Shown piece by piece: positions 1-51,527 of a DNA stretch of 51,527 bases. The translations under genes were made by a program, and so were the position numbers. Origin of the DNA: an uncultured Bacteroidota bacterium (GTDB lineage: Bacteria > Bacteroidota > Bacteroidia > Chitinophagales > Saprospiraceae). Every line of letters starts with the position of its first letter. Positions within the stretch are counted from its first letter, which is position 1. The DNA lies in contig CALMBD010000114.1 in assembly GCA_937861115.1 (NCBI GenBank), forward strand, positions 1 to 51,527, in the 5' to 3' direction. A model generated the notes under the pieces. That model saw only the letters and a program-made list of their open reading frames with translations. It was not told the origin of the DNA and did no database searches.

Positions 1-850
1 CGGAGTAATAACCGATCATTTCGAAATTGAACACCCCCTCAATTTGTTCGGAAGGCGGAATTCCGGTAGAGACATAATTGATACTGCCGCGCAGGCCATC
101 TTCCTCCATATCGAAACCAATATACCGGAGCGTCTTTTTGGCGGGATAACGACTCAGTAGCCGCGCAATTTCCATCATCCCGACCGTCCCGCTACCGTTG
201 TCGTCGGCGCCGGGCGCATTGTTGACGGTATCGTAGTGCGCATCCACGATAACCACCTTGCCTGCTTCGGCAGTGCCGGCCTGTGTGCCGAGAATGTTGC
301 GACCGGTGGCGGACAGATAGGTAAACGTTTTTTCTTCCAGGGGCAATCCGAGGCATGTAAAATGATTCCGGAGCGAATCGCGCACGGCATTCAGGTGGGC
401 GAGTCCGGTATTGCGGTGCCGGATACCCTGCACAAATTCCAGGTCGGCTCGAATACGGGTGCTGTCGACCTGTCCGACCAGCTCTTGCAAATCGACATCC
501 TGCTTGTCGTCGGCCACCAGCCGGACGGTAAACGTGTTCTGCACGGCGACAAGGGCACTGATATCAACCGTAATGGTTCGGGCGGTTCCGGCCGTTACTG
601 GAAACCCTACATCGCCGGTCGGCTGCGGGAGCATACCGGTCAGGGTATAGGTTTTGCCGCCATCATTTGAAAACTCGAGGGAAATTTCCAGCGGATCATT
701 CTCGGCGTCTTCGACATCGTAGGTGATGGTAAGTTTTTGGTTCGTCCAATCGGCATCGGCGATCAGGTTTGAAATGGAAGGCCGTTGATTTTGGGCAAAC
801 AGTCCGCAGCAAACCGGTATCATAGCCGCTAGCATCAGGAAGTATCTCAT
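1..850 (-). CDS. Exported M28-family zinc peptidase, 3' end cut off by the window edge
   Basis: This frame is open from an ATG at 848-850 to the window start, giving 283 residues, so the C-terminal part is missing. A signal peptide (about residues 1-20, ending near LFAQ) is followed by an Ig/Fn3-like beta domain (about 20-120) and then the start of an M28 aminopeptidase domain. Zinc ligands of the family are visible: the His and Asp of VDAHYDT, the Asp of GADDNGSG, and the Glu pair of FDMEEDG. M28 enzymes are co-catalytic two-zinc exopeptidases acting outside the cytoplasm in this type of protein. The remaining ligands (Asp and His) and any sorting domain lie beyond the window. The gene is transcribed away from the SPOR-domain gene upstream and is separated from it by 294 bases. 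Family assignment is firm; substrate is unknown. Confidence 0.9.
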   Translation of the reverse strand, partial: MRYFLMLAAMIPVCCGLFAQNQRPSISNLIADADWTNQKLTITYDVEDAENDPLEISLEFSNDGGKTYTLTGMLPQPTGDVGFPVTAGTARTITVDISALVAVQNTFTVRLVADDKQDVDLQELVGQVDSTRIRADLEFVQGIRHRNTGLAHLNAVRDSLRNHFTCLGLPLEEKTFTYLSATGRNILGTQAGTAEAGKVVIVDAHYDTVNNAPGADDNGSGTVGMMEIARLLSRYPAKKTLRYIGFDMEEDGLRGSINYVSTGIPPSEQIEGVFNFEMIGYYS

Positions 851-888
851 AACAGGCAGGTTTAAATTCTTGGGCTAAAAATACAAAA

Positions 889-907
889 GGCACGCCGTGA
901 GCGTGCC
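889..907 (-). terminator. Hairpin with T-rich tail in the leader of the M28 gene
   Basis: GGCACGC (889-895) pairs perfectly with GCGTGCC (901-907) around a 5-base loop. On the minus strand it is followed by CCTTTTGTATTTTT, so it has the form of an intrinsic terminator. It ends about 38 bases before the M28 start codon. The gene upstream already has its own terminator at 1087-1120, so this hairpin would end a short transcript starting between 908 and 1086, or attenuate the M28 message. Confidence 0.45.
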
Positions 908-1086
908 CATTGTAACAAACAAAACCAACTAAAAAACCTGCTTATGATTTTTCTCCTTCCCCGAAACTTGCTTCCGACCGGAAGAAGAGGTGTTTTGGAT
1001 AACAACCGAATAAAAAACGGAGGAGCGGGCAGAAACGCTGCCAGGGGTTGAAAAAAAATTATCGGGGTGCGGGTATCTATAAAAGG

Positions 1087-1120
1087 GCAGCCCCGAATCG
1101 TATGGACGACCCGGGGCTGC
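1087..1120 (-). terminator. Terminator of the SPOR-domain protein gene
   Basis: GCAGCCCCG (1087-1095) pairs perfectly with CGGGGCTGC (1112-1120), with a 16-base loop. On the minus strand the stem is followed by CCTTTTATAG, a short T tract. It lies 25 bases past the stop codon of the gene ending at 1145. Confidence 0.7.
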
Positions 1121-1144
1121 GCTCTTATATCGGAGTACGTTGCG

Positions 1145-4100
1145 TTAGTTTTCCACCAGATAAGCCTCGGGGAAACCATTGGCGCGTACCTTCTCTTTGT
1201 CGCGGTTTGCCGCAGTCTGGGTTTGGTAGCCCGACAGCAAAATAGCCGTAAGTCCGGTTTTGCCAATCGGCCTTTTCTCTATCATCCCGTCCACGCCGGC
1301 TGCTTCCAGCGGGCCTGCATCGAACCTGTTGGGATCGGCAAGGGCGCAGAGCCGAATCGAATATTTACCGACGCTGCTTTTGGTCTGTGTGGTGGAGTAG
1401 ACCGTCGGAGCAACGGCGGCCTTGCTTTCGACAACCGGAGCAGCCTTGGGCGCCACCATAAATCCTTTTATGCTTTCATCGGTCGCCACTTCGGTCACAA
1501 TGATAGCGTCTTTAAATCCGCGTTTCACGGCTTCCGCCTGTGCGGTTTCGGCATCGGTGTATTTTGGCCAGACCCCAAGGCGCATCTTTAAGGAACCGTT
1601 CTTTGATTTGCTGTACACATTGCCCACATCCGACAGCGCGGCATAGTCGCTGATGGCGATGGGATTGTCAGGCGAGAAAGAGCCCAGTTGAACAGCGTAG
1701 CAAATATCCGAATTCTGAACTACGGCAGGGGTCGTGACGCCTCTTGAAGCCATAGATGCGGTGCTATACTGGGTTGGAGCAGTCGCAACAGGCGCGCCTC
1801 CAATGATCAGGCTTTTGTCGGCGCCGCGTTCTTCCACGATAAAGGCGCCTTTAAACTGCGGCGTTTTATTGACCTCTTTCAGTTTTTTCGACGCTTCATC
1901 CTTGGTCGGGAAAATGCCGAGGCGCACCTTGTTCAACTTATCCTCCGATTTCACGTAAAGGTTGCCGTGTTTGGCGAGGGGTTCATACTGCCGGGCGCTA
2001 TTTTCATCCATATTATCGGGCGATGCCGCCAGTTGAATGGAATACCCGTTGAACTCGGGCTCAGGCACGGGTTGCTGGACGGGTATGAGGGTTGTTGTTT
2101 GACGTTGCGGGGCAGTGCTGTATTGGACGGGCGTTTCATTAGCAAAAAGCCGGTTGGTCTGGGTATTGGAATACACGACCGGCTGGTTGTTGGAGTACAC
2201 GACCGGCTGGTTGTTGGAATACACAACCGGCTGCTCGGTACGCTGAACCGACGACGTTATGCCGGTGCCGGCCGGCTCGAGAAATACCGTTGCAATTTCG
2301 TTACCGGTACCGGGCAACCCGGGACGGGCTGTCAGTTTGGCCACCTTGTATCCGTCGTAAGAATACTCAATATCATAGTTGTTGAGCGGCGTAAGCATCA
2401 TCGCGTATTTACCCTGGACATCCGTAGAAGTCTGGATCACCTTTCCGCCGTCTTTAAACTCTACGATAGCGCTGTAGAGCGGCTGGTTGGTGCGGGCGTC
2501 GAGCACCTTGCCCGTATATTCCTGGCGGCTGTCCAGCGCCATCGACACGATGATATTGTGCAGGCCGAATTCCTTGACATCGATGCGGGTGGTTTCATAA
2601 CCCGTTTTGCTCAGTTCTATGACACAGTCGACGGGTCGGCCGGATGAGGAGAAATAATATTTCCCGTCGAAGTCGGTTTGCCCTTTTACCCGGTTGCATT
2701 CCGACATATCTACCAGCACACCGGGCACCGGTTTACCCCAGGTATCTGTTACCAGCAGGTTGTAACTCTTGATGGAGTAATCGTCTGTGCTGTAAATCTG
2801 TGGCGTAAGCGCATCGCCGGCGTTATTACCGGATGTTGCGAGTGCGCGTGGCGGAGCGGTATTGACGGGCAAAAGCGTTGTGCTGCTGCTTTTAGGGACG
2901 ATTTGCCAGATATCCTCATTGCCTCGGCCGCTGGGGCGCGTGCTGGTCAGGTAACCGACATTCTGCTGGGAATTAAAAATAAAGCCGTAATCGTCGTAGG
3001 AGGAATTGATACCGGGACCAAGGTGAAATATATTGCCGATGGTCTCCTTGCCCAGTTCGGCGCGGAACACATCGAGGCCACCCAGACCGCTGTGCCAGTC
3101 GGAAGAAAAGTACAGGTCGGTACCATCGTAGAACGGCGTCACTTCATTGCCGGGGGTATTAAGCGGCGCTCCGACGTTGCGCGGAGTGCTCCACTCGCCG
3201 TTCACCAGGTTGGATACATAGATATCCCATCCACTGCCACCGGTTGTGCTGTTGGGGTTGTTAGAGGCAAATATGAGCGTATTGCCGCTGGGAGAAAGGC
3301 AAGGGAAGCCTGTCGCGAAACCCGACCCGTTGTAAGGGAATGCCTTCACGTTCGTCCATTCGCCGTTGACCACATCAGCGGTGTACAGGCTCATATTGAC
3401 GCCTTTTTCAGCGATCTGGCGGGTACCGTTGATAAAATTGTTGCGGCAGAAGGCGACCCGTTTACCGTCGGCGGAATAGCTCACCGGGCCTTCGTTGTAA
3501 TTGTTCTGGAGGTCGCTGCGCAGGAAAGCCGGTTTTTGGAGGTACCCGTTTTCCGGATTGCGCTGGGTGACGAACAACTGGTTGTTGGCGCTGCCCGACC
3601 AGTCGGTAGCCGACTGCGACTGCGTTTTCCGGACAATATCGGTGCGTGCGGAGCTGTACACGAGCCTGTTGTTCAGGAAAGCCGGACCGAAATCGGCAGC
3701 CAGCGTATTCAAGGGTTCATTTTTTGCCACATACAGGGGATCTTTAGCGGCATTGCTGATCGCAAAATCGCACATGTCAGCATAATGCCGCCCAACTTCC
3801 TGGGTTTGGGCATCCATGGCGGCGTATTCGAGGAATTGTCGCCTGGCCTGTACATAATCCCCTTTCATCATGAGCGCCTTTCCGTAGCGCAGTTGCACAT
3901 CCGAGTCGGGGCGGCGCTGCTGTACCGCGCGCGCATACCAGGAAAGCGATTCTTCAGGCTTGTTCAACTGGAAGTAGCAATCGGCTACCCTGGCCAGCGC
4001 ATGGGAGTTATTGGCGTCTTTATCCAACACCTGGGTGTAGGTTTTAAGGGCCAGATTGTACGCATAAAGGTCAAACTGTTTGTCGGCTCGCTGTAAGTCC

Positions 4101-4186
4101 TCCTGTGTGGAAGATTGGGCTGAAAGCCAGTTGGCGGCGCATAAAAACGCCAGTGCCAACCACCCTGCACGAGAAGTCGTGTTCAT
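1145..4186 (-). CDS. Exported TPR-PD40-carboxypeptidase-regulatory protein with three C-terminal SPOR-like domains
   Basis: The protein has 1013 residues. A signal peptide (1-23) is followed by a TPR region (about 26-125), a PD40/WD40-like propeller (about 150-430, with SPSGNTLIFASNN and YFSSDWHSGLGGLD blades), two CarboxypepD_reg-like folds (about 470-545 and 555-640), and a repetitive linker rich in Gln-Pro-Val-Val-Tyr-Ser. Three SPOR-like segments follow at about 710-785, 820-895 and 940-1013; each begins with a YSIQLA/YAVQLG/YSIRLC strand and ends with an (A)YLVE/AFIVEE-like strand. The TPR-PD40-CRD order matches PorE-type proteins of Bacteroidota, which normally end in an OmpA-type peptidoglycan-binding domain. 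Here SPOR domains, which bind denuded glycan strands in known cases, take that place. A periplasmic or outer-membrane-associated anchoring role is inference. It has its own promoter at 4357-4364, a structured leader and its own terminator. Confidence 0.85.
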   Translation of the reverse strand: MNTTSRAGWLALAFLCAANWLSAQSSTQEDLQRADKQFDLYAYNLALKTYTQVLDKDANNSHALARVADCYFQLNKPEESLSWYARAVQQRRPDSDVQLRYGKALMMKGDYVQARRQFLEYAAMDAQTQEVGRHYADMCDFAISNAAKDPLYVAKNEPLNTLAADFGPAFLNNRLVYSSARTDIVRKTQSQSATDWSGSANNQLFVTQRNPENGYLQKPAFLRSDLQNNYNEGPVSYSADGKRVAFCRNNFINGTRQIAEKGVNMSLYTADVVNGEWTNVKAFPYNGSGFATGFPCLSPSGNTLIFASNNPNSTTGGSGWDIYVSNLVNGEWSTPRNVGAPLNTPGNEVTPFYDGTDLYFSSDWHSGLGGLDVFRAELGKETIGNIFHLGPGINSSYDDYGFIFNSQQNVGYLTSTRPSGRGNEDIWQIVPKSSSTTLLPVNTAPPRALATSGNNAGDALTPQIYSTDDYSIKSYNLLVTDTWGKPVPGVLVDMSECNRVKGQTDFDGKYYFSSSGRPVDCVIELSKTGYETTRIDVKEFGLHNIIVSMALDSRQEYTGKVLDARTNQPLYSAIVEFKDGGKVIQTSTDVQGKYAMMLTPLNNYDIEYSYDGYKVAKLTARPGLPGTGNEIATVFLEPAGTGITSSVQRTEQPVVYSNNQPVVYSNNQPVVYSNTQTNRLFANETPVQYSTAPQRQTTTLIPVQQPVPEPEFNGYSIQLAASPDNMDENSARQYEPLAKHGNLYVKSEDKLNKVRLGIFPTKDEASKKLKEVNKTPQFKGAFIVEERGADKSLIIGGAPVATAPTQYSTASMASRGVTTPAVVQNSDICYAVQLGSFSPDNPIAISDYAALSDVGNVYSKSKNGSLKMRLGVWPKYTDAETAQAEAVKRGFKDAIIVTEVATDESIKGFMVAPKAAPVVESKAAVAPTVYSTTQTKSSVGKYSIRLCALADPNRFDAGPLEAAGVDGMIEKRPIGKTGLTAILLSGYQTQTAANRDKEKVRANGFPEAYLVEN
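2168..2239 (-). repeat. 24-bp tandem repeat in the SPOR-protein linker
   Basis: Three 24-bp units (2168-2191, 2192-2215, 2216-2239) encode successive copies of the octapeptide QPVVYSNN. The first two units differ by one base; the third diverges at its end. Related YS-containing linker motifs recur between the SPOR domains. Unit-number change would keep the reading frame. Confidence 0.85.
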
Positions 4187-4356
4187 AGCAGTATGGTTTT
4201 AAAAGTAAAATACAGTTTTTGATGAACATCGCGTGTCTGCTCATTCTGAGGGAGAAATGGCAGTACACCCAAGTTACTGGCAAAAACGGATGAAAAAACA
4301 TCCTTATTGCCATACCTGGCATAGTGGAGAGACTATCTTTTGATAGAGGGACGCTG

Positions 4357-4364
4357 CAAATGTA
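4357..4364 (-). promoter_or_regulatory. Bacteroidota -7 promoter element for the SPOR-domain gene
   Basis: The minus strand reads TACATTTG, an exact match to TAnnTTTG. No well-spaced -33 TTG was found. Transcription from here would give a leader of about 160 bases. Confidence 0.5.
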
Positions 4365-4426
4365 TGGAGTTTAACAATACGGCGCTATATCTTTTGGTAT
4401 TGATTTTCAGGGGGAAACGAAAAAGA

Positions 4427-4484
4427 GAGGGGTTTAGAGCGGGAATACGGCCAAAATAGCCACATAACCTGCTCTAAACCCCTC
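4427..4484 (-). terminator. Long hairpin terminator after the TPR gene, related to the one at 24231-24309
   Basis: GAGGGGTTTAGAGC (4427-4440) pairs perfectly over 14 bases with 4471-4484. The 30-base loop contains a small GGC/GCC stem. On the minus strand the stem is followed by TCTTTTTCG, consistent with an intrinsic terminator for the gene ending at 4511. The stem core GAGGGGTTT(A/G)GAGC is shared with the hairpin at 24231. Confidence 0.8.
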
Positions 4485-4510
4485 AAAATTTATACTTTAA
4501 CTCCTATGTC

Positions 4511-5203
4511 TTATTTTCCGCCACCGTTGCGGTAAATATACTTTTCGATATCGCGCCATTCGGCGGAAGCCTGGTTGGGGAAATCACGGCGCAGGCGTTC
4601 GTAGGCTTTATTGGCCGCTTCTTTATTGCCCTGATAGTCGTTGAGCATACCCAGTTTTTTCAGGAAGTATGCTGCAAGCACGTCGTTTTTTGTTGCGTCG
4701 GCCGCTTTTTCATACAGATCGAGGGCTTTGCCATAATCTTCCTTCTCGGAGTAGCAGTCGCCGAGGACGCCGTATTTCATGGCGGGCAACAAATCGCCTT
4801 CCGGGTCAAAATCTTCCAGGTATTTGATGGCGCTGTCAAAATCGCCGAGGCGGAGGTTGCAGATGCCGGCATAATAATTAGCCGAATTACCGGCGGGAGT
4901 ACCGCTGTATTTATCAGCCAGGGCCGCGAAGCCGTCGAAGCCGCCGCCCGGGTTGTCGAGGGCGAGCCGGAAAGAATCGCGCTCAAATTGTTGCTGTGCA
5001 TGCCACATGGACGCCACCGCTTCTTTCTGTTTGGGCGCCATGATCATGTTGTTATAGAGCCACCATCCGCCGAGTGCGAGCACAATCGCGCCTACGGCAT
5101 AAAGTATCAGGTTCGGATTCTGTTCCCAAAACGGGCGTGCGGGAGCCGCGCTTACTTCCTGTACTGTCGTTTCTTCCGCCTGAGAGACTTTACGTTTTGC
5201 CAT
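4511..5203 (-). CDS. Membrane-anchored tetratricopeptide protein
   Basis: The protein has 230 residues. A short cytoplasmic, charged and Ala-rich N-terminus (1-30) is followed by one transmembrane segment (about 32-50, LILYAVGAIVLALGGWWLY) and then TPR-like helical repeats in which NYYAGICNLRLGDFDSAIKYL, KYGVLGDCYSEKEDYGKALDLY and the segment near residue 190 are the clearest. It resembles the single-pass TPR proteins common in Bacteroidota (YfgM-like topology), which are thought to act as scaffolds or chaperone-like factors. The function of this one cannot be read from sequence. A promoter box lies at 5255-5262 and a strong terminator at 4427-4484, so it is probably monocistronic. Confidence 0.8.
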   Translation of the reverse strand: MAKRKVSQAEETTVQEVSAAPARPFWEQNPNLILYAVGAIVLALGGWWLYNNMIMAPKQKEAVASMWHAQQQFERDSFRLALDNPGGGFDGFAALADKYSGTPAGNSANYYAGICNLRLGDFDSAIKYLEDFDPEGDLLPAMKYGVLGDCYSEKEDYGKALDLYEKAADATKNDVLAAYFLKKLGMLNDYQGNKEAANKAYERLRRDFPNQASAEWRDIEKYIYRNGGGK

Positions 5204-5254
5204 TGTTCAGTTCAAAAATTAACAAGTTTAGACTTTCCTTTTCAAAAAGGCGGG

Positions 5255-5262
5255 CAAAAGTA
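5255..5262 (-). promoter_or_regulatory. Bacteroidota -7 promoter element for the TPR gene
   Basis: The minus strand reads TACTTTTG, matching TAnnTTTG. It lies 51 bases upstream of the start codon at 5201-5203, giving a leader of roughly 45 bases. Confidence 0.5.
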
Positions 5263-5314
5263 CGCAAAGTTTGATTTTGTGAAGGCCTGTGGGGAAAAAT
5301 TGTTCAGCGAACGG

Positions 5315-6679
5315 TTATTTCCCCACAAAAATCCTTTGGGTGAGGTGTTTGTCGCCCGAAATAACGGAAACGCTGAACACGCCGACACCCCAGTCTGTGG
5401 CATCGATATCCAGCCGGATCGTACCGTTGAGGATTTGCAGGGATTGCCGGTACTTCAGTTCGCCGAGCAGATTGCTGATGTTAACTTCCCCTGCATCTTC
5501 GCGGTTGGAAAGCAGTTCGATCGTAAAGCGCCCCGTTGCGGGATTGGGGAACACGCGCAAGGAAAGGTCGCGGATATTTTCGCCAGATTTCAAATCCGTT
5601 TCGTCGCGCAACCCGGCCGTGTTTTCGTCGTGACAGGATACGGGCGTGAGGCGCAACTGCCCTCTGGGGCCACCTGTTGCCAGCGTTGCCTGCATCCGCC
5701 TCACCTGTCCATGCGTAAACAGGCACTGGAGCGTATCGGTTGAATTGTCCATCAGGTTGGTAATCATTTCTACGGGATTGCCGTCGCACAGGCTGACATG
5801 TCGGTAACCGTAATCAGGCAAACCGGTATTGTCGGCATTGTGAATGGGGGTATCCTCCACCATATCGTCGGCACAGGGCCTGTATTCGTTCCATAGTTCG
5901 TAGAGATTGAGATAACTGCCCATCAGGTGGCTCAGGGTGCGGCCCAGGTAGTAGGGATTATCCTTGTCGGTACGGGTACGGGCGAAAAAGCGGTCGTCGA
6001 TCACAATACCGTCGGATTCGTCGGGCCCGCCGGGCAGTTGAGCAAACCCGGCATTGTTGCCGGCCAGTCTTGCCACCCAGATGTTGCAAAAATATGCGGT
6101 AGCCCATGCCTCGCTGCCGCCGTATTTCGCGCGGCAGACCGAATCGCTCACGCCCCATGCGCGCGGCGTTGCGGGCGGTTGCAGCAGCCCGCCTGCCGGG
6201 CGGCCATTCTCATCTATAACCGCCAGGCAAAACCGGATCATGGGCAGCCCTGCAACCTGCGCAAAACCTTCCCGCCGATCAGCTTCGTGCCGGTAGGCAT
6301 ACCCTTCGCTGTCGCTACTACCCGACTGCCGGTACTCACCGGACAGGTAGGGGTGGTCGGGGGTATAAAAGTCGATATTCAACCGGTCGATCTGGGCCTG
6401 AACGTCGGCAGCAGTAATCGCTTCACCGTCGGGCAACGGCATCAGATGAAATACCAGGGCGACGCTGACGGTGTCCATGACACCCGTCTGCCCGAATTTG
6501 GCGGTAAACCCTTCAATGTTGTCCATCGCTTCGCGAACGCCCCGGACCGAAGATTTCAGGTATTGCAGCCGAGACTGCGTGGCGAAGTGGCGATACACCG
6601 GCCATTTCGTTTCCGGGGTTTGAGCGTTCAGGGTAAAGGTGAAGGCGAGGCCGAGCAGGGTGATGATATGTGTGCGCAT
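5315..6679 (-). CDS. M43 (pappalysin-like) metalloprotease homologue with a destroyed zinc site and a T9SS sorting domain
   Basis: The protein has 454 residues: a signal peptide (1-19), an M43-like domain (about 40-340) and a C-terminal T9SS type A sorting domain (about 372-454, beginning LRVFPNPATGRFTIE). The M43 landmarks are recognisable, including the Cys-rich ADDMVEDTP segment and the Met-turn NLMDNS (308-313). The HExxHxxGxxH zinc motif, however, reads HLMGSYLNLYE at 251-261: only the first His remains, while the catalytic Glu and the other two His are Leu252, Ser255 and Glu261. It is therefore probably a non-catalytic exported protein, perhaps a binder or a decoy. The flanking frame is intact with no stop codons, so this is a degenerate active site and not a pseudogene. 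It lies 50 bases after the RHS gene and may be co-transcribed with it. Confidence 0.85.
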   Translation of the reverse strand: MRTHIITLLGLAFTFTLNAQTPETKWPVYRHFATQSRLQYLKSSVRGVREAMDNIEGFTAKFGQTGVMDTVSVALVFHLMPLPDGEAITAADVQAQIDRLNIDFYTPDHPYLSGEYRQSGSSDSEGYAYRHEADRREGFAQVAGLPMIRFCLAVIDENGRPAGGLLQPPATPRAWGVSDSVCRAKYGGSEAWATAYFCNIWVARLAGNNAGFAQLPGGPDESDGIVIDDRFFARTRTDKDNPYYLGRTLSHLMGSYLNLYELWNEYRPCADDMVEDTPIHNADNTGLPDYGYRHVSLCDGNPVEMITNLMDNSTDTLQCLFTHGQVRRMQATLATGGPRGQLRLTPVSCHDENTAGLRDETDLKSGENIRDLSLRVFPNPATGRFTIELLSNREDAGEVNISNLLGELKYRQSLQILNGTIRLDIDATDWGVGVFSVSVISGDKHLTQRIFVGK

Positions 6680-6729
6680 ATGTGGGTTGCAGGTTGAGAT
6701 AGTTGAATATCAGGATAGTATTTCCATCA

Positions 6730-9700
6730 TCACTTTTTCAGAAAATCAGATGTTATTTTCAATCGTTCGGGGTTCTCGTTGTAGGAAAATGCTACTACTG
6801 CTCGTCCACCTGCCGCAAGTCCTGTCAATCCAATTCCAATCCCTTTCACAATTGGATGTGGAACTTTTGACAGCCCTGTTCCAACAAGGCCTACACCTCC
6901 TGCAACCTTGTCAGAGACTTTTTGTGCTTCTCTGTTCTCTCTTGCTAATTGCTGTACGGGACTTAATCCGGAGTTTTCCTTTTTGAAATTCTGAACATCT
7001 TTTGCAATCTGTTGAAACTCCTGGCTTGCTTTATTCATTTCCAAGTTTTTATATTCATCAATTGTTGTTGTATTACTACCGGAAATAATGGTAGCAGTAT
7101 TTGTTTGACTCACCTCCCCGACGTTCCCGCTTTGGTCTATCTTCGTTGTGGTTATCTGCGTCTGGTTCATGGTATACAAGGTATTGCCCTCATCATCCTT
7201 TTGCACAGTTTGAGTTGTCACGATTTCCTTGACCATATCTGTTCCTTTGGTTTTACCCTTGTCGTCAAACCGGAAAGACACCTCTATTCTTCTCGTTGTT
7301 TGTGTAACGGTGGGTTTGGGCAGTTCAGCCTCCTTCCCATCCGGGTCGACAAACATCAAGGGGTTATTAAATGCATAATTATATGGGGAGTGTGGTTTCA
7401 TTTTCTCTGCAAGCGGATCAATACTCCACCATCTTCCAATTGCAGGATCGTACCATCTTGCGCCATAATCGTTGAGATTCAGGGCAAAATCGTCATTGTA
7501 CTCTTTGCTGTTATACTGGTACCTGTTGTCAGGAGCAACATTATTCATCCATGAATAAGTCATGTTCAATCCAAAGGGATAGTAATGATTTTCCTGAAGA
7601 ATATCGCCCGGGACATCCACAACATTGTTGGCGTTGAGGTCAGCAAAAGTCAGGCGCTCATTGCCCAAGTGGTCCTTGATTGTATATTCGTATTGATATG
7701 ATGTTCCGCCAAGTGGGACAATGCGACCTTCCAAGTGGTAGATTGCTTCCAGTGTCAACGCCCCCCCGCTATTTGTGCGGTATTCCAGCCCGTTCACATA
7801 GTCCTGGGTATAGCCTGCAGAAGTAGTCGGGGAAACTGTCCTGCGCAGTTTTTTACCCAACTGATCATATAAAATACTCATCGAACCATTCGATCCGAAA
7901 CTGAAATTGGTGGGCAGGTTCAAATGATTGTATGTGACAGACATACCAGTACTGGCGCCTTTGTACGGATCCAGTGTCATGTTGCCGTCGACGTCGTAAG
8001 AATAGGTTGAAGAACCTGTAGCGTAGATGCCTGGGTTAAAGCCCTGTGCCTTTGCCACATTACCGACCGCCGATTCCGTGATTTTCTGGATGCGATTTGA
8101 AGCGTAATTATATGTAAAAGAGAGATTGTCGATTACCCCGTTCGTATAACAGGTCGCGCTGACAGGGTCTTTATACAACCCTCTGCGTAAAAGCGAGGTG
8201 ATATTGCCTCTTATATCGTAAGTGACATTTTCCTGAAACTTGTTATCTGTAGATGCCGTTCCGGAAGAGGTGATATCAGCGTAATATGCCGACGTCAGCC
8301 TATTCAGAAAATCATACTGAAGTGAATATCCCTGACGCTGACGGCCCCTTGTTTGCCAGACCAACTGAGAAATATTGCCATTGCGCTGACCCGTCGGGCT
8401 GCCAAATGTGAATCCGGGTGTTTCGTAGTAAAGGTCAAGTTTGAAGATATCGTTGCCGTCGGGATTCGACGAGAATGCAGCTTCTGCCGGGTCTGGTGTT
8501 GCCGGGTTAGTGGCACATAAAGCAATAGCCGACTGACTCAAGGCGCTGAAACTACTACCGCCATTGATAGACGTTAGCCAGTTACGGTCGTTATAAGCAT
8601 AATCAATACTCTGCAGGAAAGAACTTGTCCCGCCAGAGGTAACTGCTCCAAGGCTTTTGTCGATCAACCGATCCCGGAAGTCATAGGCATATTGAGCCAA
8701 TTGTTTTTCTGCATTCGCATCAATTTTATGATACAATGCCGTCTGGCGACCGGAATGATCGTATGTCGAGCGGGTGGTCAGAGTCAGCGTAGCCGAAGAT
8801 GTACTGGATTTGTGTGCACGTACTTCGGTGAGAACATTTCCTGCATAATCGTAAGTATAGGTAAGGTTGTCTAGCCCTGTTCCATTCGTCAGGTGGTTGT
8901 TACCGCTATCGGTTACCATACGGCCGGTCACACTATTGTACGTGAAGTTTCGGGTGATGGGAATTGAATAACCCGGTATCCAGGTTTGGGAGGTAATAAG
9001 TTTGTCCAAACTGTAGGTATAGGCGGTATGTTGTTCATTATACGAAAGCGTGGCATTATTCGGATCCGGGTTTACACTGATATGAATACCATTGCTTATC
9101 GGTCGGCCATAATCATCATATTTATTTAGCAACCACTTGTTGGCAGATTGAAAAACTCCTGTCTGAGTAAGAACTAACTGATCGCGCAAGTTAAATTTCA
9201 TATTAATCCCGGCCATATCAGGAATCTTTTTGTATGTCATATGATTCGCAGCGTCATAGGCATATTCATAGCGGAGATTGCTTTCCGACAAACCTGTTCC
9301 GACTCCAGGGGGCAATACCTTTACTACTCGGTTTTTATCATCGTAAAGGGTATATGTATTGGCAACATTGGTGGATTCCTTTTGACAGGAGAGCAACACT
9401 CGGCCTTTTTTATCCTTGTACGTAATGGTTTGAAGATTTTTGGTGGCAGACTGTGGTTTGGTCACTGTACTCTTAAAAAGACTGTTCGCAGCGTAATACG
9501 ATGTTAGTGTAGTACCGTCGGAGTATCCTACTTCACTGGTTGTATTGGCAGCATAGGTAATTGAAGCAGCATAACCTCCCGGAGGGGTAATAACCGTTTC
9601 CCGATTCAGAGGCGACGTTTCATATTGTGTCCAGGTGTACGTCTGCCCACCCGGAACCGTAGCAAATGCACCTGTGTTCACTGCCGTTTCAAATGGGGTG

Positions 9701-12700
9701 TACTGTTTTGTTACACGTCCCTGGTTGTCATACTCCACTGCACTCACCACATCCTTTTGTGCCGGCGACCAGCCTTTTTTCACGGTCTGTTGAGACCGAC
9801 CCAGCCCGTCGAGGTATTCTATCGATTCGGTACTCGTCAGGCTACTGCCGGTTACTGCCGTGAAACTGTTTTTCGCCTTAATCCAGTTGCGCGTATCTGA
9901 TACTTCGTTGAAGTGATAGGTGTATTCCGTTTTTACATTTCCATCCACCACCGCACCACTGACCACGCTGGCGTTGTCTTTTGTGCTCTTCGTCAGTCGC
10001 ATCAACCAGTCGTATACAAAACCCGTTTTCCGTCCGTCTATATCGGTAATCGACCGTAACAGCCGTGTGCCAGGGTAGTAATCGTACGTAATGACGTGGC
10101 TTTTGTAGGTTTTCGACTGTAGCTGGCCGCCTGTAGTCCATACGTATGTTTCCGGGTCAGTCCAGTTGGCTGTTGTAAACGAGGCCGGGCTGCCTTTGGT
10201 GTTGTAGCTGTTCATCGTACCCTTTAACACCCAGGTACCCGTTGTCGGGGTGCCGTTGCTCCAAGTCATTTCATAACTATAGAAAAGCCGTGGCCGGACA
10301 TGGGTGGAAGAAATACAGGACGTACTGCTGTAAAATGTACCGCTATCGTTAAAGGAAGCAAAATCTTTGCGACTGCCCTCTACCTGCAAGCCCCCCACCT
10401 TAGTGACAATCTCGTAGGGTTCGCCAATGATGTTGCGCGCCAACAACTGGTCTCGGAGGCACCCGGCGGTAAGGTCGTAGGGATACTTGTATTCCTTCCG
10501 CGTCACCTTGTTATCCGAATTGGTCATTACCTCGGCCGTCGGCATAAAGTAGTTGTTGAAATTGCCGTATTCGTAATTGGTAGTAGTCGTTACCCCGTCG
10601 AGCATTTCCACCCTTGTATCGAGGCGATAAACGCTTGACAACAGAACGTATTTTTCAACCCGGAAGCCCGTGTAGGTGTGTGTTTCCTCGCTTCCCAAAT
10701 AATTGTGTTTGCAGGCTAGAGGGATCGTCAAAACCTTGTTTATCGAACCGGTATTGACCTGAATGCCATACTCTGCACCTGTTGATGTCGTGGAGGCCAC
10801 CAGTGCATTTGAGGTATTATAGGTGCGTTCCTGGTCCGGCTTGCCCAGCGTCACCGACGGGCGGTCCGGCGTCAGCGGGTAGGTGTACAACGGCGGATTG
10901 CTTTGTGTGTACAAGAAGGTATACACCTTGTATCCGTTGCCGTTGTGGTTTTCCTTCACCCGTTTGTAGCCGCAGTGAAAGCCCTCGAAATTAAACATCG
11001 GCACCATCGATTGCTCGGTAAAGATCATCTGGTAGTACGAGATATAACCGGGCATGTGGTTGGAGGGTATGTCTATGGCTGCCGTGCCTTCCACATTGAA
11101 GCCATATACCGGCATTTTGTACAATACACCGCTCGAAGCCGTCGCAGAGTTTTCCTCCAGGTATTCGTAGGTTTTTACAAGATCGTTTGCCGAAGGCGTT
11201 ACGTCCTGACTGCGAATTTCCTTGATGCGCAGGCCGCCGACGGTTTTGTTCTGAAGCGATGAGGTCGTAGAATTGATGTACAACTGCCCATAGCCGTCGG
11301 TCGTGGATATCCTGAATTTATAATTGGTGTTGGCCAGGAAGGTAATGCCGTTGCCTTCCAGGTAAGACAGGTTGACTTCCGGCGACCAGACCGTCTGATT
11401 ATCCGGATTGCCACTGATATTGAACGAATAGGAGCCCATCGTGGCGTTGTCCGACCCGCGCAGTGCCGTTACCGTAACCGGCACGGTATACTGGTTCACG
11501 CAAGTCGACGGCGCCGGAGGACTGAAATACGGGGGAATATCCGCCAGGGATATTTTGAACTTGGTATTGTTGTTCTGCAACTCCGTGGAGGTGAACTGGA
11601 TATTCGCCGAGGTATTTGTCTGCACACCACAGCAGTTGCCAATGTACAGGTCGGCGCAACTGTACAAGTGCAGTTTTTCAACCGTTGTCGGCACCATTGT
11701 CTGCACCGTATTGGCTTCGTAGGTAAATTTCGTTTTGCCGCCTGTCGGGTATTTTATTGCGATCAACATGCCTTTTTTCAACCATGTTTCGTTCGACTCC
11801 TTGTTGGCATTGCCGAAGGTGACGGTGGTGGAACTGTTGGGCACCGTAAGGGTTGTGGACGGAACACTCACCAGTTGCGTTTCATTTGCCAGGGCGCCGT
11901 TGTAAAACCCCCAGTGGTCGGTCGCTTTCGACATCCGCCAGGGCAGGAAATTGCTGCTGTAGGTAAAAACATACGGCGGAATGGTCGTAGCCGGGCCGCC
12001 GCAGCTACTTTCCTGCACCTGATTCAGCCGCAAGCGTTTGTACAAACTGGTCGTCTGAACAGAGGTTGTATCCGTAAAGTAGTCGTAGGAAAACGTAAAG
12101 CGCTTACAAGCCACCTGAGGCGAACCGGATTTAATGTCGACATATTCCAGTCGCTTGGCATCCAGCGCGTGCAGGTTGTCGGGATTCAGGTCGAGGCGGT
12201 TGGTCGTGGCCATAAAATCGAGGGTTTCCGTACTGCTGCTGATGCTGCGCAGGCGCTTGCCGTCGATCTCCGTCTGGAAGCCGGGGTGATAGGTGTCGAT
12301 GCCCGTCGGGTGGCATTCATAGCCGGTATTGCCCTGCGGATCAGGGCAAAATGCCGAGTTAAATTCCTTTTGTTTGCAGGGGGCATAGTTCCAGTAGGAA
12401 TAGTATTCCTGGTCGTAGGAAAGGTTGATCGAATACTTCAGGTCAGGCGTTTCCACTTTCAGCAGGTACCAGCTCGAGCAGTAGGTTTTCGTCGAAGGTT
12501 CGCCAAACTGGTGGGTGTATTCCCGGGCTGCTACCGTTGAACCGCTTATAACTGCTTCGCCAAAGGTGTAGCGCGTACCGTCGGTGCCGATGAGCGTGAA
12601 TTTGGTGAACGAAGAATTGAACTCCAGTTTAAGGTCTTGCCTCGGGATAAATGTATAGGCAGGCTTGCCTTGCGACGCTGCGGCGCTGTAATCGATATAA

Positions 12701-13224
12701 AACTTGCCGCTGTAGCCACCGACATTGAACGTGAACAGGTCGGGCTCGGTATCGAGGTTGCCCTGACCCGCCTGACTCAGCATGTCTTTGTGGCTCTGAA
12801 TGTTGAGGTCAAATGTCGCCGGCAGGTTGGCGCCATTGGGATAGTAGCCATAGGGATACGACTCATCGGGGATGCCCTGCACCGTGCGGGTGATGATGCC
12901 TCCCGCATTCAGACTCCAGCCTGTACCCACCCAACTGGCCATTTCTGCAACCTTGATACCCGAGGCGTGGTAACTGAGTTCCACCGGCAGCGATAATGGC
13001 CCCTCCTGCACCGTATGGATCGGAATTTTGATCTCCGGAATACCCGTAAATAGGTTGACCGGTATATCGCCGTATTTGCCCAGGGCTGCGGCATTCGGTG
13101 CGGCCATGACGGCGCCCGAAACGTATTTATTGTTGGGCTGTGCGCTGATTTTCAGGGAAATAAGCGCCAATACGATCACCTGAATCAGGCGAAAAGAGTG
13201 TGTTTTGATGTCAGGGTACAGCAT
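6730..13224 (-). CDS. Giant RHS/YD-repeat exported protein with a variable C-terminal tail
   Basis: I chose the start at 13222-13224 because it immediately precedes a signal peptide (MLYPDIKTHSFRLIQVIVL...KISAQ). Upstream in-frame starts at 13231-13233, 13318-13320 and further overlap the promoter elements. This gives 2164 residues. The N-terminal part has the Bacteroidota RHS shell (VNLFTGIPEIKIPIHTVQEG, SWVGTGWSLNAGGIITR). A long run of YD repeats follows (for example YDYAGNVLTEVRAH, YDFRDRLIDKSLG). The RHS core ends at YGARWYDPAIGRW, SIDPLAE, SPYNYAFNNPLMFVDPDGK. After DPDGK comes a tail of about 201 residues (coded at 6733-7335) that is polar and Thr-rich, then has a Gly-rich hydrophobic stretch (VAGGVGLVGTGL to GLAAGGRAVVAF). 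Family knowledge: RHS cages often carry polymorphic toxin tips. No immunity gene follows; only 50 bases separate it from the M43-like gene. Confidence 0.85.
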   Translation of the reverse strand: MLYPDIKTHSFRLIQVIVLALISLKISAQPNNKYVSGAVMAAPNAAALGKYGDIPVNLFTGIPEIKIPIHTVQEGPLSLPVELSYHASGIKVAEMASWVGTGWSLNAGGIITRTVQGIPDESYPYGYYPNGANLPATFDLNIQSHKDMLSQAGQGNLDTEPDLFTFNVGGYSGKFYIDYSAAASQGKPAYTFIPRQDLKLEFNSSFTKFTLIGTDGTRYTFGEAVISGSTVAAREYTHQFGEPSTKTYCSSWYLLKVETPDLKYSINLSYDQEYYSYWNYAPCKQKEFNSAFCPDPQGNTGYECHPTGIDTYHPGFQTEIDGKRLRSISSSTETLDFMATTNRLDLNPDNLHALDAKRLEYVDIKSGSPQVACKRFTFSYDYFTDTTSVQTTSLYKRLRLNQVQESSCGGPATTIPPYVFTYSSNFLPWRMSKATDHWGFYNGALANETQLVSVPSTTLTVPNSSTTVTFGNANKESNETWLKKGMLIAIKYPTGGKTKFTYEANTVQTMVPTTVEKLHLYSCADLYIGNCCGVQTNTSANIQFTSTELQNNNTKFKISLADIPPYFSPPAPSTCVNQYTVPVTVTALRGSDNATMGSYSFNISGNPDNQTVWSPEVNLSYLEGNGITFLANTNYKFRISTTDGYGQLYINSTTSSLQNKTVGGLRIKEIRSQDVTPSANDLVKTYEYLEENSATASSGVLYKMPVYGFNVEGTAAIDIPSNHMPGYISYYQMIFTEQSMVPMFNFEGFHCGYKRVKENHNGNGYKVYTFLYTQSNPPLYTYPLTPDRPSVTLGKPDQERTYNTSNALVASTTSTGAEYGIQVNTGSINKVLTIPLACKHNYLGSEETHTYTGFRVEKYVLLSSVYRLDTRVEMLDGVTTTTNYEYGNFNNYFMPTAEVMTNSDNKVTRKEYKYPYDLTAGCLRDQLLARNIIGEPYEIVTKVGGLQVEGSRKDFASFNDSGTFYSSTSCISSTHVRPRLFYSYEMTWSNGTPTTGTWVLKGTMNSYNTKGSPASFTTANWTDPETYVWTTGGQLQSKTYKSHVITYDYYPGTRLLRSITDIDGRKTGFVYDWLMRLTKSTKDNASVVSGAVVDGNVKTEYTYHFNEVSDTRNWIKAKNSFTAVTGSSLTSTESIEYLDGLGRSQQTVKKGWSPAQKDVVSAVEYDNQGRVTKQYTPFETAVNTGAFATVPGGQTYTWTQYETSPLNRETVITPPGGYAASITYAANTTSEVGYSDGTTLTSYYAANSLFKSTVTKPQSATKNLQTITYKDKKGRVLLSCQKESTNVANTYTLYDDKNRVVKVLPPGVGTGLSESNLRYEYAYDAANHMTYKKIPDMAGINMKFNLRDQLVLTQTGVFQSANKWLLNKYDDYGRPISNGIHISVNPDPNNATLSYNEQHTAYTYSLDKLITSQTWIPGYSIPITRNFTYNSVTGRMVTDSGNNHLTNGTGLDNLTYTYDYAGNVLTEVRAHKSSTSSATLTLTTRSTYDHSGRQTALYHKIDANAEKQLAQYAYDFRDRLIDKSLGAVTSGGTSSFLQSIDYAYNDRNWLTSINGGSSFSALSQSAIALCATNPATPDPAEAAFSSNPDGNDIFKLDLYYETPGFTFGSPTGQRNGNISQLVWQTRGRQRQGYSLQYDFLNRLTSAYYADITSSGTASTDNKFQENVTYDIRGNITSLLRRGLYKDPVSATCYTNGVIDNLSFTYNYASNRIQKITESAVGNVAKAQGFNPGIYATGSSTYSYDVDGNMTLDPYKGASTGMSVTYNHLNLPTNFSFGSNGSMSILYDQLGKKLRRTVSPTTSAGYTQDYVNGLEYRTNSGGALTLEAIYHLEGRIVPLGGTSYQYEYTIKDHLGNERLTFADLNANNVVDVPGDILQENHYYPFGLNMTYSWMNNVAPDNRYQYNSKEYNDDFALNLNDYGARWYDPAIGRWWSIDPLAEKMKPHSPYNYAFNNPLMFVDPDGKEAELPKPTVTQTTRRIEVSFRFDDKGKTKGTDMVKEIVTTQTVQKDDEGNTLYTMNQTQITTTKIDQSGNVGEVSQTNTATIISGSNTTTIDEYKNLEMNKASQEFQQIAKDVQNFKKENSGLSPVQQLARENREAQKVSDKVAGGVGLVGTGLSKVPHPIVKGIGIGLTGLAAGGRAVVAFSYNENPERLKITSDFLKK

Positions 13225-13292
13225 ACGGATCATGCGGATTGCCGGTAGAGGAAGTTTTGTGAGCAGCGTGTTTTCCGGGAATTTTTCCGAAA

Positions 13293-13300
13293 CAAAGGTG
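13293..13300 (-). promoter_or_regulatory. Putative -7 box of the RHS gene, within a conserved 12-base element
   Basis: The minus strand reads CACCTTTG, one base off TAnnTTTG. The plus-strand block CGAAACAAAGGT (13288-13299) recurs exactly at 15189-15200 in front of the lipoprotein gene. Both copies lie at the same distance from the ATCATTTTG(T/C)GCCA block. Confidence 0.5.
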
Positions 13301-13315
13301 GGGGTGCAGGTAGTG

Positions 13316-13360
13316 ATCATTTTGTGCCATTTGGGGTCAGATGGGGCCAATTGGGGCCAG
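13316..13360 (-). promoter_or_regulatory. Array of 10-bp-phased repeats upstream of the RHS promoter (candidate operator)
   Basis: In gene direction the array is four contiguous decamers: CTGGCCCCAA, TTGGCCCCAT, CTGACCCCAA, ATGGCACAAA (13351-13360, 13341-13350, 13331-13340, 13321-13330). The period is exactly one DNA turn. The array ends in a block ATCATTTTGTGCCA (13316-13329, plus strand) that is 13/14 identical to 15217-15230. The decamers lie about where an activator would sit upstream of the -33 region. Binding by the adjacent HTH protein is inference. Confidence 0.55.
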
Positions 13361-13403
13361 GTATTACCGGTAAGTCGAGTACCGAATATTCCAATAAATA
13401 CTA

Positions 13404-13439
13404 CGGGGTAACCGGGACGAACCTGTCCCAATTACCCCG
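13404..13439. repeat. Nested perfect inverted repeat between the HTH gene and the RHS promoter
   Basis: CGGGGTAA (13404-13411) pairs with TTACCCCG (13432-13439). Inside it, GGGAC (13414-13418) pairs with GTCCC (13425-13429), with symmetric 2-base internal loops. On the minus strand it is followed by TAGTATTTATTGG, a weak tail. It may end the HTH transcript or be an operator. Confidence 0.55.
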
Positions 13440-13594
13440 AAGGCAATACACTGGTTAATGTTGAGGTCTGGAGATAGTCAATTACATAACGAGATATCGC
13501 GTGCTGTACAAAACTCGCGACGGCATACTTTTAACAGCGGTCAAATTGTAAAATTGAAGTAAGCATATCAGGCTGATTGGATGTTGACGCCGTT

Positions 13595-13798
13595 TCAGGC
13601 CATTTCGAGCCATCCCAAACTCTTGTATATCTCCACCTGTTGCTCCGGCCCGATCAGGCCCCTTGGTATCTCAATCCGGGCATCCTTGAGCCGCCGCTGA
13701 AAAGTGCGCAGGCTAAAGCCCATGGCATCGGCAATTTCTTTTTTGTAACGCGCTCTGGTTTCGGAGTTAAGCGCAGTGATGGCGAGTGACTTTGTCAT
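13595..13798 (-). CDS. Small HTH DNA-binding protein, paralogue of the one at 15253-15462
   Basis: The protein has 67 residues and is basic in its N-terminal half. An HTH-like segment is visible at about 19-45 (KKEIADAMGFSLRTFQRRLK: helix, MGFS turn, candidate recognition helix). It is followed by a conserved tail with RGLI-x-P, Y-xx-LGWLE. The other small protein in this window aligns along nearly its whole length with the pattern KK-xxAD-x-MG-x-SL-x-T-xx-R-xx-K-x-A, then E-xx-RGLI-x-P, then Y-xx-LGWLE. I do not recognise a named family. It lies directly upstream of, and in the same direction as, the RHS gene, so a regulator of that gene is a reasonable inference. There is no signal peptide, consistent with a cytoplasmic regulator. 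Confidence 0.75.
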   Translation of the reverse strand: MTKSLAITALNSETRARYKKEIADAMGFSLRTFQRRLKDARIEIPRGLIGPEQQVEIYKSLGWLEMA

Positions 13799-13924
13799 GC
13801 TGAAGGTAGTTTTGTGTGTCGATTAATGGTAAAATGCTTCGACAAAGTTGATTCATCATTACAGGCTATTCAACTACACTTTTTTTGAATTTTCCGGGAT
13901 ACCGGTTTAGCAGGCAAAAAAAAA

Positions 13925-13951
13925 CACCAACTGGTACAAGTCCAGTTGGTG
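13925..13951 (-). terminator. Strong terminator of the lipoprotein gene
   Basis: CACCAACTGG (13925-13934) pairs perfectly with CCAGTTGGTG (13942-13951) around a 7-base loop. On the minus strand it is followed by nine T. It lies 24 bases after the stop codon of the gene ending at 13975. Confidence 0.9.
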
Positions 13952-13974
13952 CAGTCAAACAAATGGGAAAACTT

Positions 13975-15063
13975 CTAGTTGCTGGCCGTACAGGAAGTAA
14001 CTGACGTGGAGAAAAACTCAGATACCGAGCTCGGAACAAAATCAAAGAAGTTGCTCGCCCAGCATGTACAGTTACTTACGTATATTGCCGTTCCATAATA
14101 ATTTGAGTAGGTAACATCATCGTCAAAGCGAACTTGATTGATGCTAAAAGCAGGTGCGCCATTGATTGGTGAAGTAATTCCGGACAGACTTCCCCCTCCG
14201 GAGACAGTCAGGTTGGAATTTTCGTAGTGCCACCCGATCCAGTTTTTGTATTTGCTTTCGCAGCGGTGCTGTACCCGGCAGCTCAGGGTGTAAAAGTAGA
14301 TGGGATAAGAACCTGTTCGAATCGGATTTTCGATCGTTATCCAGACCTTTCCTTTTACTTCGCGGCTTCCATTGTTGTTATTGTTCGTCTTATTGCCACA
14401 CGTTAGTTCGGGGCCCCTTGCTGTAATACCTTCTGTGTTATCCAGGTCGTAATTTGCTACGGCGAGGTGGTAAATGGGTGCAATGAATACATCCTCCGTT
14501 TGGGTACCTATCGGCTGGGTTTCCGCATTTTTTAAAGCGGCATAGTCGCCTTTCACCCTGATGGAGCGATCATTCGTGTATTTCCAAATCTCATCGCCGA
14601 TTTTCACAACACCCTCTTCGTTCAGCACGCAGCGGTAGTAATGCATCCAAAGCATTGGTTCAAGATCAACCTCATCGCCAATAAGTACTTTGTTGCGCCA
14701 TTTTTCGCGAAATGCATCCAATTTTGTTTGATCGCCAGATTTTACGATCTCGCTTAAATCTGCCTTGGCATCTTCAAAAGCAACGCCGAAGGAACGGTAA
14801 CCGGAACCGGCAAATTGCTTTACCCAGTCTATGATCTCATCCCCGTTCAGGTTCTCAGTTTGTGCAACAACCTGATCAAAATGTTCGCGGTCCTTGAAAA
14901 CCAAATAGCCGTTTTCAACTTTTATTAAGGCTGATGACGGATTGGTTTCCGGAACTCTTTCCTTATTACAGGACGTCAAAAAAAACGTGATTCCGGCAAA
15001 AATACCGGCTGCGATGGCGAAGACGGACAGCAGTCCTCTCTTCTGGATCAATGTGATAGTCAT
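13975..15063 (-). CDS. Surface or periplasmic lipoprotein of unknown function
   Basis: The protein has 362 residues. A hydrophobic signal sequence ends in the lipobox FFLTSC (Cys32), so it is expected to be a lipoprotein processed by signal peptidase II. The N-terminal third has a motif frequent in Bacteroidota lipoproteins: a short strand (NGYLVFKDREHFDQVV) followed by helices (DEIIDWVKQFAG). The C-terminal half is rich in Asn, Thr, Ser and Cys (RVQHRCESKYKNWIGWHY, SNCTCWASNFFDF) and looks beta-rich. I cannot name a function. It follows the small HTH gene at 15253-15462 with 189 bases between them, and its promoter shares a cis-element with that of the RHS gene. It ends at a strong terminator, so it is a self-contained unit. 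Confidence 0.8.
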   Translation of the reverse strand: MTITLIQKRGLLSVFAIAAGIFAGITFFLTSCNKERVPETNPSSALIKVENGYLVFKDREHFDQVVAQTENLNGDEIIDWVKQFAGSGYRSFGVAFEDAKADLSEIVKSGDQTKLDAFREKWRNKVLIGDEVDLEPMLWMHYYRCVLNEEGVVKIGDEIWKYTNDRSIRVKGDYAALKNAETQPIGTQTEDVFIAPIYHLAVANYDLDNTEGITARGPELTCGNKTNNNNNGSREVKGKVWITIENPIRTGSYPIYFYTLSCRVQHRCESKYKNWIGWHYENSNLTVSGGGSLSGITSPINGAPAFSINQVRFDDDVTYSNYYGTAIYVSNCTCWASNFFDFVPSSVSEFFSTSVTSCTASN

Positions 15064-15193
15064 TGTTGTTAGAGTAGTTTGTGTACCTCCCTCTTTCTGG
15101 CTCGAAGGATTTTGCCCCGTTTACTCTTTTATGGATTTTCAACGGCCCGTCTCCGAAATGTTCCGGGATAAACTCCGGAGGATCATTTCGAAA

Positions 15194-15201
15194 CAAAGGT
15201 C
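15194..15201 (-). promoter_or_regulatory. Putative -7 box of the lipoprotein gene, within a conserved 12-base element
   Basis: The minus strand reads GACCTTTG, one base off TAnnTTTG. It is part of CGAAACAAAGGT (15189-15200, plus strand), identical to 13288-13299. The leader to the start codon would be about 125 bases. Confidence 0.5.
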
Positions 15202-15216
15202 ATATCACATTGATAT

Positions 15217-15251
15217 ATCATTTTGCGCCAAATGGGCTCAATTCAGATCAA
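15217..15251 (-). promoter_or_regulatory. 10-bp-phased repeats upstream of the lipoprotein promoter (candidate operator)
   Basis: In gene direction it reads TTGATCTGAA, TTGAGCCCAT, TTGGCGCAAA (15242-15251, 15232-15241, 15222-15231), three decamers each with TG at positions 2-3. It ends in the block ATCATTTTGCGCCA (15217-15230, plus strand). The distance from this block to CGAAACAAAGGT is 28 bases start to start, exactly as upstream of the RHS gene. The array abuts the stop codon of the HTH gene. Confidence 0.5.
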
Positions 15252-15252
15252 A

Positions 15253-15462
15253 TTAGCTCTTTTCCAGCCACCCCAACGCCTCATACACTATTCGTTGTTT
15301 GGAAGGGCTGATCAGCCCCCGTCCAACTTCCAGCTGTGCCCCCTTGATCTGTCGCTTGAGGGTGCTCAGGCTGATGCCCATTATGTCTGCCATTTGTTTC
15401 TTGTTAACTGCGTAAGGCCTGACAAGGTCGGGCGCCGGTGTTTTTTTTGTGTTTTGATACAT
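15253..15462 (-). CDS. Small HTH DNA-binding protein, paralogue of the one at 13595-13798
   Basis: The protein has 69 residues. A variable basic N-terminus (MYQNTKKTPAPDL) is followed by the HTH-like segment NKKQMADIMGISLSTLKRQIK and a conserved end with GRGLISP and YEALGWLEKS. It aligns without gaps over about 50 residues with the 67-residue protein at 13595-13798, while the N-termini differ. It precedes the lipoprotein gene, and its stop codon touches the phased repeats that probably control that gene. The same gene order (tiny HTH, then exported protein) is repeated immediately downstream. A regulator of its neighbour is inference. I do not recognise a named family. Confidence 0.75.
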   Translation of the reverse strand: MYQNTKKTPAPDLVRPYAVNKKQMADIMGISLSTLKRQIKGAQLEVGRGLISPSKQRIVYEALGWLEKS

Positions 15463-15619
15463 GACAATCAGTTTTTATGTGTATGTATGAAGGGATTAAA
15501 AGTTACCAACTTGTAGAGGGGTTCTAAAATTCTCACTGCAAGATTCAACATTGGAGTGGATGTTGCCTTCCACAGTTTTTCTGGTTTTTCCTGAAAATGC
15601 GGCCAGGCAAGCATACAGG

Positions 15620-15652
15620 AAGTGCGCTGCAGCACAGGCATGCAGCGCACTT
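15620..15652. repeat. 12-bp perfect inverted repeat after the 5'-nucleotidase gene
   Basis: AAGTGCGCTGCA (15620-15631) pairs perfectly with 15641-15652 around a 9-base loop. It lies 72 bases past the stop codon of the gene ending at 15725 and upstream of the small HTH gene. No T tract follows on either strand, so terminator or operator cannot be told apart. Confidence 0.6.
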
Positions 15653-15724
15653 CAAATTTGTACCAACCCGGGGCTACGAAAAAAGTTAAAGGTAATAACT
15701 ATGTATATCTGACTGATAAACGTG

Positions 15725-17302
15725 TTACTTTCCCCTCAGATATCCTATAAAAGCCCGCCGCACGTCGTTTCGCAAATCATTTTTATCCTTCGGGTCGGCT
15801 TTCGTTATGATCAGGATGTCCGGGTTCGACGATTTGCCGTCGGCGTCGGCAGAAGCCTTGAGGAAGTCCATATTCTGTTCGTTGCCGGTGAGCAGGAAGT
15901 CGGGCAGCACAACACGGTAGTTTTTGGCATCGTCGAGTGCTTTTCCCGCCACCATCCACCTGCCGGCAGTCTCGTCGCGGCTTATGTTGTGCAACTGGAG
16001 GTACCCGCCGTTGGTCTTGTTGCGCAGCCCGGCGTCGAGTGTCTTGCGCAGCAGGGCGCCGCGCATCTCCACTTCTGTGATACCGCCTCCAAAGGGGAGC
16101 ATGCGCACCACGTCAAGTTCTGTCATGGTACCGCTCAAGATGTCGTCTACACGAATGGAACCGCTGTTCAGGATGGCGCAATCGGGTTTGGTTTTGGCCA
16201 CCGACATCATGGCGGCAGTGATCAGTTCCCCCGCCTTGCATTGGGTATGGCGCACTACTGCTTCGCGGCAGTCGAGCGGTTCGGAAAGTTTGGTCACCAC
16301 TTTTGCCGGGTCGAAGCCCGACGAGGCCAGCGACTCGTTTTTGATCTGTTCCCATTTGGCCACCACAGCAGCCGTTTCCGGATCGTCGGGAATAGAGGCA
16401 TTTACACGACGCAGTTCAGATTTCACCGTGGCTGTTTTGGTGTTTTTGTTGTACCGCAGGGTATGTACGTAGACGGTTTTGGCATTGGCATCGGCCTTGG
16501 CTATGGTAGCCTGCCCCACCTTGTGTATCTGGTTGTCGTGGTCGTGTCCCCCCATGAGAAGCGGTATGCCGGGGAGTATGGCAGAAAGTTTTTTATCTTC
16601 GGCTGCGTCGAGGTGGGTCAGCGCCACGACAACGTCTGCTCTGGATTTCAGATCGGCGTAGTTCTTTTTTGCCGCGTCGAAGTAATCCGAATACGCCACC
16701 CAGGGCTTGCGTCCGGTATTGATCAGGACGCCGAATACACCGATGTTCAGCGATGTACCGTCGGCATCATATACGGTAAACACCTCGTTATCGGGACATA
16801 TTTCCGTACCGCCGTTCCTGTTTTTAAAAAACTGCTGCGTCCAGGTATCGCCCTTCAGCCGCGCATTGGCCGCAAACCAGGTGAAGGTCGACTCGTCGAG
16901 CCGGGCCTGCAGATCAGCCAGGTCGTCGTAATCAAACTCGTGGTTGCCGAACACCACCCAGTTCAGGCCAAGTGTATTCAATACATCCACCATCTGTTTG
17001 CCCCGGATGCGTTTTCCTTCGTGTTTCAGGGTACCGATTACAGAAGGGCTGATGAAATCGCCGGCCAGTACGGTAAAGGTGTTGGGATTTTTGGCCAGCA
17101 GTTGCTTCCTGATGGTGGCCACCCGGGCCAGCCCGCCCGTATTGTCGGAGAGCGACGGCGATATCTCGTACACGTCGTTCATCTGGAGGAACTGCACTTC
17201 GATGATTCCGTCGTCGGAAGTGCCTGTCGCCACCTTTTTGCCGGGATCACACGAAAAAAGGGCTGTTATCAGGAGGAGGTAAAGAATCCTGGTTGCTTTC
17301 AT
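15725..17302 (-). CDS. 5'-nucleotidase/metallophosphatase-family lipoprotein
   Basis: The protein has 525 residues. The signal sequence ends in a lipobox (LITALFSC, Cys18). The N-terminal metallophosphatase domain shows NDVYE (42-46), GDFIS (81-85), GNHEFD (119-124), THLD (230-233) and GGHDHD (252-257). The C-terminal nucleotide-binding domain shows NSGSIRVDD, LPFGGGITEVEMRG and a late NGGYLQLH segment. In the UshA type the first motif usually reads DxH; here it is DVY, as in a known NDVYE subgroup of the family. The expected activity is hydrolysis of nucleotide or related phosphate esters in the periplasm. It is divergent from the acetoacetyl-CoA synthetase gene. Substrate is unknown. Confidence 0.88.
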   Translation of the reverse strand: MKATRILYLLLITALFSCDPGKKVATGTSDDGIIEVQFLQMNDVYEISPSLSDNTGGLARVATIRKQLLAKNPNTFTVLAGDFISPSVIGTLKHEGKRIRGKQMVDVLNTLGLNWVVFGNHEFDYDDLADLQARLDESTFTWFAANARLKGDTWTQQFFKNRNGGTEICPDNEVFTVYDADGTSLNIGVFGVLINTGRKPWVAYSDYFDAAKKNYADLKSRADVVVALTHLDAAEDKKLSAILPGIPLLMGGHDHDNQIHKVGQATIAKADANAKTVYVHTLRYNKNTKTATVKSELRRVNASIPDDPETAAVVAKWEQIKNESLASSGFDPAKVVTKLSEPLDCREAVVRHTQCKAGELITAAMMSVAKTKPDCAILNSGSIRVDDILSGTMTELDVVRMLPFGGGITEVEMRGALLRKTLDAGLRNKTNGGYLQLHNISRDETAGRWMVAGKALDDAKNYRVVLPDFLLTGNEQNMDFLKASADADGKSSNPDILIITKADPKDKNDLRNDVRRAFIGYLRGK

Positions 17303-17414
17303 TGCCGATTTCTTTTTAGTATTGCAACATTAGCGGAATATTCGCGGCTAATATACAACCCCTCCCTAATCCGCTGACTTTTGGAAGCCCGCAGCGATCA
17401 AAAAGCATCAAATT

Positions 17415-19409
17415 ATGCCTGACTCAAATCATACCACCACACCAACTTTGCTCTGGAAACCATCGCCCGAACTGTTAAACGGCAGTAACATTGCCCGCTA
17501 CCTGGCCTGGATGGCCCATGAAAAAGGCCTGAATTTTGAACAATACCGGGATGTCTGGACCTGGTCGATAGAAAACATCCCGGCCTTCTGGCAGAGCCAG
17601 TGGGAGTATTTTGACATTAAATCGCATTCTCCTTTCCGGTCTGTACTGGAAGGCGCCGGGATGCCGGGATACAAATGGTTCGACGGCGCAACGCTCAACT
17701 ACGCCGAGCACGTATTTCGCCAGAAAACAACCGCACACCCGGCCATCCTGTTTCAAAACGAGCGCCAGCCGCTCGGCGAAATGAGCTGGGCCGAACTCGA
17801 ACACCAGACCGCAGCACTGGCCGCTCACCTTAAGGGTTGCGGCGTACAGCAGGGCGATCGCGTGGCGGCCTACCTGCCCAACTCGCCGCATGCCATCGTG
17901 GCTGCGCTGGCCTGTATGTCCATCGGCGCCATCTGGTCGAGTTGTTCTCCTGATTTCGGCGCGGCAAGTGTGGCCGACCGCTTTGTGCAAATCCAGCCAA
18001 AAGTGCTGATCGCGGTAGATGGATATACCTACGGCGGAAAACCCTTCGACAAACGCGATACCCTCCGCGAACTCTGTACCCTGTTGCCTACCGTGGAACA
18101 GGTGATCTTTATCCCCTACCTCGACGAGCACGCCAAATTGAATATCGACAAAAAGGTCGTCGACTGGTCTGTTGCTATTGCGGCCGCTACTGCTGCCACC
18201 TTCACTCCCCTGCCCTTCTCCCATCCCGTTTGGGTGCTGTATTCTTCCGGCACTACGGGCGTGCCCAAAGCCATTACCCATTCGCACGGCGGCAACCTGC
18301 TTGAACACCTCAAATACCTGCACCTGCACAACGATGTGCGCCCCGGCGAGCGCTTCTTCTGGTACTCCACCACCGGCTGGATGATGTGGAACTTCACCCT
18401 CGCGGCCCTGCTGGCAGGCGCTACCATCGTGCTGTACGACGGCAGTCCCGGCTACCCCAATCTTGAAGTCCTGTGGGAACTGGCGGAGAAAGCGCCTATA
18501 CACCATTTCGGTACCAGCGCGCCGTTCCTGGCGGGATGTATGAAGGCTGGGCTCTCGCCGGGCAGGCAGTTCGACCTGCAGCACCTGCGCAGCATCGGCT
18601 CCACCGGCTCGCCGCTGCCACCCGAAGCCTTCGGCTGGGTATACGACAACGTCAAGCCGGACGTATGGCTGTCGAGTATGGCGGGCGGCACCGACGTGTG
18701 CACGGCCTGGGTAGGCGGCAATCCATTGCTGCCTGTGTACCAGGGCGAAATTCAGTGTCGCTGTCTCGGCTGCGCCATGGAAAGTTGGGACGAAGCGGGC
18801 CATCCCGTTCCGGTCGGCGAGGTCGGTGAAATGGTGGTCACCCAACCGATGCCTTCCATGCCGGTATTTTTCTGGAACGACCCCGACGGCTCGAAATACC
18901 GAAGCAGTTATTTTGAAACCTATCCCGGCGTCTGGCGCCACGGCGACTGGCTGCAAATCACGGAGCGCGACACCCTGGTTATTCTGGGTCGTTCCGATGC
19001 CACGCTCAACCGGCAGGGGGTGCGTATCGGTACTGCGGAGATTTACCGCGCCGTAGATAAAATTGCCGACATCCGCGACAGCCTGATTATCAACCTCGAA
19101 CGCCCCGACGGTTCCGACTGGATGCCGCTGTTTGTGTTGCTTGCGCCGGGCGCCGTACTCAACGATGAACTGAAAAGCCGCATCGGAAAGGCCTTGCGCA
19201 GCGCCTACAGCCCAAGGCATGTGCCCGACGATATTCTCGAAGTATCCGATATTCCGTATACCATTTCAGGAAAAAAGATGGAAACGCCGGTGAAAAAGAT
19301 ACTGCAGCGCAAGCCGCTGGACAAGGCTTACAACCGCGATTCCATGCGCAATCCGGAGGCGATGGCGTATTTCATCGAGCTGGCAAACCAGCTGGCAAAA
19401 GGGTTTTGA
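17415..19409 (+). CDS. Acetoacetyl-CoA synthetase (acetoacetate--CoA ligase)
   Basis: The protein has 664 residues, the usual length for this enzyme, which converts acetoacetate, ATP and CoA to acetoacetyl-CoA, AMP and pyrophosphate. The N-terminal cap (WKPSPELLNGSNIARYLAWM) and DIKSHSPF segment are typical of acetoacetyl-CoA synthetase rather than acetyl-CoA synthetase. The adenylation core motif YSSGTTGVPKAI begins at residue 276. The later motifs WRHGDW, LGRSDATLNRQGVRIGT and the catalytic Lys region SGKKMETPVKKIL (about 618) are intact. It is a single gene, divergent from the 5'-nucleotidase gene. Homogentisate dioxygenase at 23012 belongs to a pathway that releases acetoacetate, so this enzyme could salvage that product; this link is inference. 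Confidence 0.9.
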   Translation: MPDSNHTTTPTLLWKPSPELLNGSNIARYLAWMAHEKGLNFEQYRDVWTWSIENIPAFWQSQWEYFDIKSHSPFRSVLEGAGMPGYKWFDGATLNYAEHVFRQKTTAHPAILFQNERQPLGEMSWAELEHQTAALAAHLKGCGVQQGDRVAAYLPNSPHAIVAALACMSIGAIWSSCSPDFGAASVADRFVQIQPKVLIAVDGYTYGGKPFDKRDTLRELCTLLPTVEQVIFIPYLDEHAKLNIDKKVVDWSVAIAAATAATFTPLPFSHPVWVLYSSGTTGVPKAITHSHGGNLLEHLKYLHLHNDVRPGERFFWYSTTGWMMWNFTLAALLAGATIVLYDGSPGYPNLEVLWELAEKAPIHHFGTSAPFLAGCMKAGLSPGRQFDLQHLRSIGSTGSPLPPEAFGWVYDNVKPDVWLSSMAGGTDVCTAWVGGNPLLPVYQGEIQCRCLGCAMESWDEAGHPVPVGEVGEMVVTQPMPSMPVFFWNDPDGSKYRSSYFETYPGVWRHGDWLQITERDTLVILGRSDATLNRQGVRIGTAEIYRAVDKIADIRDSLIINLERPDGSDWMPLFVLLAPGAVLNDELKSRIGKALRSAYSPRHVPDDILEVSDIPYTISGKKMETPVKKILQRKPLDKAYNRDSMRNPEAMAYFIELANQLAKGF

Positions 19410-19500
19410 ACGGGACGCCTGCTTTTGCTGCAACCTTGTCCGGTTGAGGCTGTCTTTCCGGCAAAAGATTCAAATTCAGGCATTCAAAACCTCTGTTTTC

Positions 19501-20139
19501 ATGAAATTTCGCTTGTTCTCCACTGTGCTGCCTGCACTGCTCCTGCTGTGCACCGGCGCATTTGCCCAAACCGGCAACACGACCCGCAGCCTTTCTTCAT
19601 TTGATAAAATTTCCGTGTCGGGCGGCTTCGACAAACTCATTCTTAAAGAGGGCAATACAGAGTCTGTCTCGCTGGAAGTCACCGGTATCGATGCCGACAA
19701 GATCAAGACCGAAGTAAAAGGCAATACACTCGAGATCGGGATGAAAAAAGGGCGCTACCACAATTACAAGGCAAAACTTACGGTGACGTTCCGCAGTCTG
19801 AAAGAAATTTCCAGCAGCGGGTCGACAGATATCGAGGTCGAATCAACGATCAAGGGCGACCGCTTTGCATTTTACGGCTCGGGATCGGGTGATTTCAAAG
19901 GCGCCTTCGACGTGAAAAAACTGGAAATTGCCCTTTCGGGCAGCAGTGATATGACCCTCAAGGGCAAGGCCGAGCAACAGGACATTGCCATCAGCGGCTC
20001 CGGCGATATCGATGCATCCGACTTGAAAGGCAAGGAAGCCAGTGTGGCCATCAGCGGTTCCGGCGATGTAAAACTCAGTGTCAGCGGTCCTGTACATTCT
20101 TCGGTATCCGGATCGGGCGACATCAGCAACAACAATTAG
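19501..20139 (+). CDS. Exported GIN-domain (DUF2807) beta-helix protein
   Basis: The protein has 212 residues, starting at the ATG at 19501, which gives a good signal peptide (MKFRLFSTVLPALLLLCTGAFAQ is split here: MKFRLFSTVLPAL then LLLCTGAFAQ). The mature part begins with the family signature (SFDKISVSGGFDKLILKEG). It then has regularly spaced Ser-Gly turns (SSGSTD, GSGSGD, SGSSD, SGSGDID, SGSGDVK, SGSGDIS), as expected of a right-handed beta-helix of the putative auto-transporter adhesin head GIN type. These proteins are very common in Bacteroidota and their function is not established. It lies 91 bases after the acetoacetyl-CoA synthetase gene and is followed by a strong terminator at 20180-20214. 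The Pfam name suggests adhesion, but that is not shown. Confidence 0.88.
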   Translation: MKFRLFSTVLPALLLLCTGAFAQTGNTTRSLSSFDKISVSGGFDKLILKEGNTESVSLEVTGIDADKIKTEVKGNTLEIGMKKGRYHNYKAKLTVTFRSLKEISSSGSTDIEVESTIKGDRFAFYGSGSGDFKGAFDVKKLEIALSGSSDMTLKGKAEQQDIAISGSGDIDASDLKGKEASVAISGSGDVKLSVSGPVHSSVSGSGDISNNN

Positions 20140-20179
20140 TCTTTTCAGACATAAAGAAGCGTTTGTAGTCCAATTTCGT

Positions 20180-20214
20180 GGGGCGTAGCCGTATGGTTGC
20201 GCCTCATTTTTTTT
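20180..20214 (+). terminator. Terminator of the GIN-domain gene
   Basis: GGGGCGTAGCC (20180-20190) pairs, with three G-U pairs, with GGTTGCGCCTC (20195-20205) around a GTAT loop. It is followed by ATTTTTTTT (20206-20214). Confidence 0.85.
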
Positions 20215-20234
20215 GATCTTGCACAGGAAAACCC

Positions 20235-20263
20235 TTGCGAGCCGGCAAGGGCTGTTACATTTG
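20235..20263 (+). promoter_or_regulatory. Bacteroidota promoter of the selenouridine synthase gene
   Basis: TTG (20235-20237), an 18-base spacer, then TACATTTG (20256-20263) is a full match to the -33/-7 consensus. The start codon at 20271 follows the -7 box by only 7 bases, so the message is expected to be leaderless or nearly so. This also rules out the longer frame that starts at the TTG of 20235. Confidence 0.65.
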
Positions 20264-20270
20264 CCTCCCG

Positions 20271-21290
20271 ATGAAAAGCAGCCTTGTCATAGCCGAATTT
20301 CTTGCCGAATGCCAAAGGCGTGTGTTGCTCGACGTGCGCTCACCCGGCGAGTACGAGCATGGGCACATCCCCGGCGCACTGGCATTCCCGCTGTTCAGCG
20401 ATGAAGAACGCGCGGCAGTGGGCACCCTGTACAAGCAAAAAGGCAGTGAAGCCGCAATGGAACTCGGTCTGGAATTTGTCGGCCCCAAAATGGCGGATTT
20501 TGTGCACCGGGCGCGTCAACTGGCCCCGGAACGCCGGCTGGCCGTTCATTGCTGGCGCGGCGGACAGCGGAGTGGCAGCATGGCCTGGCTGCTCCGCCAG
20601 GCAGGCTTCGACGTGGTAACGCTCGAAGGGGGCTACAAGGCCTACCGCCGCCATGTCCTTGAAACATTTGAACAGACGCCTCTGAACATTGTCATCGTCG
20701 GCGGGCGCACCGGGACGGGTAAAACAAAAATTCTGCATTGTTTGCGCGACATGGGGGAACAGATCATCGACCTCGAACAACTGGCCCACCACAAGGGGTC
20801 TGCTTTCGGGTTTATCGGCGAAGCGCCGCAGCCCAAGGTGGAGCAATTTGAAAACGAGCTCTTTGACGTGATCCGCGCGCTTGATCCCGGCAGGCGGGTA
20901 TGGGTCGAAAACGAAAGCCACAGCATCGGCCGGGTTTTTATCCCCGACGGGCTCTGGCGCCGCATGAAAACCGCCCCGCTGCGAAACGTCGCTATTCCGG
21001 AAAATGCGCGCATTGAAAACCTGCTTGCCGACTATACCCTGACCGACAAGGCCGATCTCGAAAAGGCCTTTCTGAAAATCGGGAAAAAACTGGGCGGACA
21101 GCACCTGAAAGCGGCGCTCGAAGCGCTTGAGCGCGATGACTTTGCCGAAGCGGCGCGTATCGCCCTGCGGTATTACGACAAAACCTACCAGTTCGGTCTC
21201 GACAATAATCTTTCACCCGATATCCGGAAACTGGAGTTCGATTCGGGTGATGCAGAAAAAATTGCCCGTTTTTTGGTAGAAAAAACATAG
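20271..21290 (+). CDS. mnmH: tRNA 2-selenouridine synthase (rhodanese plus P-loop domains)
   Basis: The protein has 339 residues. The N-terminal rhodanese domain (about 1-125) has the DVRSPGEYEHGHIPGA signature and the active-site Cys94 in AVHCWRGGQRSG. The C-terminal P-loop domain has GGRTGTGKT (144-152) and a WVENES segment. This is the architecture of SelU/MnmH (YbbB), which replaces sulfur by selenium in 2-thiouridine at the tRNA wobble position via a geranylated intermediate, using selenophosphate. I chose the ATG at 20271 because a consensus promoter overlaps the upstream extension. No selenophosphate synthetase gene is in the window. The next gene begins about 110 bases downstream with its own promoter box. 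Confidence 0.9.
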   Translation: MKSSLVIAEFLAECQRRVLLDVRSPGEYEHGHIPGALAFPLFSDEERAAVGTLYKQKGSEAAMELGLEFVGPKMADFVHRARQLAPERRLAVHCWRGGQRSGSMAWLLRQAGFDVVTLEGGYKAYRRHVLETFEQTPLNIVIVGGRTGTGKTKILHCLRDMGEQIIDLEQLAHHKGSAFGFIGEAPQPKVEQFENELFDVIRALDPGRRVWVENESHSIGRVFIPDGLWRRMKTAPLRNVAIPENARIENLLADYTLTDKADLEKAFLKIGKKLGGQHLKAALEALERDDFAEAARIALRYYDKTYQFGLDNNLSPDIRKLEFDSGDAEKIARFLVEKT

Positions 21291-21295
21291 ATTTG
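21288..21295 (+). promoter_or_regulatory. Bacteroidota -7 box of the M61-like peptidase gene
   Basis: TAGATTTG matches TAnnTTTG and overlaps the stop codon of the preceding gene. A TTG lies 23 bases upstream (21262-21264). The leader to the ATG at 21403 would be about 100 bases. Confidence 0.4.
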
Positions 21296-21402
21296 CCTTC
21301 TTCTTTTAATCCGCTCGCAGCATAAGACGCCTGCATCATTTAATCCAGCTGTTCACGGCAGCGCCAGTTTGCTGCCAGTTGTTCACCCAAATATCGGTTA
21401 CC

Positions 21403-22905
21403 ATGCGCTGTTTGCTGTTCATCGGCCTGTGCCTTATTCCCTTTACAGGGCATTCTTCCGCCATCCGCTACGAAATCACCCCGCTTTTTCCCGAAAATGA
21501 TGCGGCGTACCTGCAGGTGCGCGTGTTCCTGAACGGGGAGACCGACGGCACCACGGAATTCACCATACCTGACCGATTCGGTCCCGCCGATCAACTGTTC
21601 CAGTGCATCCGCAACCTGCGTTGTACTTCCGCCTCATGCACTCTGGTGGTCAACAGGGCACTGAGCCGGTTCGTCGTGCATCATCCGGCGAATGCAGAAA
21701 TCGAGCTACAGTACGAGGTCATCCAGGATGTGACGGGAGAAACCCTGACTACTGAAACCGCCTTTCGACCGCTTATCAGACCCGACTTCTTCTATATCCT
21801 GGGTAGCGCGCTTTTTGTGACGCCCACGTTTGGAGAAGGGATCTGTCCGGTGACGCTGGAATGGCGCGGCCTGCCTCCCGACTGGCAGATTCACAACAGT
21901 TTCGGAACGGGACAACTGGTGCAGCATTTTCAATTTTCAAAGTCGCGACTGATCGAATCGGTCTTTCTGGGCGGTCATTTCAGGGTGCTGGAGACCAGGG
22001 TCCGGAACAGCCCGGTATACCTTGCCATTCAGGGCGACGACTGGCCGTTCTCCGATATCCAACTGCTTGAAATGCTGCAGAAAACGGTAACAACCCAGCG
22101 CGCATTCTGGCAGGATTGGGATATTCCTTACTTCACCGTCACACTGATGCCGCTCGACTTGCGCCCCGTCATGTCGGCCGGTTCGCAGTACCGGTCGACG
22201 GAGTACCTCGGTACCGGTCTGCGCAATTCCTTTGCTGCATTCGTCACGCCATCACCCGACCTGGATGTTACCAACCTGCGGCACCTGTTCAACCACGAAA
22301 TGATGCACAACTGGATCGGCAACAAGATCCGCAGCGGCGGCGGACCCAACGATATGCGTTACGGCTGGTTCAGCGAAGGGTTTACGGAATATTTCACCTA
22401 CAAGAATTTGCTGAACGGCGGCTTCATCACACCCGACGAATATGTGGAAACCATGAACCGGGAGTTTTTTGAGCGTCTTTATTCATCTTCCCTGGGAGAA
22501 GAGCCGAACAGCCTGATCTCGGCAGGCTTTTTCGACAGTCGCGAAAAATCGGATATCGTTTACAAGCGCGGATTTGTGTTTGCCTTTTATCTGGACAACG
22601 CCATAAAACAAAGCAGTGGTGGGCAACAGGGGCTGCACCAGTTCATGCTCGATCTGCTCGACTATTACGCCATCCGGACACGGGACCTGCTCTCCAATTT
22701 CGATTTTTTTGAAGTAAAACTGAGCGAGTACCTCCGGGAAGAATCCGCCCCCCTGCTCCAACAATACATTCAGGAGGGCAGGCGAATTGCTCCGGATACG
22801 TATGCCCTGCCCGATTTTTTGAAAATGGAGACGGATCAGAACGGCGCCCCGGTCATTTACCTGGACAAAACAGTGTCGGGGTGGGAGGAAAGGCTGAGAA
22901 AATAG
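21403..22905 (+). CDS. Exported M61-like (glycyl aminopeptidase-type) metallopeptidase
   Basis: The protein has 500 residues from the ATG at 21403; a TTG start 24 bases upstream is less likely. A signal peptide (MRCLLFIGLCLIPFTGHSS) is followed by an N-terminal beta domain. The catalytic domain shows NHEMMHNWIG (HExxH with the following Trp typical of M61) and a downstream Glu in WFSEGFTEYF about 30 residues later, so the gluzincin zinc site is complete. M61 members usually carry a C-terminal PDZ domain; this protein ends shortly after the helical part and I see no PDZ motif. It is probably a periplasmic peptidase of unknown substrate. Neighbours are unrelated in function. Confidence 0.8.
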   Translation: MRCLLFIGLCLIPFTGHSSAIRYEITPLFPENDAAYLQVRVFLNGETDGTTEFTIPDRFGPADQLFQCIRNLRCTSASCTLVVNRALSRFVVHHPANAEIELQYEVIQDVTGETLTTETAFRPLIRPDFFYILGSALFVTPTFGEGICPVTLEWRGLPPDWQIHNSFGTGQLVQHFQFSKSRLIESVFLGGHFRVLETRVRNSPVYLAIQGDDWPFSDIQLLEMLQKTVTTQRAFWQDWDIPYFTVTLMPLDLRPVMSAGSQYRSTEYLGTGLRNSFAAFVTPSPDLDVTNLRHLFNHEMMHNWIGNKIRSGGGPNDMRYGWFSEGFTEYFTYKNLLNGGFITPDEYVETMNREFFERLYSSSLGEEPNSLISAGFFDSREKSDIVYKRGFVFAFYLDNAIKQSSGGQQGLHQFMLDLLDYYAIRTRDLLSNFDFFEVKLSEYLREESAPLLQQYIQEGRRIAPDTYALPDFLKMETDQNGAPVIYLDKTVSGWEERLRK

Positions 22906-22960
22906 GCATTCAACGGCGGCGCGGTGTCGACAGGAGGTTTTCGGAATGTGGAGAAAGTGG

Positions 22961-22968
22961 TACCTTTG
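22961..22968 (+). promoter_or_regulatory. Bacteroidota -7 box of the homogentisate dioxygenase gene
   Basis: TACCTTTG matches TAnnTTTG. A TTTTC tract lies about 19 bases upstream in place of a -33 TTG. It lies 43 bases before the ATG at 23012. Confidence 0.5.
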
Positions 22969-23011
22969 GAGGCCCTGAAAACAGACACTAACCATTTTCA
23001 ACCGTTTGTAT

Positions 23012-24193
23012 ATGCATTATCATGTGCTTGGAAAAGTACCGCCCAAACGCCATACCCAATTTCGGAAACCCGACGGTTCGCTATACCATGAAGAACTGTT
23101 CAGCACGGAAGGATTCAGCAACAACTATTCGCTGTTATACCACTGCAACGCCCCCACCCAAATCGTACAGGTAGGCGAACCATACAGCGTCGCGCCCAAG
23201 GTCGTACACGACAAACAATTGAAACACCGCTGCCTGAAGGGGTTCCACGTCGAGCCCGAAGACGATTACCTGAAGTCCCGCAAGGCCGTCCTGGTGAACA
23301 ACGACTGCAAGATCATACTTGCCGCGCCGCGCAACAGCATGACCGGCTATTACTACAAGAATGCCGATGCCGATGAGGTGATCTTTGTACACGAGGGCAC
23401 GGGCACCCTGCGCACCATGTACGGGTCGTTACCGTTTGATTACGGCGACTATCTGGTGATCCCGCGCGGCACAACTTACCAGCTCGAGTTTGACCAGACC
23501 AAAAACCGCCTGCTGATCGTAGAGAGCTATGGCCCGATTACGACACCGAAACGCTACCGCAATCATTACGGCCAATTAATGGAGCACGCTCCTTTTTGCG
23601 AGCGCGACATCCGGAAGCCCGTCGACCTGGAAACCCACGACGAACACGGCGATTTCCTGTTCTACATCAAAAAACAGGACAATATCTACCCTTATCACTA
23701 CCTCAACCACCCGTTCGACCTCGTGGGCTGGGATGGCTTTATCTATCCATTCGCTTTCAGCATCCACAATTTTGAACCCATTACGGGTCGCCTGCACATG
23801 CCGCCGCCCATCCATCAGACTTTCGACGGACATAATTTTGTGATCTGCTCGTTTGTGCCGCGCATGTACGATTACCATCCGCTGTCTATTCCTGCCCCGT
23901 ACAACCACTCCAACATCGACTCCGACGAAGTACTTTATTATGTCGACGGCGACTTTATGAGCCGCAAACACGTCGAGCGCGGCATGATCACCCTGCATCC
24001 CGGCGGTATTCCGCACGGTCCGCACCCCGGAACTGTTGAGAAAAGCATCGGCGCCAAAGAGACACGCGAACTGGCGGTCATGGTAGACACCTTCCGGCCG
24101 CTACTGATGACAGAGCACGCCGTCGGCATTGAGGACCCTTCCTATTATCGGTCCTGGATACCCGATACTGCCCCGACGAACGGGGTGCATTAA
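23012..24193 (+). CDS. hmgA: Homogentisate 1,2-dioxygenase
   Basis: The protein has 393 residues, starting with MHYHVLGKVPPKRHTQF; the in-frame TTG six bases earlier is a less likely start. It is a cupin-fold iron dioxygenase that opens the ring of homogentisate to maleylacetoacetate in tyrosine and phenylalanine degradation. Family signatures include SLLYHCNAPTQI, NPVHEGTGTL-like FVHEGTGTLRTMYG, DGHNFVICSFVPR, NSDEVLYYVDGDF-like SDEVLYYVDGDFMSR, and a HPGGIPHGPHPG segment with the His residues expected at the iron site. It is cytoplasmic and stands alone with its own promoter. The other catabolic genes (maleylacetoacetate isomerase, fumarylacetoacetase) are not in the window. Acetoacetyl-CoA synthetase at 17415 could use the acetoacetate that the pathway yields. 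Confidence 0.93.
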   Translation: MHYHVLGKVPPKRHTQFRKPDGSLYHEELFSTEGFSNNYSLLYHCNAPTQIVQVGEPYSVAPKVVHDKQLKHRCLKGFHVEPEDDYLKSRKAVLVNNDCKIILAAPRNSMTGYYYKNADADEVIFVHEGTGTLRTMYGSLPFDYGDYLVIPRGTTYQLEFDQTKNRLLIVESYGPITTPKRYRNHYGQLMEHAPFCERDIRKPVDLETHDEHGDFLFYIKKQDNIYPYHYLNHPFDLVGWDGFIYPFAFSIHNFEPITGRLHMPPPIHQTFDGHNFVICSFVPRMYDYHPLSIPAPYNHSNIDSDEVLYYVDGDFMSRKHVERGMITLHPGGIPHGPHPGTVEKSIGAKETRELAVMVDTFRPLLMTEHAVGIEDPSYYRSWIPDTAPTNGVH

Positions 24194-24230
24194 TGCCCGG
24201 GAAAAATTATTGGAGCGTTTGGTAAAACAA

Positions 24231-24309
24231 GAGGGGTTTGGAGCGTTCAGATTGAGCCATTGCATTGAAAACCAATGCCTTGAATCACTCTGAACACTCC
24301 AAACCCCTC
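24231..24309. terminator. Long bidirectional hairpin between convergent genes
   Basis: The 21-base arm 24231-24251 pairs with 24289-24309 with a single G-U pair. The loop holds a second stem, GCATTG/CAATGC (about 24262-24278). It separates the convergent hmgA and DUF1573 genes. T-rich sequence follows on the minus strand (CTCTTGTTTTACC) and a weaker tail on the plus strand. Its core GAGGGGTTT(A/G)GAGC is shared with the terminator at 4427-4484. Confidence 0.8.
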
Positions 24310-24337
24310 TAAATCTTCAGCCGGCCTCTTCGCTGCC

Positions 24338-24928
24338 TTAGTGGCTGCCTTTGGCTGCGGGCTGTTCTTTGCCCCGTACTTCACCCGAAATTTCGAGGAA
24401 GGTTTCGCTTGGGTTCGTATTGGCAGTGACGGTCACGCGTTTGCTTTGCGGGCCCGGTTTGCCTTTTGAGTTGAACTCAACCTTGATCTCGCCCGAGCCG
24501 CCCGGAGGTACCGGTTCTTTGGGCCAGGTGGGTACCGTGCATCCGCAGGAACCCTTTGCGTTGCTGATGATCAGCGGCTCTTTACCCGTGTTTTTGAATT
24601 TATACACGTGTTTTACCACCTCGCCTTCGTCTACAACACCGAAGTTGTATTTATCGGCGTCGTACTGGATCGTGGTGGTCGGGCCGGTAGAGACCGTTGC
24701 ATTGAGGTTCGTACCGGGGATGTTACCGGCGGTTGCCGATCCGGCGCCGGCAGCACTGCCGGTGCTGGCCGATGAGGAAAATGCGGAGGAGGCCGATGCC
24801 GACTCGCGGATCTTGTCGCCTTCCGATTGTCCAAACCAGTTTTTGAAGCCGCCTCCAAAGAGGTTAGCCAGCAACAGGATGGCCAACAGAGACAACAAGC
24901 CAATCTGGATCTGTTTATTTCTTTCCAT
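24338..24928 (-). CDS. DUF1573-domain membrane-anchored protein
   Basis: The protein has 196 residues. A single hydrophobic segment (about 8-24, IGLLSLLAILLLANLFG) acts as an uncleaved anchor or signal. It is followed by a Ser/Ala/Gly-rich linker (42-75) and one DUF1573 domain (about 90-185) with the usual YNFGVVDEGEVVKHVYKFKNTGKEPLII split as YNFGVVDEGE, then VYKFKNTGKEPLII, and the Cys pair in GSCGCTVP. DUF1573 is an ASH/MSP-like beta-sandwich domain common in Bacteroidota exported proteins, with no established function. The promoter at 24984-25011 is a good match, and the gene ends at the long hairpin. Confidence 0.88.
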   Translation of the reverse strand: MERNKQIQIGLLSLLAILLLANLFGGGFKNWFGQSEGDKIRESASASSAFSSSASTGSAAGAGSATAGNIPGTNLNATVSTGPTTTIQYDADKYNFGVVDEGEVVKHVYKFKNTGKEPLIISNAKGSCGCTVPTWPKEPVPPGGSGEIKVEFNSKGKPGPQSKRVTVTANTNPSETFLEISGEVRGKEQPAAKGSH

Positions 24929-24983
24929 TGTTCAAAGTATAAAGTGGTGAAAGTTTGGAATGAGAATCGCGCTTTTGGTTGGG

Positions 24984-25011
24984 CAAAATTACGCCTTTCA
25001 TAAAGCGTCAA
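24984..25011 (-). promoter_or_regulatory. Bacteroidota promoter of the DUF1573 gene
   Basis: On the minus strand, TTG (25009-25011), a 17-base spacer and TAATTTTG (24984-24991) match the consensus. The leader to the start codon at 24926-24928 is about 50 bases. Confidence 0.6.
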
Positions 25012-25069
25012 GATTGGTTTGCAAATGATTAACATCGAAACAACCGCATGTTGTGGATGAAAAACAAAA

Positions 25070-25091
25070 GCCCCGGCACATTTGCCGGGGC
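25070..25091 (-). terminator. Strong orphan terminator on the minus strand
   Basis: GCCCCGGC (25070-25077) pairs perfectly with GCCGGGGC (25084-25091) around a 6-base loop. On the minus strand it is followed by TTTTGTTTTT. No protein gene lies upstream on this strand. Confidence 0.85.
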
Positions 25092-25207
25092 CGATAACCA
25101 AATCAAACTTTCTGTGAAGTTTAGTCACGCCCTCTTGGGTTCTCCTTGAATTCCGTGTGTCGATGCGCCGGAAGTCATACTGCAACGCTGCGATGGAGTC
25201 GGGAGGC
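25092..25207 (-). ncRNA. Candidate small structured RNA ending at the orphan terminator
   Basis: On the minus strand a promoter-like TTG with TAATTTTA (one base off TAnnTTTG) lies at about 25212-25238. Downstream there is a stem GACTTCCG/CGGAATTC (one mismatch) and a perfect AAACTT/AAGTTT hairpin, then the terminator at 25070-25091. No known RNA family was recognised, and the 5' end is a guess. Confidence 0.35.
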
Positions 25208-25416
25208 AACTAAAATTACATTCAGGGCTGGTATCAAAAAATCGTTACTTGTTCTTGTTTGGCGGTGTTTTGGATGCATAAAAATGATCAAAAACACTAT
25301 TGTGCCTCAAAGACGGGAAAAATTCAGGAAAGTTGCAGTTAAATCGCCGGGTTGCAGATTTTAACGTGTAGAAAGCAGAAAATGACCGTCGAAAGGAATA
25401 CCGCAAAACGAAAAAA

Positions 25417-25434
25417 GCCCCGCTGTTGCGGGGC
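25417..25434 (-). terminator. Second orphan terminator on the minus strand
   Basis: GCCCCGC (25417-25423) pairs perfectly with GCGGGGC (25428-25434) around TGTT. On the minus strand it is followed by TTTTTTCGTTTT. The transcript it ends would start between 25435 and about 25700, opposite the GT39 leader. Confidence 0.8.
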
Positions 25435-25700
25435 CTTCCGAGTCTGTTGAGGAGGGGGGTAAAAATCGGTTGCCAGGAATTGGACTTGCGGGATTATGGC
25501 TTCAGAGCCTGGTGGTATGTCTTTAACAAGATCGGGTTTTGGTTCCGGATTAGTGTCGTTCGGGAGGTATGGTGTTTAAACGCCGGCGCAGTGGAAAGTC
25601 ACATATTATTTTTTCAATTTGCAAATTATTTACAATCGTTCGACAATCGTTTAACAACTGCGGCAGTATACGTCGATTCAGCCGTATCAACCGTGCTGTT

Positions 25701-25708
25701 TACTTTTG
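25701..25708 (+). promoter_or_regulatory. Bacteroidota -7 box of the first GT39 gene
   Basis: TACTTTTG matches TAnnTTTG. It lies 22 bases before the ATG at 25731, which supports that start over the longer frame beginning at 25569. Two ACAATCGTT copies 11 bp apart lie upstream at 25632-25651. Confidence 0.55.
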
Positions 25709-25730
25709 CGCCGAACATTCCCGAATTGTA

Positions 25731-27326
25731 ATGCAATCTATCCTGAATGGCCTGCGCGCTTTACCTGTCCGGTACCTGATGGCCGGTATCCTGTTGCTTT
25801 GTATTCCGGCCTTCCTGGTCAATCTGAACATAGCGGCATTTATCGGCGACGAAGCCATACGCGCGTGGGTGGCGCTGGAAATGGATATTTCCGGAAATTA
25901 TTTTGCCACCACCATGCACGGCGCGCCGTATATCAACAAACCGCCCTTGTTCAACTGGCTGATCCTGGTCGCTACAAAGCTTTGGGGCAGTTTCGACGAA
26001 ATGCCGTCGCGGCTGATCACGGTGTTTTTCCTGGCGGTATTCGGCTGGACCATCTTTCGGAGCGTCCGGCGGCATTTTTCCCCTGAATTCGCCTTTTTGG
26101 CAGCTATTACGACCCTGACCAGCGGTCGTATCCTGTTCTACGATTCGATGCTGGGGCTGATCGATACCACCTTTTCATGGGTGATGTACCTCCTGTTCAT
26201 GACCGTTTATTTCTTCGGGAGAAAGGAACAATGGCTGCGGCTCTTTGTCAGCAGTTACCTGCTCATGGCCGCTGGGTTCTTGTTGAAAGGATTTCCGGCC
26301 ATGGTTTTTCTCGGACTGACGCTTGCAGCAGCCCTGTTCTTTTTCAACCGATTGCGCCTTTTGTTTTCCTGGAAACACCTTGCGGGAATGTGCGCCGGAG
26401 CAGCCATGCTCGGGCTCTACCTTGCAGTATACGCGCAATACCGCCCACTGGAGGAGCTGATCCCAAACCTGCTGCACGAATCCGTAAAACGAACGGCCGT
26501 CCAGCGCAGTCCACTCGAATCAATCGCCCACCTGTTCACCTTTCCTTTCGAATCGGTATACCATTTTCTCCCTTTTTCCTTGCTGTTGCTCTTTTGGTTG
26601 AACAAAAACCTCTGGCAACGGATACGGAGCAATCCGTTCGTCTATTACAATTTCATCATCCTGGCCGCCAACCTGCCGGTTTACTGGACTTCCTCGCAAG
26701 TGGTGCCGCGCTACCTGCTGATGTTCATCCCGCTGTTCAATGTGATCGGGTTGTACCTGATGGAACAGGAGGCCCCGGAACGGTCGTGGCGCTTCCGCAG
26801 TTTTTATTACCTGTTGGGGGGTATCCTGGCCATCAGTCCGATCGCCGTCGCGGCATCGCCTTTTTTGGTCGACGTACACCTGTGGCCCATGGTGCGACCG
26901 CTTTCCATCGGCCTGGCTCTTGCGCTGGGACTATTTGCCGTGCTGTATTTTACGGATAAACAGCGCTTTATGTGGTGGTTTGTCGCTGCCCTGCTGGTAA
27001 TCCGCATTGGTTTCGACCTAATCGTATTGCCGATCCGGCACCATGAAAACGATATTTCCACGGCCCGGCGCGACGCAATCGACATGGCCGTCAAACACGG
27101 GGACCGCCACTGGTATGTCTATGCAGATTCGGAAACCCGCGAACCGGCCATGTTTTACGCCACCGCCCGGCTCGGCTATATCGTCGAACGCACCAATGAC
27201 ACCGGTATCCCCAACGCATTGTATCTGGTGAACCTCCGGCAATATCCGCATTTTCAGGGGCGATGCCTGGATACCCTGCGAACCGATTACAAGACGACGA
27301 CCCTGGGCTTGTTCGTACGGGAGTGA
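25731..27326 (+). CDS. GT39/ArnT-like integral membrane glycosyltransferase
   Basis: The protein has 531 residues with about a dozen hydrophobic segments. The first periplasmic loop carries the GT-C signature: FIGDEAIRAWVALEM with an acidic pair, then ATTMHGAPYINKPPLFNW and MPSRLITVFF. These match the dolichyl-phosphate-mannose-type and aminoarabinose transferase (ArnT) family, which moves a sugar from a lipid-phosphate carrier to an acceptor on the periplasmic side. I chose the ATG at 25731 (MQSILNGLRALPVRYL) because a promoter box sits just upstream. It converges, with 9 bases between stop codons, on an operon for a GT2, a flippase-like protein and an epimerase, which could make and deliver its lipid-linked donor. 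The acceptor is unknown. Confidence 0.82.
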   Translation: MQSILNGLRALPVRYLMAGILLLCIPAFLVNLNIAAFIGDEAIRAWVALEMDISGNYFATTMHGAPYINKPPLFNWLILVATKLWGSFDEMPSRLITVFFLAVFGWTIFRSVRRHFSPEFAFLAAITTLTSGRILFYDSMLGLIDTTFSWVMYLLFMTVYFFGRKEQWLRLFVSSYLLMAAGFLLKGFPAMVFLGLTLAAALFFFNRLRLLFSWKHLAGMCAGAAMLGLYLAVYAQYRPLEELIPNLLHESVKRTAVQRSPLESIAHLFTFPFESVYHFLPFSLLLLFWLNKNLWQRIRSNPFVYYNFIILAANLPVYWTSSQVVPRYLLMFIPLFNVIGLYLMEQEAPERSWRFRSFYYLLGGILAISPIAVAASPFLVDVHLWPMVRPLSIGLALALGLFAVLYFTDKQRFMWWFVAALLVIRIGFDLIVLPIRHHENDISTARRDAIDMAVKHGDRHWYVYADSETREPAMFYATARLGYIVERTNDTGIPNALYLVNLRQYPHFQGRCLDTLRTDYKTTTLGLFVRE

Positions 27327-27335
27327 GCCATTCGG

Positions 27336-28289
27336 CTATCCGTGTTCCTGTTGGTACCATTCCACAAACCGCCCGACGCCTTCTTCAAGGCTCCGGGCCG
27401 GCTGGTAACCGAACAGGTCGCGGGCCTTCCGGATGTCGGCATGGGTTTGCTCCACATCTCCGGGTTGCTTTTCCAGGTAATTGATTTCCAGACGTTTCCC
27501 CAGTGCCTGCTCCAGTGCATGCACCATATCGAGCAAGGTGACCGGCTGCCCGCAGCCGAGGTTGATGATCTCAAATCCGAGACCGGGCAGGCCCGTCACC
27601 TGTACGATGCCCGCCACGATATCTTCTACAAAAGTGTAGTCGCGCCGGGTCAGCCCGTCGCCGTAGAGCGGAATGGGCTCGCCAGCCAGCGCCAGTTGGG
27701 TAAACTTGTGTATCGCCAGATCGGGGCGTTGTCGCGGGCCGTACACCGTAAAAAAGCGGAGGCAGGCCACCTCCATCGCGTAAAGATGATGGTAGGTATA
27801 GGCGATCAGTTCGCCGCTGCGCTTGGAAGCGGCATAGGGCGATATCGGGCTGCCCACATCGTCTGTCTCCGAAAAAGGCATTTTGACCTGGTTGCCGTAA
27901 ATAGATGAAGAAGAGCCAAAAACAAAGCGCCTGACTCCGGCATGCCGCATGGCTTCGAGCAGGCGGACGGTGCCCGTGATGTTTACATCCATATACACGC
28001 CGGGCTGCTGGATCGAAGGGCGTACGCCGGCCCTGGCGGCAAGGTGTACCACGGCGTCGATCCGGTTCCCGGAAAAAAGTTCTTCCAGAATGGCGGCATC
28101 GCGAATATCGCCCCGGTAAAGTTTGAAATGCCTGTGCTCCAGCAGCGGGCGCACATGCTGCTCTTTTATCCGGGGATCATAAAAATCGTCAAAATTGTCG
28201 AGGCAAACGACCTGTATACCGTTTGTCAGCAGGTGTTCGCACAAATGAGAACCGATAAAACCGGCGCCTCCGGTCACTAATATTGTCAT
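27336..28289 (-). CDS. NAD-dependent sugar-nucleotide epimerase (UDP-glucuronate/UDP-glucose 4-epimerase type)
   Basis: The protein has 317 residues and is an extended short-chain dehydrogenase. The NAD-binding TGGAGFIGSH lies at 6-15, the catalytic Ser region is GSSSSIYG (about 124-131), and the active YxxxK is in PYAASKRSGE. Family motifs VYGPRQRPDLAI and GDGLTRRDYTFVEDI are present. The closest match by pattern is the UDP-glucuronate 4-epimerase group (DNFDDFYDPRIKE near residue 30). It is the last gene of a minus-strand operon, 28 bases after the flippase-like gene, and probably supplies the nucleotide sugar for the GT2 gene. The exact substrate cannot be set from sequence. Confidence 0.85.
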   Translation of the reverse strand: MTILVTGGAGFIGSHLCEHLLTNGIQVVCLDNFDDFYDPRIKEQHVRPLLEHRHFKLYRGDIRDAAILEELFSGNRIDAVVHLAARAGVRPSIQQPGVYMDVNITGTVRLLEAMRHAGVRRFVFGSSSSIYGNQVKMPFSETDDVGSPISPYAASKRSGELIAYTYHHLYAMEVACLRFFTVYGPRQRPDLAIHKFTQLALAGEPIPLYGDGLTRRDYTFVEDIVAGIVQVTGLPGLGFEIINLGCGQPVTLLDMVHALEQALGKRLEINYLEKQPGDVEQTHADIRKARDLFGYQPARSLEEGVGRFVEWYQQEHG

Positions 28290-28317
28290 AATCAGCAGGT
28301 TTTGCGATGCGCGACCA

Positions 28318-29169
28318 TCATACGGCCTCGCTTTCGGTCATTTTGGGGTTAAAACTAAGGGCCATGCCGGGCAAGGCAACCGAGGTAGAGATCAGGTAAA
28401 ACAGGAAAGCGATGGCAACGGCATTTTCCGGATCAACGGATAAAAACGACGCCCCCCAAAGAAAAGTCAGTTCCCGCGCGCCTGTGCCGCCGATCGTCAG
28501 GGGCAGCATGGCCACCACGGATGATACGAGGAACAAAAGGGAATACTCCAGCCAACGGGCCGCCTCTCCCAGGGCCAGTACAATGCCCAGGGTTGCGACA
28601 AGCTGGGCAATTTGAACGGCCAGGGACAACAGCATCGCTACCCGCCATACTTTGTCCAGTTCGCCGCCGAACCTGCGGCAGACCAGTTTCGAGACCGGTA
28701 TACTGACCAGAATTCCGGCGAGGGCGACCCACCAGAACGGCCGGAGCGCCGGGATACCGATAGCCAGCACCAGGCAAAGTTGTCCGAGCGCAACGACGCC
28801 GCTGACCCGGTCGAACAGCGAAACGGCAAACATCCGCCGGAATGTCGCGCCAAAACGGTCCATCAATAGTTTTATCTTGTAACCGTCGCCGCTGATACCG
28901 CCGGGCAGCAACAGGTTGTAATACATGCCGATCCAGTACAAACGCAGGTTCTGCCGGGCAGGGAGTTCGACGCCTTCTGCCGCAAGCAGGATATTGAAGC
29001 GCAGGGCGCTGATAATTTTCGATACGACAAACCACCCGAGTGCCCAAAGCAGCCAGCCGGCATTCGCCCTGGCCATGGTGGCCAACAGCAGCCGTTCATC
29101 GATATTGTGCAGGACAAGCGCGATAATAACGACAGAAAGGGCGGCCTTTACGGCAGTTTTGATGCTCAT
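28318..29169 (-). CDS. LPG-synthase-type (UPF0104/AglD-like) integral membrane protein
   Basis: The protein has 283 residues with about seven hydrophobic segments. Family motifs include RFNILLAAEG, YYNLLLPGGISGDGYKIKLL, FAVSLFDRVSGV and LPLTIGGTGARELTF. The family (lysylphosphatidylglycerol synthase TM region, YbhN/AglD) is often found in glycolipid clusters and is annotated as flippase-like; the function of this one is unproven. It starts 2 bases after the end of the GT2 gene and is followed 28 bases later by the epimerase, so the three are surely co-transcribed. The C-terminal catalytic domain of true LPG synthases is absent. Confidence 0.85.
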   Translation of the reverse strand: MSIKTAVKAALSVVIIALVLHNIDERLLLATMARANAGWLLWALGWFVVSKIISALRFNILLAAEGVELPARQNLRLYWIGMYYNLLLPGGISGDGYKIKLLMDRFGATFRRMFAVSLFDRVSGVVALGQLCLVLAIGIPALRPFWWVALAGILVSIPVSKLVCRRFGGELDKVWRVAMLLSLAVQIAQLVATLGIVLALGEAARWLEYSLLFLVSSVVAMLPLTIGGTGARELTFLWGASFLSVDPENAVAIAFLFYLISTSVALPGMALSFNPKMTESEAV

Positions 29170-29171
29170 TG

Positions 29172-30122
29172 CTATACTTCTATAGTTCTGTGGCTGTGCA
29201 CTTTTCGCACCTTATACGGTTTTTTGTCCTGCGATTCGTAATACGTGCGCACCATCATTTCCGACAGGATGCCGAGCGCCACCAACTGCAGGCCCGCCAT
29301 AAAAAGGATGAAGCCGAGGGTAAGCAAGGGGCGTCCGCCGATTTCATGTCCCGCTATTTTCTGGAGCAGCAGCCAGAACAGGATCAGCGAGCCGACCACC
29401 AGCGACAGCACCCCCCAGCCGCCGAACAGGTGCATGGGTTTGTGGCGGAAACGTTTGAGATAGAGGATAAGAAGCAGGTCGCTCAATACCCGTATCGTGC
29501 GGTTGATGCCGTATTTGGACTGGCCGTGTTGCCGGGAATGGTGCCTGACCGGTGTTTCATCCATACGCGCGCCTTCGAGGTCGGCGAGCACCGGGATGAA
29601 GCGGTGCAGTTCGCCGTAGATGCCCAGGCTTTTGGCCAGGTCGGCGCGAAAGACCTTGAGCGTACAGCCATAGTCGTGCAGGTGTACGCCGGATGCCTGC
29701 CGGATGAGCCAGTTGGCAATCCGGCTCGGGATCTTGCGCAGCAACATGCCGTCCTGCCGTTTCTGGCGGATGCCTGCGAGCAGGTCGAGTTGCTGCTCGC
29801 GGGCCATTTCCAGCATGCGCGGGATGTCGGCAGGGTCGTTTTGCAGATCACCGTCCATGGTAACGATCCACTCACCCTGTGCGTATTCGATACCGGCGGC
29901 CAGGGCGGCGCTTTGTCCGTAATTGCGGCGGAATTCGACGATACGCAGCCGGGGATCGGTGATCTTTTTTAGCTCGGCCAGCGTGCCGTCGCGCGAACCG
30001 TCATCCACATAGATGAGTTCGTAGTCCAGATTTTCCAGGGCGCTCCCGATTTGTTCAACCAGGGGAGCGATATTCTTTTCCTCGTTGTACACACAAACGA
30101 TGACGGAGAGGTAACACTTCAT
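29172..30122 (-). CDS. GT2 family polyprenyl-phosphate glycosyltransferase (DPM1/ArnC-like)
   Basis: The protein has 316 residues. A GT-A domain (about 1-225) begins with LSVIVCVYNEEKNI. It shows YVDDGSRDGT and TMDGDLQNDP (the DxD-type metal and donor site), RNYGQSAALAAG, and the HGQSKYGINRTIRV segment typical of polyprenyl-phosphate sugar transferases. Two C-terminal transmembrane segments follow (about 232-255 and 265-290). The predicted reaction is transfer of a sugar from a nucleotide sugar to undecaprenyl phosphate on the cytoplasmic face. It is the first gene of the operon GT2, flippase-like, epimerase. A -7-like box, CAACTTTG, is at 30144-30151 on the minus strand. Confidence 0.88.
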   Translation of the reverse strand: MKCYLSVIVCVYNEEKNIAPLVEQIGSALENLDYELIYVDDGSRDGTLAELKKITDPRLRIVEFRRNYGQSAALAAGIEYAQGEWIVTMDGDLQNDPADIPRMLEMAREQQLDLLAGIRQKRQDGMLLRKIPSRIANWLIRQASGVHLHDYGCTLKVFRADLAKSLGIYGELHRFIPVLADLEGARMDETPVRHHSRQHGQSKYGINRTIRVLSDLLLILYLKRFRHKPMHLFGGWGVLSLVVGSLILFWLLLQKIAGHEIGGRPLLTLGFILFMAGLQLVALGILSEMMVRTYYESQDKKPYKVRKVHSHRTIEV

Positions 30123-30143
30123 AAGCGATATGCATTAAAACCG

Positions 30144-30151
30144 CAAAGTTG
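30144..30151 (-). promoter_or_regulatory. Putative -7 box of the GT2 operon
   Basis: The minus strand reads CAACTTTG, one base off TAnnTTTG, with a TTG about 16 bases upstream. It lies 22 bases before the GT2 start codon. Confidence 0.4.
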
Positions 30152-30246
30152 GCGGAAGCGAGGGCAATTATGTGCCGAAAGGCCGGGAAATTATCGAAGA
30201 AAAAACAAAACGTTGCGGTTAGGGCAAAAAGCGACCGGATTTACCA

Positions 30247-30284
30247 ATTGTGCATTTCGTCAGATTTACGACGAAACGCACAAT
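30247..30284. promoter_or_regulatory. 38-bp dyad between divergent promoters (candidate operator)
   Basis: The arms 30247-30261 and 30270-30284 are 15 bases each and pair except at one position (ATTGTGC-A-TTTCGTC against GACGAAA-C-GCACAAT). The loop is 8 bases. The dyad lies between the GT2 operon promoter and the promoter of the first giant T9SS gene, just upstream of the latter's -33 region. No T tract follows on either strand, which favours an operator over a terminator. Confidence 0.5.
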
Positions 30285-30311
30285 CGCTCCGGCGGTAGAT
30301 ATCCGGTCCTT

Positions 30312-30319
30312 TAATTTTG
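30312..30319 (+). promoter_or_regulatory. Bacteroidota -7 box of the first giant T9SS gene
   Basis: TAATTTTG matches TAnnTTTG. The leader to the ATG at 30371 would be about 45 bases, which excludes the longer frame starting at 30317. Confidence 0.5.
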
Positions 30320-30370
30320 GCAGGCCATACCGGTTTACCCATTATCCCATATTTTTATTCCATAAACTGC

Positions 30371-33300
30371 ATGATCTTCCAATTATTCCGATTTACCGCC
30401 TTAATCCTCTTTTTTGTCACTTTATCAATATGTCTGTCTGCCCAGGCCGGCACGACGTTCCAGCGCCTGTACGGCGGTACAGGTGATGACAAAGGATATC
30501 ACATTATCAGCACCGGCAATAACCTGCTCATTGCCGGGCAAACCACGGCGCCCGGGGCCTCAGCGCCCGATGCATGCCTGATCCTGCTGGACAACAACGG
30601 CAACCTGTTGTGGCAAAAGCGATATGGCGGAAACTCAGGCGATGCTTTTTACTACGTAACCGAGGCGAACGGCGGCGGGTTTCTGGCTCTTGGGACAACA
30701 CGCAGTTTCGGGCAAGGCTCGGCAGACCTGTTTGTCGTAAAAACAGATGCTAACGGCAATACAATATGGACCCGCACCTGGGGCGGCGCCAATGACGACA
30801 ATCCCGGCGCCCTGCTCCGGTTGGCCGACGGCTACATGGTATCAGGCCCCCAAAGCAGTTTTGGGGCGGGCATCCAGTCTTTTGCAGCGCGCCTCGATAA
30901 TAATGGAAATACCCTCTGGGAAAAGGTGTACACGCAAGACAACTACTGCGACCTCCGCATCGGGTATGCAGAAGCGGATACCTTATTCGCTGTGGGCAAA
31001 ACTGCGGGCGCAGCCTGTTTCGTCAAACTGGATGCCAACGATGGCACGGTACTTTATGCCAGATTGCTGGACGGCAATGCCGGCGATGCCCTTTTTTCAC
31101 TGATTCCCGGTTCTGACGGTCAGTTCATCCTTTCAGAATCCACTTCGTCCCCTTCGGGTGGGGCGGTGACAAGTCAGTGGACCTGCAAGGTGAACAGGAA
31201 CGGCCAAGTCCTGTGGTCCAAAACCTTTACCAAACCGGGCGCGCATATCCGGGGCAACGCCATTGCGGCATCCGACGACGGCTATCTGATTACCTCGCAG
31301 GATTTGTCCAATATTGCAGGCGCCAATCCGATGCTCCACAAGATCAGCAAGCAGGGTTTTCTGATCTGGGCCTATTCGTACGGCGGTCCGGGCGCCGATC
31401 TTGTTTACCGGACCGTACAGTTGCCGGACGGCGGTTTTGCCGCGGTTGGTTACCGGACAGTCGGGCCGGGAAACGATGACATTTACCTGCTCCGAACGGA
31501 TGCCGACGGGCAGGTAGACAACTGTTGTATTCAGGCACTTGAGCTTTCCGTCGACAATTTCTTTCCCATTGTGAATGCCTTTGCACCGGACACTCTGGCT
31601 GTGCCGGTATTCAACGCACAAAACGTACAGGCACAGGATATGACACTGGTCGGAACGGATTATTGTGCCGTTAGCGGGGCAGATACAACACAGGTAAGCG
31701 CCGCCTTATGTCCCGGACAGTTATTTTACCTGAACGGAACAGGCTATTCTGCACCCAATGTATTAACCGAAGGGCTCCTGTCGGCAGCCGGGTGCGATTC
31801 TACAGTGGTGTACACCCTGTTTGAGGTACCCCAGCCGGAAATTACCAGACAGATCGACTTATGCCCGGGGGAGGTATTCTTTGTCAACGGAGTACCCTAC
31901 AGCGATGAAGGCGCCATTGTCGTGACGATTCCCTCCCCCGGCCTGTGCGACACGATTGCGACATATATTTTTTCGTTCAAGCCCGTCCCGGTTAAAAATG
32001 ACACTTTCCTGCTCCATCCCGGCGAAGCGGTGGTGCTGAACGGCAATACTTATTACGCCCCGGGCATAGTAACGGATACCCTCCCTGCAACGGTCGGCTG
32101 TGATACGCTCTTTGTCCACACCTTATTGCTTGACCTGAGTTTCCCGGACACCTGTTCCAAAACCGTGAGTTTCCTGAAACGACTCGGGCAACGCGGTGTG
32201 TATGAGCGAGGCGGCGCCATGTGCGCGTCGGGTGACGGCAATTTTTACCTCTCCGGCGAGCGATGGACCCAAACCTTGCTCCTGAAAGTAACGCCCGATG
32301 GCGACGTGCTCTGGTCGCGAACTTTTAAACCAATCCCTTCATTCGAAACCGTCATTACCCAACTGATAGAAGATTCCGACGGGATGCTGGCGGGCTGTGG
32401 GATCGTCAACCCGGATTCTACCAGTCCGGAGGCCTATATTTTTCGCTACGACCCTGTGGCGAATACGCTGCTGTGGTCCAGGTACCTGAAACAAGCCAAA
32501 CCCGAAGCCTTTTCCATCGTGGAGAAAAGTCCGGGCGGCCATTATTACCTGCTTGTAAGTCCTCAACTGACCCAGAACGTAGATGATGCCGAACTTTGGG
32601 AAATCAACCGCCAGACAGGCGCTGCAGTAGGCGCACTGGCGGATCATTACAACTATGGAAATTCAGATGTATGGAACAGTATGGTTGTCCACGACGGCGC
32701 GCTGTACGTGGTGGGCAGGCATATCCCAGGGCCGGTTTCCGTGCCTGCCGACCTGAGTCAGGTACGGATTGGGCTGAGCAGGATCGACACGCTTACGGAC
32801 TTACCGGTCTGGTCGCGGCTCAGCCACATTGACAGTACGGCAAAGGTTACCATTTACGGCTCAGACCTGTTGATCGATGACGGGGCGATACTCGCCCTTA
32901 GCACCGGTTTCGACTCGAATGGTTCTGCGCAGGAGTCGGCATTTTTCCTGCAGCGAAACACATTGGACGGGGATTTAATATGGTTGAGGCGGTACCACAT
33001 TCCGGGTTACCAGGTTTCGGAAGCCCACGAGATCGAACGGATCAATGACGGTTACCTGCTCACTGGCCAGGTGCTTTCCAGCACTGATGGCTGGGATCAG
33101 ATCGTGGTAAAAACCGGTTTCAACGGCAACGTACTTTGGGCGAAAAAAATTAAGGCGGCGCATTATCAACCGAGCAAATTTTTTCTGCACAACCACCGCT
33201 CCGTCGTAAAAGACAACGTGTTATACCTGACGGGTATGACCGAAGATGTTCCATCCGATATCCTTTTGCTGAAAATGACTGCAGACGGATATGTAAGCGA

Positions 33301-34612
33301 CAGCTGCGGTTTTGTCCAGCCTGTTGACGTACAGGAACAAGTCGTGATTGACCCGGTCAACAAACCCATTCAGGTACCGGTTGCCCAGTTCGTCGTGCAA
33401 TCATATGCTGCACCGGCAGCACTGTCGTCTGCCGAAATACCTTCCGCAGCCTATTGCCTGCGCTGTTGCGATCCTGTTCTGGCAACCAATACCATACTCT
33501 TCTGTCCGGGAGATACCATAACCCTTGGTGGAAACATCTATACCCAACCCGGGATTGTGATAGACACTATACCGGGCGGCGTCGGATGCGATACAATTAT
33601 TACCAGTATTTTAAATTATGTGGAAACACCCGGTGCGACCATTTCCATTACCTGTCCCGACGACGTGGATATCGCGATCAGCCCGGGCGCCGGTCCGGTT
33701 ATCGTAGCGTACGACCTTCCCCTGGTGGAAAGCGCCTGTACCTGTCCGGGCACGGCGCTCGACCTGACAGAAGGGCCGCTCTCGGGCCAGGTCTTTCCAG
33801 TCGGTACTACCCTGGTCTGCTATGCCGCGCGAGACAGCTGCGGCAACACAGCATCCTGCTGTTTTGAAGTGACGATCCGCGAAGCATCGGGTTGCGACGT
33901 CAAGGAAACCTCCTGTCTGTCATATGAGTTGCTGTCGATCACCCAATCAACCCCTTCTGCCCTGACCTACCGCATCCGGGCAACAAACAAATGCGCCGGC
34001 AAACTGATCTATACGGCAATACAAATCCCCGATGGCGTCGCGGCGACAGCCCCCGGAAACAATACTGTATTCACTGCGCAAAGCGGCAGGACATACGATG
34101 TACGCAACCCGAACTACTCGCCTTTTTATTCCGTCCGCTTCAAATCGCAGGCAGACAGCATCGCGAACGGCCAATCCGATGTATTCGAGTATACCATACC
34201 CGGTCAGGCGCCGCCTGTATACCTGCATATTACCTCGCGACTTTATCCACAGGTATTCTACGAAGCATTTTTGAATACCTATTACTGTCCGGTACTGCCC
34301 GGAACGATGCAAAATGCTGCAAACCGGGACAGCAAGCCGCAAACCACAACAAATACACGTCGAATAAAGGTATTTCCCAACCCCGCCCAAAACAAGATTT
34401 TTGCCGACCTGTCACCCTGGATTGGCATGTCGCTGCACATTCGGTTGCTGAACAGTCAAGGGCAACTCATTCGCGAACAATCCGTCGTTCCCGGCGAAGC
34501 GCCCGTGGTGATCGATCTTGAGCAAAACTTCGCAAACGGATTGTACATAATTGAAATGACGAGCCCTGAAGGAGAAAAACAGGCGGTGCGTTTTGTAAAA
34601 CAATCCGATTAG
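30371..34612 (+). CDS. Giant T9SS-exported repeat protein 1 (two propeller regions, four Cys repeats, HYR-like, sorting domain)
   Basis: The protein has 1413 residues. A signal peptide (1-25) is followed by a propeller-like region (about 30-430) of blades such as NLLWQKRYGG and NTIWTRTWGG. Then come three 52-residue Cys repeats (about 446-595; pattern LCPGE, NG, Y, P, GCDT), a second propeller-like region (about 600-1020), a fourth repeat (about 1041), a HYR-like domain (about 1090-1172, VGTTLVCYAARDSCGNTASC), and a conserved module (about 1175-1305) shared with the next two genes. A T9SS type A sorting domain closes it (about 1331-1413, RIKVFPNPAQNKIF). It is expected to cross the outer membrane through the type IX system and attach to or leave the surface. 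No catalytic motif is seen; an adhesin or matrix protein is the best guess. It is the first of three tandem paralogues. Confidence 0.85.
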   Translation: MIFQLFRFTALILFFVTLSICLSAQAGTTFQRLYGGTGDDKGYHIISTGNNLLIAGQTTAPGASAPDACLILLDNNGNLLWQKRYGGNSGDAFYYVTEANGGGFLALGTTRSFGQGSADLFVVKTDANGNTIWTRTWGGANDDNPGALLRLADGYMVSGPQSSFGAGIQSFAARLDNNGNTLWEKVYTQDNYCDLRIGYAEADTLFAVGKTAGAACFVKLDANDGTVLYARLLDGNAGDALFSLIPGSDGQFILSESTSSPSGGAVTSQWTCKVNRNGQVLWSKTFTKPGAHIRGNAIAASDDGYLITSQDLSNIAGANPMLHKISKQGFLIWAYSYGGPGADLVYRTVQLPDGGFAAVGYRTVGPGNDDIYLLRTDADGQVDNCCIQALELSVDNFFPIVNAFAPDTLAVPVFNAQNVQAQDMTLVGTDYCAVSGADTTQVSAALCPGQLFYLNGTGYSAPNVLTEGLLSAAGCDSTVVYTLFEVPQPEITRQIDLCPGEVFFVNGVPYSDEGAIVVTIPSPGLCDTIATYIFSFKPVPVKNDTFLLHPGEAVVLNGNTYYAPGIVTDTLPATVGCDTLFVHTLLLDLSFPDTCSKTVSFLKRLGQRGVYERGGAMCASGDGNFYLSGERWTQTLLLKVTPDGDVLWSRTFKPIPSFETVITQLIEDSDGMLAGCGIVNPDSTSPEAYIFRYDPVANTLLWSRYLKQAKPEAFSIVEKSPGGHYYLLVSPQLTQNVDDAELWEINRQTGAAVGALADHYNYGNSDVWNSMVVHDGALYVVGRHIPGPVSVPADLSQVRIGLSRIDTLTDLPVWSRLSHIDSTAKVTIYGSDLLIDDGAILALSTGFDSNGSAQESAFFLQRNTLDGDLIWLRRYHIPGYQVSEAHEIERINDGYLLTGQVLSSTDGWDQIVVKTGFNGNVLWAKKIKAAHYQPSKFFLHNHRSVVKDNVLYLTGMTEDVPSDILLLKMTADGYVSDSCGFVQPVDVQEQVVIDPVNKPIQVPVAQFVVQSYAAPAALSSAEIPSAAYCLRCCDPVLATNTILFCPGDTITLGGNIYTQPGIVIDTIPGGVGCDTIITSILNYVETPGATISITCPDDVDIAISPGAGPVIVAYDLPLVESACTCPGTALDLTEGPLSGQVFPVGTTLVCYAARDSCGNTASCCFEVTIREASGCDVKETSCLSYELLSITQSTPSALTYRIRATNKCAGKLIYTAIQIPDGVAATAPGNNTVFTAQSGRTYDVRNPNYSPFYSVRFKSQADSIANGQSDVFEYTIPGQAPPVYLHITSRLYPQVFYEAFLNTYYCPVLPGTMQNAANRDSKPQTTTNTRRIKVFPNPAQNKIFADLSPWIGMSLHIRLLNSQGQLIREQSVVPGEAPVVIDLEQNFANGLYIIEMTSPEGEKQAVRFVKQSD

Positions 34613-34686
34613 GGTACTTCAGCGCGCTACATTTTGTCACAACAACGACGAAAGCAGTTTTTTCTTCTTAACCATTGCAGCTGCTG

Positions 34687-34699
34687 ATTAAGTTTGTCG
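34687..34699 (+). promoter_or_regulatory. Promoter element of giant gene 2, shared with gene 3
   Basis: ATTAAGTTTGTCG contains the -7 box TAAGTTTG (34689-34696). The same 13 bases occur at 38275-38287 in front of the third paralogue. Both give leaders of about 85-90 bases. Confidence 0.55.
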
Positions 34700-34785
34700 A
34701 GGCAATAATCTGTTTATTTACAATAACTTAACCTATTTGGATTAGAGCAGAAGCAGCCAGTCCCTGATAGAACAAACACCGACTT

Positions 34786-37700
34786 ATGAAAACCACTTTA
34801 CTCCTGTTACCGCTGCTGCTGCTCTCGTGCCTGCCTGCCGGCGCTCAAAACTACGATCTCTGCCCTGCACTCGATATTTCCGGCGCCGACCTGTGCAACG
34901 ACGCCTGCGTATTTTGTTTCCTCGATGGCCAGGAAGGCTCCACCCAGGGTTTTACGGGACAGGATGCCAACGGCTTTTGCGATTCCGTTGAAAATGAACA
35001 GTGGTACGGGTTTGTCGCCAATGCAACCGCCGCTACCATTTCTGTCGCTTCTTCTACCTGCCTGTATGGCAATGGCGTCCAGGTGGCCCTTTACCCCGCT
35101 TGTGGCGCTACGCCGCTCCCAGGAGGCTGCAATCCCGGCGTACCGAATGGCGCAAGCGTTCCTGCCTCGATCACGGTAGACCTGATCCCGGGGAACGTGT
35201 ACTACCTGATGGTGGACGGGTACGACGGCGACGGCTGCAATTTCAAGATCAGTGTTGATCCGCCCGGCGCCATATTGTCGGGCAATCCGGTCAAACACGA
35301 GATACTGCTTTGCCAGAACGAAACCTATGCGATCAACGGCATCGATTACGCCGCACCCGATACGATCACCGTGATCACCCCCGTTGTGGATGCCTGCGAC
35401 AAGATCGATGTTTATTACCTGCTTGAAAAAATATACATCCCTGTTGCGCAACAGGTTATTTTTTGTCCGGGTGAATCCGTAACGGTCGACGGCGTGGTGT
35501 ACCAACAACCGGCGACAGTGACCAAAATACTGCCCGGCACAGGAGGATGCGATACCCTGCTGACTTACAACATCGGCTTCAACCCGGATGCCGGCGCCTG
35601 TCCCTCGTGCTCGGAAACATTTTTCAAAACCATCGGCTTCGAAGGCCAGAATGTACGCGGTTACGGCATTTTCGAAGCCGGCGACGGCAATTTGTATGTC
35701 ACCGGGACCAAACAGGACAGCGCCCTGCTGATGAAAATTTACCCTTCCGGCGGCGTAATCTGGAGCCGGACTTTCGACATCACGCCCGGCGCCAATGACA
35801 ATATTGCAGAAGTGATCGAGGACTCGGAAGGCATGATCGCGGGTTGCGGACAAAGCGGTGACCTGCAGCCGGACCTGACCGGATTTGCATTTCGCTACGA
35901 TCCCGTTTCCGGAAACATGCTGTGGGTGCGCACCTTCAGCGAAGAGTCGCCCTATGTCACAGGTATCCTGGAAAAAGCGCCGGGCGGCAACTACCTTGTT
36001 TACTCCAACCCACACCAGCCGGTCAACGACGCAGGGCTCACCGAAATCTCACGTCTGGACGGCTCGTTCCTGCCCTCGTTCCTGAGCAAAAGGCTCAACC
36101 TGGGCGCCGCCGACAACTTCAACAGCGCCCTCATCAGCAACGGCAATTTTTACGGGGTCGGGCGTTTTACCATGGGTAATGCCTTCACCGACATGCGCCA
36201 TTCCCTCACACGCATCGACCTGTCGAACGGCGACATCACCTATACCACGCTCAATCATGTGCCGCCCGGTAACGTCGCGCGGTTGTACGGCATGGACCTG
36301 CTGCTGGAAGATACCAACATTATTTCAACGAGTTTTGGCGACGAAAACGGGGAAAATCTGAACAACAGCCGCATTTTTCTGCACAAAACGCTGGTTACCG
36401 GGAACCTCCAGTGGACAAAACGCTTCGATATTGAAGCCATCAACGGCGAATCGGTCGAGGAACTCATCAGCGTCCCGGATGGCTATATCATGTATTGCCG
36501 AAACCTGTCGGGTGCTCCGGGCGACCTGTACCTCATCAAAACCGATAAATCGGGCAACTTGTTATGGGCGAAAAAAGTCGACTTCGGTTTCAATGACAAC
36601 CTGGCCCGTATTTCCGGGCAATCCCAAATAATAGAAAAAAACGGGTACCTGTATTTCGTGGCAACCACAACGGACGAAAACGGCCGGAGCCAAATGCTGC
36701 TGGTCAAAACCACCGGCGACGCCACACTCAAGGGCGATTGCGACTTCATCACAGATACCCCGGTCACTGCCTCGGAGGTATTCAACCCGTCGACCTGGGC
36801 AGTGGCGGTGGTCGACATGCTGCCGTCCCTGACCTTTTCCTCCGCCACAGCCGAACCCGTAGCAACAGCGCTCCGGATCGACAAGGCCTGCAAGGTATAT
36901 GTCGACAAGCAGGTCGCCGTCGGGTTGTGCCCCGGAGAGAGTATCGTTATCGGCGGTATTCCATATTTTCAGGAAGGAACGGTTGTAGATACGGTGCCCG
37001 GCAATGCCGGTTGCGACAGCATCATCACCTATACTATCACCGCACTGCCTCAGCCGGAGCGTGCAGAGACGATTCTTTTCTGCAAGGGCGACAGCATCAC
37101 AATCGACGGCAATGTGTACACCCAACCGGGTATAGTTGTCGCAGTCGCTGCCGCCATGACCGGCTGCGACACGCTCATTACCTATACCCTGGAATACATT
37201 GAAACGCCCAACGCTGCCCTTTCCATCAGTTGCAGCACGGATATCGACCTGCCGACAAGCCCCGGAACAGGCCCGGTAGCCGTGCAGTACCCCCTGCCGG
37301 TTGCGACAAGCGACTGTAATTGTCCGGGGATTGCGCTTGCGCTTACCCAGGGACTTCCACCCGGAGCCCTGTTTCCACCGGGCACCACAATGGTCTGTTA
37401 CGAAGCCCGGGACAGCTGCGACAATACGGCGTCCTGCTGTTTTGAAGTGACTGTACGCGAAGAATTGGGCTGCGACATCAAGGAAACCGCCTGTATGAAA
37501 TACGAACTACTGTCGATTGCCCATTCCGGCACGTCAGACCTGACATACCGTATCCGGGCGACAAACAAATGCGCCAACAAACTGATCTACACGGCGATAC
37601 AGATCCCCGACGGGACAGTAGCGACGGCGCCGGGCAACAACACCGTTTTCACGGCACAAAGCGGCAGGATGTACGATGTGCGTAACCCCAACTATTCGCC

Positions 37701-38187
37701 TTTCTATTCCGTTCGCTTCAAGTCGCAGGCAGATAGCATCTCGAACGGCCAGTCCGACATATTCGAGTACACCATTCCGGGTCAGGCGCCGCCGGCTTAT
37801 ATACAAATCACCTCGCGACTGTACCCGCAACTGTTCTACGAGGCCTACCTGAATACGTTCTATTGCCCGGTACAGGCCGCTGCTCAACAGCAGGGTATTG
37901 CCGAACGCGACGCCACGGATTTTCACACCTCAAAGGAACTGCGTGTATTTCCCAATCCGACGGATGGGTTATTGTACCTGGACCTGTCTGCGTGGCCGCC
38001 CGAAGGACGGCATATCCGGATATTCAGCAGTCAGGGGCAACTCGTGCAGGAGGTCGCCGCTATTCATGAAGGGCAATTCGAGGTCATCCGTTTGCCGAAA
38101 ACACTGCCCGATGGCCTGTACGTTCTGGAGGTCAGGACAGCAACAGGTATCCGGGAAACGGTGCGCTTCGTAAAACAGGACAAATAA
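34786..38187 (+). CDS. Giant T9SS-exported repeat protein 2
   Basis: The protein has 1133 residues. A signal peptide (1-21) is followed by an N-terminal Cys-rich domain (about 22-168, with LCNDACVFCF, GFTGQ, ENEQWYGF and VYYLMVDGYDGDGC) shared with the third paralogue but not the first. Two 52-residue Cys repeats (about 173-275), one propeller-like region (about 279-700), two more repeats (about 714-810) and a HYR-like domain (about 814-892) follow. Then come the shared module of about 130 residues (CDIKETAC onward, about 895-1030) and a T9SS sorting domain (about 1051-1133, LRVFPNPTDGLLYLD). Compared with gene 1 it has gained the N-terminal domain and lost one propeller. Surface or secreted location is firm; function is unknown. 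Confidence 0.85.
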   Translation: MKTTLLLLPLLLLSCLPAGAQNYDLCPALDISGADLCNDACVFCFLDGQEGSTQGFTGQDANGFCDSVENEQWYGFVANATAATISVASSTCLYGNGVQVALYPACGATPLPGGCNPGVPNGASVPASITVDLIPGNVYYLMVDGYDGDGCNFKISVDPPGAILSGNPVKHEILLCQNETYAINGIDYAAPDTITVITPVVDACDKIDVYYLLEKIYIPVAQQVIFCPGESVTVDGVVYQQPATVTKILPGTGGCDTLLTYNIGFNPDAGACPSCSETFFKTIGFEGQNVRGYGIFEAGDGNLYVTGTKQDSALLMKIYPSGGVIWSRTFDITPGANDNIAEVIEDSEGMIAGCGQSGDLQPDLTGFAFRYDPVSGNMLWVRTFSEESPYVTGILEKAPGGNYLVYSNPHQPVNDAGLTEISRLDGSFLPSFLSKRLNLGAADNFNSALISNGNFYGVGRFTMGNAFTDMRHSLTRIDLSNGDITYTTLNHVPPGNVARLYGMDLLLEDTNIISTSFGDENGENLNNSRIFLHKTLVTGNLQWTKRFDIEAINGESVEELISVPDGYIMYCRNLSGAPGDLYLIKTDKSGNLLWAKKVDFGFNDNLARISGQSQIIEKNGYLYFVATTTDENGRSQMLLVKTTGDATLKGDCDFITDTPVTASEVFNPSTWAVAVVDMLPSLTFSSATAEPVATALRIDKACKVYVDKQVAVGLCPGESIVIGGIPYFQEGTVVDTVPGNAGCDSIITYTITALPQPERAETILFCKGDSITIDGNVYTQPGIVVAVAAAMTGCDTLITYTLEYIETPNAALSISCSTDIDLPTSPGTGPVAVQYPLPVATSDCNCPGIALALTQGLPPGALFPPGTTMVCYEARDSCDNTASCCFEVTVREELGCDIKETACMKYELLSIAHSGTSDLTYRIRATNKCANKLIYTAIQIPDGTVATAPGNNTVFTAQSGRMYDVRNPNYSPFYSVRFKSQADSISNGQSDIFEYTIPGQAPPAYIQITSRLYPQLFYEAYLNTFYCPVQAAAQQQGIAERDATDFHTSKELRVFPNPTDGLLYLDLSAWPPEGRHIRIFSSQGQLVQEVAAIHEGQFEVIRLPKTLPDGLYVLEVRTATGIRETVRFVKQDK

Positions 38188-38274
38188 TTGCGCTGTGTAT
38201 CCGGATAAAACGGGATTATTTATGTCAGGATATTGACGATTCACGCATTTCCCGGCCGTCGTATGTGTTAAAAA

Positions 38275-38287
38275 ATTAAGTTTGTCG
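38275..38287 (+). promoter_or_regulatory. Promoter element of giant gene 3, shared with gene 2
   Basis: ATTAAGTTTGTCG is identical to 34687-34699 and contains TAAGTTTG (38277-38284). It lies 84 bases before the ATG at 38372. The presence of an intact promoter suggests the frameshifted gene is still transcribed. Confidence 0.55.
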
Positions 38288-38371
38288 TAAAATAAAATCA
38301 TTGCCCGGCTGCCGTGCTTGCTGCTGCCGGTTGTCTCAAAAATCACTTTAACATTAAACTTTCCAAACCTT

Positions 38372-40929
38372 ATGGAAAAAAGACATCTACTCTTTCTGGT
38401 CATGCTTTTTCTCTGCTCCTTTTTGCGGGCACAGACCGGGAACTTTTGCTCCAGCAATGACGCACCGGCCGCCGATCTGTGTTCACAGGCCTGTATCTAC
38501 TGCAACCTGTCAGAATACGTCGGCAATACCGAGGGGTATACCGGGCAGTTCGCACCGCAGTTCTGCGGCACGATTGAGAACGAACAATGGCTCGGGTTCA
38601 TCGCCGGCGCCAATTCGGCTACCGTTACGGTTACGCCAATCAACTGCCTGATCGGCAACGGGATGCAGATCGCGGTATATAAAACCTGTAACACGCCGCC
38701 TTTAGGATGCAACATGGGTGGTCTGGGAGGCGGCTTTACGCCCGTTTCGGTCACGGTACCGCTGGTGCCCGGTACCCCGTACTACCTGATGATCGACAGT
38801 TATGCGGGTGACATTTGCGACTTTACCGTCACCGTTTCGCCACCGGGGGCGGCGTTGGTAGGCCTCATCGATACGCAGGTGGTAGCGCCGAGTCTTTCAC
38901 CGTTAACGGCCAGCAATTCAATGCGCCGGCTATCGTAAAAGATACCCTCCCCAACAATTCGGGCGGCTGCGATACGATCGTGGTGTACAACCTGGTTGCG
39001 CTTCCCTACAATACCACCACCACCCAGATGCAGTTCTGCCCCGGCGAGTCTGTTACGATCAATGGCGTGGTGTACACCGAATCGGCCACAATCGTGGATA
39101 CCATACCTTCCACTAACGGCGGTTGTGATACGGTAGCGACGTATATCCTGCAACTGCTGCCGCAATACACACAGACCGATTCGATTGCCTTTTGCCCCGG
39201 CGGTTCTGTGGAGATCAATGGCACGGTGTATACCCAGCCCGGTACGGTGGTCGATACCATACCTGCCGGTCCGGGAGGCTGCGACTCGATCTTTACCTAT
39301 ATTCTGACACTGCTCCCGCAGCCAACCGCTTCGTTTGACCTGTCCCTTTGCCCGGGAGCGTCCGTCACCATTGGCGGTGAGGCGTATACGGCGCCGGATA
39401 CCGTCACGACCATTATCCCGGCTACCGGCGGCGGTTGCGATACCCTTGCGACATACACCCTTGCCTTGCTGCCCTATCCGGAAGGTTCCGAGGCCATTTC
39501 CTTCTGCCCCGGCGGTTCGGTCACCATTGGCGGCAATGTTTATAATCAGCCCGGTACGGTACTGGACACCATTCCGGCTACCGGTGACGGCTGCGATACT
39601 ATCGTCACATACACCCTTACGTTGCTGCCTTATCCGGAAACTTCGGAATCGGTAGCCTTCTGCCCCGGCGGCTCGGTCACCATCGGCGGCAATACGTACA
39701 CCCAACCGGGCATGGTCATGGACACCATACCCGCTACCGGCGGTGGTTGCGATACCATCGTCAAGTATACCTTAAGCCTCCTGCCCTACCCCGAGCGCTC
39801 CGAAACCATCGAGTTTTGTGCCGGCGAAACGGTGCTGATCGGCGGCAATGCCTACACCCAGCCGGGAATGGTCGTGGATACCATACTTGCTTCCGGAAGC
39901 GGCTGCGACACTATAGTCAACTATACCCTGCAATACATTACCGGTCCGAACACGTCGGTATCGATCACCTGCAAGGAAGACATCAGTATCGGCACCGACC
40001 CCGGCACAGGCCCCATTGTTGTCAATTACGACCTGCCCACGGCTTCGAGCGATTGCCCGTGTCCGGGTATCGCGCTGTCGCTTACCGCCGGATTGTCATC
40101 GGGCAGCCTGTTCCCGGTTACCACAACCACGGTTTGTTACCAGGCCAAAGACAGTTGCGGCAATACGGCCACCTGCTGTTTCGACATCACCGTCCGGGAA
40201 GAAGAGCCCTGCGACGTGAAAGAGATCGGCTGCATGAAATATGAACTGTTGTCCATCACCAGGACCGCAAGCAGCACCGACCTGACCTACAGCATCCGGG
40301 TGACGAACAAATGCGCCAACAAGATGATCTACACCGCCATCCAGGTGCCCGACGGGGTTAAAGCCGTAGCGCCGGTCGACCTCAGCGTGTACACGGCGCC
40401 GGGCGGTCGCCAATACGATGTGCGCAACCCGAATTATTCGCCGTTCTACTCCATCCGTTTCAAATCGAAAACGGACAGCATTGCGAACGGGCAGTCCGAT
40501 ATCTTTACCTACACCCTTAAAGGGCAGACGAAACCCGACTACATCCACATCACCGCCAGGCTGAACCCGCAACTGTTCTACGAAGCGCACCTCAATACCT
40601 TTAATTGCCCTGTCATGTTCCTGCCGGCAATGAAGGAAGAGCAGCGCAGCGACGACCAGTCGGAACTGCTGCAAACAGCCGACCTGAATGTGTACCCCAA
40701 CCCTACCGACGGCATTTTGTTTGCCGACCTGTCGGCATGGTCGGGCCAGGAAATCCGCGTGAATGTATTCAACAGCCAGGGGCAGTTGCTCCGCAAAAAC
40801 ACCCTGACAGCGCAGGATGAACCGCAGCAGATCGACCTGCCGGAAACCCTCGCAGGCGGTTTGTACTTCCTGGAAGTGCTGACGCAGGACGGGGAAAAAC
40901 ACACGGCGCGGTTTGTGATGCGGCGCTGA
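38372..40929 (+). pseudogene. Giant T9SS-exported repeat protein 3, split by a frameshift
   Basis: The first frame (38372-38938) encodes a signal peptide and the same Cys-rich N-terminal domain as protein 2 (LCSQACIYCN, YTGQFAPQFC, ENEQWLGF). It runs out of frame after LVGLIDTQVV and stops at 38936-38938. The second frame (usable from about 38890) continues with seven 52-residue Cys repeats, a HYR-like domain, the shared module of about 130 residues (from about 40208) and a T9SS sorting domain (from about 40684, LNVYPNPTDGILF). One inserted base near 38890-38895 would join them into about 852 residues. Relative to protein 2 the junction also lacks the first Cys of repeat 1. No slippery heptamer is visible, so this is a net one-base loss or a sequencing error, not a programmed shift. 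If real, the sorting domain is separated from the signal peptide and the product cannot be exported. Confidence 0.8.
38890..39945 (+). repeat. Seven tandem 52-codon repeats in giant gene 3
   Basis: Each unit follows the pattern FCPGGSVTIGG, Y, QPG, VVDTIPA, GGCDTI, TYTL, LLPYP. Units 5 and 6 begin at 39502 and 39658, exactly 156 bases apart, and are close to identical in DNA. Genes 1 and 2 hold four such units each, placed apart, so the array has expanded here. Confidence 0.85.
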
Positions 40930-40955
40930 GCGGCGGAGTTCAGGAAAATGTAGTG

Positions 40956-40991
40956 GGGGCGGTTTGCTTTGAAAAGCAAACCGCCCCTTTT
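40956..40991 (+). terminator. Terminator of giant gene 3
   Basis: A 14-base arm (40956-40969) pairs perfectly with 40974-40987 around a 4-base loop and is followed by TTTTATATAC. It lies 26 bases after the stop codon. Confidence 0.9.
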
Positions 40992-41020
40992 ATATACTTT
41001 GGCAAGGGTTTTCCAGTGCT

Positions 41021-41677
41021 TTACCCCGCATCCTTCTGAAAAAGCCACCGGTAACCCAGCGACAGGCAGAGCCTGCGTTCGTGCATCCTGTCGCAATGCA
41101 GCACCTCGTTTTCGCGATAATACGCATACCGGATATCGGATATGATCTCTCCTTTCCAGAAGGGCCAGGCCACGTCGAAACCAAGCATTGGCCCGACCTG
41201 AAGCCGTTTTAACTGCACCTGGCTGAACACAATCTTCCGGTACTCATCTACGGAGGTGGGCCCCACTGAACCGCCCTGAATATATTCCCGGCCCGCAAAC
41301 GCAAAACCGAACATCAGGCCAAGGTTCAGCATGATCCTTGGCTTGATTTTGGGCAGCAAATCGTATTTGCCGATGAAAGCCCACTCGATTTGTTTAAACC
41401 GGTACTTTTTGAAATAGATAAAACTCGTGCCCTTGGATGTTTCCCTGGAATTGCGTTGGGAAACACCCATATCCACCTGGAAAAACAACCGTCCGGTCTT
41501 GAGTTGCCAGCCCATAAAGCCATAGACGCCAGGTGCGGCGCCCTGCCCGGGATCGACATCGTCCATGCAGTCGTGAATGGTATTCCACAGCACGCCGGTT
41601 CGCAGACCCGCCATGTTTTGGCCGGAAATATTTTGAAGATAAAAAAGGGTGGCGAGCAGTACGAATTGCGCTTTCAT
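41021..41677 (-). CDS. Outer-membrane beta-barrel protein
   Basis: The protein has 218 residues from the ATG at 41675-41677, which gives a signal peptide (MKAQFVLLATLFYLQNISGQ). Upstream in-frame starts (41684-41686, 41783-41785) would only add residues before it. The mature part is a series of alternating amphipathic strands (GRLFFQVDMGVSQRN, RIMLNLGLMFGFAFAG, IISDIRYAYYREN, RRLCLSLGYRWLFQK) as in the OMP_b-brl (PorT-like) family of Bacteroidota. It ends in an aromatic-rich final strand. A structural role in the outer membrane is likely; a specific ligand or partner cannot be given. It converges on the giant gene cluster. Confidence 0.75.
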   Translation of the reverse strand: MKAQFVLLATLFYLQNISGQNMAGLRTGVLWNTIHDCMDDVDPGQGAAPGVYGFMGWQLKTGRLFFQVDMGVSQRNSRETSKGTSFIYFKKYRFKQIEWAFIGKYDLLPKIKPRIMLNLGLMFGFAFAGREYIQGGSVGPTSVDEYRKIVFSQVQLKRLQVGPMLGFDVAWPFWKGEIISDIRYAYYRENEVLHCDRMHERRLCLSLGYRWLFQKDAG

Positions 41678-42064
41678 ATTGTGCATTTTACGGCTTATCT
41701 TCGATAGAAACGGCAGGCAGCGCCAGATGCTGCCCGTGATGCCGTGCGATATCTCTGAAATGCCGGAAATGGCCGTTAAAAGCAATTCTGCCCAAAGCGC
41801 AAAGACAACGAGTTGATTGTCAGGCAGTACAACACTGAAAATGCGTCAAATCTCATGCAGGAAGGCGGAGACCAGAGTCGGTCCCGTAAATCCGTCGTGT
41901 TGCATTGTTGACCGGCTTCCAATTTTCAAACAGGATTTACACGACTTGCTGAATTTTTGGCGGCAGCGCCGCATTACTTATCCAGTAAATCTTGTAAACC
42001 CTGTCTGAAAACCTCCATTCCGGTCCAACCTGTACAAACCAAACACCGGATCAATCCGTATGCC
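41678..42064. other. 387-base region without a gene; REP-like inverted repeat
   Basis: No gene is seen between the barrel protein gene and the 3' end of gcvP. The right half holds a large imperfect palindrome (41923-42011). A shorter related fragment, CCCGTAAATCCGTCGTGT (41883-41900), lies just to its left. The left half is the upstream region of the barrel gene, in which I see no clear promoter. Confidence 0.6.
41923..42011. repeat. 89-bp imperfect palindrome, REP/MITE-like
   Basis: The arms 41923-41954 and 41980-42011 are 32 bases each and match at 26 positions when one is reverse-complemented. The shared core is ACAGG(A/G)TTTACA. A second perfect stem, GCGGC/GCCGC, lies in the middle (41960-41972). 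The core resembles dispersed palindromes with CAGGATTTACA cores that I recall from Bacteroidota genomes. It could also serve as the gcvP terminator. Confidence 0.6.
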
Positions 42065-44926
42065 TCACACCTCCTGATACGCCTCGATCGGCGGACAGAT
42101 GCAGATCAGGTTCCGGTCGCCAAAAGCCTGGTCGATCCGCGCCACGCTGGGCCAGAACTTGAATCCCTGGCGCAGGTACGGCAGCGGGAATGCCGCTTTC
42201 TGGCGGCTGTATCTATGTGTCCAGGTATCTGCCGTCACCTCGTCGCAGGTGTGCGGTGCATTGTGCAGCACGTTTTCTTCGAGGGGATAGTCCCCTGCCG
42301 CAATCTCGTCAATCTCCTTTCTAATGGCCAGCAAGGCATCGCAAAAACGGTCAAGTTCGGCCATACTCTCGCTTTCGGTAGGCTCGATCATGATGGTACC
42401 GGCCACGGGGAACGACAATGTCGGCGCATGGAAACCGTAGTCGATAAGCCTTTTGGCCACATCCTCTGCACCGACGATGTTTTTGAACGGTCGCAGGTCG
42501 ACAATCAGTTCGTGCGCGCAACGGCCCATATCGCCGGAATACAGAATCTTGTAGGGACCTTCGAGCCGGGCCTTGATGTAATTGGCGTTCAGTATGGCGT
42601 ATTTCGTCGCATCCGTCACGCCTTCGGCGCCCAGCATACGAATGTAGGCGTAGGAAATGAGCAGGATGCTCGCACTGCCCCAGGGCGCTGCGCTGATGGC
42701 TGTTGTGCCCTGTTCACCGCCCGTTTCTGCAAAGACGTGTTTGGGCAGGTAAGGCGCCAGGCTGGTGTTGCAGCAGATGGGGCCCATGCCCGGACCGCCG
42801 CCGCCGTGCGGAATGGCGAATGTCTTGTGCAGGTTGAGGTGGCAAACGTCGGCGCCGATGATGGCCGGACTGGTCAGGCCGACCTGCGCGTTCATGTTGG
42901 CGCCGTCCATGTACACCTTGCCGCCGTACTGGTGTATGATCGCGCAAATTTCCTTGATCGCCACCTCAAACACACCGTGCGTGCTCGGATAGGTCACCAT
43001 CAGGCAGGAAAGGTTGTCTGCATGCGCCCCGGCCTTTTCCCGCAGGTCAGCCAGGTCGATGTTGCCCCGCTCGTCGCAGCTGACAACAATGACTTCCATA
43101 CCGGCCATAACAGCGCTGGCAGGGTTGGTGCCATGCGCCGACGAGGGGATCAGCGCCACATTGCGGTGCGCTTCTCCGCGGGCCTGGTGATAGGCGCGAA
43201 TGGCCATAAGTCCGGCATATTCGCCCTGCGCGCCGGAATTCGGCTGGAGCGAGCAGGCATCAAAGCCCGTAATCTCGCAGAGGTATTGCTCCAGTTCCTT
43301 AATGATCTGCGCATATCCCCCCACCTGATCTGCCGGCATGAACGGGTGCATGTTCGACCAGTTTTCCCAACTTACCGGGATCATTTCGCTGGCCGCATTG
43401 AGTTTCATGGTGCAGGAGCCCAGCGAGATCATGGAATGGGTAAGCGAAAGGTCGCGGTTCTCCAGGCGTTTGATATACCGCATCATATCGCTTTCCGTAT
43501 GGTACGTCTGGAAAACGGGGTGCGTCAGGTATTCGCTTTCGCGGCGCAGCCCTGCAGGGAGGCGGCTGCCGGCGCTTCGCTGAAGAGTATCCTTAATGTC
43601 GAATACCCGTAGGATATCCTGGAGGTCCTTATCGGTTACCGTCTCGTCGAGGCTGATCTGGAGGGCATTTTTTTCGTAGAAGAAGTTGATACCCGCGCCT
43701 TCTGCCCTTGTGCGGATTTCCTGTATCCTGTTTTCAGCAATTTCGATTCGGAGGGTATCGAAAAAGTGGGGATTGGTCTGTTTGTATCCGCCTTTTTCGA
43801 GCGCAGCCGACAGCGCTGCGGCCATGTCGTGCGTCCGGGCCGCGATGGCGCGTATGCCTTCGGGGCCGTGGTAAACGGCGTACATGGCGGCCATATTGGC
43901 CAGCAGGGCCTGTGCGGTGCAGATATTGGACGTGGCTTTTTCCCGGCGAATATGTTGCTCGCGGGTCTGGAGGGCCATTCGGAGGGCCCGGTTGCCGTGT
44001 TTATCCACCGATACGCCGATGATACGGCCGGGTATCTGGCGCTTGAACTCCTCTGAACAAGCGAAATAGGCGGCATGCGGACCGCCAAACCCCATCGGTA
44101 CGCCGAAACGCTGGGTATTGCCCACGGCACAGTCGGCGCCCCACTCGCCCGGCGCTTTCAGGAGTGCCAGGCTGAGGATATCGGCCGCCACACAGACGAA
44201 TACGCTATTTGCCTTTGCTTTTTCCACAAAGGCGCGGTAATCTTCCACGTGGCCCGTTTTATCGGGGTACTGCAGGAGCGCGCCAAAGGTTTTTTTGTTG
44301 AAATTGTAAGTTTTCCAGTCGCCCACAACCAGATTGATGCCGTGTGGCTGGGCACGGGTTTTGAGCACATCCAGCGTTTGCGGCAAAACGTGTTGCGACA
44401 CAAAAAATTCGTTGCTCTCCTCTCCTTGTGCAGCGCGTTTGTTTTTCTCTCCGTAAAACATGTGCATGGCCTCGGCGGCGGCAGTACCCTCGTCGAGCAG
44501 GCTGGCATTGGCAATGGGCAGTCCGGTCAGGTCGCACACCATCGTCTGGAAATTGAGCAGGCTTTCGAGCCGTCCCTGTGCAATCTCCGCCTGGTACGGC
44601 GTGTATTGGGTGTACCAGCCCGGATTCTGGAAAACGTTGCGCGCAACAACCGGCGGCGTGATGGTGCCGTTGTAGCCCATACCGATGAAGTTGCGCATCA
44701 CGCGGTTCCGTAGCGCGATCTGCTTCAACTCCTGCAGGTATTCGAATTCAGAAAGTGCAGGAGGCAGGTCGAGTGCCTTTTGCAGGCGTATGGAATCCGG
44801 GACAGTCTGCCAGATCAACTCGTCTAACGATTTGACGTTCAATGCTTTCAGCATTTTCTGGGTATCAGCCTCTCCGGGGCCGATATGCCGGCGGACGAAT
44901 CTGTCCGGATGTGGGAATTGACTCAT
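42065..44926 (-). CDS. gcvP: Glycine dehydrogenase (decarboxylating), P protein of the glycine cleavage system
   Basis: The protein has 953 residues, the usual length of the fused homodimeric P protein, which decarboxylates glycine with pyridoxal phosphate and passes the methylamine to lipoyl-GcvH. I chose the ATG at 44924-44926 ([18 protein letters not shown]), the normal N-terminus; the frame stays open upstream but there it is antisense to the mevalonate-kinase gene. The N-terminal half has [17 protein letters not shown] and [12 protein letters not shown]. The C-terminal half has [39 protein letters not shown], and the PLP-binding Lys701 in [18 protein letters not shown]. The genes for the T, H and L proteins are not in the window. 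It is divergent from the kinase gene. Confidence 0.95.
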
Positions 44927-45000
44927 GTTGAATGAGTGTATGGTTGACTTTGTGAAAGAGAAAGTATAAGAAAGGTTGCAAAACGCCGCGAAGGTAAAGA

Positions 45001-45033
45001 TTGTTTTCAAGCTGCTCAACATGGTTATATTTG
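45001..45033 (+). promoter_or_regulatory. Bacteroidota promoter of the mevalonate-kinase-like gene
   Basis: TTG (45001-45003), a 22-base spacer and TATATTTG (45026-45033) match the consensus. The ATG at 45047 follows the -7 box by 13 bases, so the leader is very short. Confidence 0.55.
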
Positions 45034-45046
45034 CACCTTTACATCC

Positions 45047-45958
45047 ATGCACCGTTATCCTGCCAAAATTCTCCTTTTCGGCGAGCACGTGCTGCTGCTC
45101 GGGGCTACAGCGCTGTCTGTACCGGCGCCGGTGTTTGGCCTGACGCCTGCCTGGAAAACCCCGCAAACCCCGCCTGCCGAACTTTTTACCGACAAACTCC
45201 TGCGTTTTGCGGAAAGCACCGAACTCCGCGCTGTCGGAGGTCTGGATACCGAAACCTTTAAAAAAGACCTGGCCGCCGGCCTGTATTTCCGGTCGGACAT
45301 ACCGACGGGTTATGGAATGGGCAGTTCGGGCGCCCTTTGCGCTGCGGTGTATGACCGGTATTGCCGGGAAAAAACGACCGATCTGGCTGTCCTGAAATCT
45401 GAACTGGCAGGCATGGAACGCTTCTTCCACGGCGCCAGCTCGGGCATTGACCCTTTGACGAGTTACCTGGGCCAGCCGCTGGTCATTCGAAATAAAAACG
45501 AGGTGAGCATTGCCCGGATGACACCCTGGACCGAAGCGCCGGTTGTTTTTCTGCTCGACACACAGCAGCCGCGTCAAACCGCACCGCTGGTTAAATGGTT
45601 CATGGAGCAAAGCCGGCAACCCGGTTTTTCTGAAAAACTCAACAAGAGCCTTTTGCCCGCACATGAAGCCATGGTTCAGGCCTGGCTGGAAGCCGATGCC
45701 TCCGTTTTCCGGGATGCCCTGAAACAGGTGTCCGTTTTCCAGCTGGAGCAATTTGAACCGATGGTGCCCGCATCGATCCGGCCGGTCTGGAGGGCCTGCC
45801 TTGCCGGCGACGATGTGACGCTCAAGGTGTGCGGTGCCGGTGGCGGCGGTTACATTCTCGGTTTTGCCAGGAGCCGCGACGCTGCCATACAGGCCATACA
45901 GGAATTCCCGCTTGTTTTTCCTTTCAGCATGCAACACCCCCAAATGCACGATGGCTGA
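45047..45958 (+). CDS. GHMP-family kinase, mevalonate kinase type
   Basis: The protein has 303 residues. GHMP motif 1 is [17 protein letters not shown] (about 7-23), motif 2 is [16 protein letters not shown] (86-101) and motif 3 is [14 protein letters not shown] near the C-terminus. The N-terminus and spacing match the short GHMP kinases of Bacteroidota annotated as mevalonate kinase, which phosphorylate mevalonate for isoprenoid synthesis. No other mevalonate-pathway gene is in the window, so the substrate is inferred. The last codons overlap the first 8 bases of the permease gene (ATGGCTGA), indicating translational coupling. A good promoter lies just upstream. Confidence 0.8.
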
Positions 45959-47183
45959 AACAGATCATAACCGACCGACAACAGCCTATCTCACTATTGG
46001 CTTTCTGCTGTTTCTGGCGCTGGCGGGCAATCTAATCGCCAATGGCAAGCCGTTATACTGCCGCATTGCCGGCGAGACATTCTGGCCGGCAATACGAAGT
46101 ATGTGGCAGTCGCCGGATATTCCTTTTGAACATCCGGTGCTCGATTCCATCCGCGTTTACAACCTCTGGAAAACATTTCCCTACGACAAGGCGGTGTTTG
46201 CGCCGATCGCGTTTTCGCCGGGCGAGATCATCCGCAAGCCGGCGGCAGATCTGGTACATCCCGGTACCATACATCCCGGATTGCCGGACCGGTTCCGGCA
46301 TTGGCTGGGTACCGACGCCAGGGGACGCGATGTGGCGGCCGGCCTGGTGTCGGGTGCGCGCGTTGCGGTGCTGACGGGCGTGACGGCGATGTCCATGGCC
46401 ATGGGCATCGGACTTTTTCTGGGCGCCCTGGCCGGTTTTTGGGGCGACGAGCGGCTACGGATCAGGCGGGGCAGACTGTGGATGTCCCTGCTGGCCTTGC
46501 CCGTGGCCTGGTTTTACGCCTTTATTGCGCGACAGTACATACTCAGTAGCGAAGGCACACCAACTGAATTTTTGAAAAGCCTCGCGGTATTTGCCGGCAT
46601 TGTCGTACTGTTCAACCTGTTTGGTGCGCTGCTCTCGCGGTTTCCTTTTTGGGGCCGGGAGATAAAAATAGCAGCCGACCTGATCATCATGCGGCTGGCG
46701 GAACTGTTCAATTCCATCCCGCGGCTCATTTTTATTATCGTGGTGGCTGCCATGATGCCGAAGGGGCAATCGATATGGCTCATGATCGCCCTGATCGGCG
46801 CCATGAGCTGGACCTCGGTGGCGCGGTTTGTCAGGGCCGAACTGCTGCGCATCCGGGAACTGGACTACATATCGGCGGCCCGGGGACTCGGGTTTCCGGA
46901 AATGCGCGTGTTGTGGCGACATGCGCTCCCCAATGCCCTGCGATCCACCATGATCATCTTTGCCATTGGTGTCGGCGAGGCCATCCTGCTGGAGGCCGCC
47001 CTGTCATTTCTGGGATTTGGCGGAGAAGACCTGCGCGGTAAATCCTGGGGCAGCCTGTTCAGCGGCGCGCGGTCGAATCCGATGGCGTGGTGGGTTACCA
47101 TACCGCCGGGATTTGCGATATGCCTAACGGTGCTGGCCCTGAATTCCATAGGTGAAGCGCTCAGTAACAAGCGCAGAGATTGA
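45951..47183 (+). CDS. ABC transporter permease of the oligopeptide type (DppC/YejE-like)
   Basis: The protein has 410 residues, starting at the ATG at 45951 inside the end of the kinase gene. A first transmembrane segment (about 13-30) precedes a long periplasmic loop that begins [11 protein letters not shown], as in YejE-like permeases of Bacteroidota. The family motif [19 protein letters not shown] then leads into five further hydrophobic segments. The EAA loop that contacts the ATPase is [16 protein letters not shown] with HALPNALR. A partner permease, ATPase or binding protein is not in the window. The substrate is probably a peptide or similar compound, but this is only family-level inference. 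Confidence 0.85.
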
Positions 47184-47224
47184 CCACTCGTACAACCAAA
47201 TTATTGTAAGGATGTTTCCCCTTT

Positions 47225-48880
47225 ATGCGGCGTGACTATTTACTCATCATTATCCTGGCCTTGTTGTTTTTCTTCCCGTTTCTGGGAGGGATACACCTGT
47301 TCGACCAGGAAGAACTCAATGTTGCCGAATCCGCCCGAGAGATGCTGCTGACGGGGGAATGGATGTATCCGCAGATCGATTTTCAGCCATTTTGGGATAA
47401 TCCGCCCATGTTTGTCTGGGCGGAGGCCATCTCCATGCAAATATTCGGCGTAAATGAATTTGCGGCGCGGTTCCCCAATGCGATCTGCGGGCTTGTCACG
47501 CTGTTGCTGGTCTACCGCATCGGTTATCGCCTGCACGACCGGATATTCGGCTGGTTGTGGGTCCTGGCCTGGGCAGGTAGTTTCCTGCCGCACTTTTATT
47601 TTCGCAGCGGCATCATCGACCCCTGGTTTAACCTGCTCATTTTCGGGGCGCTGTACGGTTTTATTGAATTCCGGTGGCAGTTCCTGACCAACCGCTGCTC
47701 ATCGTCGGCGTGGATCAGGTACCGGTACCTGATATTCGGAGCAGGGCTATTGGGTATGGCGCTGCTCACCAAGGGGCTCATGGCATTCCTGATCGTGGTA
47801 CTGGTGCTGCTGTTGTACTGGGCGCGGTACCGGTTCAATGGGAAGGGGTACCTAAAACACCTCCTCGTGCTGTCGGGCGGAGCTATCCTTATGGCCTTCA
47901 GTTGGTTATTACTGGAGATGTGGCGTCTTGGCCCGGAGTATGCCCGGCAATTCCTGATACACCAACTGGATGTACTCAACCCTTCAGTCAACACAAAAGG
48001 CGGCTTTTTCGGCTACCACGCGCTGGTGTTGCTGCTCGGCTGCTTTCCCGTTTCGGCCTTCGCCCTGTCCAACCTGTGGGGCGACGGTCAATCGGAAGAC
48101 GAGATGCTCGAATCGGAGCCCCTCGCTGCCTGCAAGCGGTCCGACCTGGTTACCTGGATGCAGCTGCTTTTCTGGGCAGCCTTTGCGCTATACCTGTTTG
48201 TACCTTCTACCACTGTGCATTTCTCTTCCCTGTCCTATTTTCCGCTGACCTACCTGGGCGCCGTGACGATATGGAGGGCTATACACTGGAACATACACCC
48301 TAGGGCGGTTGCCTGGTTACTGCCCGTTATCGGTATATTGCTCGGTACATTTGTCATGTCCATGCCCTGGCTCGGTCAGCACACAGAGGTTCTGGAAAAC
48401 TGGTTTGAGCACTATCCCTTTGCGCTGGCGGCGCTGAAAGCCGACGTCCATTGGCAGTACTGGCAGGGCCTGCCGGGCCTTATTCTGGTTGCCTCAAGTG
48501 TAGCAGGGGTATTTTTTTGGTTGAAAAACCGTGCATGGCTGGCTGCCCAAACTGTTTTTGCCGGAGGCGCCGTTTTTGCCGCGCTGTTCTCCGTATCGAT
48601 CATTTGCAACCTCGAAGGGTATGCACAACGCGCGGCCATTGAATTCTACGAAGCGAAGTACGGGGAGGCGTGCCACATCAAACCCGTCGGATTTACCACT
48701 TACGCACACCTTTTCTATACCGGAAAGGTGCAAACAAAAAGTGCGACCAAAACCTATTTTGTCGCCAGACTGCCCGATCTGGGTGATCTTCCGCAAAGGG
48801 CCGGCTGCCGGGAGTTGTACAGAAAAAACGGCTTTGTGTTTTTCGAATTGACAGCCACCGCGCCGGAACAGGACAAGTGA
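47225..48880 (+). CDS. Second GT39/ArnT-like integral membrane glycosyltransferase
   Basis: The protein has 551 residues with about twelve hydrophobic segments. The first large periplasmic loop has the GT-C acidic motif and following signature: LFDQEELNVAESAREMLLTG, then YPQIDFQPFWDNPPMFVW and FAARFPNAICG. This is the same family as the gene at 25731, but the two are only distantly alike, so they probably use different acceptors. The expected reaction is transfer of a sugar from a polyprenyl-phosphate carrier on the periplasmic side. It lies 41 bases after the permease gene and 31 bases before the NADH dehydrogenase gene, in the same direction, so it may be part of one long transcript. Confidence 0.82.
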   Translation: MRRDYLLIIILALLFFFPFLGGIHLFDQEELNVAESAREMLLTGEWMYPQIDFQPFWDNPPMFVWAEAISMQIFGVNEFAARFPNAICGLVTLLLVYRIGYRLHDRIFGWLWVLAWAGSFLPHFYFRSGIIDPWFNLLIFGALYGFIEFRWQFLTNRCSSSAWIRYRYLIFGAGLLGMALLTKGLMAFLIVVLVLLLYWARYRFNGKGYLKHLLVLSGGAILMAFSWLLLEMWRLGPEYARQFLIHQLDVLNPSVNTKGGFFGYHALVLLLGCFPVSAFALSNLWGDGQSEDEMLESEPLAACKRSDLVTWMQLLFWAAFALYLFVPSTTVHFSSLSYFPLTYLGAVTIWRAIHWNIHPRAVAWLLPVIGILLGTFVMSMPWLGQHTEVLENWFEHYPFALAALKADVHWQYWQGLPGLILVASSVAGVFFWLKNRAWLAAQTVFAGGAVFAALFSVSIICNLEGYAQRAAIEFYEAKYGEACHIKPVGFTTYAHLFYTGKVQTKSATKTYFVARLPDLGDLPQRAGCRELYRKNGFVFFELTATAPEQDK

Positions 48881-48911
48881 TAATGCGCAATACACAAAAC
48901 AACATTCCATC

Positions 48912-50204
48912 ATGCAATTCAATATTCCCGATACCGGTCAGCAACGCGTCGTCATCGTCGGTGGCGGCTTCGGCGGACTGACACTTGCACGCAAACTGGC
49001 AGGCACCGATTTTCAGGTGGTGCTCATCGACAAAAACAATTACCACCAGTTCCAGCCCCTGTTTTACCAGGTGGCCATGGCAGGCCTCGAGCCCTCCAGC
49101 ATCGTTTTCCCGTTCCGCAAGGTTTTTCAGAAAAGCAAAAACGTATTTGTCCGGGTCACCAAAGTGCTGTCCGTCGACCCTGCTCAAAACGAGATATCGA
49201 CGGAGATCGGAAGGCTCCGCTACGATTACCTTGTGCTGGCCATCGGAGCCGACACCAACTGGTACGGCAACGAACAGATACGCGCCCATGCCATCCCCAT
49301 GAAATCGGTGAGTGAAGCGCTCTACCTGCGGAATACGACCTTCGACGATTACGAAAGGGCGGTCACGGCCGACGGCTACGAGCAGCGGCAGCGCTACCTC
49401 GACATTGTGATTGTCGGTGGCGGCCCAACAGGTGTGGAAATAGCCGGTTCCCTGGCGGAGATGAAGAAGCACATCATCGCCAAAGACTACAACGACCTCG
49501 ACCGCGACGAGATCAATATTCATCTGATTCACGGCGATGCCCGCCTGCTCAACACCATGTCGGAACAGGCGTCGGCGAAGGCCGAACAGTTTCTGCGCGA
49601 CCTCGGTGTGGAATTGTGGCTAGACAAGATGGTAACCGGTTTTGACGGAGATATCGTGACGATAAACGACGGCTCCACCATTCGAACCAACAAGGTCATC
49701 TGGGCAGCGGGTATCACGGGAAATACACTGGAGGGACTGCCACAAAGCGCCCGGACCCGCGGCAACCGCCTGAAGGTCGACGCCTTTAACCGGGTGGAAG
49801 GCACAGAAAATATTTTTGCCATAGGCGATATGGCGTTTCAAACCGAGGAGCAATACCCGGAGGGACACCCGCAGGTCGCACAGGTCGCCATACAGCAGGG
49901 AAATCTGCTGTACGACAACCTCCGTCGCCTGAAGCAGGGGAAAACACCCCGGCCTTTTCACTACCGCGATCTCGGTTCGATGGCCACCATCGGGCGCAAC
50001 CGCGCGGTGGTCGACCTGCCGTTCTGGCGCTTTCAGGGCGCTTTCGCCTGGCTGGTTTGGATGTTCGTGCACCTGTTTTCCATACTGGGCCTGAAAAACA
50101 AACTCATCATTTTCCTCAACTGGGTCTGGAACTACATCACGTACGACCAGAGCCTGCGCCTGGTGATCAAGCCCTGGAGCCGGGCAGAAAAGCAGGCCGG
50201 ATAA
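48912..50204 (+). CDS. ndh: Type II NADH dehydrogenase (NDH-2)
   Basis: The protein has 430 residues. The FAD-binding Rossmann motif is VVIVGGGFGGLTLARKL (13-29), and the NADH-binding motif is IVIVGGGPTGVEIAG (about 163-177). QPLFYQVA (about 47-54) and the second FAD contact (FAIGDMAF) are as in the family. The C-terminal part has the membrane-associating helices (FAWLVWMFVHLFSILGLKN, then LIIFLNWVWNYITYD). It oxidises NADH and reduces quinone without pumping protons and sits on the inner face of the cytoplasmic membrane. It lies between the second GT39 gene and the potassium channel gene in a tightly spaced same-strand group. Confidence 0.92.
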   Translation: MQFNIPDTGQQRVVIVGGGFGGLTLARKLAGTDFQVVLIDKNNYHQFQPLFYQVAMAGLEPSSIVFPFRKVFQKSKNVFVRVTKVLSVDPAQNEISTEIGRLRYDYLVLAIGADTNWYGNEQIRAHAIPMKSVSEALYLRNTTFDDYERAVTADGYEQRQRYLDIVIVGGGPTGVEIAGSLAEMKKHIIAKDYNDLDRDEINIHLIHGDARLLNTMSEQASAKAEQFLRDLGVELWLDKMVTGFDGDIVTINDGSTIRTNKVIWAAGITGNTLEGLPQSARTRGNRLKVDAFNRVEGTENIFAIGDMAFQTEEQYPEGHPQVAQVAIQQGNLLYDNLRRLKQGKTPRPFHYRDLGSMATIGRNRAVVDLPFWRFQGAFAWLVWMFVHLFSILGLKNKLIIFLNWVWNYITYDQSLRLVIKPWSRAEKQAG

Positions 50205-50246
50205 TCCGAAAAAAGACCAATCTTTGTCCGGGTATCGCCAATACAC

Positions 50247-51347
50247 ATGCAACCGGCCAACTTGTTACATTTCCTGTTTCTGTTTCTCCGGATTCGCCGA
50301 TTATCCGCCAAAAGGGATATTCGATTTGTCCGCATCACCCAGATCGTTACGCGGCTGCAATTTGCGCTGCTGATGGTTGTTCTTTCGCTTGGCATCGGCA
50401 CTGCGGGTTTTGTCTTTATTGAAAACTACCCGCTGCTCGATGCCTGGTACATGTCGGTGATCACGCTGGCTTCGGTGGGTTTTGGCGAAATACACCCCCT
50501 GAGCAATGCCGGGCGATTGTTCACCTCTTTCCTCATATTATTCAACGTCGGCCTTTTCGCCTACTCTATTTCCACGATCATCGGTATTTTTACCGAAGGC
50601 GGGCTGGCCCGGCTGATGAGCGATTATCAAATGGATCAACAGATTAAAAAATTGAGCGGTCATACGATCGTCTGCGGTTTCGGCAGGCACGCCACCGAGG
50701 TAGCGCAGGAACTGGCCAAACATCAGATTCCCTTCGTGGTCATTGAGAACCACCTGGGGAAGGCAGAAAAGATCAGGGAAGAAACGGGATACCTGTTTAT
50801 CGAAGGCGATGCCACCCAGGACAACGTTCTGGAAGCAGCGGGCATCGAGCGGGCCGCCGCGCTCGTCGCCACCCTGCCCAGCGACGCAGACAACCTGTTC
50901 ATCGTAATATCCGCACGTCAGATGAACCCCTCGCTGCGCATCATCTCCCGCGCCATCAACGAGGCCGACGAGCCAAAACTGCGCCGTGCAGGCGCCGACC
51001 ACGCGGTGGTACCTGAACGTATCGGCGGTTATTACATGGCAACACTGGTGGACAAGCCCGATCTCGTGCGCTTTTTTACCCTGCTTTCCAACATGGGTTC
51101 CGGAAAGATTGAATTTGAGGAACTGCCGGTAAGCCGCCTGTTACCCGATTTCCAGGGGAAAACAATCGAAAACAGCGGGCTGATACAGGCAGGTCAATTG
51201 CCTGTGATCGCCATCCGGCCTTTTGGCGGCCAATACCAGATCAACCCGGCGCCGGAAACGGTACTGCAACCGGACAGCCATATCGTCGTATTGGGCAATC
51301 CGGAACAGATGGCGGGTTTCAGGAAACAGGTACTGGCGCAAAACTGA
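50247..51347 (+). CDS. Potassium channel with RCK (TrkA-N/TrkA-C) domain
   Basis: The protein has 366 residues. Two transmembrane segments (about 34-56 and 88-112) flank a pore loop with the selectivity filter SVGFGEIHP, the position of the usual TVGYGD. A cytoplasmic RCK domain follows: the Rossmann motif VCGFGRHATEVAQEL (about 139-153), then VIENHLGKAE, then EGDATQDNVLEAAGI. A TrkA-C-like domain ends the protein (about 285-366). This is the MthK-like two-TM plus RCK architecture, with gating by a ligand bound to the RCK ring. It starts 42 bases after the NADH dehydrogenase gene. Ion selectivity is presumably for potassium, but the filter variant leaves some doubt. Confidence 0.85.
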   Translation: MQPANLLHFLFLFLRIRRLSAKRDIRFVRITQIVTRLQFALLMVVLSLGIGTAGFVFIENYPLLDAWYMSVITLASVGFGEIHPLSNAGRLFTSFLILFNVGLFAYSISTIIGIFTEGGLARLMSDYQMDQQIKKLSGHTIVCGFGRHATEVAQELAKHQIPFVVIENHLGKAEKIREETGYLFIEGDATQDNVLEAAGIERAAALVATLPSDADNLFIVISARQMNPSLRIISRAINEADEPKLRRAGADHAVVPERIGGYYMATLVDKPDLVRFFTLLSNMGSGKIEFEELPVSRLLPDFQGKTIENSGLIQAGQLPVIAIRPFGGQYQINPAPETVLQPDSHIVVLGNPEQMAGFRKQVLAQN

Positions 51348-51527
51348 AGAGATTTTAGCGTGTCTTAAGCGTCTGTCCCGACCCCGTCCGAGCAACGTTC
51401 CCATCTTCCCTTGTCATGATGTAATCAACTGTCCGAACCGCGGGCGCGCAACGCTCCGTTTTGCCCGCCGTTGAGCGGACAGGTGTTTACAACAAGACAA
51501 GCGCGTTGACCTTTTAGATTATGGCGT

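Follow-up and report, generated by a model that had tools for sequence, protein, structure and literature searches.

The closest working analogue of the small proteins considered here is BldC of Streptomyces, a MerR-like wHTH protein of 68 aa and a repressor with a pleiotropic developmental regulon. In BldC, which works on 9-bp direct repeats, Arg30 recognises the G of a YpG step (PMC5859096). DUF4248 (PF14053), a family of small Bacteroidales proteins, has the same layout of an HTH followed by a TPxQ...LGxP tail (PMC6231650) and differs by a longer insert in the HTH. The HTH_17 excision factors RdfS and Xis are oligomeric wHTH proteins that occupy 10 bp per subunit, and RdfS can activate transcription; they differ in that their role is element excision, and the authors of the RdfS study did not find a consensus motif (PMC11963761).

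We analysed a window of 51,527 nucleotides from an uncultured bacterium of the Saprospiraceae, part of a 5.7-Mb draft genome in 348 contigs, in which two tiny HTH genes (A and B) are each followed by a gene for an exported protein. The features are listed below by window coordinates; tandem arrays were given a likelihood score (LLR) at periods 7-16.

6730..13233, minus strand: giant exported protein (DUF6443), partner of A; likely ATG at 13233
13293..13300, minus strand: -7-like box A, CACCTTTG, first base not T (by eye)
about 13313..13362, minus strand: array A, five 10-bp units TGGCCCCAAT TGGCCCCATC TGACCCCAAA TGGCACAAAA TG, units at 13318-13359, LLR 17.3
13588..13615, minus strand: array-like TGGC repeats across the 3' end of gene A, of which 13593-13612 fits the genus-wide array pattern
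13595..13798, minus strand: HTH protein A, 67 aa, recognition helix by analogy SLRTFQRRL
13975..15063, minus strand: lipoprotein-like exported protein, 362 aa, partner of B (ORF list; Pfam)
15194..15201, minus strand: -7-like box B, GACCTTTG, first base not T (by eye)
15204..15259, minus strand: array B, degenerate 10-bp direct repeats TTGAGCCCAT TTGGCGCAAA ATGATATATC, period-10 LLR 9.6
15253..15462, minus strand: HTH protein B, 69 aa, recognition helix by analogy SLSTLKRQI

The original prediction described two paralogous ORFs of 67 and 69 aa with a common RGLIxP and LGWLE pattern and unlike N-termini, and alignment of B with A confirms this, with 51% identity over 51 residues (E = 3.7e-12, tblastn-type match), far above chance. 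It had also placed an exported protein downstream of each HTH gene. This stands for the lipoprotein-like ORF next to B, for which Pfam returned no family at E ≤ 0.001, and for the giant next to A, whose signal peptide favours the ATG at 13233 over the TTG at 13431 given in the ORF list; DUF6443 is the sole Pfam match of the giant, and its RHS label comes by reading. What had been overlooked is the intervening DNA, in which 10-bp direct repeats and then a -7-like box lie between each HTH gene and its partner. Counted by eye, box A is 18 nt from the G in register with the array and 28 nt from that of the last full unit, and for array B, the last unit's G and box B are 18 nt apart. The best three units of array B (about 15230-15259) overlap the stop codon of gene B, and the repeats continue by eye to 15204; its LLR is below our threshold of 12, yet period 10 is its best period.

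Like BldC, these are tiny single-domain HTH proteins paired with direct repeats of variable number, a helix Arg is associated with the G of a pyrimidine-G step (here by covariation), and an AT-rich stretch lies four bases from the G (G-N4-AWWW in our unit matrix). Unlike in BldC, the repeats are spaced by 10 bp instead of 9 bp, and each cassette sits beside one exported gene rather than serving a pleiotropic regulon. The curated BldC model NF033787 returned no row for A or B at E ≤ 10 (HMMER filters drop weak matches) and no match in the window genome at E ≤ 0.01. From the period, promoter phase, co-direction and helix-unit covariation set out below, it is very probable that the HTH protein binds its array and governs the promoter of the next gene, most likely as an activator.

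A and B are members of a large bacterial family of tiny DNA-binding proteins that is apparently undescribed; a literature search, with subscription journals mostly outside its coverage, found no description of this HTH/array/partner arrangement among the papers listed. A 19-row profile was run against 42 genomes of the genus, 395 of the class and 398 of the family Saprospiraceae, scoring at most 15 candidates per genome in the family and class searches, so that family sizes are lower bounds. Within Saprospiraceae, matches at E ≤ 5e-7 occurred in at least 98 of 398 genomes and at least 43 of 112 genera. In the class genomes, among the matches listed, only a handful of short frames outside Saprospiraceae look like members, which is not a census. 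Matches at E of about 1e-5 on frames of about 400-600 aa, found class- and genus-wide, were taken as other HTH proteins and dropped. In the window genome, A and B are the only good matches, the third being a 436-aa frame at E = 2e-4. We fetched 161 member entries and excluded the second hits L112b, L145b, L152b and L164b everywhere, leaving 157 with the window pair included; the median ORF is 69 aa, taken over the 119 members in which an ATG was assigned ahead of the domain. One relative, L145 (G766:C234:4266-4574), is a 166-aa frame with two tandem HTH domains, like two fused subunits.

Against Pfam, all matches of A and B fell below the curated cut-offs; for HTH_17 (PF12728), B scored 13.2 bits against a cut-off of 27 and A was unlisted. 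HTH_23, HTH_28, HTH_8, HTH_17 and HTH_29 gave weak matches for 15-23 of 30 members at E ≤ 0.05 (HTH_17 for 15, best 4.3e-7); they are broad models. The HTH character ascribed to the small proteins is based on these profile matches and on the helix-unit covariation described below. The DUF4248 Pfam model matched 5 of 30 members at E ≤ 0.05, with no match for A or B at E ≤ 10, and a profile-profile comparison, for which DUF4248 was the sole family used, gave a probability of 94% (E = 8.5e-8). Downstream of DUF4248 genes there was no clear 10-bp array, the one of 19 loci over LLR 12 being an AT-rich stretch. Upstream arrays at three of the 19 loci were rejected as microsatellite or as lying within coding ORFs.

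The arrays recur across the family. A period-10 direct-repeat array with LLR ≥ 12 was found at or just past the HTH stop in 70 of the 147 members with enough sequence (window pair included), against 4 of 146 control regions of equal length taken upstream and 3 of 144 taken far downstream, and each of the other periods from 7 to 16 reached this score in 0-3 of 147 members. Period 10 was the best period in 95 of 147 loci versus 17 of 146 and 12 of 144 controls. In a self-match test, 37 of 151 loci scored ≥ 15, every one at lag 10 or 20, and the 19 of 144 upstream controls with such a score had scattered lags. Arrays were present in 23 of 42 scored members of the genus and in 3 of 10 scored outside Saprospiraceae; a 400-kb sample of Saprospiraceae DNA, drawn from known contigs at a distance from the matches, contained only two period-10 arrays with LLR ≥ 14, one of them an AAAG microsatellite. 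Arrays span 3-7 units, and the 74 arrays with LLR ≥ 11 have 67 different consensus units. Of the 148 members whose downstream sequence was long enough, 54 form a no-array class. Although MAG contigs may be chimeric, the array pattern recurs over many genomes.

The array units vary between loci, and they covary with the recognition helix. We computed mutual information between protein columns and unit positions for 62 cassettes less than 75% identical. The three top-ranked pairs involve columns 31, 32 and 26, all within the aligned recognition helix S-x-x-T-L-Y-R-W. Of the 50 cassettes with Arg at column 31, 47 have a G as unit position 7, compared with 1 of the 12 that have another residue there (p = 8e-9), and at less than 45% identity the association persists (16 of 18 versus 0 of 7). 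The base preceding the unit G is T in 67 of 74 units. Column 32 is correlated with position 0 (p = 2e-5) and column 26 with position 1 (p = 6e-5). For columns 26 and 32 the correlations fade at strict redundancy, to p = 0.055 and 0.09 below 50% identity and to 0.62 and 0.17 below 45%, and we therefore put weight on the column-31 pair. Column 57 and position 8 rank fourth; this pair is outside the helix, and we have no explanation for it.

The array is also positioned with respect to the promoter. Bacteroidota promoters have TANNTTTG as their -7 element (PMC6847099), and this sequence occurs within 60 bp past the array in 48 of the 74 arrays with LLR ≥ 11; windows further downstream contain it in 10 of 370 cases, and upstream windows in 17 of 471. 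In the other 26 arrays the strict element is absent over this distance. A common unit register was set by fit on the arrays alone. The unit G then lies 17-18 or 27-28 from the box in 36 of the 48 arrays that have one, and 41 of the 48 have a distance of 7 or 8 modulo 10 (Rayleigh p about 2e-15), as do 33 of 39 of a nonredundant set (p about 3e-12). Such phasing is what a bound protein touching RNA polymerase would be expected to give. Absence of a -33 element was considered as proof of activation and dropped, as array promoters have the TTG in place about as often (1 of 9 and 3 of 27) as background sites do (5 of 42), so that a missing -33 element is not demonstrable.

We consider it likely, with good confidence, that each tiny HTH protein is a dedicated local regulator that binds the array, its most likely effect being activation of the gene downstream, which usually encodes an exported protein. 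The protein would stack on the array, probably head to tail; because the end of the array keeps a constant helical rotation relative to the -7 box that follows, the stack would be expected to abut RNA polymerase, most likely activating transcription of that gene, perhaps in answer to an inducing signal. The opposite sign of control is possible, though we doubt it: an array-bound stack would cover the -33 region until a signal or dilution frees it. The last unit of the array does sit about where sigma region 4 should bind, and BldC is described as a repressor by which vegetative growth is sustained (PMC5859096); strict helical phasing to the -7 box, however, would suit an activator touching polymerase and would be unneeded for occlusion.

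A very unlikely reading is that a mobile element uses the repeats as sites for recombination or replication, with the HTH protein acting as an excisionase-like factor. The PHROG 'excisionase and transcriptional regulator' matches 10 of 30 members at E ≤ 0.01, and RdfS, an excision factor, likewise takes 10 bp per subunit (PMC11963761). Yet the arrays are phase-locked to a promoter box, and no relative was found in IMG/VR (searched with an A-like alignment, A2), in plasmids (A only) or in phages (B only); a viral, plasmid or phage origin was rejected on these searches.

The neighbouring genes were compared among members with an array, a weak array and no array. Of 70 array loci, 69 are followed by a gene in the same orientation, as are 23 of 24 weak-array loci and 28 of 54 no-array loci, the remaining 26 of 54 facing an opposite-strand gene. 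The proposal of a reusable regulatory cassette is supported; the check put forward with it, whether members tend to precede genes for exported proteins, was run on 157 distinct members. By our own heuristic for export (not SignalP), same-strand next genes are exported-like in 49 of 69 array, 16 of 23 weak-array and 19 of 28 no-array loci, against 97 of 259 genes of random stretches (array versus random, p = 7e-7). Since the three classes score alike, export tracks the HTH neighbour rather than the visible array in particular. Second genes downstream are exported-like in 79 of 119 cases and upstream genes in 17 of 53; the high score of the second genes blunts the claim of an exported partner and leaves the array claim untouched. 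Some partners, such as the radical SAM protein of L193, are not exported. At two array-bearing loci outside Saprospiraceae (L069 and L074), the next genes encode small proteins without a signal peptide, RHH-like by eye.

The 73 partners of arrays fall into 56 clusters. Pfam was run on 17 of these relatives' partners, mostly picked as complete, and on the window's two. The 17 include six with a T9SS sorting domain, two M43 proteases, two M4 proteases, one PKD protein and one radical SAM protein, and eight were unmatched. We regard as extremely unlikely a toxin pair, in which the HTH protein would be an Xre-type antitoxin and its exported partner a polymorphic toxin. B does match an Xre-like HTH weakly (PF20432, E = 8.2e-4, 20.1 bits against a cut-off of 25.8; A unlisted) and one partner is an RHS-like giant; we rate the antitoxin reading low because the partners are so diverse, and arrays occur also before genes without an HTH neighbour. 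Pfam named no cognate toxin among the 19 partners, of which the giant and the eight without a family could be anything. That the repeats are neutral tandem duplications with no relation to the HTH protein has a negligible probability: some arrays are perfect repeats, as slippage gives, but no period other than 10 is prominent, this one is so only past the HTH gene, and the units covary with the recognition helix.

Arrays lying away from any HTH gene bear on how private each code is. In the window genome the pattern TGGCNCNAANTGGCNC matched 7 times, against once for its reversed control. These matches comprise the site in the window, three more intergenic sites, one of them matched twice, and two in coding DNA. 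The genes that follow the three intergenic sites code for a lipoprotein, an exported protein and an HTH regulator. Across the genus, a 20-mer matched 12 times, in 6 of the 42 genomes, and its reversed control not at all. In the 8 genomes searched, the unit of L013 occurred at its own locus only and that of L200 at its own locus and one other. These few searches, with only two units followed, suggest that codes are mostly private and regulons small; a few codes may also serve arrays elsewhere in the genome. Among six such trans arrays examined, five (L236, L240, L241, L250 and L261) have, by eye, a box in the phase seen in the cassettes, that of L241 reading TTTA instead of TTTG. The trans array L251 (G010:C388) has a convergent gene ahead and no visible box, and the first of the two arrays of L246 lacks a box. 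L246 (G063:C166) is a divergent locus, its arrays lying between the HTH gene and an opposite-strand lipoprotein gene.

Because the protein-DNA codes differ between cassettes, paralogues in one genome need not cross-talk. We lean, with some reserve, towards a large modular family of private switches centred on Saprospiraceae, in which an HTH fold of about 65 residues would have co-diversified with a 10-bp ladder, phase-set before diverse and usually secreted or surface genes, with a code that is partly readable and could be used to predict targets. The cassettes form a natural series of regulator, operator and target side by side, whose recognition code can be read by covariation. They suggest a function for small proteins that models name only as HTH, and that environmental Bacteroidota may control a large secreted repertoire one gene at a time.

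Leaders of array genes can carry the Rfam DUF805b RNA motif (L191:620-654, L149:2609-2643, L261:1584-1619 and others). In 20 loci, some chosen for look-alike leaders, there were 3 matches above the cut-off and 5 below. Post-hoc regexes found a DUF805b-like form in 7 of 74 leaders and a variant in 4 of 74, compared with 1 and 0 of 76 non-array loci; these stricter regexes gave no match in 800 kb of background strands, and a looser one gave 9 of 74 leaders and 5 matches in background. The window has no Rfam match at gathering score, and 15114-15148, in the leader of the lipoprotein gene, is unmatched by the stricter regexes; by eye, this segment resembles the DUF805b-like leaders of L037 and L029.
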